A stretch of DNA of 64,000 nucleotides from Hyunsoonleella jejuensis. Lineage in GTDB: Bacteria; Bacteroidota; Bacteroidia; Flavobacteriales; Flavobacteriaceae. Location of the stretch: contig NZ_FOFN01000002.1 in NCBI RefSeq assembly GCF_900111025.1, forward strand, positions 682,001 to 746,000. The letters run 5' to 3'. Below, in pieces: positions 1 to 64,000 of this stretch. The position numbers and the translations under genes were made by a program. How positions within the stretch are numbered: the stretch's first letter is position 1; every line of letters starts with the position of its first letter. The notes beneath the pieces were generated by a model, which was given only the letters and a program-made list of their open reading frames with translations, was not told the origin of the DNA and ran no database searches.

Positions 1-431
1 TTTTGAAATGCTGCCAATTCCTTGTTTATAGCCTCATGGGTTGCTCTTAATTTTTTGGCAACATCATTCGTGGTCTTTAACACGCTAATGCGTTTTCTGA
101 ATTTACGGGCAAATAATTCAGTAATATCAAAATGCAATTGTTCGTGCCCCAGCACATGATTATCTGTACGTTCTGGTTTATACCACGACTGTTCTGGATA
201 GAAATGCGCATGCACCTCGGTTGAAAAACTTATGACACGCTTATCACTTTCCCTAATTGAAAAACCAAACGTAATGCCAGATGCTGTGGTAGCGACCGCC
301 CCTACATTTCGCATTGGTTGTGCTTTAAAATCTTGCCAACTTAAACGATAGTTATCGTTCCACGAGATTACAGGTTCGTTATCATTCTGAAAGAACAACA
401 TCAAACTCAACATTAAAATAATCTTATACAC
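1..431 (-). CDS. DUF922-like putative secreted Zn-dependent protease, 3' end outside window
   Basis: The reading frame runs off the left edge of the window. It opens at GTG 431 (an in-frame stop lies just upstream) or at ATG 413; the GTG start gives a short hydrophobic leader before a Gln-Asn-rich boundary. The visible ~143 residues carry an HEQLH (HExxH) zinc-protease motif at about residues 96-100, inside the G-H-E-Q-L-H-F-D context typical of DUF922 proteins, preceded by a beta-rich segment with SWQDFKA, also common in that family. It is probably an envelope-located hydrolase of unknown substrate. It lies 40 bp downstream of the LysM gene on the same strand, so the two may be co-transcribed. 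The family call rests on motif and recalled sequence pattern; the catalytic role is inferred. Confidence 0.72.
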   Translation of the reverse strand, partial: MYKIILMLSLMLFFQNDNEPVISWNDNYRLSWQDFKAQPMRNVGAVATTASGITFGFSIRESDKRVISFSTEVHAHFYPEQSWYKPERTDNHVLGHEQLHFDITELFARKFRKRISVLKTTNDVAKKLRATHEAINKELAAFQ

Positions 432-471
432 TCTATTAGTAGTTTAGCACAAAACGCAAAACAGTATTTGC

Positions 472-2409
472 TTATTGCGCCATAACCTCAATAATCTTAA
501 GGTCGTCGTACTTTACGAGATATACTGCATCATTATAATAGCCACCAAATAATTTTTTCTTATAGGCAAACTTATTCTCCACATAAGCTGTTAGAGGTGC
601 ATGGTTGACAGACATAAATAAATCTTCAGAAGTTACCATGCGCAACACGACATCCATGGTTAAATCAAAACCTTTCACCGCTCTTTTGCCAGGTGTTATA
701 TTATACGCTTTCTGGTAGTTTTTAATAAAGGTATTTTGTTCGTCTTCACTTAAGCTTTTCGACGATGTTGCAAAGGTAAACTGTAATTTTGAGAGGTGTG
801 TGTTGTTCACCTCATCACCTTCAAAAGCACCATTAAATCTTGTAGTAGTTAATAGTATCTCAGCTTTTTCTTGTTCTGGTTTTTCAGGGTCTTCCTTTAA
901 ATTTAAAGCTGCCAAAATACTTGTAGCACCTGAAATAAAACTTTCATTTTGAGTTTCTAAAAACACGATATTCTTCCCTGGTTTTAATGCAGTTTCAATA
1001 TCCTCTTTGGTTACAAAATACTCGTCTTTACCTTCTTTGTTTTTCCTTGAAAAAACAATAACAGCCTCATTAAACTCTCGTTTAAGTTCATTTGCAATAG
1101 CCATATTTTTAGAATCTGCAAGAATTAGAATATTTTTAGGCAAGCTGTCATTTTTTATGTAGTTAATCACCTTACTTTTTAATAAGTCATCAGAAGGTCG
1201 TGTTTGAAACACATTATCGTACAGCTTAATTTTTGTTCCAATAGGTGATACCACAGGGATATTATATTTTCTTAATTCGTTAGCAACTGTATTAAAGTTT
1301 TTGGTGGTTAATGGCCCTATAATCGCATCAACATTTTCAAAATCGTTATCTGCTAAAATTCTAGAAACAGCGGTAGGTTGATATTTGGTGTCGTACACAT
1401 CTAGTTTAATAGAAAGTCCTAATTTTTTTAAAGAATCTATAGCCATGAGCACTCCAGAATAAAAATCTAGGGACGCATCTAAATACGGATCTTTTTCAAT
1501 ACTGCGCTTAGTTTCGGCAATAGAATCAAACTCCACGCGATTCAATCTAAAGGGCAACATTAATGCTAAGTGCTTCGTATCGTAATCGTTAATTTTACTT
1601 ATCAAATTTGTTGTGACTAAATCTTCTGAGATAATCCCTTTAGTTTCAGAAAATGGAATTTTTAGAATCATACCTGCTTTTAAGCCGCTTTCTACCAATT
1701 CTGGATTTAAAGCTTCCAATTCTTCCTTTTCTAAATCTAGTTTTATCTTAAGTCTATAAAACCCTTCCTTAGGCAAAACTTTGTAGTAGCTGTATTTATC
1801 GTCTATTTGCTTCTCCTCTCCTTTGTCAATATTTGGTACATAGATTTGTTGACCTTCCTGCAGCACTTCGCCCATTTTAGGATTTAATGCCTCTAATTCT
1901 GCAACAGTTATCCCGAATTTATAGGCGATGCGCCATTTCCCTTCTTTAGGCTGAACAATATAAGTTTTATTTTCAACCACCTCTTCTTCAACTTTAGTAA
2001 TTTTAAAAACGGGAATCTGAAGCTTATCTCCTTTTTTCAAATTATTGGCATACAAAAAAGTATTGTACTTTTTTATGTCTTCAATCTCAACATCGTATTT
2101 TTTAGATATGCTATAAAGCGTTTCTTTGCGTTTAGCCTTGTGGCTCTTAAAACCTTGTAATTCTTTAATTTCTGTAATTTTAGGTTTTTTGGCTTTAGAA
2201 ATAGGAATAATAAGAATCGTATTGGGTTTTAATCCTTTTTTAGCATCTGGATTCAAACTATAAATATCAAAAGGTGTTACGTAATATCGTTTTGCAATCC
2301 CCTCTATAGTTTCACCTTTCTTTACTTGATGGGTACTGTAATTTTGGGCATTTATGGAAGTCATCCCAAAACATAGTAAGAGGACTATAACCAAAAAAAA
2401 TCTATTCAT
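472..2409 (-). CDS. LysM-repeat protein with periplasmic-binding-protein-like C-terminal half
   Basis: The 645-residue protein begins with a signal peptide (about 1-21, ending before QNYST). Four LysM-like repeats follow at about 24-70, 87-134, 149-195 and 209-250, each with the pattern Y-x-V/K-x-x-x-E-x-x-x-I ... N-x-x-L-x-x-G-x-x-I-x-I-P; the later two are degenerate. LysM domains bind N-acetylglucosamine-containing glycans, so a peptidoglycan attachment is likely. The C-terminal ~360 residues resemble a type I periplasmic ligand-binding fold (motif VDAIIGPLTTKNF, then NIPVVSPIGT). This LysM plus binding-protein architecture is common in Flavobacteriia, where the gene often sits next to guaA as here. 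Ligand unknown; it may have a structural or sensing role instead of transport, since no permease genes are adjacent. Confidence 0.82.
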   Translation of the reverse strand: MNRFFLVIVLLLCFGMTSINAQNYSTHQVKKGETIEGIAKRYYVTPFDIYSLNPDAKKGLKPNTILIIPISKAKKPKITEIKELQGFKSHKAKRKETLYSISKKYDVEIEDIKKYNTFLYANNLKKGDKLQIPVFKITKVEEEVVENKTYIVQPKEGKWRIAYKFGITVAELEALNPKMGEVLQEGQQIYVPNIDKGEEKQIDDKYSYYKVLPKEGFYRLKIKLDLEKEELEALNPELVESGLKAGMILKIPFSETKGIISEDLVTTNLISKINDYDTKHLALMLPFRLNRVEFDSIAETKRSIEKDPYLDASLDFYSGVLMAIDSLKKLGLSIKLDVYDTKYQPTAVSRILADNDFENVDAIIGPLTTKNFNTVANELRKYNIPVVSPIGTKIKLYDNVFQTRPSDDLLKSKVINYIKNDSLPKNILILADSKNMAIANELKREFNEAVIVFSRKNKEGKDEYFVTKEDIETALKPGKNIVFLETQNESFISGATSILAALNLKEDPEKPEQEKAEILLTTTRFNGAFEGDEVNNTHLSKLQFTFATSSKSLSEDEQNTFIKNYQKAYNITPGKRAVKGFDLTMDVVLRMVTSEDLFMSVNHAPLTAYVENKFAYKKKLFGGYYNDAVYLVKYDDLKIIEVMAQ

Positions 2410-2509
2410 AGTATTGTAATTTAATAGCTGAACCTTTAGTAAATAGTTTATATACGATATTTATTGTGTAAAAGACTAAAATACTTTCAATTAATTATTA
2501 CATATAACG

Positions 2510-2673
2510 TGCCAAAGTTTATTTGGGCGCTACCCGCATCCTTCGAGTCCCTCCAGACTAATGGGGTTGGGCTTGAGTTTATTCTGAGCACCGTCTAAGG
2601 ATTGCAAGTCTTCGCACCTCCTTATTTGGGCTGTGGGCTTTCCTCTGCAATCCCTAGCGCAAACCTATCTGGC
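2510..2673 (-). repeat. GC-richer dispersed intergenic repeat element (copy 1)
   Basis: The 332-bp space between guaA and the LysM gene holds no gene. Its centre is clearly GC-richer than its surroundings. Read on the minus strand it starts with GCGCTAGGGATTGC, continues with GGAAAGCCC and ends with GCGGGTAGCGCCCAAATA. The same three blocks, in the same order and orientation, recur at 29524-29708 (GCGTTAGAGATTG, GGAAAGCCC, GCGGTAACGCCCAAATA). I recognise such blocks as recurring in intergenic DNA of other Flavobacteriaceae, from memory. Confidence 0.6.
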
Positions 2674-2741
2674 TTTTTAGTATACAATCTTAAGTATTCG
2701 GTTTTCTGCAAAAGCTAACCACATACCAAATTGCACGCTAA

Positions 2742-4277
2742 TTATTCCCATTCTATCGTGGCTGGTGGTTTAGAACTAATATCGTATACCACTCTATTTA
2801 CACCTTTAACCTTATTAATAATGTCGTTTGATGTTTTTTGAAGAAAAGCATAAGGCAAGTTTACCCAATCGGCCGTCATACCATCCGTACTTTCTACGGC
2901 TCTCAGCGCTACGCATTTCTCATAGGTACGCTCATCTCCCATTACACCCACACTATTTACTGGCAACAACATAGCGCCAGCTTGCCACACTTTATCATAT
3001 AGCCCCCATTCTTTTAATCCGTTAATAAAAATATGGTCAACCTCTTGAAGCATACGTACTTTCTCAGCAGTGATATCTCCTAAAATACGTATCCCTAAGC
3101 CTGGACCGGGAAAGGGATGACGTCCTAACAGCTCAGGGTCTATCCCTAAAGTTGCACCAACACGACGTACTTCATCTTTAAAGATAGCACGCAGAGGTTC
3201 AACAATTTTAAGTTTCATAAAATCAGGCAACCCGCCAACGTTGTGATGACTTTTAATAGTGGCCGAAGGACCTCCAGTGGCCGAAACACTTTCAATAACA
3301 TCAGGATAAATGGTGCCTTGCGCTAACCATTTAACATCTTCAAGTTTATGTGCCTCGTCATCAAAAACCTCAATAAATGAATTTCCAATGGCTTTGCGCT
3401 TTAACTCTGGGTCTTCAATACCTTTTAATGCAGCTAAAAATCTTTCAGAAGCATCAACGCCTTTTACGTTTAGCCCCATGCCCTCATATTGTCGTAAAAC
3501 GTTCTCAAACTCATTTTTTCGAAGCAAACCATTGTTTACAAAAATACAGTACAGGTTTTTACCAATAGCTTTGTTTAGCAATACTGCGGCGACTGTAGAA
3601 TCTACCCCTCCAGACAACCCTAAAACCACCTTGCCATCTCCTACCTTCTCTTGAATAGCCTCAACAGTTTCCTCAACGAAAGATTGTGGCGTCCAATCTT
3701 GATGTAATCCAGCAATACTTACCAAGAAGTTTTCTAAGACTTGCTTTCCATCTGTGGAATGGTATACTTCTGGATGGAATTGAATAGCATAGGTTTCTTC
3801 ACCATCAATTCTAAACGCTGCATTTTCAACATCATGAGTACTTGCAATAAGCACACCATTTGTTGGTAACTTTTTTATGGTGTCACTATGACTCATCCAA
3901 ACTTGGCTACCTGTATGAATATGTGCTAAAAAAGGTTCGTTGCCTTTAATAAACGATAAATTCGCACGACCATATTCTCTTGTGTTTGAAGGTGCTACTT
4001 CACCCCCAGAAAAATGTGCCAAATACTGTGCCCCATAGCATACTGCTAAAATGGGTTTTTTACCTCTTATTTCTGACAAATCTGGATGTAGTGCGTCCTC
4101 GCCCCTAACGGAATTTGGACTACCCGATAAAATTACAGCCTTGTATTCTTCTAAATTTTTTGGAATTTTATTAAATGGATAAATCTCGGAGTATATGTTG
4201 AGTTCCCTAACTCTACGGCCAATAAGTTGTGTGTATTGGCTTCCGAAGTCTAAAATGAGTACCTTATCATGTTGCAT
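2742..4277 (-). CDS. guaA: GMP synthase (glutamine-hydrolysing)
   Basis: Converts XMP, ATP and glutamine to GMP in the last step of guanine nucleotide synthesis; cytosolic. The N-terminal class I glutamine amidotransferase has the nucleophile Cys in [11 protein letters not shown] and the His/Glu pair in FHPEVYH. The ATP pyrophosphatase domain carries the P-loop GLSGGVDST, and the dimerisation domain ends with KPPATIEWE, the usual GuaA C-terminus. The length, 511 aa, is normal. The ORF extends two codons further to a TTG (4283), but ATG 4277 gives the family-typical start [15 protein letters not shown] promoter-like box ends only 3 bp before this ATG, so the mRNA may be leaderless. It is transcribed towards the LysM gene across a repeat-bearing gap. 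Confidence 0.97.
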
Positions 4278-4280
4278 GCG

Positions 4281-4309
4281 CAAAAATAATAATGATTTTA
4301 TAATTACAA
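4281..4309 (-). promoter_or_regulatory. Candidate flavobacterial promoter of guaA
   Basis: On the minus strand TTG (4309-4307) is followed after 18 bp by TATTTTTG (4288-4281), a match to the Bacteroidota consensus TTG-N17-23-TAnnTTTG. The -7 box ends 3 bp before the guaA ATG, which would place +1 at or next to the start codon. The motif match is seen; use as a promoter is inferred. Confidence 0.5.
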
Positions 4310-4376
4310 TTTAGGTTTTCCCTTTTTTTTAAATAGGTTATTAACGACTTATGAGATGTATTATATGTTTAATACT

Positions 4377-5750
4377 CTATTGCATCGAATCTAAAATAGC
4401 TTCAATATCTGCTTCTGTTGTATCTGGATTGATAAAACAGAAACGAGAGACGGTTTCAAAAGTCTCGCCCGTTTTCCATTTTGTAGGAGCCACCAATGCA
4501 AAACCTTTCCTATGGTTTTCATAAGTCCATTCCTTATAATCGTCTGGTTTCCAACCCTTTCTTCTATATAATACACAAGACAAGCTAGGTGGGCGCACCA
4601 ATGCTACATGTGGTTTTTCATCTATCATCTTACCCGCTATTTGCGCTAGTTCAATACCGCGTTCTACAGCTTCCTTATACTTATCTGTGCCGTGGGTTGC
4701 CAGCGAAAACCATAATGGCAAGCCCCTGACCCTACGTGTTAATTGAATTTGATAATCTGTTGGATTAAAACCATGCGCACCTTCATCTTTAAAAATTTCT
4801 AAATAAGAGCCTTCTTGTGCATGTGCTTGTTTCGCTAACTCTGGGTTTTTATAAATAATAGCACCACAATCGTAAGGCGAAAACATCCATTTATGCGGAT
4901 CGATAGTAATACTATCAGCTTTTTCTATGCCCTTAAAATGGTGACGTACCGAATCTGCCAATAGCGCTCCCCCACCATAAGCGGCATCCACATGAAACCA
5001 AAGTTTTTCGTTTTTGCATAGTTTTGAAATACCATCCAAATCATCTATAATTCCTGCGTTTGTTGTACCTCCTGTGGCCACAACAGCAAACAACCTTTTG
5101 CGTTGATGCTGTGTTAAATTCTCTATCTTAGCTTTAAGGGCGTGGGCTTCCAATCTATCCTCGGTATCTACTAAAAGCACATCGATATCTGCAACCTTAG
5201 CCATAGCCTTAACAGATGAATGTGCTCCTACCGAAGTAATAATTAATCCTTTTTCTCTTTTATTTTGTTCGTTTAAACTTCGCCAATATTCTCGAGCCGT
5301 AACAATTGCTGACAGATTTGCTGCTGTACCACCACTGGTAAATACACCAAAAGCGCCTTTTGGCAATCCAGTTAACGACACCATCCAGCGCATAGCTTCG
5401 TTTTCGCAAAAAATTCCTCCAGCACCCTCCATCCAGTAAGCACCATGAATACTAGATGCTGACGTTACTAGATCAAACATAACAGCGGCTCTTGTAGGAG
5501 AGGCTGGTACAAATGCTAAATGCCTTGGGTGATCTATAGGTACATTAGATTTGGTTAAATGCTCCTTCCAAAGATTAAAAGCCTTTTCTCCTCCAATACC
5601 TGAATTAGTAATGGTTTCTCCTACTAAAACTTTTAGTTCTTCCTCCTTTATAGGTTTACCAATTATATTTTTTGTTGATGACAATCTATCTATGGCGTAC
5701 TTCATAACATCCATGGTCATTTCCACCAGATCCATATCTATTTTATGCAT
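4377..5750 (-). CDS. PLP-dependent group II amino acid decarboxylase
   Basis: A pyridoxal-phosphate enzyme of the aromatic-amino-acid/glutamate/diaminobutyrate decarboxylase superfamily, 457 aa from ATG 5750. The PLP-binding Lys lies in TIDPHKWMF (about K287) and the Asp contacting the pyridine nitrogen in HVDAAYGG (about D255); the phosphate-binding stretch FTSGGTAANL is also present. These features support an active decarboxylase, but the substrate (aspartate, glutamate, diaminobutyrate or an aromatic amino acid) cannot be assigned from the sequence alone. The ORF can be extended 11 codons to a GTG at 5783; I prefer the ATG because MHKIDMDLVEMT begins the expected N-terminal helix. It reads in the same direction as guaA but with a 99-bp gap, and is divergent from the TPR regulator downstream in coordinate. 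Confidence 0.88.
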   Translation of the reverse strand: MHKIDMDLVEMTMDVMKYAIDRLSSTKNIIGKPIKEEELKVLVGETITNSGIGGEKAFNLWKEHLTKSNVPIDHPRHLAFVPASPTRAAVMFDLVTSASSIHGAYWMEGAGGIFCENEAMRWMVSLTGLPKGAFGVFTSGGTAANLSAIVTAREYWRSLNEQNKREKGLIITSVGAHSSVKAMAKVADIDVLLVDTEDRLEAHALKAKIENLTQHQRKRLFAVVATGGTTNAGIIDDLDGISKLCKNEKLWFHVDAAYGGGALLADSVRHHFKGIEKADSITIDPHKWMFSPYDCGAIIYKNPELAKQAHAQEGSYLEIFKDEGAHGFNPTDYQIQLTRRVRGLPLWFSLATHGTDKYKEAVERGIELAQIAGKMIDEKPHVALVRPPSLSCVLYRRKGWKPDDYKEWTYENHRKGFALVAPTKWKTGETFETVSRFCFINPDTTEADIEAILDSMQ

Positions 5751-5881
5751 TATCGTTCTGTTTTTAGAATTCAAATTTACCACTAACGCTTATAAATCTT
5801 GCTATCTCGTTAGGATTTAAATAACAAGTTTTAGTTTAAAGAATAAATAGGTATTTTTAAATAAAATTAATATCTATTAAA

Positions 5882-7750
5882 ATGAAAAAGTTCATTTATT
5901 ATGTTCTTATTTTTTCTTTTCCTCTTTGCATTATACAGGCGCAAAACAAAGAACTTATTGACAGCTTAAAATATGAACTTAAACAAAGGAAGGTAGACGA
6001 CTCCACAAAAGTAAGTATCTTAATTAATCTCAATAAAAACCTCAAATATTCTAAACCGGAAGAAGCAAAAGCTTATGCACTTCAAAGCATAGAGATCTCC
6101 AATAAAATAAACAATAGGTTTGGTATCGCTGCTGGGAACATGCACATAGGGGATTATTATCTTAATAAAAGTGAAAATGATTCTGCATTATACTATTATG
6201 ATATTGCAAAAAAGAATTTTGAGGCTATTTCGTATACTAGAGGACTCATATTTATCAACCACGCTATTTCTATAGTAAAAGAAACTTCAGGAGACTTAGA
6301 TGAAGCTATTACCATTACTAAAGAGAATCTAAAATTAATAGAAGAAACAGAAGATGATAATGATCCTTCAAAAATAAAATTTTTAGGTGCGCATCATGAT
6401 GCACTTTCCATACGTTATGCTGAAAAAGGTAGCTATAAAATAGCCTTAACCGAAGCTTTTAAAGCCTTAGCGTATTTTGAACAAGCAAAAGATACGAGAA
6501 GGGCCGGTGCTTTAGAGCAAATAGGCATCATTCAATCTACCCAAAAAAATTACGAAGAGGCAATAAAATATTACAAACAGGCCACAGAGATTTATGAGCA
6601 AGAACATCAAGAATGGTCACTAACCTATGTTAATACTTCTTTGGGAAGTTCATATAAGAAGTTAGATGACTATCCTAACGCTAAAAAACACTACCAGTTA
6701 GCCATCAAATATGCTAAGGATTTTGAAGATAAATTTGCACTTTCTGATGCGATAATTGGTGTGGCAGAATTAGAATTGGAAAACGAAAACTATGCTAAAG
6801 CCAAAACACATTTTCTAGAAGTTAAAACTATTGCTGAGAAAGAAAACTACAAACTTAATTTAGCCAATGCACTTCATGGATTATCTAAAATCGCATATGA
6901 AAATAAAGATTACGAAACAGCCTTTAAGTATAATGATGAAGCTATTCAACTTGCTAGACCTAACAACGCCCTAGCCTATTTAAAGCGTTTTTATCCATAC
7001 CGTGCTAAAATATTACAAGCACAAAACAACTACAAAGAAGCCATAGTTTATCTTGATGCATATCAAGAAGTTAGTGACAGTTTATATTCCATAGCCAAAA
7101 CACAACAAATTGAGGAACTAAAAACAATTTATGAAACCGAAAAAAAAGAACAACAAATAGCTTTACAAGAAACCAAAATTGACTTATTAGAAAAGCAGGG
7201 AGAAGTAAGCACTTTATATATCATTTTATTGGGCTTTGGTTTGTTATTAGCATTAATTGCGTTTTATGCATTACGACAAAAATTAAAACGGAGTAAAGCC
7301 GAAAGAGAAAAATTAAACCTTGAACTTGATTTTAAAAAGAAAGAACTCACCACCCATGCATTACATTTAGCAAAAAAGAATGAGGTTTTAGAAAATTTAA
7401 AGCAACAGGCAAAAACATTTAAGACTTCTGAAAATTCTCAGAAGGGTTTCAATCAGTTGATTCGCACCATTAATTTTGATTTGAAGGATGATAACAACTG
7501 GGATAATTTTTCGCGTTATTTTGAGCAAGTACATACCAATTTCAGTTCAAATGTAAAGCAGAAATTTCCTGAAGTTACTCCAAATGAATTGCGATTAATG
7601 GCACTGTTGAAAATGAACCTTTCTTCAAAAGAAATCGCAAGTATTTTAAATATTTCTACCGAAGGTGTAAAGAAAGCACGCTACCGTCTTCGAAAAAAAA
7701 TGGATATTACTACCGAGGATTCACTTCAAGATTTGATATTGAATCTTTAA
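5882..7750 (+). CDS. TPR-repeat membrane protein with C-terminal LuxR-like helix-turn-helix
   Basis: This 622-residue protein has a signal/anchor peptide (1-20), an array of tetratricopeptide repeats from about 25 to 410 (for example YEEAIKYYKQATEIYEQ and YPNAKKHYQLAIKYAKD), one membrane helix at about 437-458, a coiled coil (465-515), and a C-terminal HTH at about 565-622 containing TPNELRLMALLKMNLSSKEI and EGVKKARYRLRKKM. It is the standard Bacteroidota architecture of an inner-membrane-anchored regulator whose TPR part faces the periplasm and whose HTH faces DNA. The partner signal and target genes are not visible. It is a single gene, divergent from the decarboxylase and convergent with bshC; control of either neighbour is possible but unproven. 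Confidence 0.85.
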   Translation: MKKFIYYVLIFSFPLCIIQAQNKELIDSLKYELKQRKVDDSTKVSILINLNKNLKYSKPEEAKAYALQSIEISNKINNRFGIAAGNMHIGDYYLNKSENDSALYYYDIAKKNFEAISYTRGLIFINHAISIVKETSGDLDEAITITKENLKLIEETEDDNDPSKIKFLGAHHDALSIRYAEKGSYKIALTEAFKALAYFEQAKDTRRAGALEQIGIIQSTQKNYEEAIKYYKQATEIYEQEHQEWSLTYVNTSLGSSYKKLDDYPNAKKHYQLAIKYAKDFEDKFALSDAIIGVAELELENENYAKAKTHFLEVKTIAEKENYKLNLANALHGLSKIAYENKDYETAFKYNDEAIQLARPNNALAYLKRFYPYRAKILQAQNNYKEAIVYLDAYQEVSDSLYSIAKTQQIEELKTIYETEKKEQQIALQETKIDLLEKQGEVSTLYIILLGFGLLLALIAFYALRQKLKRSKAEREKLNLELDFKKKELTTHALHLAKKNEVLENLKQQAKTFKTSENSQKGFNQLIRTINFDLKDDNNWDNFSRYFEQVHTNFSSNVKQKFPEVTPNELRLMALLKMNLSSKEIASILNISTEGVKKARYRLRKKMDITTEDSLQDLILNL

Positions 7751-7824
7751 GTAGCATCAACAAGATTATTACCTGGTACATAACACCGTTCGTCTCAACA
7801 TGAAGCAAATTGATTAACTCAGGT

Positions 7825-9426
7825 TTATTGAGTTATTATAGAAAATTCTTGATGTAATGGTTTTAAGTGCTCTACTAAATTTTGGATTAAGCGATCACCA
7901 TACTCCAAATAAAATTCAGAAAAATTAGTAGTACGTTCCTGTAAATTACCGTTAGGGAATAACTCATTTTGAATATCCGTCATGCGAGACACCTCGTCAG
8001 ACAATTTCTTTTTTTGTGCCTGTAGCAAACGTTTCTCCAATTTTTCCAAACCTTTCAGTTGTTTTTGTTCCTGAGCTCTCACAGCGCCAATGTAAGATTT
8101 ATCGGTTTGTTCAGCGAGTTTAAATAAGTCCTCAAATTGTTTTTGAAGGTGTTGTTTCTGAGTGGAAAAGTCAATATCAATATTTGAAATTTGACGTACT
8201 TTTCGGTTTATAAAAGCATCGCGTTTCAAAAAAATGTCTTGATTCGAAATATTCAGTTTTTGTAGCTTTTTTGCCTGTTTTTCTGTTTTAATCAACACTG
8301 AATTCCTTAACAATAATAATGGAAATGGTACATCCACAGCATCAAAATATTGTTTCAATTGCATCCAATAGGCTAATTCCCCACCACCGCCTATGTAGCA
8401 CAAATTTGGCAGAATAACTTCCTGGTATAGCGGGCGCATAATTACATTAGGTGAAAAACGTTCTGGCGCCTCATTGAGGTGTTTTAGCATTTCACTCTTG
8501 CTCCATTTTAAATTGGTATTCAATACCTTGTAAATGCCATCGTCATGAACAATACGTTCGCGTAAATTCTTATCTAAATAAAACAGATTTATCTCCCTGG
8601 GATTTACTTGAATGGAATAGTCGTCTGAAACATCTATTAACTTTTTATTGGTCTCGTTAACAGCATTGAATGACGTTTGGTTGCCTAACTCTTCTTCAAC
8701 ATATGGTATGAACAAACGCTTCAAGTCACGGTTATTGGCGTCAATGATTACCAAGCCGTAATCTTTAAACAATTCATTTGCTAAAAATCGTGTTGCAGCT
8801 GCGAGGTTATCATGCTTTAGGTATGCGTTTTCAAAAAGTTTTTTTACATCTCTAGCATTGTTACTTACACCTAAATCTTGGAAAAACAACTCTAAAACCT
8901 CATCTAATCCCCTTGTAGACAACTCTCCTACTGCGCCGCTTGCTTTTCTATTCCATTGAAACTTCTTTCCTTTAAAATTAAAATAATTAACTTCATCAAA
9001 ATCATGGTCTTCTGTTGCCATCCAATATACTGGCACAAAATTATACTGAGGATATTGTGCTTTGAGCTGAGTTGATAAATTTATTGCAGCAATAATTTTA
9101 TACAGAAAGTATAGTGGCCCCGTAAACAGATTTAACTGATGTCCTGTTGTTACAGTAAATGTGTTTTCTGAGTTTAGGCTTTCAATATTTTGTGCTGTTA
9201 ATTCTGAAGCTTGAAGATGTTTATATTGCTTTCTAAGAACGTTAGTTAACACAGTTCTTGACCGTGCAGCAAATGATGACTTTTTTTCTTCAATTTGTTC
9301 TGCAAAGTTATCAATATCAGGAAAACGGTTATAAAAAGCTTTTAAATCAGAATTATGATTTAAGTAATCACAAATTAACTGCGAAAAATAACCTGTTTCT
9401 TTAAACGGAAGATAGTCTTGCTGCAT
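7825..9426 (-). CDS. bshC: Bacillithiol biosynthesis cysteine-adding enzyme BshC
   Basis: Putative cysteine ligase that completes bacillithiol (Cys-GlcN-malate), a cytosolic low-molecular-weight thiol. The 533-residue length and start MQQDYLPFKETGYFSQL are typical. Recognisable family segments are the Rossmann-like core TVTTGHQLNLFTGPLYFLYKI (shown in part), YWMATEDHDFDEVN with the HxxD-type nucleotide-binding context, and LPNLCYIGGGGELAYWMQLK. A long coiled coil at about 440-500 (QEQKQLKGLEKLEKR) precedes the C-terminal domain. BshC is found in Firmicutes and Bacteroidota; the other pathway genes (bshA, bshB) are not in this window. It is transcribed as a single gene. Confidence 0.94.
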   Translation of the reverse strand: MQQDYLPFKETGYFSQLICDYLNHNSDLKAFYNRFPDIDNFAEQIEEKKSSFAARSRTVLTNVLRKQYKHLQASELTAQNIESLNSENTFTVTTGHQLNLFTGPLYFLYKIIAAINLSTQLKAQYPQYNFVPVYWMATEDHDFDEVNYFNFKGKKFQWNRKASGAVGELSTRGLDEVLELFFQDLGVSNNARDVKKLFENAYLKHDNLAAATRFLANELFKDYGLVIIDANNRDLKRLFIPYVEEELGNQTSFNAVNETNKKLIDVSDDYSIQVNPREINLFYLDKNLRERIVHDDGIYKVLNTNLKWSKSEMLKHLNEAPERFSPNVIMRPLYQEVILPNLCYIGGGGELAYWMQLKQYFDAVDVPFPLLLLRNSVLIKTEKQAKKLQKLNISNQDIFLKRDAFINRKVRQISNIDIDFSTQKQHLQKQFEDLFKLAEQTDKSYIGAVRAQEQKQLKGLEKLEKRLLQAQKKKLSDEVSRMTDIQNELFPNGNLQERTTNFSEFYLEYGDRLIQNLVEHLKPLHQEFSIITQ

Positions 9427-9497
9427 ATTTCAATTAAAAACATGTAAATATACAGTTATTCAATTTTCTAAAATCTAAAATTTAAGTTAAGACTTAA

Positions 9498-10205
9498 CTA
9501 GAGTACCCTAAATTGGAATACACCAGATTCTGAAGTATTGCCAATAGCATCTTTGGTAACGACTTTCCAGTAATAAATTGTTCCGGAAGAAACCGAAACA
9601 TCCAGCGTACTTGTTGTAACATTATTGGCATGAATGTCAGGATTGTTAGTAGTGCCCAAATAGACGTCATAACCAACAATATCATTATCAACATCGCTTC
9701 CCGTCCACTTTAAAGTAACAGTACCTGGGCTTACAGAAGCCGCCATAGCTGGAGCATCAATAGTAGCAGGAAATGGGGCATAAGTTTCTACACCATCACC
9801 TGCGTTATAGAATTTCCATGTTTCACTTTCAGCAGTCTTTGTTCCAGCTTTTGAGATAACATACCACGAATATGGCGTCGCTCTATCTAGAACAATTCCT
9901 ATTTTGTCTTCGGTATAATCTTCTTGAATGGTATTCCCATCAACCAAATTGGTTACAAATATGGTGTAGGATTCTGCAATATCGCTCGCTTCCCACTCAA
10001 AAAAAACCGTGCTATGGGTTAGAGTTACATTAATACCAGTATTACAAAGTTCATCTTTATGTGGAAACTGTAAACTCACTGTTAGTTTATTTATTAGAGT
10101 TGGGTCTTGCGGATCTAAACTATTTGGGTCTGGATCTATGGTAGAAGGATTGCTGCAAGTAAATACCAAAAAGCTAAAACTAAATAAGTAAATTAATCTT
10201 TTCAT
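9498..10205 (-). CDS. Predicted surface lipoprotein with fibronectin-like repeats
   Basis: A 235-aa protein with a lipoprotein signal peptide: MKRLIYLFSFSFLVFTC, with the lipobox Cys at 17. The mature part has a Pro/Asp-rich linker and then two beta-sandwich-like modules (about 43-130 and 140-233), each ending in a WYVISK or YYWKVVTKD strand, the fibronectin type III style seen in Bacteroidota surface proteins. No catalytic motif is visible. Its start codon overlaps the stop of the giant LRR gene by 4 bp (ATGA), so it is translationally coupled as the last gene of the surface cluster. Specific function unknown; an outer-membrane-anchored accessory of the LRR protein is a guess from the coupling. 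Confidence 0.75.
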   Translation of the reverse strand: MKRLIYLFSFSFLVFTCSNPSTIDPDPNSLDPQDPTLINKLTVSLQFPHKDELCNTGINVTLTHSTVFFEWEASDIAESYTIFVTNLVDGNTIQEDYTEDKIGIVLDRATPYSWYVISKAGTKTAESETWKFYNAGDGVETYAPFPATIDAPAMAASVSPGTVTLKWTGSDVDNDIVGYDVYLGTTNNPDIHANNVTTSTLDVSVSSGTIYYWKVVTKDAIGNTSESGVFQFRVL

Positions 10206-13200
10206 TTCTTTACAATTTTGAAGTTAGAGACCGAATTTTTCGACTTAACAGAGACCGTATATAATCCAGTATCAAGATAGCCTATATTTATGTTGACGCT
10301 CCTTTTATCTTCTGTAGTAATCAATTTTGAAAACACCTTTTCTCCAATTGTAGAGTAAATACTTATCTGAACATTTTCATCTTCCAATTCTCCTAAATAT
10401 AAATTGAATTTATTTTTAAATGGATTTGGGTGTACGAACATATCATTTGACACCAAAAAACGCTCTTCGTGCATACCTTGACACGGTAAATCTGTAGAAA
10501 TTTTTATGGTATTCTTTCCATTTTCTAATTGTAATGTAAGTTCTGATTCTGAAGTTTGAAATTTCAGCCCGTTAAAATCAATGTTATAATTAGCACTTCC
10601 AGACAAGTTAAATGTTACTTCCTTCCCTTTTTTTCGCTTTCCTGTAATGACCTCTAAATTTGCAGGATGATTTATAACGATATCAAAACAGCGTTCAAAG
10701 TTTGGTAATTCTTCTGAGGTTAAACACAATCTATATGTTCCGGCGAGCAAGTTGAGAATATCTATGTTGTTTGTAAATGTATAATTCCTATCAAAATCAT
10801 CACCTACCAAATGTGCTGTATATTGGTAAAACTCTTTTGTGGTGATATTAATTTTGCCATTATTATTGTTTAAACAAGTTTCATCGGTTATCAAAATTGT
10901 GAAATTATCTTCTGGTAATACCGAAAAACGGCATCCGAATAAATCTACTGCTTCACCAAATGGTGTTCCAGGGCACAAATCGTCTTCATTTGCAACTCCA
11001 TCATTATCAGCATCATCACAAACCAATTGATAATTTGCCGTGGTATCCTTATACCAATCATCGTACGTTCCATCAACGTTAGAGATTACCGCAATAGGGT
11101 CATCTACCAAAATACACGTTAAATCTGGATTGTTTGATGCATTAAAAACTGAGAGTGTTTCATTAGCACCGTTTTGGATATTTAAGTTGTCTTGGAAAAA
11201 CAAGTTAGAAGCGCAAAACAAGGCTGTTAACTTAGCATTTAAGGTAACATCTAACTCGGTTAACTGATTTGAAGCGCAGTTTAATTTCTCTAAATCCAGT
11301 AATAAACTCACATCTAAATTGGTAAAACTATTCCCAGAAATATTTAATTCCCTTAACTCTAAATTAGTAGTAAAATCTAACTGAGAAAAACCATTTTCAG
11401 CGATATTTAAAACCCTTAGATTAGGTTGGTTTAACAGATTTAGATCTGTAAGTTGATTGCCTGAAGCATTAATGCTAACTAATTGTATATTGTTGCTTAA
11501 ATCTGCAGTGGTAATGGTGTTATTTTCAAAGTTTAAATTTGTGAGTCCTTCAAAATCCTCAATCCCAGTAAGATCTGAAATTTCTTTAGCGCTTATATTG
11601 AGAAAAGATCGGTTGTTAATACCAGCTGTTGGCACATAATCGTTCAGAGGGGCAACATCAAGACCCAAATCAATTAAAGCCTGCTCAAAATTATCATCGG
11701 GTACGTAGGTTTCTCCAAAATGACAATCAATCGCATAATTGGTTGTTGCATCCTTTAGCCATATAACACCCGCAGGAGCTGTACCATCATCCGTTTGTAT
11801 ACAACTTAAATCAGGGTTGTTTTGTGCATTTAAATTTGCTAGAATAGGATTTTGTCCGTTCTGTATATTTAAAACCTCTAACGTATTTGATGCACAACTT
11901 AAATTGATAAGTGATGTATTTCCTGTAAAATCCAATTCAATAATGGTATTGCCATCACAATTAAGCATTTGAAGGGTTGGAACTATCCGCGGGTTAAATG
12001 CTGTAAATGCATTATTAGCAATGTTTAAATTTATGATATTGGGGTTTTCTGTAATATCCAATTCTGTTAGTATGTTATTAGAACAGTTTAGCTCGATTAG
12101 GTTAATGTTGTTGCTAATATCAATTGAATTTAATGCATTGTTTGAACAATTTAAATTTTCCAAAGCGGTAAAATCTTCAATACCCGTAAAGTCTTGAATC
12201 GCATTTCCATTAACATCTAAAGCTGTTAAAACTTCAATATTAGCAGTTGGTACATAATTATCTAAAGCGCCAGTATCGTATCCCAAATTAATTAATGCTT
12301 GTTCAAAATTATCATCAGGCACATAGGTTTCTCTAAACCTACAATCTAAGCTATACGCTGTCGCAGCATCCTTAATCCAGTTTTCTCCAATAGCATTTAC
12401 ATCATCTACTTGAATACAGGTTAAGTTGGGATTATTTGTTGAAGAAAAACTTGAGATATTAGTATTAACACCATTCTGTATGTTAACAAAATCCAATTGA
12501 TTACCGGCGACATTAATGGTAATGGTATCTGGACAAAAATCCAAAGGATTTCGTGCATTTGCAGTAGGGCATACACCAGTACCCATACTGGACAAATCTA
12601 TACCTCCTGCTATTTCATTATTACTACAATTAAGTGTTTTAAGTTGATTTATATTTGCAGGTAATTGCAGGTTTGTTAATTCATTATTATTTAGACTGAG
12701 TTCAATCAAATTAGTGTTATTACCTACGTCTAAAGCTGTCAATTTATTGCCATTGACTGATAGGTATTTGAGTATTGGCAGATTATTTAATACTGCCGTT
12801 AATTGATTTATTTGATTGTTATCTAAAATTAAACTCTCCAAAACTGTTGATGACAAATCGTCTATTTCCGTCAACTCATTATCTGACCCCGAAAGCCCAA
12901 TTAAATTTGTAGTTGCCGATAAATCTATGTCTGTCAATTCATTATCTGAAAAATCAATAACTTCTAAATTAGTATTAGCAGTAATATTAAGTATATTCAA
13001 CACATTGCTTCTACAGTTTAAGGTAGTTAACGCTAAACATTTATTCACCAATAAAGCAGACAACTCATTATTATTACAACTTATAGTAGTTAATGTTAAA
13101 TTATCAATGTTGTAGCTTGTGAAAATTGAGATTTTATTATTGTTACAATTCACTTCAACCAAATTGGTGTTATTACTAATATCCAAAACCGTTAATTCAT

Positions 13201-15616
13201 TATTTGAGCAATCCAATTCCTGTAAATTGAAATTTTGGCTAATATCCAAATCTGCTAAATTATTATTTGTACAAAATAGCTGTGTTAAATTGGGCGTTGC
13301 TGTAGTGTTTAAAACACCATTTACATTTGCAGGATTGTTAGATACAAAATAATTTGAACCACAATAAAGTTGTTGCAGATTAGCCATTCCGCTAACGTCT
13401 AGTTCGTCTAAGAAGTTATTGCTACAATCTAATGCTGTTAAAGATAAAAATGCCTTTATACCTTCTAGACTTTCAATATTTTCACCACTAACATTTAACG
13501 ATGTAAGATATTCAATATTAGCCGTTAGCACTTGATTGTCAGGCGCTCCAGCATCAATACCCAAATTAATTAACGCTTGCTCAAAATTATCGTCTGGTAT
13601 GGGTGTGTATCTGTTATTTTCACAATTGGCGTTATAGTCGGCAATCGGGTCAATCGTCCAACCAACCGGAATGTTTCCAATTACCGCCGCGTCAACATTA
13701 ACACAAAATAAATTTAGATTATTGGTAGCATTAAAGTTGGTCACATTGGTATTATTTCCATTTCTAATATCAACAAACTCTAAAGTATTATTATTACAAA
13801 CTATACTTGTTAATGCTGTATTTGCAGTTAAATCTAAATGAATAATATTATTATTAGAACAATCAAAAATTTCTAAGGCTAAAAAATCTTGAATACCTGT
13901 TATATCTGTAATATTATATCCAGCAACGTTCAAATTTGTTTGCCCTACTATATTAGCAGTTGGTACATAATTATCAGGAACACCTACATCAAAACCAGCA
14001 TCGATAATAGCTTGTTCAAAACCATCATCAGGTACATAAGTGCCACAATTTATGGCATAATTTGCTGTGGCATCGATTGTCCAAGTTACTCCTGCGGGAG
14101 CAGCACCTGTGTCTGTTTCAATACAAGAAAGATTAGGATTATTTATAGCATTTAAATTTGATAAATTAACATTTTGTCCATTCTTCAAGTTTAAAACCTC
14201 CAAAGTATTTGCCGTACAATCAACACCTGTAATAGCTGTATTATTGCTTAAATCTAAAGACCGAATAGTATTATTAGAACAAACTAAATCTGCTAGAAAA
14301 AGGTTGGTGCTAAAATCTAATGCTTCTAAATTATTATTAGTCAAATTTACCGAAGTAAGATTTGTATTATTAATAAAATCAATGCTTTTTATATTATTAT
14401 TTGAAGCGTCGAGGTTAGATAATGCTGTAAGATTTGAAAGCTCCAAATCTTCCAAGACATTATTACTAACGTTTAAAATTTGAAGTGCTACAAAATCTTC
14501 GATTCCTACTAAACTTTCGATATTTGAGTTTGATACGTCCAATGTTGTAATTGTATTGATATTTGAAGTCAACACCAAATTATCTAATACATCGTCTAAA
14601 TTCTGATTAATTAAAGCTTGCTCAAAGTTATCATCTGGCACATAAGTATAAATATCGGTACAAGCAGCCTCAGCATAGTAAGTCCAATCGTCTTTTATCC
14701 AATTGTTTGGTGGCGTAAAACCTGCATCTACTTGAATACAGAATAAATCTGGATTTCCTTCAGAAGAAAACGACGTAATTAAATCGCTAAAACCATTAGC
14801 TATGTTTAAAAACATAAGCTGATTATTTGAGACGTTAATAGAGGATGTACCTTGACAAATTGTTATAGGGTCGGTTTGTGGATTTGGACAAGTAACGGTA
14901 TTAATTGTAGTTAAATCAAGTGTTGTAATGGCGTTATTTGAAACATCTAAAACCTTCAAATACGTATTCGCCAATACGTCTAAACTAACCATTTGGTTTG
15001 AGGCACAATACAAACTTTCTAAACTCGTATTAGTTGTAATATCTAAGTTATTCACCCTGTTGTTTGATATAGATAAGGACAATAACTCTGTATTTTGACT
15101 TACATCAATAATTGAAATTCTATTATCAGAGCAATTAATACTTTTTAACAATGAATTGTTCGTTACATCAAGCATGACAATTTGATTATTAGAACAGTCC
15201 AAGTCTTCCAAATTAATATTCGCACTAATGTCTAAATTTATTAATTGGTTAGAGCCACATAACAAAGATTTAAGATTAGCATTATTAGAAACATTAAGGT
15301 TAGTTAAGTTGTTGCTATTACAAATTAAGGTCTCCAAGCTATCAAAATCCTCAATACCTGAGGCGTTATTAATATTTAAATTACTTAGGTTAAGCGTAGC
15401 AACAACATTAATTCTATCGGAAAAAACCAATCCATTATTAGCTATACCGTCTCCCAAACTCGTATCGTCTCCCAAATCAACTTCCACACCATTTGCATCA
15501 TGGGTTTCTAGGTAATTTTCAAAATTTGCATCTGGAATAGGCGTTGTTTGCCCCCATAATAAGGAACATATGGAAAGTGAAATATATAGGAAAAGTAAAA
15601 TATGCGTTTTCATCAT
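10202..15616 (-). CDS. Giant leucine-rich-repeat surface protein with T9SS type A sorting domain
   Basis: The 1804-residue protein has a signal peptide (1-22, ending WGQ) and six blocks that each open with a variant of PDDNFEQALINLG, run through bacterial-type LRRs of 21 residues (LDxSNNxxLxxLNCSNNxLTx), and close with a conserved NPDLSCIQxD ... WxKDAxxxYxxxC cap. After the LRR region come a calcium-binding thrombospondin-type-3-like DADNDGVANEDDLCP segment (about 1535-1560), a beta domain, and a C-terminal T9SS type A domain (about 1720-1804) with VHPNPFKNKF and GLYTVSVKS, ending IVKK. It is therefore predicted to be exported by the gliding/T9SS machinery and displayed or released. LRR proteins of this type are usually adhesins or protein-binding scaffolds. 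The 5' neighbour is 23 bp away, so it is probably in an operon. Confidence 0.88.
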   Translation of the reverse strand: MMKTHILLFLYISLSICSLLWGQTTPIPDANFENYLETHDANGVEVDLGDDTSLGDGIANNGLVFSDRINVVATLNLSNLNINNASGIEDFDSLETLICNSNNLTNLNVSNNANLKSLLCGSNQLINLDISANINLEDLDCSNNQIVMLDVTNNSLLKSINCSDNRISIIDVSQNTELLSLSISNNRVNNLDITTNTSLESLYCASNQMVSLDVLANTYLKVLDVSNNAITTLDLTTINTVTCPNPQTDPITICQGTSSINVSNNQLMFLNIANGFSDLITSFSSEGNPDLFCIQVDAGFTPPNNWIKDDWTYYAEAACTDIYTYVPDDNFEQALINQNLDDVLDNLVLTSNINTITTLDVSNSNIESLVGIEDFVALQILNVSNNVLEDLELSNLTALSNLDASNNNIKSIDFINNTNLTSVNLTNNNLEALDFSTNLFLADLVCSNNTIRSLDLSNNTAITGVDCTANTLEVLNLKNGQNVNLSNLNAINNPNLSCIETDTGAAPAGVTWTIDATANYAINCGTYVPDDGFEQAIIDAGFDVGVPDNYVPTANIVGQTNLNVAGYNITDITGIQDFLALEIFDCSNNNIIHLDLTANTALTSIVCNNNTLEFVDIRNGNNTNVTNFNATNNLNLFCVNVDAAVIGNIPVGWTIDPIADYNANCENNRYTPIPDDNFEQALINLGIDAGAPDNQVLTANIEYLTSLNVSGENIESLEGIKAFLSLTALDCSNNFLDELDVSGMANLQQLYCGSNYFVSNNPANVNGVLNTTATPNLTQLFCTNNNLADLDISQNFNLQELDCSNNELTVLDISNNTNLVEVNCNNNKISIFTSYNIDNLTLTTISCNNNELSALLVNKCLALTTLNCRSNVLNILNITANTNLEVIDFSDNELTDIDLSATTNLIGLSGSDNELTEIDDLSSTVLESLILDNNQINQLTAVLNNLPILKYLSVNGNKLTALDVGNNTNLIELSLNNNELTNLQLPANINQLKTLNCSNNEIAGGIDLSSMGTGVCPTANARNPLDFCPDTITINVAGNQLDFVNIQNGVNTNISSFSSTNNPNLTCIQVDDVNAIGENWIKDAATAYSLDCRFRETYVPDDNFEQALINLGYDTGALDNYVPTANIEVLTALDVNGNAIQDFTGIEDFTALENLNCSNNALNSIDISNNINLIELNCSNNILTELDITENPNIINLNIANNAFTAFNPRIVPTLQMLNCDGNTIIELDFTGNTSLINLSCASNTLEVLNIQNGQNPILANLNAQNNPDLSCIQTDDGTAPAGVIWLKDATTNYAIDCHFGETYVPDDNFEQALIDLGLDVAPLNDYVPTAGINNRSFLNISAKEISDLTGIEDFEGLTNLNFENNTITTADLSNNIQLVSINASGNQLTDLNLLNQPNLRVLNIAENGFSQLDFTTNLELRELNISGNSFTNLDVSLLLDLEKLNCASNQLTELDVTLNAKLTALFCASNLFFQDNLNIQNGANETLSVFNASNNPDLTCILVDDPIAVISNVDGTYDDWYKDTTANYQLVCDDADNDGVANEDDLCPGTPFGEAVDLFGCRFSVLPEDNFTILITDETCLNNNNGKINITTKEFYQYTAHLVGDDFDRNYTFTNNIDILNLLAGTYRLCLTSEELPNFERCFDIVINHPANLEVITGKRKKGKEVTFNLSGSANYNIDFNGLKFQTSESELTLQLENGKNTIKISTDLPCQGMHEERFLVSNDMFVHPNPFKNKFNLYLGELEDENVQISIYSTIGEKVFSKLITTEDKRSVNINIGYLDTGLYTVSVKSKNSVSNFKIVKK

Positions 15617-15639
15617 TCTTTTAAATCATACGATTCGTA

Positions 15640-17862
15640 TTAAAACTTTCCTTTCTTATCTATTTCCTTATGATAATGTAGCTGCTTATCTATTTTGGAC
15701 TGTAATTCACCAATAAAACGCTTTTTATATTCAGGGTTATTTTCTAATTTTTCAAAAATCTCTCTACTGCGCTCAAATTCTCCAGAATCCTCCATCATTT
15801 TTTTGGCAAGAGCTAAACCTGCTTCTAAATCCTGCTCATTAATTTCAAAATAAATAATATCCGTCTCAGGAGATTTCACAACAGAAACCTTTCTACTTGT
15901 GTGGTTTTGGTAATCAACACCGTCGTTAGAACTTTTTACAGATACGCCTTTGTTAACTACAACGGCACTTTCATTAATATTCGAAAGTGTTGCCAAAATA
16001 TCGTCCATTTGACGTTTTAGATTACTAATTTCCTGAGCCTGAGCATTTACCTTATCTTCTAATTTTTCCAGAATTAAACTGCTGTCGTTCCTGTTTAATC
16101 CTACAGCGACATTAATTACATTAAACCCACTTAGATTTACATCCCAAGCAGTGCCAACTATATCTTTAATTTGGTTAACTTTAATATCAGATGGAGAAAT
16201 TGCAATTCCAATACCATCGTTCTTTCCACTAGGCACTATATAATCACCAATATTTGCCTTACCAAATACTTTTACAGGTACCTGTCCCATAAAAGCTACT
16301 TTTTCATATTGGTTTTCCATCTGTTCTTGTGGCATGTTGCCCAAAACTATTGGCTTATAAGAAACCACCATTATTCTTTCTGCACCGGTTAAATCTTTTG
16401 ATATTTTACCACCTTTAACCCCAACGATGTCTCCATAGGTCATTTTTTCGCCAATATTTTCCCTAAGCAAATATTCTGCGTAATCCCCGGCTCCAGATGC
16501 ATACGTAACGCCTTGAAATTGTTCCCTGTTATTATCATAGATTACCTTATGGTTTATGGCCACTACTTCGTTTGCTATTGCAGCAGCAGTTTTTATACCT
16601 TCTGCAACTAGTTTAGCTTTTGTACTTACTATCCAAGACGGAGGCGGCCCCATAACGCAGGGAATAGGACCAATACATGGGGCTACTGCGGTAGCTGCCG
16701 CAATATTTTCTCCAATGGCAACTGCCGTATCCCACGCTTGAAACAACAAATCCATAGAGGCATCAAGAATATCATATCTTAATGTACGCTGATCAAATAA
16801 ATAATCAGCGTCATTTTCGAATTCTCCTGGTGTCTCTCCTTCTATTCTACCCCACATCGTAGGATTTGTAGTGGTTACATTTGCTTCAGATAAAGCCGGA
16901 CTTGAAGAAGATGTATTATCCCAAAACGAGATAAAATTATTATCATTGGTTCTACTCTCATTAACTACTATAGCAATACCTTGTTCACCGCCTTCTATTT
17001 TTAATGGATAATTATTAATATCGGTATCATCATCACCGCTTAATGTTGAAGTAATTGTAATTTGTGCATCAGAATTAATAGCAACGCTACCATTTAATTC
17101 TGTAGACTCGTTAATAGTTAAATCCTCGGCAACCAATCCTGTAAAAGTTGATTCCCCAACAACAGTTAGTGAGCCATTTAATACAGTTGGCGCATTTGGA
17201 TCTCCATCTGGTGGTCCGACTGAAGGGTCGCCAACATTTAGGGCGCCTGATAAATTGCTTGCACTCTGCCCAGTAACATTTAGTGTGTTATTAAGATTTG
17301 TAATACCATCTACATTTAAATCTCCTGAAAAATTTACTGGGTTTCCATCAGTTACATCCAATGTGCTATTTAAAGTTGTTGGGCCATTAACTGTTAATTC
17401 CCTATTTAAAAACGTGTCATCATCTACCTTAAGAGTCCCCGTGGCTGTTATATCCCTGTGTGCAACGTAAGGCACGTAAGTTAATTTTTCTATGCTCATA
17501 TCCACAAAACCGTCTCCATTTTGAAAGTCAACCTCTACTTTTAAAGATTTTGCCACTCCATTCCAATCTATTTTCTCAAAATCATCGTGATTCTCAGAAC
17601 CAATTATTAAGTTTATTCTGCCAAAATCATCCGTTGTTGTTGTCTGTATTTCGGTGTAATGTACCTCATCGCTCCCGGGCGTTAAAATTGTAAACCTTAA
17701 AGAGATCGTAGCACTTGGTAAATAATTCCCTTCAGAATCTACACCTGGCAACTCTAAATCATCTGGACCAATTATTACGGCTTGATAAGAAATCCCATCA
17801 GTTTGCGAAAATGTGCATATTGAAATAAATAAAAATAAGATTAAGTTAATTATCCGTTTCAT
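15640..17862 (-). CDS. Secreted tail-fibre-like repetitive protein with C-terminal coiled coil
   Basis: The 740-aa protein carries a signal peptide (1-20) and an N-terminal ISYQAVI beta domain (21-140) that is common at the start of Bacteroidota fibre-like proteins. From about 140 to 290 runs a series of short repeats (TLNSTLDVTDG, NLNNTLNVTGQ, NLSGALNVGD) resembling a beta-prism or beta-helix shaft. A hydrophobic Ala/Pro-rich stretch (about 370-425) is followed by a compact beta region containing YAEYLLRENIG and MVVSYKPIVLGN (about 465-600), loosely like the phage-tail Peptidase_G2/autoproteolytic domains. A coiled coil lies at about 610-645, then a charged C-terminus. A trimeric surface fibre is a reasonable inference. 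It lies between the LRR gene and the small T9SS gene, all on the same strand. Confidence 0.7.
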   Translation of the reverse strand: MKRIINLILFLFISICTFSQTDGISYQAVIIGPDDLELPGVDSEGNYLPSATISLRFTILTPGSDEVHYTEIQTTTTDDFGRINLIIGSENHDDFEKIDWNGVAKSLKVEVDFQNGDGFVDMSIEKLTYVPYVAHRDITATGTLKVDDDTFLNRELTVNGPTTLNSTLDVTDGNPVNFSGDLNVDGITNLNNTLNVTGQSASNLSGALNVGDPSVGPPDGDPNAPTVLNGSLTVVGESTFTGLVAEDLTINESTELNGSVAINSDAQITITSTLSGDDDTDINNYPLKIEGGEQGIAIVVNESRTNDNNFISFWDNTSSSSPALSEANVTTTNPTMWGRIEGETPGEFENDADYLFDQRTLRYDILDASMDLLFQAWDTAVAIGENIAAATAVAPCIGPIPCVMGPPPSWIVSTKAKLVAEGIKTAAAIANEVVAINHKVIYDNNREQFQGVTYASGAGDYAEYLLRENIGEKMTYGDIVGVKGGKISKDLTGAERIMVVSYKPIVLGNMPQEQMENQYEKVAFMGQVPVKVFGKANIGDYIVPSGKNDGIGIAISPSDIKVNQIKDIVGTAWDVNLSGFNVINVAVGLNRNDSSLILEKLEDKVNAQAQEISNLKRQMDDILATLSNINESAVVVNKGVSVKSSNDGVDYQNHTSRKVSVVKSPETDIIYFEINEQDLEAGLALAKKMMEDSGEFERSREIFEKLENNPEYKKRFIGELQSKIDKQLHYHKEIDKKGKF

Positions 17863-17885
17863 AACAGTTTGGTTTTAAATGGGTA

Positions 17886-18443
17886 CTATATTTTTATCAG
17901 TTTTGAATTGAACAGCTTTCCGTTTGATATTGCTTTTAATACATAAGAACCTGAAGACAGGTTGGTAAGGTCTAGTTGTATTTTTTTTGAAGGCGGAAAA
18001 TCTTTGAAATACAATAACTTGCCTGCGATATCAAAAATTTTCACAGTAATATTTTTAGACGTTACTTCATCAAATGAAATATGAACATTGTAATCAGCAG
18101 GGTTAGGATATACTGTGGCTTTTAAAGCGTTATAGATACTTTTAACAACCTTAACAGATTTATGTGGTTGCTGAAACCCTTGGCGCAAATAATAACCATT
18201 GCTACTAGAGGTACCTATTACACTAGATTGCCCAATGCTTTGGCTTATAGTATATTTGCCTTTTGATGTTTGAATCGTCTTAGATGAACCGCCAACACCA
18301 ATATTAGAACGAATTATTCTGTAGGTGCTAGTGTTTGATTTATCTTGCGCTTGAACAGTTGGCACAAACCAAGCTATAATAATAAAAAGCACTATATGTC
18401 TTAAACAATTTTCGATTATCATTTTAAAAAATGTTTCTAGCAT
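17886..18443 (-). CDS. Small T9SS type A sorting-domain protein
   Basis: A 185-aa secreted protein. The signal peptide ends at VQAQ (about residue 33 from ATG 18443; an alternative ATG at 18422 gives a more usual 26-residue leader). The mature protein has a short domain with GVGGSSKTIQTSKGKYTISQ and SNGYYLRQGFQQPH, the leader segment commonly placed before sorting domains, and then the type A domain with VYPNPADYNVHI and LSSGSYVLKAIS at the C-terminus. Besides this export signal almost nothing else is present, so it may be a small structural or adhesive component. It lies 23 bp upstream of the fibre-like gene in the same operon. Confidence 0.8.
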   Translation of the reverse strand: MLETFFKMIIENCLRHIVLFIIIAWFVPTVQAQDKSNTSTYRIIRSNIGVGGSSKTIQTSKGKYTISQSIGQSSVIGTSSSNGYYLRQGFQQPHKSVKVVKSIYNALKATVYPNPADYNVHISFDEVTSKNITVKIFDIAGKLLYFKDFPPSKKIQLDLTNLSSGSYVLKAISNGKLFNSKLIKI

Positions 18444-18481
18444 TACCCTAAACTAGATTAAATAATTCATATTTAATAGGA

Positions 18482-18500
18482 CGTCCATGGTTTGTCCACC
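18482..18500 (-). promoter_or_regulatory. TGGAC direct repeat, one helical turn apart (site A)
   Basis: On the minus strand TGGACAAACCATGGAC shows two TGGAC half-sites with 11-bp period, about 40-55 bp upstream of ATG 18443. A near copy (13 of 16 positions) lies at 19392-19409. Likely a regulator-binding site of this surface cluster; inference. Confidence 0.4.
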
Positions 18501-18511
18501 CCGTATTTTTC

Positions 18512-19156
18512 TTAAAAATCACAATAACACGTTGGGAGATTTACAATAAATCCTATCCCGAATTGGTGTGCATTTAACTTTAGTTTTTCAGCATTAATAC
18601 CGCTATTTATTAGTATAGAGCTACCATAGTTATATCCTACAACTAAAGCTGTACCTCTTGAAATTGGATATTGCATACTTATTCCTGCTCTTAAAAACAA
18701 AATGTTATTATTAAACTCTTCTTCGCCAACTAAATTGAATACATCATTGTTAATAGTTTGGTTTCCACGTATCATAAATTCTGATGCCACAGATCCATTT
18801 GCAAAAAACAACAGATCGTTATGTTGCAATAATTTTATATCTGTACCTGCCTTAAATCCTAAATAACTCACATCCCATTCAAAATAGTTATCCACACTAT
18901 TTTCGCTACCTATAGCACCATAATTGTTATAGGTTAGCCCTCCTCTTAGAAATATGGTCTTTGCTTTATTAAGCGTATGTCGATATCCCATACCAAAATA
19001 TGATTTTGATTGCGACAGTAAATTATCTAAACGTTGTCCTCGAGAATTCTCATAGTCAAATGAAGAGATGGTTTGCCCATATGCCATATATAGTTGTTGG
19101 CTATTAACAAAACGAATAGAACCGACTAGAACTAAAATTAATATCAACTTTTTCAT
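18512..19156 (-). CDS. Predicted outer-membrane beta-barrel protein
   Basis: A 214-aa protein with a signal peptide (MKKLILILVLVGSIRFVNS) followed by alternating amphipathic strands with aromatic girdles (YFGMGYRHTL, FLRGGLTYNNYG, NILFLRAGISMQYPIS, ALVVGYNYGSSI, HQFGIGFIVNL), which is the pattern of an eight-stranded Bacteroidota outer-membrane beta-barrel. The C-terminus, CYCDF, ends with the aromatic residue usual for BAM-assembled barrels but contains two unusual cysteines. It is the first gene of the minus-strand cluster ending at 9498 and might anchor or dock the secreted products. No specific family assigned. Confidence 0.7.
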   Translation of the reverse strand: MKKLILILVLVGSIRFVNSQQLYMAYGQTISSFDYENSRGQRLDNLLSQSKSYFGMGYRHTLNKAKTIFLRGGLTYNNYGAIGSENSVDNYFEWDVSYLGFKAGTDIKLLQHNDLLFFANGSVASEFMIRGNQTINNDVFNLVGEEEFNNNILFLRAGISMQYPISRGTALVVGYNYGSSILINSGINAEKLKLNAHQFGIGFIVNLPTCYCDF

Positions 19157-19583
19157 ATTTATCTTTTATCTTTTAATTAGAAAAAGAATAATGCAGCCTA
19201 AAAACAAAATTTAATCAGCTATTGTAAAACCATAGTGTCCACCTTGCTATAATTTGACACTAGACAATGGAGGAAACACAAAAATTAACTTATTAACGTC
19301 AAAATCAACCCTGTCAAAGGCCTTTTACATTTTTTATTTTGCTTAATCCAATGTAGCTATATAGACAGGATAAAAAAAATAAATCGGCTCATGTCCACCT
19401 TTTGTCCATTAAAAATAAAGCAGCATAATAGGTAAAATGATAAATATGTCATTATAAATTACAAAAACATATTTTTAATATATTTCTATTCAAAAGTTAA
19501 TTTTTATGTTAAAACATACCTGATTAACAAAATGTTAGACGCTTTTTTCGTAAATTAAAACTAAAAATTTAACCTATTTAATC
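19157..19583. other. 427-bp intergenic region between divergent genes
   Basis: No gene is visible. It must hold the start signals of the minus-strand surface cluster and of the plus-strand gene at 19584. It contains three TGTCCA words (19236, 19392, 19403), two forming the direct repeat described separately. I found no clean TTG/TAnnTTTG pair for either gene. Confidence 0.6.
19392..19409 (-). promoter_or_regulatory. TGGAC direct repeat, one helical turn apart (site B)
   Basis: Minus strand reads TGGACAAAAGGTGGAC, with two TGGAC half-sites 11 bp apart, matching site A at 18482-18500. It lies about 240 bp before the beta-barrel gene and about 175 bp before the plus-strand gene at 19584, so either or both could be controlled. 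Confidence 0.4.
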
Positions 19584-20864
19584 ATGAAAAATATTATTTC
19601 CTTAAAACTAAGCGTCGCCATTATAGTTTTGTGTTCGTTTTTTTCAATGCATGCGCAAAACACGCAGCCCATTAAAGAAATTAGTGGAACCGTAATGGAC
19701 GAAGAATCAAAAGATAAACTGGTATTTACAGACATCATTGTTGATGGCACAAATATTAGTACAGTTACAAATTCTGATGGTGAATTCCTTTTGAAAATAC
19801 CCTATAAGTACCTTGACGAAAAATTGATTTTCACCCATTTGGGATATGAAAGAAAGCTTTTAAATATTATAGATTTAGGTACTGATGAAAACATTATGCT
19901 GAAACCTAGTTTTACGGAACTTGCAGCTATAAATATTGCTGCACCTCCTTATGATGCTAGGACTCTTGTAGTAAAAACTTTAGAAAATAAAAGTGCCGCT
20001 TACAATAATAAAAATGCACTAATGACGGCTTTTTATAGAGAAACTATTAAAAAAAGACGCAGAAATGCATCGCTCTCTGAAGCTGTTGTAAAAATCCACA
20101 AACAACCTTACAGCAGTTTACGTAATGACCATATAGAGTTAATAAAATCAAGAAAAAACACTAATTACAACAGGTTAGACACGCTTGCTTTAAAACTACA
20201 AGGCGGGCCCTTTAGTAATTTATACACGGATTTAGTGAAATATCCTGAGTATATTTTTAATGAAGAAGATATAGATCTTTATGATTTTAATTATGAAACC
20301 TCTACCAATATTAACAAGAATTTGGTTTATGTGGTAAACTTTAAGCAAAAACCCAGAATTACATCACCAATGTATTACGGTAAACTTTACATAGATGCTA
20401 ATACGCTAGCGCTTACTAATGCAGAGTATAGTTTAAATGTTAAGGATAAAGAATTATCAAGCAGGATATTTGTTAGAAAAAAACCAAGAAAAGTAGACGT
20501 ATACCCTACTGAGGCTGCATACAAGGTGAAGTATAGAACACAAAATGGTAAATGGCATTATGCTTACAGTAACATAGGTTTAACTTTTAAAGTTAACTGG
20601 AAAGGAAAATTGTTTAATAGCGTATACACCTTAAATAGTGAAATGGCTGTAACTGATTGGGAAATTCCAGAAACTAAAATTGCCAAATCACGAAATAATA
20701 TGCTTAGGCCTACCACTATTTTAACCGAACAAACTTCTGGCTTTTCCGATCCTGAATTTTGGGGCGCATACAATATTATAGAGCCTGAAAAATCGATTGA
20801 AAATGCCATTAAAAAGATAAAAAAACAATTGGACAAACAAAGTTCAAAAAAAGAAGAATCGTAA
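19584..20864 (+). CDS. Secreted carboxypeptidase-regulatory-like domain protein
   Basis: The 426-aa protein has a signal peptide (1-25, ending MHAQ) and a CarboxypepD_reg-like beta-sandwich at about 32-105 (ISGTVMDEESKDKLVF, TVTNSDGEFLLKIP, IFTHLGYER), the same module that opens TonB-dependent receptors. The remaining 320 residues have no plug or barrel. They resemble the envelope proteins of Bacteroidota that pair this module with an outer-membrane-associated beta domain (YVVNFKQKPR, YGKLYIDANTLALTNAEYSL). The role is unknown; an outer-membrane or periplasmic location is likely. It is a single gene ending in a strong hairpin terminator and is divergent from the surface cluster. Confidence 0.78.
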   Translation: MKNIISLKLSVAIIVLCSFFSMHAQNTQPIKEISGTVMDEESKDKLVFTDIIVDGTNISTVTNSDGEFLLKIPYKYLDEKLIFTHLGYERKLLNIIDLGTDENIMLKPSFTELAAINIAAPPYDARTLVVKTLENKSAAYNNKNALMTAFYRETIKKRRRNASLSEAVVKIHKQPYSSLRNDHIELIKSRKNTNYNRLDTLALKLQGGPFSNLYTDLVKYPEYIFNEEDIDLYDFNYETSTNINKNLVYVVNFKQKPRITSPMYYGKLYIDANTLALTNAEYSLNVKDKELSSRIFVRKKPRKVDVYPTEAAYKVKYRTQNGKWHYAYSNIGLTFKVNWKGKLFNSVYTLNSEMAVTDWEIPETKIAKSRNNMLRPTTILTEQTSGFSDPEFWGAYNIIEPEKSIENAIKKIKKQLDKQSSKKEES

Positions 20865-20881
20865 GGATTCCTTGAGACGTT

Positions 20882-20918
20882 AAAAAGCCGATAAATGCTA
20901 ATGATTTATTGGCTTTTT
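20882..20918. terminator. Bidirectional terminator
   Basis: AAAAAGCCGATAAAT pairs with ATTTATTGGCTTTTT across a short loop, with T tracts on both strands. It separates the convergent genes ending at 20864 and 20919 and overlaps the rimO stop region by none or a few bases. Confidence 0.8.
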
Positions 20919-22223
20919 TTATATCACAACTTCAGCATATAAATCAAAATCCTCTGCTTCTATAATTCTAACGGTGGCAAATTCACCAGTTTTTAAATAC
21001 GTATTTGAAGCGTTTATTAGTACTTCGTTATCCACATCGGGAGAATCAAATTCGGTGCGACCAACGAAATAATTCCCTTCTTTTCTATCGATAACAACTT
21101 TAAACGTTTGCCCTATTTTTTGTTGATTCAATTCCCATGAAATTTGGGATTGAATTTCCATGATTTGGTTTGCTCTATAAATCTTAACATCTTCTGGCAC
21201 GTCATCCTCTAAGTTATAGGCATGTGTGTTTTCTTCATGGGAATAGGTAAAACAGCCCAAACGCTCGAAACGCATCTCTTGTACCCATTGTTTTAAGGTT
21301 TGAAAATCTTCCTCAGTTTCTCCAGGATAGCCAACAATTAACGTTGTTCTTATGGTCATTTCAGGAACTTCAGCCCTAAAATCTTGTAATAATTTTGTAG
21401 TTTTTGCTTTTGTAGTACCACGACGCATACTTTTTAAAATAGAATCTGAAATATGCTGTAACGGAATATCTAAATAATTACAGATTTTTGGTTCGCGTTT
21501 CATCACCTCTAAAACGTCCAGAGGAAATCCTGTTGGGAAGGCGTAATGTAAACGAATCCACTCAATACCTTCAACTTTAACCAAAGCTTCTAATAATTCT
21601 GCTAAGTTTCGTTTCTTATATAAATCCAAGCCATAATACGTCAAATCTTGAGCAATCAAAATAAGTTCCTTAACCCCATTGGCAGCTAACTTTTCAGCTT
21701 CAACAACCAAATCTGCGATTGGTGTAGATTTATGCTTACCTCTCATTAATGGAATGGCACAAAACGAACATGGCCTATCACAACCTTCAGCTATCTTTAA
21801 ATAGGCATAATTTTTAGGAGTTGTAGTTAAACGTTCTCCTATTAATTCATGCTTATAATCTGCACCTAAAGCCTTTAAAAGCCCAGGTAATTCTGTAGTG
21901 CCAAAATATTGATCTACATTAGGTATTTCCTTTTGTAAATCTGGCTTATAACGCTCACTTAAACAACCAGTAACAAACACTTTATCCACGTCACCAGCTT
22001 CCTTTTTCTGCATAAATTCCAAAATGGTATTTACACTCTCTTCTTTGGCGTTATTAATAAATCCGCAGGTGTTGATCACCACTATATTGCCTTCTTCCTC
22101 ATGAACCACATCCTTTCCGCTAGCCTTAAGCTGGCCCATTAGCACTTCACTGTCATACACATTCTTACTACATCCAAGTGTAACAACATTTATTCTATTT
22201 TTCTTAAGTGATTTTGTGCGCAT
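20919..22223 (-). CDS. rimO: Ribosomal protein S12 methylthiotransferase RimO
   Basis: A radical SAM enzyme that adds a methylthio group to an Asp of ribosomal protein S12, using two [4Fe-4S] clusters. The 434-aa length is normal. The N-terminal MTTase domain has cluster cysteines C18, C53 and C87 (TLGCSKN, NTCGF, TGCLSE). The radical SAM motif GCDRPCSFC gives C148, C152 and C155. GYPGETEEDF is the conserved motif of the TIM-barrel core, and the last ~65 residues are the TRAM RNA-binding domain. The start MRTKSLKKNRINVVTLGC fits the family. A TATCTTTG box 21 bp before the ATG is a good -7 element. It is convergent with the preceding gene and divergent from the serine hydrolase gene. Confidence 0.95.
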   Translation of the reverse strand: MRTKSLKKNRINVVTLGCSKNVYDSEVLMGQLKASGKDVVHEEEGNIVVINTCGFINNAKEESVNTILEFMQKKEAGDVDKVFVTGCLSERYKPDLQKEIPNVDQYFGTTELPGLLKALGADYKHELIGERLTTTPKNYAYLKIAEGCDRPCSFCAIPLMRGKHKSTPIADLVVEAEKLAANGVKELILIAQDLTYYGLDLYKKRNLAELLEALVKVEGIEWIRLHYAFPTGFPLDVLEVMKREPKICNYLDIPLQHISDSILKSMRRGTTKAKTTKLLQDFRAEVPEMTIRTTLIVGYPGETEEDFQTLKQWVQEMRFERLGCFTYSHEENTHAYNLEDDVPEDVKIYRANQIMEIQSQISWELNQQKIGQTFKVVIDRKEGNYFVGRTEFDSPDVDNEVLINASNTYLKTGEFATVRIIEAEDFDLYAEVVI

Positions 22224-22243
22224 AATATTTGTAAATCAAGGCG

Positions 22244-22251
22244 CAAAGATA
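22244..22251 (-). promoter_or_regulatory. -7 promoter element of rimO
   Basis: The minus strand reads TATCTTTGCGCC, a perfect TAnnTTTG with the frequent C after it, 20 bp before the rimO ATG. I see no convincing TTG at the -33 position, so this rests on the -7 box alone. Confidence 0.5.
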
Positions 22252-22306
22252 CAACTTAATTAAACCTTTTATATATTTGAAAGTCCTAAATTGAAATCCT
22301 ACTGTT

Positions 22307-23380
22307 ATGAAAATCAAGTTTTTCTATTTACTAATTTTCACAGGTATTGCTATTGGTTGTACTTCTGAAACCCCTTCACAAGAAACTACCAACACAAATG
22401 AACCTACTTATTTTCCGCCATTAAACTCTGATGTTTGGGAGATTACCACCATTGAAAATTTAGGCTGGAATTCTAATCAATTACCACCTCTTTTAAATTT
22501 TTTGGAAGAAAAGGGCTCAAAAAGCTTTATCATTTTGCACGATGGCAAAATAGCAGTTGAAGCATATATGAATGGCCATGATGCTACAAAACCATGGTAT
22601 TGGGCAAGCGCAGGCAAAACATTAACAACAGCAATTTCTGGAATTGCCCAGCATGAAGGCATTATTAACATTAACACTAAAGTATCTGATTATTTAGGTG
22701 AAGGTTGGACAAGTGCCCCTTTAGAAAAAGAAAACCTAATTACGTGTAAAAACCTGTTATCTATGAGTTCTGGTTTAGATGACAGTTTAGGTGATAATGT
22801 TTCAAAACAAAACTTGCAATACAAAGCTGATGCCGGCACCCGTTGGGCGTATCATAACGTATATAAAAAAATGCAAGATGTAGTTGCTATAGCAAGTGGA
22901 GATACTTGGAATACCTATTTTGATAATACGCTTAAAAGTAAAATTGGCATGAGTGGTGCTTGGATTAAAAGTTCCGACTTTAATGTGTATTGGAGTAATG
23001 CCAGAAGTATGGCGCGTTTTGGTTTAATGATTTATGCAAAAGGCAAATGGAAGGATACACAAATTGTACCTGCTCCGTTTTTAGAGGAAGCAAGAAATAC
23101 ATCTCAAAATATCAATAAATCGTACGGTTATTTATGGTGGCTAAACGGCCAAACCAGTTACCATTTACCAGCAAGCCAATTAGAATTTGATGGTGAATTA
23201 ATTCCTAACGCTCCCGAGGACACCCATGCTGCATTGGGGAAGAATGATCAGAAAATTTATATTGTTCCAAGTAAAAAATTAGTAATAATTAGAATGGGAA
23301 ACAAAGCAAATAATGACGCTTTAGCCCTTTCTAGTTTTGACAATGATTTATGGGAAAAGATTAATGCATTAATAAATTAA
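22307..23380 (+). CDS. Beta-lactamase-family serine hydrolase, lipoprotein
   Basis: A 357-aa member of the class C beta-lactamase/esterase (Beta-lactamase, PF00144) family. The lipoprotein signal has the lipobox Cys at 18 (GIAIGC), implying an envelope location facing the periplasm or surface. The catalytic S-x-x-K is SAGK at 101-104 and the Tyr-x-Asn-type motif is YHN around residue 183; a K-T/S-G-like third motif is not obvious, with HAALGKNDQKIYIVP in the expected region. Such enzymes are esterases, peptidases or amidases; the substrate cannot be assigned. Its stop codon overlaps that of the amidase gene in a shared TTAA. Upstream is a TATATTTG word at 22272-22279 without a clear -33 partner. 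Confidence 0.85.
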   Translation: MKIKFFYLLIFTGIAIGCTSETPSQETTNTNEPTYFPPLNSDVWEITTIENLGWNSNQLPPLLNFLEEKGSKSFIILHDGKIAVEAYMNGHDATKPWYWASAGKTLTTAISGIAQHEGIININTKVSDYLGEGWTSAPLEKENLITCKNLLSMSSGLDDSLGDNVSKQNLQYKADAGTRWAYHNVYKKMQDVVAIASGDTWNTYFDNTLKSKIGMSGAWIKSSDFNVYWSNARSMARFGLMIYAKGKWKDTQIVPAPFLEEARNTSQNINKSYGYLWWLNGQTSYHLPASQLEFDGELIPNAPEDTHAALGKNDQKIYIVPSKKLVIIRMGNKANNDALALSSFDNDLWEKINALIN

Positions 23381-25020
23381 TCATAATTTTTTGGAGCTAC
23401 CCGCCTTTTAGTAGCTTGTTCGTATATATAGGACCAATGTAATAGTTTCTTTTCAGAAAGTGGCTTGCTTATAAAGGTTAATCCTTTTGGAGTTCCATCT
23501 TCAGAATACCCCATTGGCACTGTAATTGCCGGATATTCTGCAACCGCAGCGAAACCTGCATGGTAATTATTTATAGAGAGAAATCCATCTAAATTATGTG
23601 CTTTAAAAGGCGTGTCAAAATAGGTTTTGCCATTGGTTTTTAATGTACTTTTTATCTTTTGAAATTCTTCTTCTGTCGCACTATCGGCAACAATACCTTT
23701 AAATAATTTTTGTCCGTATGGCATTGTATTTAATGAATCTTTTTCGTTGAAATCGATAACATCTTGAACTGATGACACAGTAATACCTTTGCCTGCATAA
23801 TTTGACAAATATGTAGGTAAATCCACTTTCATATCTAAGTTCAATAACCGAAGAAAATCAGGTAAACCGACTTTTTCTTCTTCAATTTCAATAATTATCG
23901 CGCCTTTAGATTTTAAATCGTTAATCGCCTGAGCATATAAGGAATCTTCCAAAAGTCGTTTTGGAGCACCAAACCGTTTGCCTTCTAAGTTGTCTGTTTT
24001 TAAATTATCAGAATAGTATGTGTTGTGCCATTTAGGATTAATAGATTTAGAATCTTTTTCATCAAATCCAAAAATAGCATCCAATAAAATAGCAGTATCA
24101 ATAACATTTTTTGCCATAGGGCCCGCCGTATCTAAAGTTGATGAAATAGGCACAATACCACTTCTACTCACCAAACCAATGGTTGGTTTTAAACCGACTA
24201 CGGAATTTTGACTAGAAGGTGACAAAATAGAACCCGATGTTTCACTACCTATAGCTGCAACCGCAAAATTAGCCGACACCGCTACGCCACTTCCTGAACT
24301 GGAACCTCCAGTGTCCATAATTCGTCTACCATAAGGATTTAGTGTTTGCCCGCCAATAGCACTATAGCCACTAGGGCAATCTCCACAAAAAAAGTATGCC
24401 CACTCGCTTAAATTAGCTTTTCCAAGAATAATAGCCCCTTGTTGTTTTAACTGCGCTAAAATAAAAGCATCCTCAGTATTATTATTTTGCAATGCTACCG
24501 CGCCAGCAGTTGTAGGCATGCTGGCTGTATTAATGTTATCTTTTAAAAGAATTGGCATTCCAAAAATAGCATGAGGAGCTATTTCAAATCTAGTATTATC
24601 CGCTTCTCGAGCCTTTTTAATTACATTAGGGTTTAAAGAAATCACAGAATTTAAAGACAACTCATTTTCTCTATCATATTTTCTAATGCGGTATAAATAG
24701 AATTTTACAAGTTTTTCATAAGTTAGTTTACCCTCTACGATATGACCTTGAATCGTAGGAATATTTTGTTCTAAAATTAATGGCTTTAAACTATTATACG
24801 TGTCTTCCGTAAAGCTTTCTAATTCTTTTTCGAAAGGTTGCCAAAGCGCTTTGATGTCAATATACTTAGAATCTAAAACTTTAAACTCCCTAAAATCTTT
24901 GGTTGAAATTGCGCTTAAATCTGAATCAGCGGTAGTTGTTTTCTCCTCCGATTTGGTGTTTTTGCAGTTAAAAATAAGTATAGTTAAAAGGAAGGATAAT
25001 AAAATTCTCATGGTTAGCAT
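23377..25020 (-). CDS. Amidase-signature-family lipoprotein
   Basis: A 547-aa amidase (AS family). The Ser-cisSer-Lys triad is represented by Lys in GMPILLKDNI (about 158), the cis-Ser in GGSSSGSG (about 237) and the nucleophile in GSETSGSI (about 258). The N-terminus is a lipoprotein leader, MRILLSFLLTILIFNC, if translation starts at ATG 25011; the in-frame ATG at 25020 adds three residues. This places it in the envelope, unlike GatA, and the lack of gatB/gatC neighbours supports a catabolic amidase. The substrate is unknown. It converges on the serine hydrolase gene with a 4-bp overlap. Confidence 0.9.
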   Translation of the reverse strand: MLTMRILLSFLLTILIFNCKNTKSEEKTTTADSDLSAISTKDFREFKVLDSKYIDIKALWQPFEKELESFTEDTYNSLKPLILEQNIPTIQGHIVEGKLTYEKLVKFYLYRIRKYDRENELSLNSVISLNPNVIKKAREADNTRFEIAPHAIFGMPILLKDNINTASMPTTAGAVALQNNNTEDAFILAQLKQQGAIILGKANLSEWAYFFCGDCPSGYSAIGGQTLNPYGRRIMDTGGSSSGSGVAVSANFAVAAIGSETSGSILSPSSQNSVVGLKPTIGLVSRSGIVPISSTLDTAGPMAKNVIDTAILLDAIFGFDEKDSKSINPKWHNTYYSDNLKTDNLEGKRFGAPKRLLEDSLYAQAINDLKSKGAIIIEIEEEKVGLPDFLRLLNLDMKVDLPTYLSNYAGKGITVSSVQDVIDFNEKDSLNTMPYGQKLFKGIVADSATEEEFQKIKSTLKTNGKTYFDTPFKAHNLDGFLSINNYHAGFAAVAEYPAITVPMGYSEDGTPKGLTFISKPLSEKKLLHWSYIYEQATKRRVAPKNYD

Positions 25021-25171
25021 TTTTTATAAAAATACGTAAATCTTTGTAAAGTAAATTTATTTCAGCCAGCGTGATTTTTCAAAAATTAGTATTGACAATA
25101 AATGGGTTTTTCATCAAAGAAACTAGCGATAAATAAAGCTGAAGCGTATACTCCACGAGGTGGTATTTGTA

Positions 25172-25600
25172 TTAACTACGAGCTTCAAAAGGAATGATAA
25201 TGTCTTTTTCTAAATAATTTTTAAGTCCGTTGAGCAACATAGCCCAACAAAATGAAGAATGTTTAAAATGATGGTTCTGTTTGGGCCAGTTTACATGACT
25301 AAAATTAACCAAAGTTCCATTTTCAACCTCTTCCAAATCAAAACCAAAAGTTGTTGGGCCCCAATCCTCATCAGATTTTGTCATTTTAAAATGAACGGAT
25401 TTGTTCAATTCAACTGTTGAAACTTTACAATACCAATTGTAAGTACTTGTGAAATTTAAGTTGTAGGTCGCATCAAGCATCGGTTCACCAGAGCTTTTTA
25501 GTGTCCACCAATTATCTAAATGTTTTGGTTGGGATATGGCTTTGAAAACCTTGGATAAGCTTTGTTCTATCAATAAACTATGATAAATATTGAATTTCAT
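25172..25600 (-). CDS. SRPBCC (AHSA1-like) domain protein
   Basis: A 142-aa cytosolic protein of the START/Bet v1-like fold. Family marks are the start with SLIEQSLSKVFKAISQPKHLDNWWT, of which the PxxLxxWW motif is typical, then WYCKVSTVE, W-G-P-T-T-F-G-F-D, and the C-terminal helix FCWAMLLNGLKNYLEKD. These domains bind hydrophobic ligands or modulate Hsp90-like partners; no function for this member is evident. It is a single gene, divergent from the M48 protease gene 57 bp away. Confidence 0.83.
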   Translation of the reverse strand: MKFNIYHSLLIEQSLSKVFKAISQPKHLDNWWTLKSSGEPMLDATYNLNFTSTYNWYCKVSTVELNKSVHFKMTKSDEDWGPTTFGFDLEEVENGTLVNFSHVNWPKQNHHFKHSSFCWAMLLNGLKNYLEKDIIIPFEARS

Positions 25601-25657
25601 AGTTAAATATAAAAGTTTTTAGATTAATTATCTATTTTTAAAATCTGAATTCTACTT

Positions 25658-26974
25658 ATGAAATACCTTATATCGCTAGGCTTAATTTGTGCTTTTTCGT
25701 GGGTACATTCCCAAAACCATCAACTACTCGATACTACTGATTATGAACAGCATAAGCACTTAATTTCAAATTTTAAGGTCAAAAACGAAACGTTTAATGC
25801 GCATATTAAAAAAGATTACAAAGGTAAATTAAGAAAAGAAATACTGAAAATTTATACTGCTTATCAAAGACAATTAGAAGAAATTTTAGAAAACAAAAAG
25901 TTGCTCTTCGACAGTCGATTTGAAACATATACTGATAGCCTTTTTAATATTCTGGCAGTAAACAACATAGCATTGAAGGATAAAAATATTGAAGTCTTTT
26001 TATCAAAAAAGCCCTCTCCGAACGCCTTTAGTATTGGTAATGGCACTGTAATTATCAATATAGGACTTTTTTCTTTTCTAGAAAACGAATATCAGGTATT
26101 ATCAGTTATGGCACATGAAATGGCTCACGAATTGCTTAAACACAGCCATAAAAGTATCGTAAATAAGGCAACCTTAAATGTTTCTGAATTAGGAAATAAC
26201 TCAGATTTCACAAGAAGTTTAAAATTAAATAAATACAATAAAGGTGCACTTTCCTTTGAAAAGCTAAAAGACCTTTTGTATGAAGAAGGTGAAACAAAAA
26301 GAAAAAATGAAATAGAAGCTGATTCTTTAGGTTATTTACTTTACAAGAACAGCAAATCTCCAAAACGAGAGTACTTAAACGCATTAATTGCGTTAAAAAA
26401 ATATGATTCAGTTCCATCTATTCCCTTAGACTCTACCATCTATAAAAAAGTTTTTGATTTACCCGAACAACCATTCAGCCAACAATGGATGGAGAATGAA
26501 GATTTCGAGGCATATAATTATGGTTTTTACAAAGATAAAATAGATGCAGATTCCATAAAAAACCATCCAGAAATTGAAAATCGTATTGCAATATTAAAGA
26601 AGAGTTTCGAAGAATTACAAGTTGAAACTCCAGTTACTAATACTACTAATGTAGATAGTATATTTATAACACTACAACATCTTGCAAATGAAGCTTATGT
26701 GGAGAATCTATTCTATAATAACGAGTACGGCTTAAGTATTTATTTGATATTGAAACGTTTAGAAAATAATTTTGATGATGATTATCTAAAAAAATGGTTG
26801 GGCATTAATTTTAACGCTATGTATGATGCGAAAAAGAAATACCAACTTAATAGGTATGTGGCTAGGGTTGTTCCAAAGGAGCAGAGCAAAAGTTACCAAC
26901 AGTTTTTAAATTTTATATGGAACTTAAACCTCAGCGAAATAAAAACTATTGCAGACCATTACTCAAACCCTTAA
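25658..26974 (+). CDS. M48-family metalloprotease
   Basis: A 438-aa secreted zinc protease. After a signal peptide (1-19) and a helical segment, the catalytic HEMAH motif (H153, E154, H157) is followed by the third ligand Glu in NEIEADSLGYLL (about residue 223). The arrangement resembles the BepA/LoiP/Oma1 type of periplasmic quality-control proteases, here without a membrane helix other than the leader. The C-terminal third (about 265-438) is specific to this protein. It probably trims or degrades envelope proteins; inference. Its stop is shared with the next, convergent gene in a TTAA tetranucleotide. Confidence 0.88.
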   Translation: MKYLISLGLICAFSWVHSQNHQLLDTTDYEQHKHLISNFKVKNETFNAHIKKDYKGKLRKEILKIYTAYQRQLEEILENKKLLFDSRFETYTDSLFNILAVNNIALKDKNIEVFLSKKPSPNAFSIGNGTVIINIGLFSFLENEYQVLSVMAHEMAHELLKHSHKSIVNKATLNVSELGNNSDFTRSLKLNKYNKGALSFEKLKDLLYEEGETKRKNEIEADSLGYLLYKNSKSPKREYLNALIALKKYDSVPSIPLDSTIYKKVFDLPEQPFSQQWMENEDFEAYNYGFYKDKIDADSIKNHPEIENRIAILKKSFEELQVETPVTNTTNVDSIFITLQHLANEAYVENLFYNNEYGLSIYLILKRLENNFDDDYLKKWLGINFNAMYDAKKKYQLNRYVARVVPKEQSKSYQQFLNFIWNLNLSEIKTIADHYSNP

Positions 26975-28449
26975 TTTAAATTAAGTCGTTCTAGCCTAAT
27001 TTTATCAAAATCAGAGTTCTTATTAAATTCCCGAAGTAAAATATAGCCTTCTTTTGCAATGTAGGGATGAATGAAAAAATCATCAGACGACATGGGAATT
27101 GTTTCATGCTGAATGTCATCGCCAACTATTGAAACAATACCTAAAATCCAATTCTTTTCTTTAGACTCAGAATCTTTTTGATAATCTTGATAGAAGAAAA
27201 CAGCATCGTTTTCATTGTTCAGATATTGAGCAAATAAAAAATCTGACGATGAAAATTTACTCATATCCTTTTCTATAGTTTCCGCTTTTATGATATTAAA
27301 ATTAGCATCAAACTCCAACAGTATAAAGTCTTCCGTTTTCACATGAGGTCCAAGTAAAATATTATTGGCTATTTTAAATTTTTCTGAAAGCACTATAATT
27401 CGTTCATCATTAAATACAAAGTAAGAATGCGCAAACAATTTATACCCTTCATCTAGCTTTCCTCTTTTATTCATTTCAATAAATTCATTGGCTTCTTCCC
27501 ATAAAAAATGTTTCTTAAAGACTTCGTTACCAGAGGTATCCAAAACAATTTTAAAAAGACCTATTGCCTTATTTCGATCATATCCTGAAAGACTATACGG
27601 ACTTATTTTTCCAGTTAAAATTGTTCTATTTTCTATTTTCTTTATAATATAGCTATAGCTATACTTTGAATTGGTATGCTCCAATGTATAACTAAAATTA
27701 AGCTCTCCAGTACTAGCATCAATTTGCATTAACTTTTTACTACTTTCATCATAATCCTTTGTGTTATATTCAAAATATAAAGCATTATCATGAACAGCAC
27801 TGAACTGGTAACTAGATTTCCTAATGTCGCCTCCAAAATTATACTCCCATTCTTTTTCATTTCTTAAATTATAATATTGAATTGCCAAAGGGTTTTCTTT
27901 CGCCATTTTCTTTTTGATCTGAAGTACTATATACCCATTATTAGTACCGATAGGAAGATTTAAATATTTTCTTTGCTTCTGCGCTTTTTTAATGGTTTTC
28001 CCTTCTCGAAAACCCGTATTTAAAGTTTGCTCTTCTATGTAAAATGGTGTGTCAATTTCATTACTATCTAGATGAAGCAATCTAGAGGATGTAAATAAAA
28101 TAGAACCACTGGCATTACCGTAACGTTTGGTAAGTAATAAATTGGCACCTATTTTATCTGGTCTGTAGTATCTAGAAAATATCCCTTTGTATAAAATATC
28201 TATAAATTCTCCATTGGCCACTTTATTTAAGTTTTTATCAAGAATCACGTATTCATACTTCTCCTCATCCTGACTTATTTTGTCCAACTTGAAAAGAGAA
28301 AAATAACCATATACATCATTATTCTCTTCATATATTGGAGTAAACATTTGCATTTCTCCAGTAGCTAAGTTTGCTAGATTTGATATTTGAGCTTCAACTC
28401 TTGTTAAGCCTATAACAACAAATAAGATAATTGTGACTGTTATTCTCAT
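26971..28449 (-). CDS. Secreted hypothetical protein, possible beta-propeller
   Basis: I do not recognise this 492-aa protein. It has a signal peptide (MRITVTIILFVVIGLTRVEA) and then repeated strand-rich units with charged loops (GYFSLFKLDK, SSGYDRNKAIGLFKIVLD-like, LLEFDANFNIIKAETIEKD, WILGIVSIVGDD) that would suit a six- or seven-bladed beta-propeller. No catalytic motif is evident. It is downstream of ftsY by 24 bp on the same strand and may be co-transcribed. The periplasm or outer membrane is likely from the leader. Confidence 0.62.
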   Translation of the reverse strand: MRITVTIILFVVIGLTRVEAQISNLANLATGEMQMFTPIYEENNDVYGYFSLFKLDKISQDEEKYEYVILDKNLNKVANGEFIDILYKGIFSRYYRPDKIGANLLLTKRYGNASGSILFTSSRLLHLDSNEIDTPFYIEEQTLNTGFREGKTIKKAQKQRKYLNLPIGTNNGYIVLQIKKKMAKENPLAIQYYNLRNEKEWEYNFGGDIRKSSYQFSAVHDNALYFEYNTKDYDESSKKLMQIDASTGELNFSYTLEHTNSKYSYSYIIKKIENRTILTGKISPYSLSGYDRNKAIGLFKIVLDTSGNEVFKKHFLWEEANEFIEMNKRGKLDEGYKLFAHSYFVFNDERIIVLSEKFKIANNILLGPHVKTEDFILLEFDANFNIIKAETIEKDMSKFSSSDFLFAQYLNNENDAVFFYQDYQKDSESKEKNWILGIVSIVGDDIQHETIPMSSDDFFIHPYIAKEGYILLREFNKNSDFDKIRLERLNLN

Positions 28450-28473
28450 GGGAATTTAATAGTGTGAGACCAA

Positions 28474-29427
28474 TTACTTAAAAAACGAATCTACAAACTC
28501 GTACTTGTTAAAAACCTGCAGATCATCAATACCCTCGCCTACACCAATATATTTCACAGGAATTTGAAACTGGTCTGAAATACCGATAACTACTCCGCCT
28601 TTTGCTGTACCGTCAAGTTTTGTAACTGCCAAAGAGGTCACTTCAGTAGCTGCCGTAAATTGTTTAGCTTGTTCAAAAGCGTTCTGTCCTGTAGAACCAT
28701 CTAAAACCAACAATACATCGTGTGGCGCGTCGTCTACAACTTTTTGCATTACACGTTTTACCTTGGTGAGTTCGTTCATTAAATTGACTTTATTATGCAA
28801 GCGACCAGCAGTGTCTATAATAACTACATCTGCATCTTGGGTTACGGCACTTTTTAAGGTATCAAAAGCCACTGATGCAGGATCGCTGCCCATAGATTGC
28901 TTTACGATAGGCACATCTACCCTATCTGCCCATACTTGCAATTGGTCTATCGCTGCTGCTCTAAAGGTATCCGCTGCTCCTAAAACAACATTTAAGCCTT
29001 GCTTTTTAAACTGACTTGCCAGTTTACCTATAGTCGTGGTTTTGCCAACACCATTTACGCCAACCACCATCATAACATAAGGTTTTTTACCCTCTGGAAT
29101 TGTAAAATCTGAATCTTCTCCAGAATTAGTTTCTGATAACAAGCCCGCTATCTCTTCTCGAAGTATTTGATTAAGTTCGTCGGTACCTAAATATTTATCT
29201 TTAGATACGCGCTCTTCAATGCGCTCGATAATTTTAAGTGTCGTATTTACACCAACATCGCTAGTTACCAATACTTCTTCTAGATTATCTAGAACCTCGT
29301 CGTCTACCTTTGATTTGCCGGCAACTGCTTTACTTAATTTACCAAAGAAACTGGATTTCGATTTTTCCAAGCCCTTATCTAAGGTTTCTTTTTTTTCTGA
29401 AGAGAATATTTTCTTAAAAAAACTCAT
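28474..29427 (-). CDS. ftsY: Signal recognition particle receptor FtsY
   Basis: The SRP receptor GTPase that docks ribosome-nascent chain complexes at the membrane for co-translational insertion. The length is 317 aa: a short N-terminal region, then NG domain with P-loop GVNGVGKTTTIGKLA (about 125), G3 DTAGRLH, G4 TKLDG and closing G5 region. The acidic A domain of E. coli FtsY is nearly absent, as usual in Bacteroidota. It is downstream of DUF4295-rpmG-rpmB but separated from them by about 500 bp with terminators and a repeat, so it likely has its own promoter. Confidence 0.96.
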   Translation of the reverse strand: MSFFKKIFSSEKKETLDKGLEKSKSSFFGKLSKAVAGKSKVDDEVLDNLEEVLVTSDVGVNTTLKIIERIEERVSKDKYLGTDELNQILREEIAGLLSETNSGEDSDFTIPEGKKPYVMMVVGVNGVGKTTTIGKLASQFKKQGLNVVLGAADTFRAAAIDQLQVWADRVDVPIVKQSMGSDPASVAFDTLKSAVTQDADVVIIDTAGRLHNKVNLMNELTKVKRVMQKVVDDAPHDVLLVLDGSTGQNAFEQAKQFTAATEVTSLAVTKLDGTAKGGVVIGISDQFQIPVKYIGVGEGIDDLQVFNKYEFVDSFFK

Positions 29428-29523
29428 GTTTTTGTTTGTTGTTTGTCGTTAAGTTGTGAAACCGAACAACGGTTTGTAAATATTCCGTAAATGGCAGTTT
29501 TAAACTGACTTTCACAGAACAGT

Positions 29524-29708
29524 GCGTTAGAGATTGTAGCGGCATCCTTTTTAAAGAAAGCAGCGCGACTATTTATAGTTTAGAAACTTCCTGTTTTAAG
29601 GTTGCCGCATCGCCAGCTTCTCGCAATGACACTTTAAAAAGATATAGCGGAAAGCCCGACCACTCGCCCTGAGCTTGTCGAAGGGTTGCGGTAACGCCCA
29701 AATATTTA
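29524..29708 (+). repeat. GC-richer dispersed intergenic repeat element (copy 2)
   Basis: This fills most of the 500-bp gap between ftsY and the DUF4295 gene. Blocks GCGTTAGAGATTGTAGCGGC, GGAAAGCCCGACC and GCGGTAACGCCCAAATA recur, in the same order, at 2510-2673. It also contains the near-palindromic CCCTGAGCTTGTCGAAGGG, which I recall as frequent in Bacteroidota intergenic DNA. Confidence 0.6.
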
Positions 29709-29810
29709 GCAACAACTTTCTTGCCTTTTACAGCAGCATGAAATATTGTCATTAAATATCTGCTGTAAAGATACTTAAAGCAGATAAAATTTTAATAGTA
29801 CTAAAACAGA

Positions 29811-29832
29811 AATCCCGCAAAAAAGCGGGATT
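29811..29832. terminator. Hairpin with perfect 8-bp GC-rich stem
   Basis: AATCCCGC and GCGGGATT flank a loop of six A. The T-run on the minus strand lies in the loop rather than after the stem; on the plus strand a weak ATTAATTTG follows. It is the second of two hairpins behind the DUF4295 gene and may act as a back-up terminator. Confidence 0.5.
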
Positions 29833-29872
29833 AATTTGATTACGGTAAGCCAAAATAGCGTACCTATCTCAT

Positions 29873-29908
29873 TAAAAAAGCTGCTCTCTTTTCAGACAGC
29901 AGCTTTAT
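29873..29908 (-). terminator. Terminator of the rpmB-rpmG-DUF4295 operon
   Basis: AGCAGCTTT and AAAGCTGCT pair, and on the minus strand the stem is followed by TTTTTTAATG. It starts 20 bp after the DUF4295 stop. Confidence 0.8.
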
Positions 29909-29927
29909 ATATTGTGGTAATAAACGT

Positions 29928-30080
29928 TTATTTCTTGTTTAAGAAATCGTTTACTAAGTCTGGACTCATTACTGATTCTACAAACATGTATGCTCCGGTT
30001 TTTGGAGACTTCACCATTTTTATGGCTTTGGTTAATCTTTTAGATCCTGTTTGTAACGATGCTACTGCTTTTTTTGCCAT
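29928..30080 (-). CDS. DUF4295 small ribosome-associated protein
   Basis: A 50-residue basic protein beginning MAKKAVASLQTGSKRLTKAI and ending NDFLNKK. This short family is restricted to Bacteroidota and is always beside rpmG and rpmB, as here (35 bp after rpmG). The basic composition and context suggest a ribosomal or ribosome-associated protein. It is short enough to be missed by length cut-offs. Its frame has a stop directly after LNKK, followed by a strong terminator. Confidence 0.88.
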   Translation of the reverse strand: MAKKAVASLQTGSKRLTKAIKMVKSPKTGAYMFVESVMSPDLVNDFLNKK

Positions 30081-30115
30081 GGTATTTACGTTTTAGCTTT
30101 ACGGTGTAAAACTTA

Positions 30116-30298
30116 TTACTTAATTTCTTTATGAACTGTCATACGCTTAAGGATTGGATTGAATTTCTTCAACTCCATTCTGTCTGGCGTGTTCTTTTTA
30201 TTTTTTGTAGTAATGTATCTTGAAGTTCCTGGTTGTCCAGATTCTTTATGCTCAGTACATTCTAATATAACTTGTATTCTATTACCTTTCTTTGCCAT
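30116..30298 (-). CDS. rpmG: 50S ribosomal protein L33
   Basis: A 60-aa basic protein, [18 protein letters not shown], followed by [24 protein letters not shown], characteristic of bL33 of the large subunit. Of the four zinc-binding cysteines found in the C+ form only one (C14) is present, so this is the zinc-independent C- form. It lies 25 bp after rpmB in the same operon and before DUF4295. Confidence 0.96.
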
Positions 30299-30323
30299 TT
30301 TATACTACTTAAACTATGACGTA

Positions 30324-30560
30324 TTATTTTATAAATCCTTTTAATTTAGCTTCTTTAAGAGCAGCTGAAATTCCAATTTTGTTGATCGTTTTTAATGCAG
30401 AAGTAGATACCTTTAAAGTTACCCATTTGTCCTCTTCTGGAATGTAAAAACGTTTCTTAACTAAATTCGCGTTAAACTTGCGTTTAGTTTTATTCATTGC
30501 ATGAGACACGTTGTTACCAACCATTGCCTTCTTTCCTGTAAGTTCACAAACTCTTGACAT
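30324..30560 (-). CDS. rpmB: 50S ribosomal protein L28
   Basis: A 78-aa bL28 protein: MSRVCELTGKKAMVGNNVSHA is the conserved start (shown here as the fold-defining CELTGKK and NNVSHA), with TKRKFNANLVKKRF in the middle and the helix LKTINKIGISAALKEA at the end. First gene of the rpmB-rpmG-DUF4295 operon, behind a consensus promoter. Length as usual. Confidence 0.96.
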   Translation of the reverse strand: MSRVCELTGKKAMVGNNVSHAMNKTKRKFNANLVKKRFYIPEEDKWVTLKVSTSALKTINKIGISAALKEAKLKGFIK

Positions 30561-30601
30561 TATTTTTAACTTTAAATTTGTTGTTGCTTAAAAACGAGGT
30601 G

Positions 30602-30631
30602 CAAATATACTCAAATTTTGAATTATGGCAA
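30602..30631 (-). promoter_or_regulatory. Consensus promoter of rpmB operon
   Basis: On the minus strand TTG (30631-30629), a 19-bp spacer and TATATTTG (30609-30602) match the Bacteroidota consensus exactly. The predicted leader is about 35 nt. The same TTG-N19-TATATTTG occurs before rplS, which supports both. Confidence 0.75.
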
Positions 30632-30642
30632 TTAAAATTTTA

Positions 30643-31893
30643 TCAATTTTTTAAAATTTCTTTTTCTAGCATTTCAAGCGCCTTATTTACTGCTTTTTTG
30701 ATGACACGTTTCCTTGCTGAACCTAACATAAAAGATTCTGAAACTACTTTGTTTTTAGAGGCTATAGCAATGAATACTTTGCCCACATCTGCATCGGAAT
30801 CCCCTTTTGAAGGCCCTGCATTTCCTGTTGTAGCCACACCGTAATCGGCATTGAATAATATACGTACTTTTTCAGCCATAGCTTCAACTACTTCGGTACT
30901 TACAACAGAATGCTCGTTAATTAGCGCTTCTGGGACGCCAAGAACTTTTATTTTAGATTCAGTAGCGTATGTTACCACACCGCCATTAAAAAAAGAAGAT
31001 GCACCAGAATTTTGGGTAAACTGTTTCGCCAAATCGCCACCTGTGCAACTTTCGGCAATGGCAAGCGTTTTTCCAGATGCAGTTAATCTCTGTGCTATTA
31101 AAGCTTCTATAGATGTCGCTTCATCCTCAAACCCAACAAATGCATCTTTAATTAAAGGCAAAACTTTGTCAATTTCAGCTTCTATATTTTGTCGTATTGC
31201 TTTCTCATTAAATCCTTTTGAGGATAAACGTAAACGCACACTGCCCAATCTGGGTAAATATGCCAATTTTATATGCTCTGGAAGGTTATCTTCCCATACT
31301 TCTATTCTACTGGCCAATGTGCTTTCCCCTAAACCATAGGTTAATAATGTTTTATGGAGTATGAACGGAAACTTATACTTTTCCTTTAGTTTCGGTATGA
31401 CATTGTTTACCAATAGTTTTTTCATTTCGAAAGGCACTCCTGGTAAGGATACAAAAACTTTGTTGTTTTTTTCTAGCCACATTCCAGGTGCAGTCCCTAG
31501 CTTATTCATCAGAACAGTAGCTTTAGATGGCACCAGTGCCTGGTCCTTATTTACTTGGAGTAACGTTTGGCGTACATATTTTTCCCAAATGTCTTCTATG
31601 TTTTTGGTAACCGAAGCGTCTCGAACCAAAGTATCATTAAAGTACTCTGCAATGGTTTTTTTGGTAATATCGTCTTTTGTAGGTCCCAAACCTCCTGTTA
31701 TAATAACAATATCCACGCGGTCTTCGGCATCTTGGAGCGCCTGAAGAATATGGTTTCGTTCATCCTGTACCGAAGTAATTTGGTGCACAGAAGCACCTAT
31801 ATTATTTAATGTTTGTGCTATAAAAGCAGAATTGGTATCAATAACCTGACCTATAAGAAGTTCGTCGCCAATAGTTATGATTTCTGCCAGCAT
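30643..31893 (-). CDS. cinA: CinA-family protein (nicotinamide-nucleotide amidase type)
   Basis: A 416-aa two-domain protein. The N-terminal MoCF-like domain has AEIITIGDELLIGQ and TGGLGPTKDDITK, with ADP-ribose pyrophosphatase activity known in characterised homologues. The C-terminal CinA domain has AESCTGGDLAKQ and ATTGNAGPS, the NMN deamidase module. It recycles pyridine nucleotides; earlier links to competence are less certain. The start MLAEIITIGDELL is the family's. The Hpt gene stop is 2 bp upstream, so it is in one operon with that gene and the FAH gene. Confidence 0.94.
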   Translation of the reverse strand: MLAEIITIGDELLIGQVIDTNSAFIAQTLNNIGASVHQITSVQDERNHILQALQDAEDRVDIVIITGGLGPTKDDITKKTIAEYFNDTLVRDASVTKNIEDIWEKYVRQTLLQVNKDQALVPSKATVLMNKLGTAPGMWLEKNNKVFVSLPGVPFEMKKLLVNNVIPKLKEKYKFPFILHKTLLTYGLGESTLASRIEVWEDNLPEHIKLAYLPRLGSVRLRLSSKGFNEKAIRQNIEAEIDKVLPLIKDAFVGFEDEATSIEALIAQRLTASGKTLAIAESCTGGDLAKQFTQNSGASSFFNGGVVTYATESKIKVLGVPEALINEHSVVSTEVVEAMAEKVRILFNADYGVATTGNAGPSKGDSDADVGKVFIAIASKNKVVSESFMLGSARKRVIKKAVNKALEMLEKEILKN

Positions 31894-31895
31894 AC

Positions 31896-32237
31896 CTACA
31901 ATCCAAAGTCCGACTTAATTTCTGCAACGGCATTATCAACTGCGGTAAGCACAATGTGCAACTTGTCGGTAATATCCATATCCGTTTTTGTGAACTTGCC
32001 CCAATCTTGTAACTCAATTAAATCTTGCAACACACCCAACTCAAATAAATCTATTGTTGGTTTCATTTTATGCGCTGCTTGGTATGCCGTATGGTAATCT
32101 TTTTCGGCAACAGCCTTTTTTAAACGTTCAGCATCCTCAGGTACCTCCTCTAAAAACGTTGCAGCTAATGCCATAACGAAATCTTCATCATTATCGGCTA
32201 ATTCTCTTACTCTAAATAATTTATAATGTTGTTCCAT
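31896..32237 (-). CDS. Histidine phosphotransfer (Hpt) domain protein
   Basis: A 113-aa all-helical Hpt domain. The phospho-accepting His is in AYQAAHKMKPTIDLFEL (H56), and the upstream FLEEVPEDAERLKKAV segment is typical. It relays phosphate between a hybrid kinase and a response regulator; none is adjacent, so the partner is elsewhere in the genome. It sits between the FAH gene (1-bp gap) and cinA (2-bp gap), a gene order I recall as conserved in Flavobacteriaceae. Confidence 0.88.
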   Translation of the reverse strand: MEQHYKLFRVRELADNDEDFVMALAATFLEEVPEDAERLKKAVAEKDYHTAYQAAHKMKPTIDLFELGVLQDLIELQDWGKFTKTDMDITDKLHIVLTAVDNAVAEIKSDFGL

Positions 32238-32238
32238 G

Positions 32239-32850
32239 TTATTTTACTGTTATAGAAAATAATTCTTTGTCTTCTATAAAACCTTTTAACTTATCGTTAG
32301 CAACAACCTTACCAACTCCTGCAGGTGTGCCCGTAAATATAATATCTCCAATCTTTAAAGTGAAATATTTTGAGACATATTCTATCAATTCATTAATTTT
32401 CCAAAGCATATGGCTTGTATTTCCATTTTGTACAATATTATCGTTCTTTTTTAAGGAAAACTCAATAGCATTCATATCTTTAAATTCACTTTTAGGTATC
32501 CATTTGCCAATTACTGCAGCGCCATCAAAAGCCTTTGCCTTTTCCCATGGTAAACCTTTACCCTTTAATTCACCTTGTAAATCACGAGCTGTAAAATCAA
32601 TACCCAAACCAATTTCATCATAATATTTATGCGCAAATTTCTTGTCAATATGCTTACCAACACGATTTATTTTTACCAAAACCTCAACCTCGTGATGTAC
32701 TTCGTCTGAAAAATCTGGAATAAAAAACGGTTGCTTTTTCAGCAAGATTGCAGTATCCGGCTTTAAGAATACTACTGGATCTTTTGGCTTCTCGTTTTCC
32801 AGTTCTTCAATATGTTTGGTATAATTTCTACCAATGCAAATTAATTTCAT
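32239..32850 (-). CDS. Fumarylacetoacetate-hydrolase family enzyme
   Basis: A 203-aa single-domain FAH protein, starting MKLICIGRNYTKHIEELEN. Metal-binding residues lie in HHEVEVLVKI (E-x-E) with Asp in GLGIDFTARDLQ; GDIIFTGTPAGVG is the conserved C-terminal motif. The short bacterial members act as acylpyruvate hydrolases or oxaloacetate tautomerases/decarboxylases; which applies is not clear. First gene of the FAH-Hpt-cinA operon. Confidence 0.9.
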   Translation of the reverse strand: MKLICIGRNYTKHIEELENEKPKDPVVFLKPDTAILLKKQPFFIPDFSDEVHHEVEVLVKINRVGKHIDKKFAHKYYDEIGLGIDFTARDLQGELKGKGLPWEKAKAFDGAAVIGKWIPKSEFKDMNAIEFSLKKNDNIVQNGNTSHMLWKINELIEYVSKYFTLKIGDIIFTGTPAGVGKVVANDKLKGFIEDKELFSITVK

Positions 32851-33232
32851 CTATTTAAACGTGGATTTACCATGCGATAAAACATGTAATGTAAAAAATA
32901 TTCTTAAGCAAGACCTCAGTGTTTTAGTCGAAATATTATTTTTCATTATTCGGCAAATTTACAATGAAAAAAGAATTAAACGGCTTTATACTTTTAAAAA
33001 CTCCAACCGTATGATGCAGAATTAAGGAAAAGTTCATTGTCTAAATAATGACAACATACACCCTGAAGCAGGATTTGTATTTACTCTATAAATCACTTTA
33101 ATAAGAAAGAAAATACTTTCTTTTATGCCTATAAAAATGCATTTTAACCTAATTATTTTCCTTTCATAGATTTATTTAGTATTTTGGCACAACTATTGAA
33201 TCACAGATTCAATAACCAAAACGACATAACTC
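32851..33232. other. 382-bp intergenic region between divergent genes
   Basis: No gene seen. It holds TAAATTTG on the minus strand at 32961-32954 as a possible -7 box of the FAH operon (no clear -33 partner) and, near the right end, a palindrome and a sigma-54-like word before the lipoprotein gene. An AT-rich GAAAGAAAATACTTTC near 33110 is a minor inverted repeat. Confidence 0.5.
33184..33214 (+). promoter_or_regulatory. Perfect inverted repeat next to a sigma-54-like promoter word
   Basis: TATTGAATC-ACA-GATTCAATA (33194-33214) is a perfect 9-bp-arm inverted repeat ending 18 bp before ATG 33233. Overlapping its left arm, TTGGCAC-N5-TTGAA at 33184-33200 resembles a -24/-12 (RpoN) promoter, but the -12 GC is GA. 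Operator, 5'-UTR hairpin and promoter readings are each possible. Confidence 0.4.
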
Positions 33233-34417
33233 ATGAAGAAAGCTCTACTTTATACACTTTTTGTTTCAATCTTATTTTCGTGCAGCACAAGAAAACGTGT
33301 TGAAACAGCTGTAAATTCTGGAAATTACAATCAGGCCATAACTACGGCCTTAAGTAAATTAAGAAAAAACAAAGACAAAAAACGCAACCAAGACTATGTA
33401 ATAGTGCTACATGATGCTTATCACAAAGTTGTAGAACGTGATTTAAATACTATTGAACACTTAAAAAAGGACAATAACCCTGAAACTTTTAAGGATATAT
33501 TTGAGATGTATGTGGATTTAGACGCAAGACAGGAAGCTATAAAACCACTGTTACCATTGTATGCAAATGGCAAGAAAATCACTTTTAAATTTAAAAATTA
33601 CAGCAATGACATCCTTGTATCTAAAAACAAGTTGTCCGATTATTTATATGAAAAAGGTTTAGATCTTTTAGAAAGTGATGATAAGCACATAATACGTAAT
33701 GCACATAGCGAACTAGCCTATTTAGACCGTATAAGCCCAAATTACGAAAACACTAGAGAACTGCTTAATGAGGCACTCGAGCGTGGAAAAGATTATGTTT
33801 TAGTATCTATTAATAATGCCACAGAGCAAGTTATCCCTGCACGTCTTGAAGAAGAGCTTTTGAATTTTAATACCTATGGTCTAAATAAATTTTGGAGTGA
33901 ATACCATGCTATTGCCCAACCCAATCGTAAGTATGATTTTGCAATGCACTTAAATTTAAGGCAAATAAACATATCTCCTGAACGCATTAACCAAAGAGAG
34001 TTTCTTAGGGAACGTGAAATTTCAGATGGTTGGGAATACGAAAAAGACAGAAATGGGAACGTACTTAAAGATAGTCTAGGTAATGACATTAAATACGAAA
34101 AGTTTATAAACGTACGCGCACGCTTGTATGAGACTATACAGACCAAATCTGTCCAAGTAGTTGGAGATGTGGTGTATTTAGATAACAACACCCAACAAAC
34201 TTTAGATACTTTCACTATTGATAGCGGTTTTATTTTTGAGCATATTTCTGCAAGATTTAGAGGCGATAGACGTGCTTTACTGCCTGAAGACAGGCAATTA
34301 TTAAATAATAGACAACTGCCATTTCCCAGTAACGAACAAATGATTTTTGATACTGGTGAAGACTTAAAAGTACGTCTAAAACAAATTATAAATTCGTACT
34401 CTGTAACAAGGCTTTAA
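33233..34417 (+). CDS. Hypothetical lipoprotein
   Basis: A 394-aa lipoprotein, MKKALLYTLFVSILFSC with the lipobox Cys at 17. The mature protein starts with helical TPR-like hairpins (NSGNYNQAITTALSKLRKN, 24-120) and continues with a mixed region that includes ILVSKNKLSDYLYEKGLDLL and, near the C-terminus, beta strands. I do not recognise a defined family beyond this. It is a monocistronic gene with its own palindromic upstream signal and a rho-independent terminator. Anchoring at the inner leaflet of the outer membrane is expected. Confidence 0.72.
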   Translation: MKKALLYTLFVSILFSCSTRKRVETAVNSGNYNQAITTALSKLRKNKDKKRNQDYVIVLHDAYHKVVERDLNTIEHLKKDNNPETFKDIFEMYVDLDARQEAIKPLLPLYANGKKITFKFKNYSNDILVSKNKLSDYLYEKGLDLLESDDKHIIRNAHSELAYLDRISPNYENTRELLNEALERGKDYVLVSINNATEQVIPARLEEELLNFNTYGLNKFWSEYHAIAQPNRKYDFAMHLNLRQINISPERINQREFLREREISDGWEYEKDRNGNVLKDSLGNDIKYEKFINVRARLYETIQTKSVQVVGDVVYLDNNTQQTLDTFTIDSGFIFEHISARFRGDRRALLPEDRQLLNNRQLPFPSNEQMIFDTGEDLKVRLKQIINSYSVTRL

Positions 34418-34424
34418 ACAAAAC

Positions 34425-34456
34425 AACTCTCAAGAATTTCTTGGGAGTTTTTTCAT
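34425..34456 (+). terminator. Terminator of the lipoprotein gene
   Basis: AACTCTCAAGAA pairs with TTCTTGGGAGTT (one G-T wobble) and is followed by TTTT in GTTTTTTC, 8 bp past the stop. Confidence 0.75.
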
Positions 34457-34614
34457 ACCATATTTTATAGTTGTATTACAGTTTATTGTACTCACACCAA
34501 CTTTAGTTCTTAATCCTTTAACTTTAATTATTTCCAACCTAAACCAATCCTTGGTTGCTCTCTTTTTCAGTCTGTTAAAACATAGTGGATAACTCATATT
34601 TTTCCAAGCAAGTT

Positions 34615-34648
34615 TTGGTTTTATTTCCGCGAAAAAGACCTAAATTTG
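34615..34648 (+). promoter_or_regulatory. Candidate promoter of purL
   Basis: TTG (34615-34617), a 23-bp spacer and TAAATTTG (34641-34648) fit the upper limit of the Bacteroidota consensus. The predicted leader is about 20 nt. Confidence 0.5.
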
Positions 34649-34673
34649 CACTTTCTAAATCAAACTACACACA

Positions 34674-37600
34674 ATGATTCATTTCTTTGGAAACGTAACC
34701 GGCAAAGTGTTCGCTGTTCAATCTACAAAAGAATTATCTACAGAGGCTATTTCTAAATTAATTTGGCTTTTTGGAAATCAGCCTAAAATTGAACAAGCAT
34801 CGTTAGATGCTTTTTTTGTTGGACCGCGTGCTGCAATGATTACGCCTTGGAGTACGAATGCCGTAGAAATCACCCAGAATATGGGTGTTCAAGATATTAT
34901 TAGAATTGAAGAATTTGAAGCTGTTGCTGAAGATTTCAAAGGTTACGACCCCATGATTTCTGAGAAGTTTGATGGTTTAAACCAAAACTCCTTTACCATT
35001 GATATAGAGCCCGAGCCAATTTTAAATATTGAAGATATTGCAGCCTACAATGCGCAAGAAGGCTTATCATTAAGTGATGAGGAAGTCGCTTATTTGGAAG
35101 GTGTTTCTAAGAAAATTGGCAGACCACTAACGGATTCCGAAGTGTTTGGTTTCTCACAGGTAAATAGTGAACACTGCCGCCATAAAATCTTCAATGGCAC
35201 ATTTGTTATTGATGGAGAAGAAAAACCCACATCATTATTCAAATTAATAAAAGAAACGTCAAAACAAAATCCTAACGACATTGTTTCGGCATATAAAGAT
35301 AATGTAGCTTTTATAAAAGGCCCAAAAGTAGAACAGTTTGCCCCTAAACGTGCAGACATTCCTGACTTTTACACTACGAGTGATTTTGATTCAGTAATTT
35401 CCCTTAAAGCAGAAACACACAATTTCCCTACTACCGTTGAGCCTTTTAATGGTGCTGCTACGGGTTCTGGTGGTGAGATTAGGGATAGATTGGCCGGAGG
35501 AAAAGGTTCTATACCTTTAGCCGGAACAGCGGTTTACATGACATCATATTCACGTTTAGAAGAAAATAGACCTTGGGAAAAAGGCGTTGAAGAACGTGAT
35601 TGGTTATACCAAACCCCAATGGACATTTTAATTAAAGCCTCAAACGGTGCTTCAGATTTTGGTAATAAATTTGGACAACCATTAATTTGTGGTTCTGTAC
35701 TTACGTTTGAACATGAAGAAGATGCAAGAAAACTGGGGTTTGATAAAGTTATTATGCAAGCCGGCGGTATCGGTTACGGAAAACAAGACCAAGCCTTAAA
35801 AGACACGCCTAAAACAGGTGACAAAATAGTTATCCTTGGTGGTGAAAACTACCGTATTGGTATGGGTGGTGCTGCAGTATCATCTGCAGATACTGGTGAG
35901 TTTGCTTCCGGTATCGAGTTAAATGCCGTTCAACGCTCAAACCCTGAAATGCAAAAGCGTGCTGCGAATGCGGTTCGTGGTATGGTAGAAAGTGAAGAAA
36001 ATTATATTGTTTCTATCCATGATCATGGTGCAGGCGGACACTTAAACTGCCTATCTGAATTAGTAGAAGATACTGGTGGAAAAATTGATTTAGACGCACT
36101 TCCTGTTGGAGACCCAACGCTTTCTGACAAGGAAATTATAGGTAACGAATCTCAAGAACGCATGGGATTGGTTATTGGAGAAGAACACCTAGAAACCTTA
36201 CATAAAATAGCAGACAGAGAACGCTCTCCAATGTATACCGTTGGTGACGTTACAGGGGATGACAGATTTACGTTTCAATCTAAAACCAAAGGCAACACGC
36301 CTATGGATTTAGCAATGGAAGACATGTTTGGCAGCTCCCCTAAAACAATTATGACAGATAACACTGTAAAACGTAACTACAGTGACCTTGCATATCACAA
36401 TAATGATTTCTACACTTACCTAGACCAAGTATTACAATTAGAAGCTGTAGCATGTAAAGATTGGTTAACAAATAAGGTAGACCGTTGTGTAGGCGGTAAA
36501 GTTGCAAAACAACAATGTGCTGGCCCGCTGCAATTACCTCTAAACAACGTTGGGGTTATGGCCCTTGATTACAAAGGAAAAGAAGGTATTGCGACTTCAA
36601 TAGGACATTCACCTATTTCTGGATTAATTAATCCAGTGGCAGGAAGCAGAAACTCTATAACAGAAGCATTAACTAATATTATTTGGGCGCCTTTAAAGGA
36701 CGGATTAAAAAATGTGTCGCTTTCAGCTAACTGGATGTGGCCATGTAAAAACGAAGGAGAAGACGCTCGCTTATACGAAGCGGTAGAAGCTGTTTCAGAA
36801 TTTGCTATCAACTTAGGTATTAATGTTCCAACGGGTAAAGATTCTTTATCCATGAAACAGAAATATCCAAATGAAGATGTTATTTCCCCTGGTACCGTCA
36901 TCATTTCAGCAGCAGCCAATTGTAATGATATCACGAAGGTAGTAGAACCTGTTTTAAATAAAAACGCAGGTGCTATCTACTACATCAATATAGCTCAAGA
37001 TGATTTTAAATTAGGAGGTAGTTCTTTTGCTCAGATACTAAACAAAATAGGTAATGAAGCGCCAAATGTTAAAGACGCAGCCTATGTTAAAACTGTTTTC
37101 AACACCATTCAAGAGTTAATTAGAAATGAACAAATAGTTGCTGGTCATGATGTCGCCTCAGGTGGTTTAATCACAACGCTTTTAGAACTTTGTTTTGCTG
37201 ATAATAACTTAGGTGCAGAGCTAGATTTATCTGCCTTAAACGAAAAAGATTCTTTTAAAATATTATTTGCTGAAAATGCAGGAATCGTTATTCAAGCGAA
37301 AGATGAGACTATTGAAAACGTTTTATCCGAAGCTAATATTGAGTTTTATAATATTGGAAACGTAACTGAAAGCGACACGCTAAGCATCATTAATGGAGCC
37401 GATGTATTTACTATGACCGTTTCTAGGCTACGTGATGTATGGTACAAAACATCTTACTTGCTAGACCAAAAACAAACTGCTAATGGTTTAGCTCAAGAGA
37501 GGTTTGACAATTATAAAAACCAACCTCTAAAGTATTCTTTTCCGAAACATTTTACTGGTAAATTACCTGCGGTTGGAAGCAACAAACGACCTAAAGCTGC

Positions 37601-38333
37601 TATTCTTCGTGAAAAAGGAAGTAATTCTGAACGTGAAATGGCAAATGCCATGTATTTAGCTGGTTTTGATGTTAAAGATGTACATATGACTGATTTAATA
37701 TCTGGAAGAGAAACTTTAGAAGATATTCAATTTTTAGGAGCTGTTGGCGGTTTTAGTAATTCTGATGTATTGGGCTCTGCGAAAGGATGGGCAGGTGCTA
37801 TTAAATACAACGAAAAAGCAAATAAAGCCATTCAAAATTTCTTTGACAGACAAGACACACTGTCCGTTGGAATTTGCAACGGATGTCAATTGTTTATGGA
37901 GTTAGAAGAAATAAATCCAGACCATGAAATTCATGGAAAAATGCATCATAATAACTCTCATAAACACGAGAGTTCATTCACCTCTGTGAAAGTTGAAGAG
38001 AACAATTCCGTGATGCTTTCAACCCTAGCAGGCACAACTTTAGGGGTGTGGATCTCTCATGGTGAAGGTAAATTTAATCTGCCTTATGCTGAAGACAAAT
38101 ACCATATTGTTGCTAAATACGGTTACAAAGCATATCCTCACAACCCTAATGGTTCCGATTATAATACCGCTATGATGTGTGATAAAACAGGACGTCATTT
38201 AGTAACCATGCCACATATAGAACGCTCTATTTTCCAATGGAACTGGGCCAACTACCCCAACGGGCGTAAAGACGAAGTATCACCTTGGCTAGAAGCATTT
38301 GTTAATGCAAGGTTATGGTTAGAATCACTCTAA
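34674..38333 (+). CDS. purL: Phosphoribosylformylglycinamidine synthase
   Basis: Large single-chain FGAM synthase, 1219 aa, which converts FGAR, glutamine and ATP to FGAM in purine synthesis; cytosolic. Recognisable parts are the N-terminal substrate domain, the first AIRS-like core (GFSQVNSEHCRHKIF, LKAETHNFPTTVEPF), the second core with DHGAGGHLNC and PTGKDSLSM, and the C-terminal class I glutaminase with the catalytic Cys in GICNGCQLF (about 1065) and His/Glu near WISHGEGKF. The full-length fused form is complete here. Its 3' end overlaps the LytTR gene on the opposite strand by 9 bp. Confidence 0.97.
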   Translation: MIHFFGNVTGKVFAVQSTKELSTEAISKLIWLFGNQPKIEQASLDAFFVGPRAAMITPWSTNAVEITQNMGVQDIIRIEEFEAVAEDFKGYDPMISEKFDGLNQNSFTIDIEPEPILNIEDIAAYNAQEGLSLSDEEVAYLEGVSKKIGRPLTDSEVFGFSQVNSEHCRHKIFNGTFVIDGEEKPTSLFKLIKETSKQNPNDIVSAYKDNVAFIKGPKVEQFAPKRADIPDFYTTSDFDSVISLKAETHNFPTTVEPFNGAATGSGGEIRDRLAGGKGSIPLAGTAVYMTSYSRLEENRPWEKGVEERDWLYQTPMDILIKASNGASDFGNKFGQPLICGSVLTFEHEEDARKLGFDKVIMQAGGIGYGKQDQALKDTPKTGDKIVILGGENYRIGMGGAAVSSADTGEFASGIELNAVQRSNPEMQKRAANAVRGMVESEENYIVSIHDHGAGGHLNCLSELVEDTGGKIDLDALPVGDPTLSDKEIIGNESQERMGLVIGEEHLETLHKIADRERSPMYTVGDVTGDDRFTFQSKTKGNTPMDLAMEDMFGSSPKTIMTDNTVKRNYSDLAYHNNDFYTYLDQVLQLEAVACKDWLTNKVDRCVGGKVAKQQCAGPLQLPLNNVGVMALDYKGKEGIATSIGHSPISGLINPVAGSRNSITEALTNIIWAPLKDGLKNVSLSANWMWPCKNEGEDARLYEAVEAVSEFAINLGINVPTGKDSLSMKQKYPNEDVISPGTVIISAAANCNDITKVVEPVLNKNAGAIYYINIAQDDFKLGGSSFAQILNKIGNEAPNVKDAAYVKTVFNTIQELIRNEQIVAGHDVASGGLITTLLELCFADNNLGAELDLSALNEKDSFKILFAENAGIVIQAKDETIENVLSEANIEFYNIGNVTESDTLSIINGADVFTMTVSRLRDVWYKTSYLLDQKQTANGLAQERFDNYKNQPLKYSFPKHFTGKLPAVGSNKRPKAAILREKGSNSEREMANAMYLAGFDVKDVHMTDLISGRETLEDIQFLGAVGGFSNSDVLGSAKGWAGAIKYNEKANKAIQNFFDRQDTLSVGICNGCQLFMELEEINPDHEIHGKMHHNNSHKHESSFTSVKVEENNSVMLSTLAGTTLGVWISHGEGKFNLPYAEDKYHIVAKYGYKAYPHNPNGSDYNTAMMCDKTGRHLVTMPHIERSIFQWNWANYPNGRKDEVSPWLEAFVNARLWLESL

Positions 38334-39080
38334 CCACTCCTTAAAATCTTTAACACGTTCCCTGGCCACAATAACGTCTTGTTCGTTATACGACTTCAAC
38401 TTTATTTGCACACGAGAATTGGTGTAGCTCACCATATCTTTTATGGCATTTATGTTTACATAAAACTTACGGTTTATTCGGAAAAATGTCTGCGGTTCTA
38501 GCGCTTCTTCCAGCTGCTCTAAAGTGGAGTCTATAAGGTAGTTTCTATTATCCGTTGTATGTAAATAAGTACCTTTATTTTCACTGTAAAAACATTCTAT
38601 CTCATCTATATTAATCAACTTTAAATGCTGACCTACTTTTACTGAAAAGCGCTTTTTATAGTCACGATCTATTGGGTTTACCAACAACTTCTTGATGTCA
38701 TTAAAATCCAAGGTTACAGCCTGTTTTTGCGGTGCTCGTTCTTTATATTTTTTTACAGCTGTTGCTAAATCATCTTCATCAATTGGTTTTAATAAATAGT
38801 CGATACTATTAAGTTTAAAGGCCTGTAAAGCATATTCATCATAGGCTGTGGTAAAAATTACGGCAGATTTGATTTCTATAGTTTCGAAAATTTCAAAAGA
38901 CAAGCCGTCACTTAACTGAATATCTAAAAATATTAAATCAGGATGTATATTATTTTGAAACCATGTTATAGATTCTTCTACAGAATGTAGCATAACTTCT
39001 GCAGTTATATTTACAGTTTGAAGCATGCGCTGCAAACGTCTTGCTGATGGTTTTTCGTCTTCTATAATTATTACTTTCAT
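38325..39080 (-). CDS. LytTR-family response regulator
   Basis: A 251-aa response regulator. The receiver domain (1-120) has the acidic pocket IIEDE (E7-D8), phospho-acceptor D53 in LIFLDIQLSDG and the Lys in LLKPIDE. The LytTR DNA-binding domain follows at about 145-250 (RFSVKVGQHLKLIN, IECFYSENKGTYLH, FFRINRKFYVNINAI). LytTR proteins bind pairs of 9-bp direct repeats with about 12-bp spacing; such pairs lie before the DUF2141-kinase operon and the TonB-dependent receptor gene in this window. The partner kinase is very probably the LytS-type protein at 40289-41629. It ends inside purL by 9 bp, antisense. Confidence 0.93.
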   Translation of the reverse strand: MKVIIIEDEKPSARRLQRMLQTVNITAEVMLHSVEESITWFQNNIHPDLIFLDIQLSDGLSFEIFETIEIKSAVIFTTAYDEYALQAFKLNSIDYLLKPIDEDDLATAVKKYKERAPQKQAVTLDFNDIKKLLVNPIDRDYKKRFSVKVGQHLKLINIDEIECFYSENKGTYLHTTDNRNYLIDSTLEQLEEALEPQTFFRINRKFYVNINAIKDMVSYTNSRVQIKLKSYNEQDVIVARERVKDFKEWLE

Positions 39081-39146
39081 TTTTTTAATAATTTGCTTGG
39101 TTTGTTTTTGACTGACTGGATGTTGCTATTTAATGTTTGCTGATGC

Positions 39147-39235
39147 ATGCGTTAGGGACTGAAGGCACTTCGACTTCTCTCACTACAGGTTTGTTGAGGC
39201 TCTTCAAGGAAGGAGAAAGCGATTGCAAAAACACT
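39147..39235 (+). repeat. Intergenic repeat-like segment (degenerate copy 3)
   Basis: Between the LytTR gene and the broken 2TM gene there is GCGTTAGGGACTGAAGG, similar to the start of copies at 2510 and 29524, but the later blocks are not recognisable. The rest of this 229-bp gap shows no gene. Confidence 0.35.
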
Positions 39236-39309
39236 TATATTCATGAATACCTTATTTTAAAATACTAAATGATGAATAAAGCTCAACCCTTGTGGTAATA
39301 CCCTAATTA

Positions 39310-39627
39310 TTATTCCCACATAATGGTTTCGTTTTGTTCTTTCATAAACTCTTGAGTTTTTCTTTCTTCCCACTTTTCCTTAAAAAATAAGCGGCCTTTA
39401 TAAACATTCCACCCGTGGAGCAGAATAAATATGGTCTAGGCTATAATAAAAATAGTATTAAACCAAGTGAAAAAATCCGCGTATGGCCCGGAGACAATAC
39501 AGAGGTTCCAAAAAAGTAAACCCACGACAATAACATATCCAACAGCATGAACATAAATCACCCTAAGCTGTCGCACCTTTTCCCTTGCTCTAACGTACTT
39601 CTTACTGTTATTGGGATCTGTTTTCAT
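39310..39627 (-). pseudogene. 2TM-domain gene interrupted by an in-frame TAG
   Basis: A 106-codon frame from ATG 39627 (MKTDPNNSKKYVRAREKV) to TAA at 39310 is continuous except for TAG at 39438-39436 (codon 64). Upstream of it come the first 2TM helix and loop, and after it the frame goes on as TIFILLHGWNVYKGRLFF and KWEERKTQEFMKEQ, the canonical 2TM C-terminus (compare RWEKRKIEQFLREEQ in the adjacent paralogue). All paralogues here have a Trp at the aligned codon (I-G-W-G-I-G), so TGG to TAG, a single G-to-A change, explains it. It may be a recent nonsense mutation, read-through at a low level, or a sequencing error. It starts 1 bp after the previous 2TM stop. Confidence 0.75.
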
Positions 39628-39628
39628 A

Positions 39629-39967
39629 CTATTCGTAATTGCGGCTTTCTCGTTCTTCTTTTTCCATAAACTCTCTAATTTTTCGCTCTTCCCAAGCCTT
39701 ACCAAAAAGACGACTTTTACCAAAAACACTTAACGCATGAAACCCCAACCCAATACCCCAAAAGAAAGGTGTGGACCACGTACCGAAATGCATTATATTG
39801 CCGCCGTTGCTAACTATCATAATTAAGATAAAAATGTTTACAGCCACGTACCAGAAGGCATGCCAGTAGAAACCTTTAAGTTCCTTAAGTCGTTTTTCAG
39901 CCCTTAGGTAAGCTTCCTCATTTCTGAAGTCTTTTTTACCGTACGGTTCTATATCAAATTTTTCCAT
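39629..39967 (-). CDS. 2TM domain protein
   Basis: A small two-helix membrane protein, 112 aa from ATG 39967 (119 aa if ATG 39988, which overlaps the preceding gene by 10 bp). It has a charged N-terminus MEKFDIEPYGKKDFRN, then AEKRLKELKGFYWHAFWYV, two transmembrane segments (YVAVNIFILIMIVSN and a second through FFWGIGLGFHALSVF) and a basic tail KAWEERKIREFMEKEE. 2TM domains (PF13239) have no known function but occur beside or fused to histidine kinases. The third of a four-member array here. Confidence 0.85.
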   Translation of the reverse strand: MEKFDIEPYGKKDFRNEEAYLRAEKRLKELKGFYWHAFWYVAVNIFILIMIVSNGGNIMHFGTWSTPFFWGIGLGFHALSVFGKSRLFGKAWEERKIREFMEKEERESRNYE

Positions 39968-39978
39968 TGTTGTATAGT

Positions 39979-40284
39979 TTAATTCCATTGTTTGTCTTGT
40001 TCTTCTCGCAAAAATTGCTCTATTTTACGTTTTTCCCATCTACTTCCAAATATAGGATTACGGGCATAAACACGGTACGCATGAATGCAAATACCAATAC
40101 CCCAGCCAATAGCAGAAAACAAAAACCATTTAATTTCCCAATAGGTTTTATAATTAACATAGATTAAAAAAGGAATTACCAAGCAATATGTGATTATATT
40201 AAAGTACAAGCCTTTTAAATCCTTTACACGTTGTCTTGCTCTTTTTAAGCTATCGTTTTGTTCGTTATTAGTTGAATATCTCAT
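39979..40284 (-). CDS. 2TM domain protein
   Basis: A 101-aa two-helix membrane protein with RARQRVKDLKGLYFNIITYC, LVIPFLIYVNYKTYWEIKWF, AIGWGIGICIHAYRVY and the tail RWEKRKIEQFLREEQDKQWN. It is strikingly like the C-terminal 2TM part of the adjacent kinase (both have YCLVIPFLI, NYxTYW and EQDK/EEDNRWN), so the array arose by tandem duplication. It begins 5 bp after the kinase stop. Function unknown; a partner of, or sink for, the kinase signal is conceivable. Confidence 0.87.
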   Translation of the reverse strand: MRYSTNNEQNDSLKRARQRVKDLKGLYFNIITYCLVIPFLIYVNYKTYWEIKWFLFSAIGWGIGICIHAYRVYARNPIFGSRWEKRKIEQFLREEQDKQWN

Positions 40285-40288
40285 AGTG

Positions 40289-41629
40289 TTAATTCCAACG
40301 GTTATCTTCTTCTTCTCTCATGAACTGTTCAATTTTTCGTCTTTCCCAGTTTCCTCCAAAGGTTTTATCGCTTACAAAAACTTTAAAAGCTTGTATCGTT
40401 AAACCTATGCCCCAACCAATCATTGGAAACCAAAACCATTGAAAACCCCAATAGGTCCTGTAGTTGATAAAGATTAAGAAAGGAATTACTAAACAATACG
40501 ATATTAAACTGTAATAGAAGTTTTTAAGCTCTTCTACGTGGTTTCTTGCACGTAAATAACTGTCGTCCATTTGATTTGATGTTTGTGGTCTCATAACTGA
40601 TATTTGTTTTGTAAGCATTGGTATTGCTACTGCAAAACTGGTTGCTTGTTTGTTTATGTCTACTTTTTTATTTGTGAGTAGTTTATAGCGTTGCATGATA
40701 TTACTCAGCCCTACCCCGCTACTCTTTTTTACTATTTGTTTAGGCTGTAAATTATTTTCCACTACCAAATACCCTTCGTCTTCATAAATTTTGATGTGTA
40801 GCGGTTTACTCGAGGTTACCATATTATGTTTTACAGCGTTTTCTAAAAGCAATTGCAATGATAATGGCACAACCTTACTTTCAGGATTTGAAGAACGCTC
40901 AGGCATTGTAAACACGATACTATCTTCAAACCGCATTTTTAACAGAGACATATAGGTTTTTGCAAATTGCAATTCCTCGTCTACAGTAATTAGCTCCTTA
41001 TTTTTTTGCTCCAAAACGTAACGGTACACTTTTGATAGCGATGTAGTAAACTTTTGTGCTTGGTTTGGATTTTCTTCAATTAAACTAGTTAACACATTTA
41101 AGCTATTGAACAGAAAATGAGGGTCTAATTGGTTTTTTAAAGCATCGAATTTCGCACTTGCTGTTCCCGCTATTACCTTTTGCTCTTTAAGCTTGTTTTG
41201 TTGATATTTATTATAGAAATAAATAACATGAAACACAGCAACTATAGTTAGTGTAATCCAAAGTCCGAATTGATAATATTCAAACCGTTCCCTTTCCAAG
41301 AATACTTCAACCGAGTCGCCTCCAAAAACAAAAAAAGTAAACAGCCTTAAAAAGAACAGGCCAATAAGCGTAATAACGGTAGCTCCAATAGTACCAACAA
41401 TAATGCGCTTTAACGTACTTTTTCTTTTCCATTTAAAATTTTCCATTCTATCAAAAAAATACATATTAGTGTAACCCAATACAAAAGCATATAATTGATA
41501 GAAACCAAAATCGATTAAAAACTCTTGAACACTTTCGTAGCTAAACTTATCGGAAAGCAACTCGCCAATTAGGTATACAATACAGCCTATTACAAAAGTT
41601 AATAATATTTGTTTAACCGATTTTCTCAT
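40289..41629 (-). CDS. LytS-type sensor histidine kinase fused to a 2TM domain
   Basis: A 446-aa membrane kinase. Four transmembrane segments span about 8-26, 42-60, 74-102 and 121-140. The His_kinase domain has the phospho-acceptor H171 in NQLDPHFLFNSLNVL and the ATPase N-box LLLENAVKHNM (about 260-270), with the G-box SGVGLSNIMQRY at 304-315. From about 355 to the end is a complete 2TM module (SYLRARNHVEELKN, then two helices, tail RRKIEQFMREEEDNRWN). Met346 in MRPQTSNQMDD could mark an old separate start, suggesting fusion of a kinase and a 2TM gene. It is the obvious partner of the LytTR regulator at 38325. It lies between a TPR-like gene and the 2TM array. Confidence 0.9.
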   Translation of the reverse strand: MRKSVKQILLTFVIGCIVYLIGELLSDKFSYESVQEFLIDFGFYQLYAFVLGYTNMYFFDRMENFKWKRKSTLKRIIVGTIGATVITLIGLFFLRLFTFFVFGGDSVEVFLERERFEYYQFGLWITLTIVAVFHVIYFYNKYQQNKLKEQKVIAGTASAKFDALKNQLDPHFLFNSLNVLTSLIEENPNQAQKFTTSLSKVYRYVLEQKNKELITVDEELQFAKTYMSLLKMRFEDSIVFTMPERSSNPESKVVPLSLQLLLENAVKHNMVTSSKPLHIKIYEDEGYLVVENNLQPKQIVKKSSGVGLSNIMQRYKLLTNKKVDINKQATSFAVAIPMLTKQISVMRPQTSNQMDDSYLRARNHVEELKNFYYSLISYCLVIPFLIFINYRTYWGFQWFWFPMIGWGIGLTIQAFKVFVSDKTFGGNWERRKIEQFMREEEDNRWN

Positions 41630-41651
41630 TTTAAATACTAATTTTTAAAAA

Positions 41652-42275
41652 TTATTTTTTGCAAGATTCTAATAATTGCTCCACGCGCTCTTTTCCCCAT
41701 TTAGGGTGAAATGGTGTTTCTGGCTTAAATTTAGCGAAAAGTTCTAAGGCGCGTTCCAAATCCTCACAAAATGGCGCAGTATCTTGTCCGAAATATTGAG
41801 CACTCCCAATGTTCCACTCGGCTTTTGATGCGACAACACGTGGGTTCTCTGGTGCCAACACCTCTGCCTTCGCATAAAGCTCAATAACTTTGGGAGATAG
41901 TGTCATACCATAGGTGGCACCGTCAGAGGCTATCCAAGCCGTATGTAACAATGCCTGCATCACCATAATTTCGGGATTATTTTTTGAAATAGCCGTAGCA
42001 TCATTTAATAAATCTTGCCCCTTTCTAAGTTTTGCTGCAAGTTTTTCCTTGTCCTGCTCCCCAAAACTTGTTACTATATTTATTTGTGCCGCCCAGTATG
42101 GTGGCAACCAATTGTCTGGTTCTGCAGAGGCTATACGCTCAAACATATTTGCTGCTTCTCCAGGTTTATTTCGTCCCCATAGTTCAAACGCTTTTTGCAT
42201 TCCTTTTTCATAATTAGTTTGTGCCGTTGCTGTTGCCGAAATAAAAAATAAAGTAATAATAATTACAAGTTTCAT
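41652..42275 (-). CDS. Secreted TPR-like protein
   Basis: A 207-aa protein with a signal peptide (MKLVIIITLFFISATATAQ) and helical repeats resembling tetratricopeptides (NYEKGMQKAFELWGRNKPGE, ANMFERIASAEPDNWLPPYW, DLERALELFAKFKPETPF). The conserved WLPPYWAAQ and HPKWG are seen in a family I recall beside 2TM/LytTR clusters in Flavobacteriaceae, though I cannot name it. Periplasmic. It lies 11 bp after the DUF2141 gene and 22 bp before the kinase, in the LytTR-controlled operon; a ligand-binding or sensing subunit is a possible role. Confidence 0.72.
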   Translation of the reverse strand: MKLVIIITLFFISATATAQTNYEKGMQKAFELWGRNKPGEAANMFERIASAEPDNWLPPYWAAQINIVTSFGEQDKEKLAAKLRKGQDLLNDATAISKNNPEIMVMQALLHTAWIASDGATYGMTLSPKVIELYAKAEVLAPENPRVVASKAEWNIGSAQYFGQDTAPFCEDLERALELFAKFKPETPFHPKWGKERVEQLLESCKK

Positions 42276-42286
42276 AGTCTTAAGTT

Positions 42287-42712
42287 TTATAGTTTAATGT
42301 GTTGTGTAATCGATTCGTTAGTAAGGGTGAATTTTGCATCCTCCCACTTTGGTGGCCCCATAAAACCTTTTGCGTTATTAGAGCATCCATAGTCCTCCCT
42401 AGGAATACCAAACATACCTGTATCCATTTTATTGTTGTCATTTTCATCATGAAATAGGGAAATGGCATAGGTGCCGTTTGGCACATTCTTGAATACCACT
42501 TTACAACTGTTATTTTCAATTTTAGAAAAGGTAGATTTAAAGCCTCTACCCAAAAAACTATCTTCAGAATTATATAGTGATATAAAAACCTTACCATTGT
42601 TGTTTTCTAAATTAGAAACCGTTACTGTTACAGAGTTTCCTTTAGGCTCTTGTGCCATAGTAATAGATGTACTTAAAATAAAAAAGCAGATAATTTTAAT
42701 GAGATGTTGCAT
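42287..42712 (-). CDS. DUF2141 secreted protein
   Basis: A 141-aa secreted protein of the DUF2141 family: signal peptide to MAQ (about 1-20), then beta-sandwich strands VTVTVSNLENNNGKVFISLY, VVFKNVPNGTYAISLFHDEN (with the characteristic HDENDNNKMDTGMFGIP, which looks like a calcium-binding loop) and FTLTNE. Its function is unknown. First gene of the operon that also encodes the TPR-like protein, kinase and 2TM proteins, and preceded by the LytTR-type operator and by the tonB terminator. Confidence 0.85.
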   Translation of the reverse strand: MQHLIKIICFFILSTSITMAQEPKGNSVTVTVSNLENNNGKVFISLYNSEDSFLGRGFKSTFSKIENNSCKVVFKNVPNGTYAISLFHDENDNNKMDTGMFGIPREDYGCSNNAKGFMGPPKWEDAKFTLTNESITQHIKL

Positions 42713-42778
42713 AACCGTTTGTTTTTTAATTATGGTTCAAATATCCCACTATAGTGCTGCTTTTTAAAATAGAACTTA

Positions 42779-42808
42779 CCGAATTGTAAAATATAAGGAG
42801 TGAATTGT
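42779..42808 (-). promoter_or_regulatory. LytTR-type operator of the DUF2141-kinase operon
   Basis: On the minus strand ACAATTCAC (42808-42800) and ACAATTCGG (42787-42779) are 9-bp direct repeats with a 12-bp spacer, 21-bp period, starting 66 bp upstream of ATG 42712. They match the published LytTR half-site [TA][AC][CA]GTTN[AG][TC] at 8/9 and 7/9 positions. The same pair occurs at 50119-50148. Confidence 0.62.
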
Positions 42809-42838
42809 ATTTTTCATGTTTCACAAACTATAAAGCAT

Positions 42839-42882
42839 AAAAAAAAGGTTAAAGATGCCTTATTTAAAAAACATCTTTAACC
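42839..42882 (-). terminator. Terminator of tonB
   Basis: GGTTAAAGATG and CATCTTTAACC form a perfect 11-bp stem with a 14-nt loop; on the minus strand it is followed by eight T. It isolates tonB from the DUF2141 operon, so the LytTR site has its own promoter. Confidence 0.82.
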
Positions 42883-42947
42883 CGTACAAACATGATAATA
42901 GGTATTAACCCTAAAAAGTCTGTTATATGTTTGTTGTTTTACTTTTA

Positions 42948-43673
42948 TTATTGTTCTGCCATTACAAAATTTATAGGCAAACTAAATGGTACGCTTACAG
43001 GTTTACCGCGCTGTTTACCAGGGATCATTTTTGGCAATAAACTTATGATGCGTTGTGCTTCGTCTTCCAAAATTTTGTCTGGTCCCCGAGTTCTAATTTT
43101 TGAAATACTACCATCGGGAGCAATTACAAATATCACATATACACGTCCTTTAATGCCCATATCTAAAGCAGTTTGTGGATAATTAAAATTTTTAACCACA
43201 TGTGCATTCATTTTTTGTTGGAAACAATCACGTCTTTCAGACTTTTTAACGTTTTCACAACCAGGAAATAACGGTACATCTTCTATTATTGCAAATGGCA
43301 CTTCTACATCTTCTTCCAATTCCCCCACATCTACATCCTCCACCCTAACAACTTCGGCAATTATATCATCTTGACTCACTTCTGTACTTTCAAATACAGT
43401 TTCTTCTATATCTTCTGTATCTTCAATTATCTGAACAGACTCCTGCATTACCACAGGTGGTGGCGGTGGAGGGGGCACATTCATGGTTACTAAAGGAACT
43501 TCCTCTTCAATTTCACTATCCACCATTACAACATCTATCGCTACATTGTCTTTTTCATACGTTTTATACTCTATTGCTCGCCACGAAAAAAATAGCATAA
43601 CATTGAGTCCTATTGCGAAATAAAGGCTACTGTTTCGGCCAACCTCTAATTCTGGGTTCTTTTTAGGTATCAT
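42948..43673 (-). CDS. Energy transducer TonB
   Basis: A 241-aa TonB-family protein: an N-terminal cytoplasmic stretch, one membrane helix (SSLYFAIGLNVMLFFSWRAI, 15-34), a Glu/Asp-rich and Pro-rich (VPPPPPPPVV) periplasmic linker, and the TonB_C domain at about 150-241 (NFNYPQTALDMGIKGRVYV, PDGSISKIRTRGPDKIL, GKPVSVPFSLPI). It couples the proton-motive force to TonB-dependent receptors. exbB/exbD are not adjacent. It precedes the LytTR operon, and a TonB-dependent receptor with the same operator lies 6 kb away, but a functional link is only suggestive. Confidence 0.9.
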   Translation of the reverse strand: MIPKKNPELEVGRNSSLYFAIGLNVMLFFSWRAIEYKTYEKDNVAIDVVMVDSEIEEEVPLVTMNVPPPPPPPVVMQESVQIIEDTEDIEETVFESTEVSQDDIIAEVVRVEDVDVGELEEDVEVPFAIIEDVPLFPGCENVKKSERRDCFQQKMNAHVVKNFNYPQTALDMGIKGRVYVIFVIAPDGSISKIRTRGPDKILEDEAQRIISLLPKMIPGKQRGKPVSVPFSLPINFVMAEQ

Positions 43674-43702
43674 GCTTATCAGTTTTATTGTTTGTACTTT
43701 CT

Positions 43703-43731
43703 AAGAATGAAATCGTATGAATTTCATTCTT
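43703..43731. promoter_or_regulatory. Inverted repeat upstream of tonB
   Basis: AAGAATGAAAT-CGTATGA-ATTTCATTCTT has perfect 11-bp arms, 30-58 bp upstream of the tonB ATG. It could be an operator or a 5'-UTR hairpin; no T-run follows on the minus strand. Confidence 0.45.
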
Positions 43732-43950
43732 TTAACCTTCAATTTGTTAGTTTAAAGTTAATCAGAAGATGCTACAATATTTATGACTTTTATCATATTC
43801 TCAGAAAACGAACACCATTTTAACAATATGTAAATACGAAATCGTTTTAGTTTATAATTATGTTATTAAATGATGTTCAAACAAATCAAATATATGTTTG
43901 GTTCTGGCATAACTATCGAGTAACTTACGGGCTAATTTTAAATCGTAATT

Positions 43951-44724
43951 ATGAATTTAAACCTTGCTGTTTTGATAGACGGAGATAACATACCCGCGGG
44001 TAATGTTAAAGAAATGATGGAGGAAATCGCAAAATATGGCAACCCAACCATAAAACGTATTTATGGAGACTGGACCAAACCACACCTTAACAAATGGAAA
44101 AAAGTACTGCTTGAAAACGCCATAACCCCTGTACAGCAGTACAGTTACACCATTGGCAAAAATGCAACCGACTCTGCGATGATTATAGACGCCATGGATA
44201 TTTTATATTCCAATAAAGTAGAGGGCTTTTGCTTGGTTTCTAGCGATAGTGATTTTACGCGGTTAGCCACACGTTTAAGGGAAGCGCGTATGCAGGTGAT
44301 TGGAATTGGTGAAAAGAAAACGCCAAATCCGTTTATTGTTGCTTGCGATAAGTTTATTTATATTGAAATTCTAAAAAGCAGGGACAACGAAAAGAGCGAT
44401 AGTGATGATGAGGATGACAGTAAAATAAATAAGAAATCATCCGTTGATAATATTACGGCCAAAGAAATAAATTTAATAAAATCGTCTATTGAAGATCTTT
44501 CTGATGAAAGCGGTTGGGCATTTTTAGGGGACGTAGGTAGCTTAATACAAAAAAAGCGCCCTAATTTTGATTCGAGGAACTACGGCTTCCAAAAATTAAC
44601 ACCCTTGATAAAATCTACGGACAAGTTTGACATTGAAGAACGAAACGCGCCCAACAACAGTAGATACAAACATATTTATATTAAGAATAAAGAAACCAAG
44701 CGTGGTGGGCGAAGGAAGAAATAA
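43951..44724 (+). CDS. NYN-domain nuclease-like protein with OST-HTH/LOTUS tail
   Basis: A 257-aa protein. Residues 1-140 form a LabA/NYN-type PIN-fold domain with the acidic pocket Asp residues in VLIDGDNI (D9, D11), NATDSAMIIDAMDIL and LVSSDSDFTRLATRL, consistent with a metal-dependent RNase. A charged linker (SDSDDEDDSK) leads to a C-terminal OST-HTH/LOTUS domain at about 165-245 (DLSDESGWAFLGDVGSLI, RNYGFQKLTPLI), a putative RNA-binding module, and a basic tail RGGRRKK. The combination is common in bacteria, and its RNA target is unknown. Single gene; TATGTTTG at 43893-43900 is a possible -7 box. Confidence 0.88.
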   Translation: MNLNLAVLIDGDNIPAGNVKEMMEEIAKYGNPTIKRIYGDWTKPHLNKWKKVLLENAITPVQQYSYTIGKNATDSAMIIDAMDILYSNKVEGFCLVSSDSDFTRLATRLREARMQVIGIGEKKTPNPFIVACDKFIYIEILKSRDNEKSDSDDEDDSKINKKSSVDNITAKEINLIKSSIEDLSDESGWAFLGDVGSLIQKKRPNFDSRNYGFQKLTPLIKSTDKFDIEERNAPNNSRYKHIYIKNKETKRGGRRKK

Positions 44725-45075
44725 TTTGATAAAAAGAACATAATATTCAAGAAAAAATCTAACACCGCACATGTACCTCTAGTTTGGCACTATTTTCACA
44801 CCCCTCACTACTATGCAATTCCGAAAAAACTAAAAAACCCCTCTATTACAATATACAACTCAGCTTAACAATGCTAATGCTGTACTTAAAAACAACTACA
44901 ACAACTAATTAGCCATAAAGGCAACATACCTTAACATCAACACAGGAAACAACTTGATTTTATAGAAATATAAAGCTAACTTTACGTTTTAGTTTGCCTT
45001 GTTTTTTAAGTATACTGCTTGTTAAAACAGCAATCTTCGGTATAAATTCAATCACATTATAAAAAAAGGGATAAA
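44725..45075. other. 351-bp intergenic region
   Basis: No gene, hairpin terminator or repeat seen. It is AT-rich with AC-rich stretches, and presumably contains the ppc promoter, but no convincing TTG/TAnnTTTG pair was found. Confidence 0.5.
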
Positions 45076-47775
45076 ATGAGTAACAGTAGTACATTTCAAA
45101 AAATAGTTGACGACAGAAGCTTTATTATTGATTGTTATGTTGAAATGCTTTCTAGAATTAACGAAAATGACATTGTTGAACTTCTAAAAAACAACAGTCT
45201 GCCAGAAATAGACACTGGAAAACTCCCCAGCGATAAAATAATTCAATCCCTAAGCATTTACTTTCAACTCATGTCTTTGGTAGAAGAAAACGCCGCGACA
45301 CAATACCACAGGAAAATGGAAAATCAAGATGAATCTTTTTCCATAAGGGGTAGTTGGGCAGAAGCGTTTAAGTTTTGGAAAGACCACAATATTAATGAAG
45401 ACGAAATACTAAAGGCCGTTTCGGATACTCATGTAATTCCTGTCCTTACAGCACATCCTACTGAAGCCAAACGTGTTACCGTAATTGAAATCCATAGAGA
45501 ACTCTATTTACTTTTAGTAAAAAGAAAAAACACCTCGTTAAGTAAACTTGAACAAAACAGAATAACCGAAAACATTATACATCTTTTGGAAAGATGGTGG
45601 AGAACTGGGGAAATATATCTTGAAAAGCCACAAATTGAAGACGAGCGAGCTAATGTTGTATACTATTTTAGCACAATTTTTCCTGCACTTTTAGAACGAA
45701 GCGACGAAAACCTAAAGGCTTCCTGGATAGAATTAGGCTTTAAACCTTCAAAGATTAAAAATCCGGATGTTTTCCCTAAAATTAATTTTGGAAGTTGGGT
45801 TGGCGGCGATCGTGATGGCCATCCTTTTGTAACGCCAAGTATCACTCAGGAAACTTTAGCACTACACAGAAAACAAGCCCTTCAATTGATTAAAAATAAA
45901 TTAATAGATGCTGCTATTAAATTTTCGGTTTCTGCGATATCAAATCCAATTCCTTACCAATTACTGGAAGCCATTGAAAAGAAATCTCAAGCACTAGGGG
46001 AACAAGGAACAAAAGCCGTAAAACGAAATCCTTACGAACCTTGGCGACAATACATCAACTTACTTATTGTAAAGTTAAACAACACCATTTCTGATAATGT
46101 TGCAGACTCTGCATCCTATTACAAATCCAGTAAAGCACTTCAAGACGACCTGAAATTTTTTAGGGATATACTAGTTGAGAACGGAATGAAAGGTTTAGCT
46201 GAAAGTTTACTTTTCTCTTTAGAACGATTGGTGAGTTGCTTTGGTTTTCATCTGGCAAAATTAGACATAAGACAAAATAGTGCGTTTCACGACAAAGCCA
46301 TTTCACAAATTTTAAAAGCTACAGGTGAAAAAGATTTTGATTTTGCGAATTGGAACGAAGAAAAAAGGGTAGCCTACTTGAGCAAACAACTTGAGAATCA
46401 TGCTACTGTTACAGACATAACCGTATCTTACGGCACAGAAGCAGATAATGTATTAGATTGTTATCGCGTAGTGCGTCATCACATTAACCAATATGGTGCA
46501 GATGGTATTGGTTCTTTTATTATTAGTATGACCCGTAATCTTAGCGACTTGCTTGTAGTTTATTTTTTGATGAAAGAAACACAATTGCTAAATACAGGCA
46601 TTAAAGTGGTGCCTCTTTTTGAAACTATTGAAGACCTAGATAATGGCCCTAAAATTTTAGAGCAATTTTTACAACACCCAACAACATTACAAAGAGCCCA
46701 AAAAACGGCCTATAAACAAGAAATAATGCTTGGTTATAGCGACAGTAATAAAGACGGGGGCACAATTGCTAGCAAGTGGAATTTGCATAAAGCGGAGGAA
46801 AAACTCTCAGAAACAGCTCTAAAAAATAATTTTAAAGCCTATTTTTTTCACGGTGCGGGCGGTACTATTAGCCGAGGTGGGGGCAAATACCATCGTTTTT
46901 TAGAAAGTATGCCACTAAATACGGTGAACGGCACAATAAAAATTACGGTTCAAGGCGAAACAATTGCACAGTTGTTTGGAAACCCACTTACAGCCACTTA
47001 CAACCTTAACGCACTAGCGTCGGGTGTAGCAAAACAGACTATCTTAGCCAAGTATAATTTAGATACTAATGAGTATCCATTTGAAATTATGGATTACTTA
47101 TCGCAAAAATCTTTTGAACACTACAGGGATTTAATTGAAAGTGAAGGTTTTATAAACTTCTATGGCAAAGCAACATGCATTGACGTACTAGAACGCAGTA
47201 AAATTGGCTCAAGACCTGCAAGAAGAACAGGCACTAGAACGCTTAACGATTTAAGAGCCATTCCTTGGGTGTTTAGCTGGAATCTTTCACGCATATCCCT
47301 GACTGGTTGGTACGGACTTGGGCATGCCTTAAAAACCTTGAAATCAGAGCAACCAACGGCGTTTAAAACATTACAAAAAAGCATAAAAGAATGGCCGTTC
47401 CTTAGATTTTTAGTGATACAAACAGAAACCAATCTTATACTCTCTAACAAAGAAATGATGCACGCCTATGCTAATTTAGATGATGATGCAGATGAAAGGA
47501 AGGCGTTCATGTCTAAAATCTTAACAGATTATGATAACAGCTTCCAATTAATTGAAGAGCTTTTTGAGGAGCCTGCCGTTGATAGAAGACTTGGACAATA
47601 CGACATTATAAAATGGCGAAACGAAAAACTAAATGTGCTACACCATTTACACATTAAGTACTTAAAACAATGGAGGGCAATGAATGACGACAATAGCAAT
47701 GAAAAAGAGAAAATCCTATCCAAATTACTAAGCATAATCAACTCTATATCTAGCGGATTGAAAAATACGGGATAA
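45076..47775 (+). CDS. ppc: Phosphoenolpyruvate carboxylase
   Basis: Adds bicarbonate to phosphoenolpyruvate to make oxaloacetate, the anaplerotic entry to the TCA cycle; cytosolic homotetramer. At 899 aa the length is normal. Conserved active-site segments are VLTAHPTEAKR (catalytic His, about 140), GSWVGGDRDGHPFVT (about 240), MLGYSDSNKDGG, FFHGAGGTISRGGG (the Gly-rich loop) and GSRPARRTG; the C-terminus GLKNTG is the conserved end. The ATG is preceded by AAAAAAAGGGATAAA, an unusually clear purine-rich ribosome-binding site for this phylum. Single gene without a detectable terminator before the convergent receptor gene. Confidence 0.97.
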   Translation: MSNSSTFQKIVDDRSFIIDCYVEMLSRINENDIVELLKNNSLPEIDTGKLPSDKIIQSLSIYFQLMSLVEENAATQYHRKMENQDESFSIRGSWAEAFKFWKDHNINEDEILKAVSDTHVIPVLTAHPTEAKRVTVIEIHRELYLLLVKRKNTSLSKLEQNRITENIIHLLERWWRTGEIYLEKPQIEDERANVVYYFSTIFPALLERSDENLKASWIELGFKPSKIKNPDVFPKINFGSWVGGDRDGHPFVTPSITQETLALHRKQALQLIKNKLIDAAIKFSVSAISNPIPYQLLEAIEKKSQALGEQGTKAVKRNPYEPWRQYINLLIVKLNNTISDNVADSASYYKSSKALQDDLKFFRDILVENGMKGLAESLLFSLERLVSCFGFHLAKLDIRQNSAFHDKAISQILKATGEKDFDFANWNEEKRVAYLSKQLENHATVTDITVSYGTEADNVLDCYRVVRHHINQYGADGIGSFIISMTRNLSDLLVVYFLMKETQLLNTGIKVVPLFETIEDLDNGPKILEQFLQHPTTLQRAQKTAYKQEIMLGYSDSNKDGGTIASKWNLHKAEEKLSETALKNNFKAYFFHGAGGTISRGGGKYHRFLESMPLNTVNGTIKITVQGETIAQLFGNPLTATYNLNALASGVAKQTILAKYNLDTNEYPFEIMDYLSQKSFEHYRDLIESEGFINFYGKATCIDVLERSKIGSRPARRTGTRTLNDLRAIPWVFSWNLSRISLTGWYGLGHALKTLKSEQPTAFKTLQKSIKEWPFLRFLVIQTETNLILSNKEMMHAYANLDDDADERKAFMSKILTDYDNSFQLIEELFEEPAVDRRLGQYDIIKWRNEKLNVLHHLHIKYLKQWRAMNDDNSNEKEKILSKLLSIINSISSGLKNTG

Positions 47776-47893
47776 AACGACTAGCTTGATCTAAGGATTT
47801 TACGAGCACATTGAGACAAAACATCACAAAGTAAATGAGAAGCAACTTAGTAGAAATGAATAGTTTCCATTTATACCATCAACTATTGTAGGT

Positions 47894-50047
47894 CTACAAA
47901 TTGTCCAATTGGTTACTAGTTTTATCCTCACTAATTGTCCAAAAGAACCCAACAAAAAAGAACTGATCTAAGGCAGGACGCAAAGCGCGACGGTTAAAGT
48001 TACCATTCATATCTGGCGTATTGGCATATTGATAGCCATTGATATTTTTAAACCCTAATGCATTATTAACCGAAGCATATAGTATTTTTTGTGGACTAAT
48101 TAAATACGCCCAGTTTAAGCTTAAACTTTGAAACGCTTTGGTTTTTTCGTTTAAGAAACCAGGTTTATTCGGGTTGGTATATGTTCTGCCTGAAGCATAG
48201 GCATAACTAAACCCTACCTGACTTTTCCAATCGTCTATCCAATATTTAGTAACTGCTGAGAAGTTATGGGTATTGGCAAAATTAGGTTGCACACGCTCGG
48301 GAAAGTTTCTGTCATTTCGTTTGGTATCCAAAAACGAATAGCTTAACCAATAATCTAAATTTTTAATGCTCTTGCTATCTCTCCAAAAAAAGTCAATACC
48401 TCTTGCAAAACCAGACCCATCGTTACTAAAATTACTATCAAAACTTGGAAAATCCCCATCATACTTCACCAAATTATTATAGCTTTTGTAATATGCTTCA
48501 GCTCTAAAAATTTTTCTATCTGCGTTATATTGATAGTTCAAAATATAATGTTTTGCATTTGCAGGTTCAAAATCCTGATGAAATTTCAGCACATTACTAG
48601 TTGGATTTTGATAAAAATCACCATAAGCCATGGACAACTGGCTTTTATCAGAAATTTTATAGGCCATTGTTGCTCTAGGCGCTAGAGAAAAACTGTCAAA
48701 TAGCGCACTATATTCACCTCTCAACCCTGTTTTAAAAGCTAAGTTTTTTGAGATAAATATATCAGCTTCAGCAAATGCAGCTGCAATGTTATTGTTAAAA
48801 CCATATCTAGCATTATCAACAAACTCATCAAAATACCGCTCTTCAAAATCAGTTTTAAAATACTCAGCACCAAAGTATAATTTAAAGCGATTACTAATAC
48901 GGTTCTTAAGCTTCAGTTTTGAGTGTATTGATTTTTCAGAATCTTTAATATCTCTATCTCCTAGGTTAATTTTATTCTTTGCATTGGTGAGACTAAACCC
49001 TGTTTGCATGCTCCAAGTATCACTTAAAACACCACTGTAAGATCCATTTAAATAAAAATTGTTATTATTTAATTTGATGTATTGTCCTTCGGGAAGATTA
49101 ATATCCTCTTGAGTCAATTCAAAACTACTGGTATCAAAAGCACCGTAGAGCTTGAATAGTCCTGAATTGGTTTTTCTTCTAAATACCGCTTCTCCTGAAG
49201 CCGTCTGAAAAGGCTTAATAAAGTCGTTTCTATTTGGAAAAATGGCGTTGTATGGTGCTAAATTGACGTAAGACGCATTGACACTAACCGAACTTTTCTC
49301 CCATTTTTGAGTATTTCCCAAAGTAACACCAACACTCATAATACCAATGTCTGTTTTTTCTTGGTCTGGCTCATCAATTGTATTTAACAATAATACGCTA
49401 GACAGGGCCTGCCCGTATTCTGCAGAATAACCACCGGTTGAAAAGGTAATACCATCAAATAAAAACGGAGAATAGCGTCCGCGCGTTGGGGCATTATTAG
49501 TTGTGGGTGTATACGGTGTAAATACACGAATACCGTCAATAAAAATTTGGGTTTCGTTAGCATCGCCACCGCGTACAAATAAACGCCCATCTTCTGCAAC
49601 CGTCGTTGTTCCAGGTAAAGTCTGTAGCGCACCTACAAAATCACCTAAAGCGCTTGCTGTTGTTACCACATCCAAAGGTTTTAATACATTCACTTTACTA
49701 TTATCGCCAGCTGAAAATGTACCAGCAGATAATACAACGGCATCTAAAGTATTTACGTCGTCCTTTAGTTTTATCATTAAATCACTCATGTAAGACACAT
49801 CGCCTACCATGGTAAATGTTTCATAAGACAGAAATGAAACTATTAAGGTTTGCGTTCCTGTTTCAGAAGTTGAAAACGAAAACGTACCATTTTCATTAGT
49901 TGTTCCTCCATCATAAGTACCTTCTAAATAAACATTAGCGCCAATAATCGGTTCTTTTTTTGCATTAATCACAGTACCTCTTATTGTAGTTTGCCCCTGT
50001 ATTTGGATGACTAATAACGTGATAAAAATGGTTAGCAAAGTCTTCAT
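47894..50047 (-). CDS. TonB-dependent receptor with N-terminal carboxypeptidase-like domain
   Basis: A 717-aa outer-membrane active transporter. After a signal peptide (MKTLLTIFITLLVIQIQGQ) comes a CarboxypepD_reg-like domain (about 20-110: TIRGTVINAKKEPIIGANVY), then the plug domain with FVGALQTLPGTT, RLFVRGGDANETQIFIDGI and the 22-strand barrel ending near LDQFFFVGFFW. The ORF can be extended to a TTG at 50080, but ATG 50047 gives the proper leader. The substrate is not evident; size and the absence of a susD neighbour suggest a siderophore, vitamin or metal receptor instead of a SusC. A LytTR-type operator lies 72 bp upstream, tying it to the two-component cluster. Confidence 0.9.
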   Translation of the reverse strand: MKTLLTIFITLLVIQIQGQTTIRGTVINAKKEPIIGANVYLEGTYDGGTTNENGTFSFSTSETGTQTLIVSFLSYETFTMVGDVSYMSDLMIKLKDDVNTLDAVVLSAGTFSAGDNSKVNVLKPLDVVTTASALGDFVGALQTLPGTTTVAEDGRLFVRGGDANETQIFIDGIRVFTPYTPTTNNAPTRGRYSPFLFDGITFSTGGYSAEYGQALSSVLLLNTIDEPDQEKTDIGIMSVGVTLGNTQKWEKSSVSVNASYVNLAPYNAIFPNRNDFIKPFQTASGEAVFRRKTNSGLFKLYGAFDTSSFELTQEDINLPEGQYIKLNNNNFYLNGSYSGVLSDTWSMQTGFSLTNAKNKINLGDRDIKDSEKSIHSKLKLKNRISNRFKLYFGAEYFKTDFEERYFDEFVDNARYGFNNNIAAAFAEADIFISKNLAFKTGLRGEYSALFDSFSLAPRATMAYKISDKSQLSMAYGDFYQNPTSNVLKFHQDFEPANAKHYILNYQYNADRKIFRAEAYYKSYNNLVKYDGDFPSFDSNFSNDGSGFARGIDFFWRDSKSIKNLDYWLSYSFLDTKRNDRNFPERVQPNFANTHNFSAVTKYWIDDWKSQVGFSYAYASGRTYTNPNKPGFLNEKTKAFQSLSLNWAYLISPQKILYASVNNALGFKNINGYQYANTPDMNGNFNRRALRPALDQFFFVGFFWTISEDKTSNQLDNL

Positions 50048-50603
50048 GAGAATTAATTTATGTGTTTTTTGTTGACACAAAATTGCGACAGAAGATTACA
50101 TTTTAAAATTTACAATTACCGAACTGTAATTTTTTAAAGACGAATTGTATTCCGCGAAAAACACAATGGGAGGATCTTAAATTTTTCATAAATATCCCAT
50201 ATTATAAAATGATAGTTTTTTAAGATTATAAATTTTTTAAAACACTAAAGTTTATCAATTGAGGGCAACAGAAAAGAAGTGCAAACAACATCAGTTTCTT
50301 ATAAAATATCAACTATTATTTTTTTGCTATATTAGCGTAAGATCTTCAGCTAAACCTAGTCCAAATCACCTAAAAAACAATAATAGATTTTATCTATACC
50401 ATACAATTAAACCATTGTTAACCAAAGACTTTAATTAACTCACATAAACAACTCGTTCAAATTATAGATTCTAAGTCAAAATACTATACACTTCTATAAA
50501 AACTCATGAAAACCATCTAAAAAGGCATTGAAAAAAATTTGAATTTTGATGTAACAAATCAAAACTAAAAGCTACTTATACATTAACTAAACCATCAAAA
50601 TAT
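50048..50603. other. 556-bp intergenic region, divergent regulatory space
   Basis: Apart from the LytTR-type repeat pair at 50119-50148 the region is AT-rich and holds no gene. It separates the receptor gene from the sigma factor gene at 50604. No second repeat pair or clean consensus promoter for the sigma gene was found. Confidence 0.6.
50119..50148 (-). promoter_or_regulatory. LytTR-type operator of the TonB-dependent receptor gene
   Basis: Minus strand ACAATTCGT (50148-50140) and ACAGTTCGG (50127-50119) are 9-bp direct repeats with a 12-bp spacer; each matches the LytTR half-site consensus at 8 of 9 positions. They lie 71 bp before ATG 50047. Flanking GGTAA after the second half-site is also shared with the site at 42779-42808. 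Confidence 0.62.
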
Positions 50604-51098
50604 TTGAATACAGAACTAGAACATAGCTTTGTTGAATTATTAGAAAAACATCAAAACATCATACATAAAGTATGTAGGCTGTACACTAATAATTATGATG
50701 CGCATAATGATTTATTTCAGGAGATTACCATTCAACTTTGGAAGGCTTATCCGAAATTTCGTGGCGATGCTAAGTTTAGTACTTGGATGTATCGGGTAGG
50801 ATTAAATACAGCGATTACATTATACCGAAAATCAAAACGCAGAGTAAATACTCAGGATTTTGAGGGAGTCGCTTTTAAAATGAAAGCCGAAGAATATGAT
50901 GATACCGAAGAAGAGCAGTTAAAATTATTGTACAAAGCGATACATCAACTAAATGATATTGAAAAAGCACTTGTATTTCTGTATTTAGAAGACAAAGACT
51001 ATAGAGAAATAAGTGAAACACTTGGTATTAGCGAGGTAAATGCACGAGTGAAAATGAACAGAACGAAAACTAAACTAAGAAACATACTAAATCCTTAG
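50604..51098 (+). CDS. ECF-type RNA polymerase sigma factor
   Basis: A 164-aa sigma-70 family protein of ECF size. Region 2 is at about 25-90 (NDLFQEITIQLWKAYPKFRG, FSTWMYRVGLNTAITLYRKS) and region 4 at about 110-160 (LNDIEKALVFLYLEDKDYRE, GISEVNARVKMNRTKTKL). No ATG precedes region 2 in frame: an in-frame stop lies at 50547 and TTG 50604 is the only conventional start, so a rare start codon is likely. The 211-aa membrane-protein gene begins 3 bp after its stop and is probably its regulator. Confidence 0.9.
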   Translation: MNTELEHSFVELLEKHQNIIHKVCRLYTNNYDAHNDLFQEITIQLWKAYPKFRGDAKFSTWMYRVGLNTAITLYRKSKRRVNTQDFEGVAFKMKAEEYDDTEEEQLKLLYKAIHQLNDIEKALVFLYLEDKDYREISETLGISEVNARVKMNRTKTKLRNILNP

Positions 51099-51101
51099 CC
51101 C

Positions 51102-51737
51102 ATGGACGGATTAGATTTACTAAAGAAAGATTGGAACAAGCAACCTGAAGACAAAAAGTTTTCAGTAAAGGATATTTATACGATGCTGCATAAAAAATCG
51201 TCTTCAATTGTAAAGACCTTATTTTATATAAGTATTGCAGAGCTTGTATTTTGGATTATTATTAACGCTGTTCCTTATTTTTGTTCACAAAGTTACAAGG
51301 AAAGGCTTGAAGCTATTTATACTAACGACCAAGTGTTTACAATATTAACAATATTGAGCTATGGAGTCATCGTGGTTTTTATTTTCCTGCTTTACAAGTC
51401 TTACAAATCAATTTCAGTTACCGACAGTGCAAAAAAGTTAATGGAAAGCATCCTAAAAACGCGAAAGGTAGTTAAGTACTACGTGCTTTACAACTTAGTT
51501 ATGGCCGGTGTTTCAATGGTAATAGGCTTTTATTATGCGTTTCACAACGATTCTGAAATGGCTGAAAACCTATCGCACCTAAACGACAAACAAATGCTTG
51601 TTGCCTTGGCTGTAATAATTGTGTTCACAGCAGTCTTCATATTAATGATTTGGCTGTTTTACAAACTTATTTATGGACTACTTTTAAAGCGCCTTAACAA
51701 AAACTATAAAGAATTAAAAAAACTTGATGAAGATTAA
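51102..51737 (+). CDS. Four-helix membrane protein, putative anti-sigma partner
   Basis: A 211-aa protein with an N-terminal cytosolic stretch (MDGLDLLKKDWNKQPEDKKF, then VKDIYTMLHKKSSS) and four predicted membrane helices (about 37-60, 79-101, 122-145, 160-190). Its gene is directly behind the sigma factor gene (3-bp gap), the standard position of an anti-sigma factor. It lacks the zinc-binding H-x3-C-x2-C motif, so a noncanonical membrane anti-sigma or sensor is inferred. Confidence 0.72.
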   Translation: MDGLDLLKKDWNKQPEDKKFSVKDIYTMLHKKSSSIVKTLFYISIAELVFWIIINAVPYFCSQSYKERLEAIYTNDQVFTILTILSYGVIVVFIFLLYKSYKSISVTDSAKKLMESILKTRKVVKYYVLYNLVMAGVSMVIGFYYAFHNDSEMAENLSHLNDKQMLVALAVIIVFTAVFILMIWLFYKLIYGLLLKRLNKNYKELKKLDED

Positions 51738-51822
51738 TTTCGAGTGCGTTATTCAGAAAGGCAATTCGCTAAAAGCTGAACACTCGTGTCACCAGCTTGC
51801 TTATGGTTTTTTAGATACATAA

Positions 51823-52398
51823 TTACACATCAAACATTTCAACCTCTAGAACACTACCCGGAGTCATTGCTTTCAATTGAATAGCGCCTACCCGAACCCT
51901 AACCAATCGTAATGTAGGAAAACCAACAGCTGAAGTCATTTTACGCACTTGCCTAAACTTACCTTCATTTAATGTAATAGACAACCAAGATACTGGCCCG
52001 TGGCGTGCATCCCTTATTTTTTTTGAACGTTTTGGTAAATCAGGTTGAATATTTAACTTAACCACTTTACAAGGTTTGGTCTTGTATTTCTTACCTTCAA
52101 AACCAATTTCCACACCGTTTTTAAGTTTATTTATGGCTTCTTCAGTTATAGCGCCATCTACCAACGCGTAGTATTCCTTATCTACTTTTTGACTATTAAT
52201 AAAATCGCTCATCTTGCCATCGGTAGTAAGCAATAATAAACCCTCACTCTTTTCATCAAGCCTGCCAATAGCCATCATACCCTCAGGAAAATCATGAAGC
52301 GTTCCCAAAAACCGTTTGGATTGTTGCTTAGAGTCATTGCTTGTAAACTGACTTAAATAGCCGTAGGGTTTATAGATGATAAAATGACTATGCTTCAC
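51823..52398 (-). CDS. rRNA pseudouridine synthase, RsuA/RluE-type
   Basis: A 191-aa single-domain pseudouridine synthase. It has IIYKPYGYLSQFT, the catalytic Asp in GRLDEKSEGLLLLT (about 45), and the conserved KEYYALVDG and GKFRQVRKMTSAVGFPTLRL blocks. The short form without an S4 domain resembles RluE (23S rRNA U2457). It overlaps topB by 11 bp, downstream in the same direction, so the two are probably co-transcribed. Confidence 0.88.
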   Translation of the reverse strand: MKHSHFIIYKPYGYLSQFTSNDSKQQSKRFLGTLHDFPEGMMAIGRLDEKSEGLLLLTTDGKMSDFINSQKVDKEYYALVDGAITEEAINKLKNGVEIGFEGKKYKTKPCKVVKLNIQPDLPKRSKKIRDARHGPVSWLSITLNEGKFRQVRKMTSAVGFPTLRLVRVRVGAIQLKAMTPGSVLEVEMFDV

Positions 52399-54688
52399 TC
52401 CAAGATGTTTTCAAAATTTCAGAAACTAAAGCCCTTGTTGGTTGTTGTCCGTTTATTTTTGCTTTTACTACGTCAAATGACACCTTAAAATCACAACCAG
52501 ATTTATAATTTGAACACCCATAAGCTGTATTACCTTTAACAACTTTACCCGTATTACATTTTGGACATAATAGAATATCGGATTTTGAATTTTCAATAGA
52601 GATCTTAGGCTCTAATTTAAGTTGAAAATTATCATCAAAACGCAACAACCCTTCAGTGGTTTGCGAACCTTCTTTAAACCCTTTTAGATTAACTGTAGCG
52701 CCTTTTTGAAGTAATCGCATAAACTGCTTTTCGGAAATCTTTTTGCCCATAAACTTAAAAGGCAATACAAAATCGCAGCCTGACTTATAAGCACTACATC
52801 CATAAGCCGATTTCCCTTTGATAATTAGTCCGTTTTTACATTTCGGACATTGTGCTGCAGTGATTCCGGCAGCAGCTTTAGACCTTACTTTCGATGCTTT
52901 TTTCTGTACCGTAGCTGCGTGTGAAATGTTAGCGCGCTTGGTCTCACTTCGCACTTCATAAACTAACGCATCTACCATACGCTTCATATTCTTTATAAAT
53001 GCCGCAGCACTATACTCACCCTTTTCAATATCTTTTAATTGTTTTTCCCACTTTCCAGTAAGTTCTGCAGATTTCAATAAATCGTTTTGAATGGTATCAA
53101 TTAACTGTATACCTGTTTCTGTTGGCAGTACTTGCTTTTTATTACGCCTTATATATTTTCGTTTAAAAAGCGTTTCAATAATATTGGCGCGCGTTGACGG
53201 CCTACCAATGCCGTTTTCTTTCATTAAGTCCCGCAACTCATCATCATCAACCTGTTTTCCTGCAGTTTCCATAGCACGCAGCAAGGAAGCTTCCGTAAAC
53301 TGATTTGGTGGTTTGGTCTGTTTTTCTAAAAAAGAGGGTTCATGCGGCCCCTTTTCGCCTTTTTCAAACGTTGGCAAAATACCCGATTCCTTTTCTTTTT
53401 TATTTGGGTTTTCAAAAACTACACGCCAGCCTTTTTCTAATATTTCCTTACCTGTAGTTTTAAAAACCACTTTCGCAGCGCTCCCCAACACCGTGGTATT
53501 TGCCACAATACAATCATCATAAAACACTGCAATAAATCGTTTTACAATAATATCATACACTTGTTGCTGATTGTATTGTAAAGTGGTTTGCATGCCCGTT
53601 GGAATAATAGCATGATGGTCGGTAACTTTTTTATCGTTAAAAACCTTAGAAGATTTCTTTATTTTTTTTGCTAAAAGCGGCTGCGTTAAATTTGAATAAT
53701 TGGTTAACTTTTTAAGAATACCCGGTACTTTCGGATAAATATCAGTTGGTAAAAACGTGGTATCCACCCTTGGATAAGTCACCACTTTTCGTTCATATAA
53801 TGCCTGAACAATTTTTAGTGTTTCGTCTGCTGAAAATCCAAATTTGGTATTACAATATACCTGCAAGCCTGTTAAATCGAATAGTTTCGGTGCATATTCT
53901 TTTCCTTTCTTTTTGGTGATGGATTTAATTTCAAAATCACTCGCTTTAACCTTATGCGCCAAAGCCTCACCGTCCTCTTTTTTCAAAAACCGACCTTCTT
54001 CATAACTAAATAAGGTATCACGATATAAGGTTTGCAGTTCCCAATACGGTTGCGGTTTAAAGTTTTCAATTTCTTTAAAGCGGTTTACTACCATGGCCAA
54101 TGTGGGCGTTTGCACACGGCCCACAGACAACACTTGTTTGTAGCCACCATGTTTTACGGTATATAATCGTGTAGCGTTAATACCTAATAACCAATCGCCA
54201 ATGGCTCTGGAAAAACCCGCATAATACAAATTATCGTAATCTGAAGCTGGTTTTAAATTGTTGAAACCTTCTTTTATAGCTTCAGTGGTTAAAGATGAAA
54301 TCCAAAGGCGTTTAACCTCACCTTTATAATTGGCTTCATTCATCACCCAACGCTGAATAAGCTCCCCCTCCTGCCCTGCATCACCGCAGTTAATAATCAC
54401 CTCGGCGTCTTGGAACAAACTTTTTACAATATTGAACTGTTTTTTTATACCAGAATTCGAAGACACTTTGGTTTCAAACTTTTCTGGAAGCATTGGCAAA
54501 TTATTCAAATCCCAACTTTTCCAATACGCTTTATAATCCGCAGGTTCTTTAAGTGTGCATAAATGCCCAAAAGTGTAGGTTACCGCATAGCCATTACCTT
54601 CAAAATAACCATCACGCTTTGTGTTTGCTCCCAAAACGGCAGCAATTTCACGTGCAACACTAGGTTTTTCGGCTATACATACTTTCAT
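52388..54688 (-). CDS. topB: Type IA DNA topoisomerase (topoisomerase III)
   Basis: A 766-aa type IA topoisomerase that decatenates and relaxes DNA. Conserved features are the Toprim start KVCIAEKPSVAREIAAVLGA, the acidic GDAGQEGEL, and the catalytic Tyr in VTYPRVDTTF (about Y305; the usual motif is YPRTDS). VGRVQTPTLAMV and GIGRPSTRANIIETL are typical. Two C-terminal zinc-ribbon-like modules (CPKCKNGL ... GC ... GC and CPKCNTGK ... GC ... GC) lie at about 625-660 and 715-750. The ORF extends 14 codons upstream to a TTG, but ATG 54688 is the conserved start. It overlaps the pseudouridine synthase gene by 11 bp and is divergent from rplS. Confidence 0.94.
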   Translation of the reverse strand: MKVCIAEKPSVAREIAAVLGANTKRDGYFEGNGYAVTYTFGHLCTLKEPADYKAYWKSWDLNNLPMLPEKFETKVSSNSGIKKQFNIVKSLFQDAEVIINCGDAGQEGELIQRWVMNEANYKGEVKRLWISSLTTEAIKEGFNNLKPASDYDNLYYAGFSRAIGDWLLGINATRLYTVKHGGYKQVLSVGRVQTPTLAMVVNRFKEIENFKPQPYWELQTLYRDTLFSYEEGRFLKKEDGEALAHKVKASDFEIKSITKKKGKEYAPKLFDLTGLQVYCNTKFGFSADETLKIVQALYERKVVTYPRVDTTFLPTDIYPKVPGILKKLTNYSNLTQPLLAKKIKKSSKVFNDKKVTDHHAIIPTGMQTTLQYNQQQVYDIIVKRFIAVFYDDCIVANTTVLGSAAKVVFKTTGKEILEKGWRVVFENPNKKEKESGILPTFEKGEKGPHEPSFLEKQTKPPNQFTEASLLRAMETAGKQVDDDELRDLMKENGIGRPSTRANIIETLFKRKYIRRNKKQVLPTETGIQLIDTIQNDLLKSAELTGKWEKQLKDIEKGEYSAAAFIKNMKRMVDALVYEVRSETKRANISHAATVQKKASKVRSKAAAGITAAQCPKCKNGLIIKGKSAYGCSAYKSGCDFVLPFKFMGKKISEKQFMRLLQKGATVNLKGFKEGSQTTEGLLRFDDNFQLKLEPKISIENSKSDILLCPKCNTGKVVKGNTAYGCSNYKSGCDFKVSFDVVKAKINGQQPTRALVSEILKTSWSEA

Positions 54689-54847
54689 TTTACACCTTCT
54701 ATTAAAGGCGCAAAATAGAAATTTAAGCAACTATTTAAAAAGGGAATTGTTAGGAGTTATTAACGGTTTTAGTGAAATCGAAAACTACAACAATATGTCG
54801 ATGCTATCCACAGCATATAGAAGACTAAATAAAATATTATTATTAAT

Positions 54848-54877
54848 TGTGCATTATGAATTATTGGCTATATTTGC
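54848..54877 (+). promoter_or_regulatory. Consensus promoter of rplS
   Basis: TTG (54848-54850), a 19-bp spacer and TATATTTG (54870-54877) match the Bacteroidota consensus exactly and are identical in spacing and -7 box to the rpmB promoter. Confidence 0.75.
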
Positions 54878-54883
54878 ACCCAA

Positions 54884-54950
54884 TTTCGGGTTAACCTCTG
54901 GCGAAAATCGTGAATGTTGTTTCGAATCAACTATTTTTAATTATAAAGAA
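54884..54950 (+). ncRNA. Candidate L19 ribosomal-protein leader (5' UTR)
   Basis: The predicted 67-nt leader begins after the -7 box and ends at the rplS ATG. It contains TTCGGGTTAACC-TCTGG-CGAA (nested pairing TTCG/CGAA around the GGTTAACC palindrome) and a second TTCGAA-centred hairpin. An L19 leader has been reported from Flavobacteria in ribosomal-leader surveys (from memory); whether this sequence fits that model was not tested. Confidence 0.35.
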
Positions 54951-55301
54951 ATGGAATCTTTAGTAAAATTTGTTCAAGACGAATTTGTAGCAAAAAAAGA
55001 CTTGCCAAAATTTAGTGCTGGTGATACAATTACAGTGTACTACGAAATTAAAGAGGGTAACAAAACACGTACCCAGTTTTTTAGAGGTGTAGTAATTCAA
55101 CGTAGAGGCTCTGGAGCTTCTGAGACGTTTACAATTAGAAAAATGTCTGGTTCAATTGGTGTTGAACGTATTTTTCCAGTAAACTTACCTGCTTTACAAA
55201 AAATTGAAGTTAACAAACGTGGTAAAGTACGTCGCGCACGTATATACTACTTTAGAGGACTTACTGGTAAGAAAGCTAGAATTAAAGAAGAAAGACGCTA
55301 A
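54951..55301 (+). CDS. rplS: 50S ribosomal protein L19
   Basis: The 116-aa bL19 protein starts MESLVKFVQDEFVAKKDLPK. Conserved FSAGDTITVYYEIKEGNKTR, RTQFFRGVVIQRRGSG (in the canonical K-x-R-x-Q-x-F-x-G), FTIRKMSGSIGVERIFP and KARIKEERR at the end identify it. The longer frame reaching back to 54621 includes non-conserved leader sequence and overlaps topB, so ATG 54951 is correct. Monocistronic between a consensus promoter and a strong terminator. Confidence 0.97.
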   Translation: MESLVKFVQDEFVAKKDLPKFSAGDTITVYYEIKEGNKTRTQFFRGVVIQRRGSGASETFTIRKMSGSIGVERIFPVNLPALQKIEVNKRGKVRRARIYYFRGLTGKKARIKEERR

Positions 55302-55325
55302 TTTATACCTTAGCAAAGAAATTAT

Positions 55326-55357
55326 AAAAGCCTTGGATATCCTTCAAGGCTTTTTTA
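55326..55357 (+). terminator. Terminator of rplS
   Basis: AAAAGCCTTG pairs with CAAGGCTTTT across a 9-nt loop and is followed by TTTATTT, 25 bp past the stop. Confidence 0.88.
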
Positions 55358-55454
55358 TTTAGTATTTGACAACACTAGTATTGATATCCTAAAAAATAAA
55401 GATTCAAGATATTCTTTAGAACTGAAAGTGTGGATTAATTCATATTTTTGAAAC

Positions 55455-56276
55455 ATGAGCTTTACAAGAACTACCGAGCAGGATTCTAACCACAATCATC
55501 TGGAAAAGATGCGTGTTTCTGAACTTCTCAAAAACATGAATAACGAGGATAAAACGGTACCCTTTGCTGTTGAAAAAGCCTTACCGCAAATTGAAGCCTT
55601 AGTAGAGCAAATTGTGGCGAAACTTAAGGAAGGCGGACGCTTATTTTATATGGGTGCTGGCACAAGTGGCAGACTTGGTATTCTTGATGCTTCTGAATGC
55701 CCTCCAACGTTTGGTGTATCGCACGATTTGGTGATTGGATTGATTGCTGGCGGAGATTCCGCGATTAGAAAAGCTGTTGAATTTGCTGAAGACTCCACAA
55801 CACAAGGCTGGAAAGATCTACAAAAATACGATATCAATTCAAAAGATGTTGTAGTGGGTATCGCGGCATCAGGTACTACGCCTTATGTGATTTCAGCTTT
55901 GGAGAAATGTAACGAAAATAACATTACTACGGGTTGTATTACCTGTAATCATAATAGCCCATTATCGCAAGCTTCAAAATATCCTATTGAAGTGGTGGTA
56001 GGACCAGAATTTGTCACTGGTAGCTCTAGAATGAAAGCTGGCACCGCCCAAAAATTAGTATTGAATATGATTACCACGGCAACCATGATCCAATTAGGGC
56101 ATGTAAAAGGCAATAAAATGGTAGATATGCAATTGAGTAATAACAAGCTTGTGGAACGAGGCACTAGAATGATAATGAAAGAACTAAATGTTTCAGAAGA
56201 AGTAGCATTAGAATTATTAAACCAACACAAAAGCGTTCGTAACGCTGTAAAACATTATAATGATGGAAGAAAATAG
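55455..56276 (+). CDS. murQ: N-acetylmuramic acid 6-phosphate etherase
   Basis: Cleaves the lactyl ether of MurNAc-6-phosphate to yield GlcNAc-6-phosphate in cell-wall recycling; cytosolic. A 273-aa SIS-domain protein with YMGAGTSGRLGILDASECPP (about 62-81), the conserved GGDSAIRKAVEFAEDS and TGSSRMKAGTAQKLVLN motifs. An anmK partner is not adjacent. The ATG is only 4 bp from a TATTTTTG box, so a leaderless transcript is possible. It overlaps the DUF6095 gene by 17 bp. Confidence 0.95.
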   Translation: MSFTRTTEQDSNHNHLEKMRVSELLKNMNNEDKTVPFAVEKALPQIEALVEQIVAKLKEGGRLFYMGAGTSGRLGILDASECPPTFGVSHDLVIGLIAGGDSAIRKAVEFAEDSTTQGWKDLQKYDINSKDVVVGIAASGTTPYVISALEKCNENNITTGCITCNHNSPLSQASKYPIEVVVGPEFVTGSSRMKAGTAQKLVLNMITTATMIQLGHVKGNKMVDMQLSNNKLVERGTRMIMKELNVSEEVALELLNQHKSVRNAVKHYNDGRK

Positions 56277-56496
56277 AACCGACAAACAAGTATTATTAAA
56301 AGGCATAAAAACGCTGGCTTTTGCGCTATTAAGTCTGTTTATGGGGCCAATATTGCTAAGTTTTGCATTTAGTAAACCTGATGATAAACTGTACATCCCG
56401 CTTCTTGTAATTGGTTGCGCTATTTCAGCAATGGCAGTAATCATGCTGTTTAAAGGCATCAGAACTATTATGGGAAGTATGTTTAAGAAGAAATAA
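56260..56496 (+). CDS. DUF6095 small membrane protein
   Basis: A 78-aa protein with two membrane helices (about 17-36, LAFALLSLFMGPILLSFAF, and 47-65, LLVIGCAISAMAVIMLFKG) and a basic tail MFKKK. The family is small, Bacteroidota-specific and of unknown function. It starts inside the 3' end of murQ (17-bp overlap; ATG 56263 is an alternative), so translational coupling is likely. I recall this neighbourhood in related genomes. Confidence 0.82.
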   Translation: MMEENRTDKQVLLKGIKTLAFALLSLFMGPILLSFAFSKPDDKLYIPLLVIGCAISAMAVIMLFKGIRTIMGSMFKKK

Positions 56497-56518
56497 TTAA
56501 AACACTTTAGCAAAATAT

Positions 56519-56561
56519 CAGTTCGAGTGATTTTGAGGTACGAAAAATTGTATCGAGAACC
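56519..56561. repeat. Short hairpin-forming intergenic repeat
   Basis: GTTCGAGTGATTTTGAGG and AAAAATTGTATCGAGAAC form an imperfect hairpin between the convergent DUF6095 and DinB-like genes. I recall near-identical sequences in many intergenic regions of Flavobacteriaceae. It could also help terminate transcription. Confidence 0.55.
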
Positions 56562-56578
56562 TTTAACTTTCAAAATTA

Positions 56579-57079
56579 TCACTCCGCAGAAATCTCCTTT
56601 GGCGTAGTAGGATTGTATCCAAATTCACTATCATTAATCACGATACCCAGACTATCAAAAATATAATTGATAATCGCGTAATGGTGAATGGTATGACTAT
56701 TGGCCTGCGCTAACAACGATCCATAAGTATATGGAATCTCCGTTTTACCCATTCCTAAATCATCAGTAACTAAAACAGTATCTTCCATATTGAAAGTTAC
56801 GGAATTCAACTTTGCAACGATAGCAGAAAGATAATCTTGGGCACATCCACAATCACATTCTACTGCCTTATTTCTACTTCTTGCAGTCAAATCCACTTTA
56901 CCATTCTCATCAACATTAAACATACAATCGTAAAAATCTAGTATATGTCTAATATGACAGCCAATACTCGAATAATAAGGCGATACCGAAGCATCACATA
57001 GCTGCGCATTGGATAAATTATTTAATAATACCTGAGATTTCTGAAGTGTTTTAAGTGTAGATTGGATGATTAAGTTCAT
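56579..57079 (-). CDS. DinB-family protein
   Basis: A 166-aa protein with the DinB/YfiT four-helix-bundle pattern: STLKTLQKSQVLLNNLSNAQ, SIGCHIRHILDFYDCMF (with His-x-x-His-type metal ligands), and the third His near LLAQANSHTIHHYAIINYIF. Three His residues would bind a metal as in DinB-like hydrolases. Substrate unknown. The ORF extends to a GTG at 57085; ATG 57079 is more natural. Confidence 0.83.
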   Translation of the reverse strand: MNLIIQSTLKTLQKSQVLLNNLSNAQLCDASVSPYYSSIGCHIRHILDFYDCMFNVDENGKVDLTARSRNKAVECDCGCAQDYLSAIVAKLNSVTFNMEDTVLVTDDLGMGKTEIPYTYGSLLAQANSHTIHHYAIINYIFDSLGIVINDSEFGYNPTTPKEISAE

Positions 57080-57182
57080 GGACACTAAAATAAATAATTA
57101 TTCTATATTATTAATCAATTAGTCTCAAAAGACGAAAATACTTTCATGTGTTTGCTAATATTTAGTTATATCAATAAAGGAA

Positions 57183-58172
57183 TTAATTAGAACAACTAGC
57201 AGGAACCATTTCTTTTGAGTAGAAATTAGTGCAATTATCACAAAACAAACTTTTAAAGAAACAACTCGCGCGATTGACAGTAAAAACCTTTTCTGGATCG
57301 GTATTAAAAACAACATGCTTACCCGAAGCAGCCATTGTAAAATCATTGCAAATATTATTCTTTTCCAATACCTTATGTATAGCTCTAGACCCCATTTGTC
57401 CATTTGGACTCAAATCTATATTTACTGTATTATCTAATTCACCATGAAATGAAATGGTTGGTATCATTTCATCAAGTTTCATTAACCCTTCATTTACACT
57501 ACCCCAGTTATTGAATATACCCCGTATTGAAAATGTCTCTGTCAAATTATTACCAGAAGAATTCAAAGCCCCCAATTCAGTTTCCAAACTAGGAAACAAT
57601 GCGTTCCATTCAGCTTGACTAGCATAAACCGTATGAAATGCTGTAATAGAACCCGCACTATAACCTCCAATAAAAATCCAAGACGTATCAATCTTATAAT
57701 CCTTAGCATGAGCTACCAAAAACCTTAACGCGGTATTAGCATCTTGTTGAGCGCGATAAACAGCTTTAACAACATCTCCTTGAATAGTAGGATCAAAACC
57801 CAAACGATAACTTATTGTTGCAACCACATAACCTCTTTTAGCAAAAGTTTGACATTGAGTCCATAGTGCTTGCCGCTTACCCTTTTGAAATCCTCCACCA
57901 TGAATTAATAATACTAATGGCCTTTGATACATTTTATCAACAGATGTATTAGGAAAATACAAATCCATTGCTAAATCTTGGGTTGTCCCTTTTCCATTAA
58001 TTGCGCTACCGTAAATCAAATTCTTTTTAGAATCTATTTCAGAACTTGAAAAAAAGTCTACACTTTCAAACCTATTATCATCCGCACATACTTGGGTAAA
58101 TACAGGACTAACAGAAATAAATACACTTAGGGTAATTAATAATTTAAATACTTTCATAATTTTTAAATACAT
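57183..58172 (-). CDS. Secreted alpha/beta hydrolase (esterase type)
   Basis: A 329-aa enzyme (324 aa if ATG 58157 is used). The signal peptide ends near FTQ. The oxyanion-hole motif HGGG lies at LLIHGGGFQKGKRQ (about 90), the nucleophile Ser in GGYSAGS (about 170) and the His probably in GKHVVFN near the end of the domain; this is the carboxylesterase/HSL-like pattern. The C-terminal CFFKSLFCDNCTNFYSKE and PASC contain five cysteines, likely disulphides or a metal site, unusual for the family. Exported, monocistronic. Confidence 0.85.
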   Translation of the reverse strand: MYLKIMKVFKLLITLSVFISVSPVFTQVCADDNRFESVDFFSSSEIDSKKNLIYGSAINGKGTTQDLAMDLYFPNTSVDKMYQRPLVLLIHGGGFQKGKRQALWTQCQTFAKRGYVVATISYRLGFDPTIQGDVVKAVYRAQQDANTALRFLVAHAKDYKIDTSWIFIGGYSAGSITAFHTVYASQAEWNALFPSLETELGALNSSGNNLTETFSIRGIFNNWGSVNEGLMKLDEMIPTISFHGELDNTVNIDLSPNGQMGSRAIHKVLEKNNICNDFTMAASGKHVVFNTDPEKVFTVNRASCFFKSLFCDNCTNFYSKEMVPASCSN

Positions 58173-58216
58173 TATATTTCACTTAAAAATAGCTAAAAAA
58201 TTCAATAATTATCTGG

Positions 58217-60655
58217 TTAACTACTCAACTCATCCACCACCAATCGTAACTCCCCATAACTATACTTGTCATCCACCTGATGTTTCAAATCCGATAAATT
58301 CTCAAAAGTCGTCTTCGGAATTAAAACCTTCAACTCCTCATAATGGTCGGCAGACATCAAATCGGTAATCTTCACCTCCCCAGTAGCCATAAAACTCGCC
58401 AAATGCCCAATAATCGTATTGGTATTCAATTCCCTAAAATCTGCAATCTCCTGCACCGATTTCCCAGATTGAAACAAGGCTAACGATTCCTTTTTAGTAT
58501 CACCCTTTTGCCGTTTAGGTTTTTTGGGTGCATCAAAAATCTCAACTTCAGCAGCCGTTTCAATATCATTTTCCTCACAATACGCCTTAATCACCTTCAA
58601 AATAGCAGCGCCATACTTCTCAACACGCCTTTTCCCCATACCATTTACATTCAGCAACTCCACTTTATTAGTAGGCAACGTTTCACACATTTCATAAAGC
58701 GCCTTTTGGGTAAAAATCTGATAATGAATTAAATCCTTCTCCTCCGCAATATCATTTCTAAGCATACGTAACTTTTCAAAAAGTTCCACATTACTCGTCC
58801 CTTCAATAACAGACTTTCGTGCTTTTTTAGGCGCTTCCTTTCCAGAAAATACCGCTTTAGCTCGCAACTCCAAAAATTTACGTGCTTCAAACCCAGCTTC
58901 TAAACCTTTAAAATACAATACTTTTACGGTCAATAAATCCTCAAACCCATCCAAATGTTTGGTAATCTCGCCACCTACCGCTTGGTTATCCGTAGTAAAC
59001 GCAAAGGTTTTTAAAGGTGCCAAAATCTTGGTGTCTGTCTCTGTTTTAAAATACCCAATCCCCTTTTTAAAACGCTCTTGTATCAAGGCACTGTCTTCAG
59101 GCAAACCACCAACAAGCGAAAGTTGCTTCAACTGAACATTAAACCCATTAGCAACTTTCAAAAAGTTAGTAATACACTCTTTTATAGGCACAAAGGTGGC
59201 TTCAACAGGCCCTTCCACCACCGTTCTATTTTTATAATACACATCCAAAATCCTGTTCAACGGATACAAAAAACCATAAAACTCAAAAATCTCAGCAATC
59301 AAATCCAACTGAAACTGTTTCTGTGAATCCGCTAAAACCGTTTCATCAGGCGCATTCTCCTCAGCAGCCTCATTAAAACGCGTTACATTACCATCGCTAA
59401 TAATCTGGCTAGCATGTATCTTGCTCTTCAACACCAACCCCTCTAAAGATTTACATCTACTCAAAGCCACATAAGTTTGCCCATGCGCAAAAGCACCAGC
59501 CGCATCAATAATAGCCTTTTCAAAGGTTAACCCCTGGCTTTTATGTATCGTAATACTCCACGCCAAACGTAAGGGCATTTGGGTGTACGATCCTATTTTT
59601 TCCTCAGTAATCGCCTTTGTTTCAGTATCTACCGAATAGTTAATATTCTCCCACGTTTCAGGCGTCACGTTAATATTAAAATCATCCTCAGGGCAATGCA
59701 CCACCACTTCATCGCGGTCCAACAAAATCACTTTCCCAATCCTACCGTTAAAATACCGTTTTGCAGGGTCGCTATCATTCTTAACAAACATCACCTGCGC
59801 ACCAACTTTCAACTCCAAATCCACCGCATTCGGGTAAGCATATTCTGGGAATTTCCCATCCACTTCCGCCCTATACGTAAACGGTTTCGTTGTTAATTTC
59901 GCCAGCTCACTCCTATTGGTCGCCTCCGCTTTATTGTTATGTGTGGTTAAACTTATGTAGCCCGCATCAGGCTCTGGCGTAAAATCAGGTACAAAGCGCT
60001 TATTCAACTCATCCGCAGCCCTTTGGCTCAAGGCATTGTTGCGTATCTCATTAAGTATTTCAATAAATTTCGGGTTCTCCTGCCGGTAAATATGCTGCAA
60101 CTCAATAGTAATCGCATTACAATCTCTAAACGCCTTACTACTAAAAAAGAAGCCGTTAGCATACACATGCTTCAACAAATCCCACTCTTGTTCCTTAATC
60201 ACGGGGCTTAGTTGTTGCAAATCGCCAATCATCAACACCTGCACACCTCCAAACACCTTGTTGCGGTTTCTAAAACGGCGCAAGGTACGATCAATCCCAT
60301 CCAACAAATCGGCGCGCACCATACTAATCTCGTCAATCACCAAGAGGTCCATACTCTTAATAATATTAATCTTCGTCTTGCTAAACTTACGGTTAAACCC
60401 CTTGCTGGCATTCAAATCCGTATCCGGTAAAATGGGGCCAAAAGGCATCTGAAAAAACGAATGTATCGTCACACCCTTCGCATTAATCGCCGCCACACCC
60501 GTAGGCGCCACCACCACCAAACGCTTTAAACTATGCATCTTCAAACGGTGCAAAAACGTGGTTTTACCAGTCCCCGCCTTACCCGTCAAAAAAATCGATC
60601 GGTGTGTGTGGTTCACAAATTGCCACGCCAATTCCAACTCCCTATTCTCTGCCAT
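58217..60655 (-). CDS. Pif1/RecD-like helicase with HRDC and C-terminal HTH domains
   Basis: An 812-aa SF1B helicase. The Walker A is in LTGKAGTGKTTFLHRL (about 21-36), Walker B near LLVIDEISMV, motif III near LMIGDLQQL, and C-terminal UvrD-like motif at about 385-415 (SITIHKSQGLTFEKAI, YVALSRC). An HRDC domain lies at about 640-705 (LPTNKVELLNVNGMGKRRVE) and a RecQ-like HTH_40 at 725-775. The combination of Pif1 helicase plus HRDC plus HTH is found in Bacteroidota and is probably involved in G4 or R-loop processing; inference. The start MAENRELELAWQFV is typical. Confidence 0.9.
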   Translation of the reverse strand: MAENRELELAWQFVNHTHRSIFLTGKAGTGKTTFLHRLKMHSLKRLVVVAPTGVAAINAKGVTIHSFFQMPFGPILPDTDLNASKGFNRKFSKTKINIIKSMDLLVIDEISMVRADLLDGIDRTLRRFRNRNKVFGGVQVLMIGDLQQLSPVIKEQEWDLLKHVYANGFFFSSKAFRDCNAITIELQHIYRQENPKFIEILNEIRNNALSQRAADELNKRFVPDFTPEPDAGYISLTTHNNKAEATNRSELAKLTTKPFTYRAEVDGKFPEYAYPNAVDLELKVGAQVMFVKNDSDPAKRYFNGRIGKVILLDRDEVVVHCPEDDFNINVTPETWENINYSVDTETKAITEEKIGSYTQMPLRLAWSITIHKSQGLTFEKAIIDAAGAFAHGQTYVALSRCKSLEGLVLKSKIHASQIISDGNVTRFNEAAEENAPDETVLADSQKQFQLDLIAEIFEFYGFLYPLNRILDVYYKNRTVVEGPVEATFVPIKECITNFLKVANGFNVQLKQLSLVGGLPEDSALIQERFKKGIGYFKTETDTKILAPLKTFAFTTDNQAVGGEITKHLDGFEDLLTVKVLYFKGLEAGFEARKFLELRAKAVFSGKEAPKKARKSVIEGTSNVELFEKLRMLRNDIAEEKDLIHYQIFTQKALYEMCETLPTNKVELLNVNGMGKRRVEKYGAAILKVIKAYCEENDIETAAEVEIFDAPKKPKRQKGDTKKESLALFQSGKSVQEIADFRELNTNTIIGHLASFMATGEVKITDLMSADHYEELKVLIPKTTFENLSDLKHQVDDKYSYGELRLVVDELSS

Positions 60656-60968
60656 TAATACGCTAAAAATTTAAAAAATGAAGATACTAATATTGACTAT
60701 TTTTTTGGGCGGGTTTTTATAAAAAAATAAAAACCGCGCTATCCGTTACTAGTTTTGGCTCGATGCGCGCCTCGCCAAAAGCTAACCACTACTATCGCTC
60801 CCGCACGTGTCTGCCGAGGTCTTTTTCCAACCAAAGTATTTCCCTATTTGCTGAAGTCATTGAAAAAGCGTAACCGCTTCTAAATATTTAAACATATTTT
60901 ATAAAATAAAAAGACAAAAATTATATTTTTCAAATGTTTGCCTTATTTTTATAAGAAGGAAGACATTT
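60656..60968. repeat. 313-bp intergenic region with hairpin and GC-rich insert
   Basis: CGGGTTTTTAT and ATAAAAACCGCG (60714-60741) form a hairpin around a run of A, followed by a GC-richer segment to about 60860 (GCGCTATCCGTTACTAG and CTCCCGCACGTGTCTGCC). The hairpin block looks like the repeat ends seen elsewhere in the window. No gene. The last 100 bp is AT-rich and ends in AGAAGGAAGAC before ATG 60969, a possible ribosome-binding site. Confidence 0.45.
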
Positions 60969-61862
60969 ATGCAAAAATTGCCATTCATACCAAACCAACT
61001 TTATAATAGAAGAAAAGATATTCATGCTATTTATGGTGGAAATTGGCAAAGTGGTATCTGTCCTTCCGCCAATTATCCATATATCTTTATTTTTTCTGGT
61101 AAATCTGGTAAACAGCATGGTTATGAGGACGGATGGGATAACCCTAACGTCTTTACCTATACAGGAGAAGGTCAATCTGGTGACATGCAATTCACTCGCG
61201 GAAATCTTGCTCTAAGAGATCATATTGATAATGGAAAACGAGTGTTCTTATTTGAAAGTGACACGAAAGGAATTGTGCGTTTTATAAGTGAAGTTGAGTG
61301 TTTCGATGTCGATTATTTTGAAACACCAGATACTTTAGGAGCCAAACGAATTGGTATCAAATTTTTCTTTAATAGAGTTGGGATTAATTTAAAATATCAA
61401 CACTCTAAAATAAAAGAATTAAGTTTGGATGAGCCTTCTTTTAGAGATTATGCACTTAAACCTCCTAACGAAACTGAAAGGAAAGGTTTAGTAACTTCTA
61501 GAGTAGGTCAAGGCGCATACCGAAAAAGAATTATCCATCGTTGGGAATACAAATGTGCTGTCACTGGATTTGATAAATTAAAAGTTTTAATAGCTTCTCA
61601 TATTGTCCCTTGGGCAGACTCAACTGATAATGAAAGATTAGATGTTAATAATGGATTATTATTATCACCCGCCTATGACGCCTTGTTTGATAAACATTTA
61701 ATTAGTTTTGAAGGTAATGGAAAAATTATTTTATCTGATTCCATTGAATTTAAAGCTTATGAAAAAATAGGAGTTACTGGAAATGAAAAAATTAATGGCT
61801 TGAATCAATATAATTTGCCATATCTAGATAAACACCGGAATCACTTCTATGAAAGAACTTAA
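60969..61862 (+). CDS. HNH endonuclease with SRA-like N-terminal domain (McrA-like)
   Basis: A 297-aa protein. The C-terminal half is an HNH_2 nuclease: C196 in YKCAVTG, H211 in ASHIVPWA, N227/N228 in LDVNNGLLL and H243 in LFDKHLISF. The N-terminal ~150 residues have IFSGKSGKQHGYEDGWD and FTYTGEGQSGDMQF, the pattern of the SRA-like domains that recognise modified bases in McrA-type and related restriction enzymes. Such proteins cleave DNA with methyl- or hydroxymethylcytosine (type IV restriction); that activity is inferred here. Its stop codon overlaps the Nudix gene start by 14 bp, so the two form a translationally coupled pair. Confidence 0.82.
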   Translation: MQKLPFIPNQLYNRRKDIHAIYGGNWQSGICPSANYPYIFIFSGKSGKQHGYEDGWDNPNVFTYTGEGQSGDMQFTRGNLALRDHIDNGKRVFLFESDTKGIVRFISEVECFDVDYFETPDTLGAKRIGIKFFFNRVGINLKYQHSKIKELSLDEPSFRDYALKPPNETERKGLVTSRVGQGAYRKRIIHRWEYKCAVTGFDKLKVLIASHIVPWADSTDNERLDVNNGLLLSPAYDALFDKHLISFEGNGKIILSDSIEFKAYEKIGVTGNEKINGLNQYNLPYLDKHRNHFYERT

Positions 61863-62229
61863 AGTTGTTTGCGGCATTATATATGATCTAGATAAAATTT
61901 TTATTGCACGTCGTAAAAAAGGAAAAGTGCTGTCCAACAAATGGGAATTTCCCGGAGGAAAAATTGAAGAACATGAATCTGAGTCAAATGCTTTATTAAG
62001 AGAACTAAAGGAAGAACTTGGTATGAATGTTATTATTAAGAAAAAGCTAGGTTATAATATTCATGAATACAATAATTTCACCATAAATCTTGTTGCGTAT
62101 AGCTGTCGTTTTATATCAGCGACATATGAACTTACTGATCATGATAGATTTGAATGGGTGCTTCCTAATAGACTAAAAGAGTATGATTTGACTGAAGCAG
62201 ATATTGCTTTTGTAAGCCTATTATTTTAA
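61849..62229 (+). CDS. Nudix hydrolase (MutT-like)
   Basis: A 126-aa Nudix protein. The box GGKIEEHESESNALLRELKE-ELGM fulfils G-x5-E-x7-R-E-U-x-E-E-x-G-U. The preceding ARRKKGKVLSNKWEFPGG matches (deoxy)nucleoside triphosphate pyrophosphohydrolases. Such enzymes clean damaged or modified nucleotides (for example 8-oxo-dGTP or methyl-dCTP). It is coupled to the HNH gene, which is unusual. A pool-cleaning role matched to a modification-dependent nuclease is possible but inferred. The HNH stop codon overlaps its start. Confidence 0.9.
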   Translation: MKELKVVCGIIYDLDKIFIARRKKGKVLSNKWEFPGGKIEEHESESNALLRELKEELGMNVIIKKKLGYNIHEYNNFTINLVAYSCRFISATYELTDHDRFEWVLPNRLKEYDLTEADIAFVSLLF

Positions 62230-62252
62230 ATTATCCTAAAAAGTGTGTTAAT

Positions 62253-62325
62253 TTAAGATTCAACCAACACCTTCCTAATAATCTTCTGCACATCACTATT
62301 ATCTTGTTGTCGTATTAAAAAAGAG
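62253..62325 (-). pseudogene. Displaced 3'-end fragment of the exonuclease-like gene
   Basis: The minus-strand frame ending at TAA 62253-62255 encodes FLIRQQDNSDVQKIIRKVLVES, matching FLIWQQDNSDIQKIIRKVLVAL at the end of the partial gene at 63777-64000. Nucleotides 62261-62322 and 63785-63846 are 57/62 identical. Further up the frame there is a stop, so only the 3' end remains. It looks like the original end of that gene, displaced by an insertion. Confidence 0.7.
62261..62322. repeat. Left direct repeat flanking the fic/hsdM block
   Basis: 57 of 62 bases match the right copy at 63785-63846 in the same orientation (offset 1524 bp). Begins CAACCAACACCTTCCTAATA. Possible att-like duplication or product of homologous insertion. 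Confidence 0.75.
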
Positions 62326-62348
62326 AAATCAAGTTAGTACTTTATCTA

Positions 62349-62418
62349 ATTTTATGTCTCACAGATGAAACAAAAACTATTTTGTGTCTCATATTTTACT
62401 ATATTTGAGACATAAAAT
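62349..62418. promoter_or_regulatory. TGTCTCA operator cluster upstream of fic
   Basis: ATTTTATGTCTCA (62349-62361) and TGAGACATAAAAT (62406-62418) are a perfect 13-bp inverted repeat; a further direct copy TTGTGTCTCA lies at 62382-62391, 30 bp from the first. The right arm overlaps the -7 box of fic, so it is a plausible autorepression operator. Confidence 0.55.
62381..62407 (+). promoter_or_regulatory. Candidate promoter of fic
   Basis: TTTG (62381-62384) and TATATTTG (62400-62407) give a perfect -7 box with a short 15-bp spacer. It lies inside the TGTCTCA operator cluster and 40 bp before ATG 62448. Confidence 0.45.
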
Positions 62419-62447
62419 AATTTGTAACGTATACATAAGACACAACC

Positions 62448-63539
62448 ATGAATCCGTACCAACCCCAAAAATTACCCCTTAAATCTATTGAATGGGAAAA
62501 ACTAATAGACCTTTTGGGTAAAGCAAATAGATATGTAGCACGTTATGATGGTTTGTTGCAATCGGTTATTAACCCTGATGTTTTATTAGCACCTTTAAGA
62601 ACTCAAGAAGCTGTACTCTCTTCTAAAATAGAAGGCACGCAAGCAACCTTAGAGGAAGTACTAGGTTTTGAAGCGAATGAAATTGGAGACGACCACTTAA
62701 AAGGCGATATATGGGAAGTATTAAACTATCGTATCGCACTGAAAGAAGGGCGTGATACCATGAAAGCGCGTCCGTTATCACTAAATACAATAAAGGAAAT
62801 GCACGCCATTTTAATGCGTGGTGTAAGAGGTGATGGTAAAGACCCCGGAAATTTTAGGCGCATTCAAAATTATATTGGTTCTCCTGGTTCAGATATTGAA
62901 AACGCTAGATTTATTCCGCCAGCAGTTCCAATAATGCTAGAGGCTTTAAGTAATTGGGAAAAATATATCCACCACGATGATAAGGATGTACTGGTGCAAT
63001 TGGCTGTAATACATGCGCAATTTGAAATTATTCACCCGTTTTTAGATGGTAATGGCAGAATGGGACGTATTTTAATTCCTTTGTTTTTATATCATAAGGA
63101 AATTATTCAAGAACCTGTTTTTTATTTAAGTGACTATTTAGAAAGTCACCGCTCACAATACTATGATGCTCTAAAAGAAATTACAGATACTGGAAATTGG
63201 ACTAATTGGATTCGATTTTTTCTTAATGCAATTGTTGTACAGGCTGAAAAGAATATTGCAAAAACGCGTGAAATTATCAACTTATACGAAGCCGTAAAAC
63301 TGGAAATAGCAAATAGTACACATTCTCAATTTTCTATCCATTGCCTAGATTCATTATTTGTACAACCCATTTTCTCTTCTAAGAATTTTGAAAAACATTC
63401 AGGAATTCCTAGATCTAGCGTAGCCAGATTATTAAATACTATGGTTGAAAATAACATCATAGAACTTGCTCAAAAGGGTTCTGGTCGCAGGCCAACTATA
63501 TATGCCTTTAGAAGACTACTAAAAATTGTAAACCAATAA
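62448..63539 (+). CDS. Fic-family AMP-transferase, class II, with C-terminal winged HTH
   Basis: A 363-aa Fic protein. The catalytic motif HPFLDGNGRMGR (196-207) is complete. The inhibitory alpha-helix motif S-x-x-x-E-G is in SSKIEGTQ (58-63), so it is the self-inhibited class II. It has a Fic_N domain before and a C-terminal winged HTH (about 290-360: FSSKNFEKHSGIPRSSVARL), suggesting autoregulation. It AMPylates or otherwise modifies proteins; the target is unknown. Its stop and the ATG of an hsdM remnant are 1 bp apart, so it was once in a type I restriction-modification operon, as often seen for Fic genes. Flanked by direct repeats. Confidence 0.92.
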   Translation: MNPYQPQKLPLKSIEWEKLIDLLGKANRYVARYDGLLQSVINPDVLLAPLRTQEAVLSSKIEGTQATLEEVLGFEANEIGDDHLKGDIWEVLNYRIALKEGRDTMKARPLSLNTIKEMHAILMRGVRGDGKDPGNFRRIQNYIGSPGSDIENARFIPPAVPIMLEALSNWEKYIHHDDKDVLVQLAVIHAQFEIIHPFLDGNGRMGRILIPLFLYHKEIIQEPVFYLSDYLESHRSQYYDALKEITDTGNWTNWIRFFLNAIVVQAEKNIAKTREIINLYEAVKLEIANSTHSQFSIHCLDSLFVQPIFSSKNFEKHSGIPRSSVARLLNTMVENNIIELAQKGSGRRPTIYAFRRLLKIVNQ

Positions 63540-63540
63540 T

Positions 63541-63690
63541 ATGACTGATTCATCAATACTATCAAAAACATGAAACCTTGCCAACGTACTACGTGATGAT
63601 GGTGTTGGCTATAGAGATTATTTAGAACAAATGTCCATCATACACCAAATAAAAGTCAGATACGGCAACAACATTTAAAAGAGTTTATTG
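63541..63690 (+). pseudogene. Remnant of a type I restriction methylase gene (hsdM 5' end)
   Basis: The frame from ATG 63541 reads MTDSSILSKT, then a TGA in place of the expected Trp, then NLANVLRDDGVGYRDYLEQ, the N-terminal motif of HsdM proteins (W-x-L-A-x-x-L-R-D-D-G-V-x-Y-x-D-Y). After position 63630 the homology stops; a following short stretch encoding NIESRLNSYREIME in frame resembles the C-terminus of some HsdS, but that is weak. The gene is dead by nonsense mutation and internal deletion. It lies 1 bp after the fic stop. Confidence 0.62.
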
Positions 63691-63776
63691 AGTTATCTAA
63701 TTGAAAACATAGAATCTAGACTGAATAGCTATAGAGAAATAATGGAAACCATAAACGGAGAATCGGAATAAAGTAT

Positions 63777-64000
63777 TTACAACGCAACCAACACCTTCCT
63801 AATAATCTTTTGAATATCACTATTATCTTGTTGCCATATTAAAAAGGTTTCCAAATCTTCGGTAGTGTTAATCTGTTCGGTTTTATCAATAAAACCATAA
63901 CCCAAATAGGTGCCTTTTTCAATCATAATAAAAGCATCTTCGTAGTCATAGCGTCCTTTTTGTTTTAAAACAACATCTTTTTTGTTGGTTTTAAGGCTGT
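63777..64000 (-). CDS. Exonuclease-like protein (DnaQ/GIY-YIG-type), C-terminal part
   Basis: Only the last 74 residues are inside the window, ending FLIWQQDNSDIQKIIRKVLVAL with TAA at 63777-63779. The segment GTYLGYGFIDKTEQINTTED and the preceding VVLKQKGRYDYEDAFIMI resemble the C-terminal region of the flavobacterial DnaQ-family exonuclease/GIY-YIG proteins, which have GRxxDExxxxxxxxGxxxGxGFxD. I identify this from memory and cannot see the catalytic domain. The last 62 bp are duplicated at 62261-62322. Confidence 0.5.
   Translation of the reverse strand, partial: SLKTNKKDVVLKQKGRYDYEDAFIMIEKGTYLGYGFIDKTEQINTTEDLETFLIWQQDNSDIQKIIRKVLVAL
63785..63846. repeat. Right direct repeat flanking the fic/hsdM block
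   Basis: It is the functional copy, forming the 3' end of the exonuclease-like gene; 57 of 62 bases match 62261-62322. Confidence 0.75.

Follow-up and report, generated by a model that had tools for sequence, protein, structure and literature searches.

The locus described here raises the question of how a TonB-dependent receptor gene and, about 5 kb from it in the genome of Hyunsoonleella jejuensis, a kinase operon associated with a LytTR-type response regulator come to be controlled, and by which protein. In the window, i.e. the whole stretch of 64,000 nucleotides that was analysed, an earlier note had reported twin minus-strand direct repeats of the 9-12-9 type, each followed by TAA, and had proposed that they are operators; both are present at the positions it gave:

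42779 to 42808, minus strand: predicted operator 1, ACAATTCAC-N12-ACAATTCGG, ahead of the DUF2141/HusA-like/kinase operon
50119 to 50148, minus strand: predicted operator 2, ACAATTCGT-N12-ACAGTTCGG, ahead of the TonB-dependent receptor gene

Read on the minus strand, the half-sites of operator 1 occupy 42808-42800 (ACAATTCAC) and 42787-42779 (ACAATTCGG), and those of operator 2 occupy 50148-50140 (ACAATTCGT) and 50127-50119 (ACAGTTCGG), in each case with a 12-bp spacer and with TAA after the second half-site. The reported distances to the start codons also hold (66 bp to ATG 42712 and 71 bp to ATG 50047), as does the agreement of the half-sites with the consensus quoted at the time (8, 7, 8 and 8 of 9 positions by hand count). 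Direct repeats of 9 bp at 12-bp spacing, upstream of a predicted promoter, are what is expected of a LytTR two-component regulon. The genes concerned, with a hairpin that precedes operator 1, are:

42846 to 42883, minus strand: terminator-like hairpin of 16 pairs with a T tail, 3' of the TonB gene, between TonB and operator 1
42287 to 42712, minus strand: DUF2141 protein, first gene of the operon (domain match)
41652 to 42275, minus strand: HusA-family protein of 207 aa, TPR-like fold, signal peptide by eye, without a Pfam match
40289 to 41629, minus strand: sensor histidine kinase (PF06580) with a C-terminal 2TM domain (domain match)
39979 to 40284, minus strand: 2TM protein (domain match)
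39629 to 39988, minus strand: 2TM protein (domain match)
39307 to 39627, minus strand: third separate 2TM-like frame with one in-frame stop, the frame judged by eye
38325 to 39080, minus strand: response regulator with a receiver and a LytTR DNA-binding domain (PF00072 and PF04397, above cut-offs)
47894 to 50047, minus strand: TonB-dependent receptor of 717 aa with a carboxypeptidase-regulatory-like domain, a plug (PF07715) and a predicted beta-barrel

The two-component pair appears intact, in that the H box of the PF06580 His_kinase domain is preserved, with His171 unchanged in 13 of 13 aligned sequences, and the regulator has the phosphoacceptor Asp53. A search of the PDB with the regulator sequence gave matches in the receiver part or little beyond it, with no solved relative of its LytTR domain among them. 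In the relatives examined the regulator gene comes after the 2TM genes; in this genome some 550 bp, including the interrupted frame, lie between it and the last intact 2TM gene, such that its co-transcription with the operon is not certain. Terminator-like hairpins are about as frequent in the window as expected from shuffles (3 found, 2.8 expected). Three papers were listed in a literature search on DUF2141, and none of them is, by its title, concerned with flavobacteria.

The repeats are rare in the genome. We defined a strict operator pattern, ACARTTCR-N13-ACARTTCGG, with the same pattern read backwards as control; the window holds exactly two matches with up to two mismatches, both of them exact (operators 1 and 2), whereas shuffled windows gave a mean of 0.15 and reached two in 1 of 100 shuffles. 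The whole genome (3.48 Mb) has four exact matches, with none for the reversed control and about 0.003 expected by chance from the base composition of the window, and the flood of random matches at equal score that would have spoken against the earlier proposal is not observed. With up to two mismatches there are six matches, compared with two in the control, from which the four exact operators stand apart; the additional sites C2:188373 (about 3 kb from another LytTR gene) and C4:621991 are at background level and were rejected as operators. Of the two further exact sites, one lies ahead of a DUF2807 "GIN" gene and the other ahead of a second DUF2141 gene; two predicted targets in this same genome were thus missing from the earlier list, which named the kinase operon and the receptor.

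Comparative analyses, in which G-codes denote genomes and L-codes loci, reveal that the pattern recurs. Among 60 relatives (own genome included) it occurs at 31 sites in 16 genomes, with no match of the reversed control, and among 299 genomes of the family in 91, with 116 sites listed and one control match. The two scans together give 133 distinct operators, 119 of which lie ahead of recurrent classes of target, namely the kinase operon (58), the receptor (25), a lone DUF2141 gene (23), the GIN gene (9) and a 2TM gene (4); the other 14 precede other genes or no recognised gene and are unclassified. Three of the unclassified target genes (in L243, L248 and L323) encode similar-looking small membrane proteins. 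When the best 9-12-9 site was sought in the 260 bp upstream of 24 receptor orthologues, it scored 15-16 of 16 in 19 of them, with 14 in two, 13 in two and 12 in one, compared with 9-13 for runner-up sites; in G042 no site rises above background, and those of four other orthologues are weak. In 27 of 30 relatives a site that scores 14 of 16 or more precedes the kinase operon or the receptor gene that heads it, the exceptions being G022 (borderline), G012 (internal site only) and G021 (none).

Alignment of the 119 classified sites on the operator reveals a second conserved element, [CG]AnnTTTG, at offsets 33-40 from it, which is present at both operators of the window:

42738 to 42745, minus strand: -7-like box of promoter 1, GATATTTG, 33 bp after operator 1
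50078 to 50085, minus strand: -7-like box of promoter 2, CAATTTTG, 33 bp after operator 2

Its letters are conserved at 87% (C/G), 99% (A), 100% (T), 100% (T), 97% (T) and 91% (G); across the same 119 sites a T at offset 10, i.e. at -35, is 99% conserved and a purine stands at offset 45 in 95%. The box is complete (6 of 6 letters) in 96 of the 119 operators and has at least five letters in 112, including 24 of 25 ahead of receptors, 56 of 58 ahead of kinase operons, 23 of 23 ahead of lone DUF2141 genes, 7 of 9 ahead of GIN genes and 2 of 4 ahead of 2TM genes; the corresponding figure for the unclassified sites is 7 of 14. In the genome, operator and box searched as a composite with up to three mismatches gave four matches, compared with none in the control. 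A scan of the stretch for E. coli-type promoters gave matches no commoner than in shuffles.

A box of related form, TAnnTTTG, is placed at -12 to -5 for the primary sigma factor of Flavobacterium psychrophilum in PMC9723704, and the box found here differs from that consensus in its first base ([CG] rather than T). Carried over to the present sites, the placement given there puts the start at offset 45 and the operator at -75 to -46, with its centre at about -60, and the predicted transcription starts are about 42733 for promoter 1 and about 50073 for promoter 2. Since the predicted receptor transcript begins there, we prefer ATG 50047 as the receptor start over TTG 50080, from which the ORF list begins the gene. 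The arrangement of operator and -7-like box at a fixed distance was absent from the earlier note and is, at the level of sequence, new in this analysis.

The same arrangement is seen at the kinase loci of a wider sample, consisting of the best 80 of at least 577 confirmed loci (at least 589 stretches), in which distant relatives are under-sampled; at least a few of the 80 come from genomes that are also among the relatives, and three are titled only Bacteroidia or Bacteroidetes. In these best 80, the box stands at offset 33 in 75 of 78 operators that score 16-17 of 17, each of 20 other offsets having it in at most one of the same 78, and the proportion falls with the operator score (22 of 28 at 15, and 5 of 70 at 14). 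On a composite scale of 23 points, which allows C, G or T as the first base of the box and deducts 0.5 point for neighbouring offsets, 75 of the best 80 of at least 577 loci reach at least 20 within 1.5 kb before the kinase, compared with 0 of 80 for the reversed control; at a threshold of 18 the numbers are 77 and 1. Of the five that fall short, L208 and L222 have only 413 and 528 bases of the 1.5-kb upstream stretch present, L223 and L224 score 19, and L205 has its operator further upstream. Conservation upstream of orthologues, which the earlier note had named as a check, is thus seen both before receptors (the 19 of 24 above) and before kinases, and in the latter case (75 of these best 80 loci, and 27 of 30 relatives) it is the regulator's own operon that carries the predicted operator.

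An operator upstream of the box at fixed distance is as expected of an activator, and we infer activation on this basis. That the regulator instead represses these promoters is a very unlikely reading: LytTR repressors are known, PlnD being one according to PMC2714321, and the sign of a regulator's effect is not readable from sequence alone, but two features argue against repression, namely a degenerate core promoter and an operator placed entirely ahead of the -33/-7 region at a near-invariant distance, as at promoters that AgrA and LRS regulators activate. In PMC4227749, AgrA sites are likewise described as centred near -60 and accompanied by suboptimal core promoters.

The identity of the protein that would read the operator was approached through co-occurrence, with the regulator scored as present at E 1e-80 or better in the 299 family genomes and at 60% identity or more in the 60 relatives. 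The regulator is found in 223 of the 299, and the strict pattern in 88 of these 223 compared with 3 of the 76 without it (p = 1e-10, uncorrected for shared ancestry); put differently, 88 of 91 pattern-bearing genomes have the LytTR orthologue. The strict pattern is lacking in 135 of the 223; relaxed scans, run on the relatives and on the best 80 loci, recover most operons, not all. The three genomes with pattern and no regulator are G113 (81% complete, its site preceding a relative of the kinase, L250), G157 and G232 (sites unclassified). Among the 60 relatives, 16 of 29 with the orthologue and 0 of 31 without it have the pattern (Fisher p = 5e-7, again uncorrected for shared ancestry). In G011, which belongs to the same genus, no orthologue of regulator, kinase or receptor was found at the cut-offs used, and the pattern is also absent. 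That the operators track the orthologue and are conserved before kinase operons supports the earlier assignment of the LytTR protein at 38325 as the probable cognate regulator.

The genome encodes four LytTR proteins, and the half-sites of different members of the family look alike; another regulator, e.g. one of the other three, could in principle read the operator and leave that at 38325 a bystander. We consider this highly improbable, since operator and box precede the kinase of this very system in 75 of the best 80 of at least 577 loci, since 15 of the 31 orthologue-less relatives have other LytTR-type proteins (E 1e-20 or better), yet no strict pattern, and since a search of 9 kb around the three paralogues for near-identical repeats of 21-bp period with a box (offsets 31-35) gave weak matches, none of them at 33. 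Least probable of all is that the [CG]AnnTTTG promoters are read by the ECF sigma factor encoded divergently at 50604, with the repeats incidental or those of a co-regulator: in 14 of 24 loci no more than 1.5 kb separates its gene from that of the receptor, it is present in 27 of 29 relatives with the regulator (7 of 31 without) and the first base of the box does depart from the primary-sigma consensus, but seven separating genomes, few but concordant, disfavour it, as five have the ECF factor (E 1e-45 or better) and neither pattern nor LytTR orthologue (G011, G017, G018, G024 and G038) and two have operators but no ECF factor at that cut-off (G013 and G027), and the F. psychrophilum ECF-type motif, as given in PMC9723704, contains CGT, unlike the -7-like box.

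With the LytTR protein at 38325 taken as the probable reader, the nature of its targets becomes of interest. The 207-aa operon protein, encoded by the second gene, is a relative of HusA, a relationship that the earlier note had missed; it holds both by sequence (E 6.1e-13 over profile positions 43-206, the next match being at E 0.0046) and by predicted fold, its model (pLDDT 89.5) having a TPR-like fold that matches HusA with TM 0.77/0.79, 22% identity and E 3e-6. HusA of Porphyromonas gingivalis hands porphyrins over to HusB, a receptor, and reported homologues of HusA come from Bacteroidetes only (PMC6173696 and PMC10100897); the gene types, a HusA-family protein with a TonB-dependent receptor, are the same here, and the HusA relationship thus places a carrier-like protein and such a receptor in one predicted regulon. 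Unlike HusA/HusB, the operon here includes a two-component system, and the binding residues differ. When twelve HusA positions were mapped by hand via an HMM alignment and 27 sequences compared, W130 was replaced by Gly in 27 of 27, Y164 by Gly in 25 of 27 and S161 by Trp in 27 of 27, with S115 and S119 likewise replaced by other nearly fixed residues; F80 stays aromatic (Phe in 17, Trp in 10), and 11 of 27 retain Tyr at Y133. Most residues of the HusA porphyrin site are thus changed, which lowers the case for simple haem uptake by analogy with HusA, and the protein may be a carrier for another ligand, which is as likely as a haemophore. No lipobox was seen in it by eye.

The receptor model, of low confidence (pLDDT 60), resembles TonB-dependent transporters, e.g. 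YddB and BtuB; the matches listed are transporters of many substrates, and the fold was therefore set aside as a guide to substrate, while a sequence search with the receptor matched only N-terminal stretches of SusC proteins. The receptor gene heads the cluster in G013, G023 and G025, and also in G040 and G053; its place in the regulon is thus probably old. The last two genomes are of another family, with regulators of about 46-48% identity, and have receptor, HusA-like gene, kinase, 2TM genes and regulator in one cluster, the receptor directly upstream of the HusA-like gene and preceded by weaker sites of like form, which are ACGGTTCAG/ACCATTCGG in G040 and ACCGTTCAG/ACCGTTCGG in G053; like the classical LytTR consensus, those of G053 have a G at position 4. 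The GIN target gene lies directly behind a PadR/PspC pair, and its PspC neighbour and the GIN gene itself suggest an envelope-maintenance branch of the regulon; toastrack proteins are linked to membrane stress, to PadR and, in Firmicutes, to LytTR proteins in PMC11237479.

Several known systems invite comparison. AgrA (at agr P2/P3) and PlnC/PlnD are also two-component LytTR response regulators with direct repeats upstream of the promoter, and have their own operon among the targets, as predicted here (PMC4227749 and PMC2714321); the pln promoters share the 9-bp repeats and 12-bp spacer (PMC2714321). Unlike in agr and pln, the promoter here is of the Bacteroidota type with a -7 box, and the targets are an uptake receptor and HusA-like and envelope proteins. 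In LRS operons, as described in PMC6193735, the LytTR repeats usually have a spacing of 12 bp and tend to lie 10 bp ahead of -35, and these operons and the Bacteroides LRS-like ones likewise carry direct repeats for autoregulation immediately before the promoter, the latter also ahead of a -7 box, TATCTTTG. According to the same paper (PMC6193735), an LRS operon comprises a LytTR regulator and a membrane protein with no kinase, whereas a kinase is present here, and Bacteroides LRS-like repeats are of 11 bp at 11-bp spacing, compared with 9 bp and 12 bp here. LRS membership, which would call for a membrane inhibitor and no kinase, was rejected, given the receiver domain and the kinase. For TonB-dependent receptors themselves, FecA/FecIR is a case of signal-responsive control, exerted via an ECF sigma factor and an anti-sigma factor; the control proposed here is by a LytTR two-component system, and the N-terminal domain of the receptor is carboxypeptidase-regulatory-like. 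Those regulators of Bacteroidota TonB-dependent receptors that are known mostly concern sugars and are hybrid two-component or ECF/anti-sigma systems. A full-text search, with most subscription papers and preprints outside its range, gave no description of the regulon in the titles and abstract openings listed; LytTR in flavobacteria is mentioned in further papers, e.g. PMC5395568.

Our results make it very probable that the locus belongs to an autoregulated LytTR two-component regulon defined by an operator and a weak core promoter. An envelope signal would activate the kinase at 40289, which would phosphorylate the regulator at 38325; by analogy with the LytTR family, the two half-sites would then be bound by two regulator molecules sitting on the same face of the helix. 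The core promoter has a putatively weakened -7 box, [CG]AnnTTTG instead of TAnnTTTG, and the architecture suggests that primary-sigma RNA polymerase would need the bound regulator to initiate. The kinase/2TM/regulator operon would in this way raise itself by positive feedback, and would be co-activated with the HusA-like protein and the TonB-dependent receptor, which may handle one ligand, as well as with the DUF2807 envelope protein and the second DUF2141 protein. More tentatively, and as a possibility that we regard as rather less than even, the whole may be a ligand-responsive uptake circuit: the HusA-like protein and the receptor would capture a ligand (possibly a tetrapyrrole or metal cofactor), and the kinase, with fused and free 2TM modules, would sense the state of capture, such that LytTR rather than ECF control would govern TonB-dependent uptake across much of the Flavobacteriaceae, alongside envelope-maintenance proteins.

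The overall results tie four little-known protein types (DUF2141, DUF2807, 2TM and the HusA relative) to one predicted regulator, in a family in which the strict pattern and the regulator occur together in 88 of 299 sampled genomes. Definition of operator and core promoter at the level of single bases provides named targets, predicted starts and point mutations for testing, and so makes directly testable what may be an uptake or envelope circuit of marine flavobacteria that is otherwise unstudied.

At three loci from other genomes (L243, L248 and L323) the operator, i.e. the 9-12-9 direct repeat predicted to be bound by the LytTR regulator, lies 51-53 bp upstream of genes for small multi-membrane-pass proteins, which possibly constitute a fifth target class, in other genera. 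The encoded proteins resemble one another. At L301 and L304, from two related genomes, a gene that we named by eye as encoding a beta-lactamase-like serine hydrolase starts 63 bp after the operator.

Three further features lie in the window:

39307-39627, minus strand: 2TM-like frame interrupted by a single in-frame stop, downstream of the last intact 2TM gene and upstream of the LytTR regulator gene
43951-44724, plus strand: gene with an NYN domain and an OST-HTH/LOTUS domain, flanked by a TonB gene and a PEP carboxylase gene
50604-51737, plus strand: ECF sigma factor gene and small membrane-protein gene, divergent from the TonB-dependent receptor gene

Comparison of the receptor loci, including that of the window, revealed an ECF sigma factor gene within 1.5 kb of the receptor gene in 14 of 24, with ECF identities of 83-99% across the 13 besides the window's own.

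The interrupted 2TM-like frame is followed by a spacer of ~230 bp containing a GAGAAGTCGAAGTGC stretch, which, as judged by eye, is like GAGCTTGTCGAAGT near the site at locus L010. Genomes differ strongly in how many 2TM genes separate the kinase gene from that of the regulator, from none or one up to about five (L100-L129 and L157-L236), apparently reflecting tandem expansion adjoining a kinase with its own C-terminal 2TM domain.
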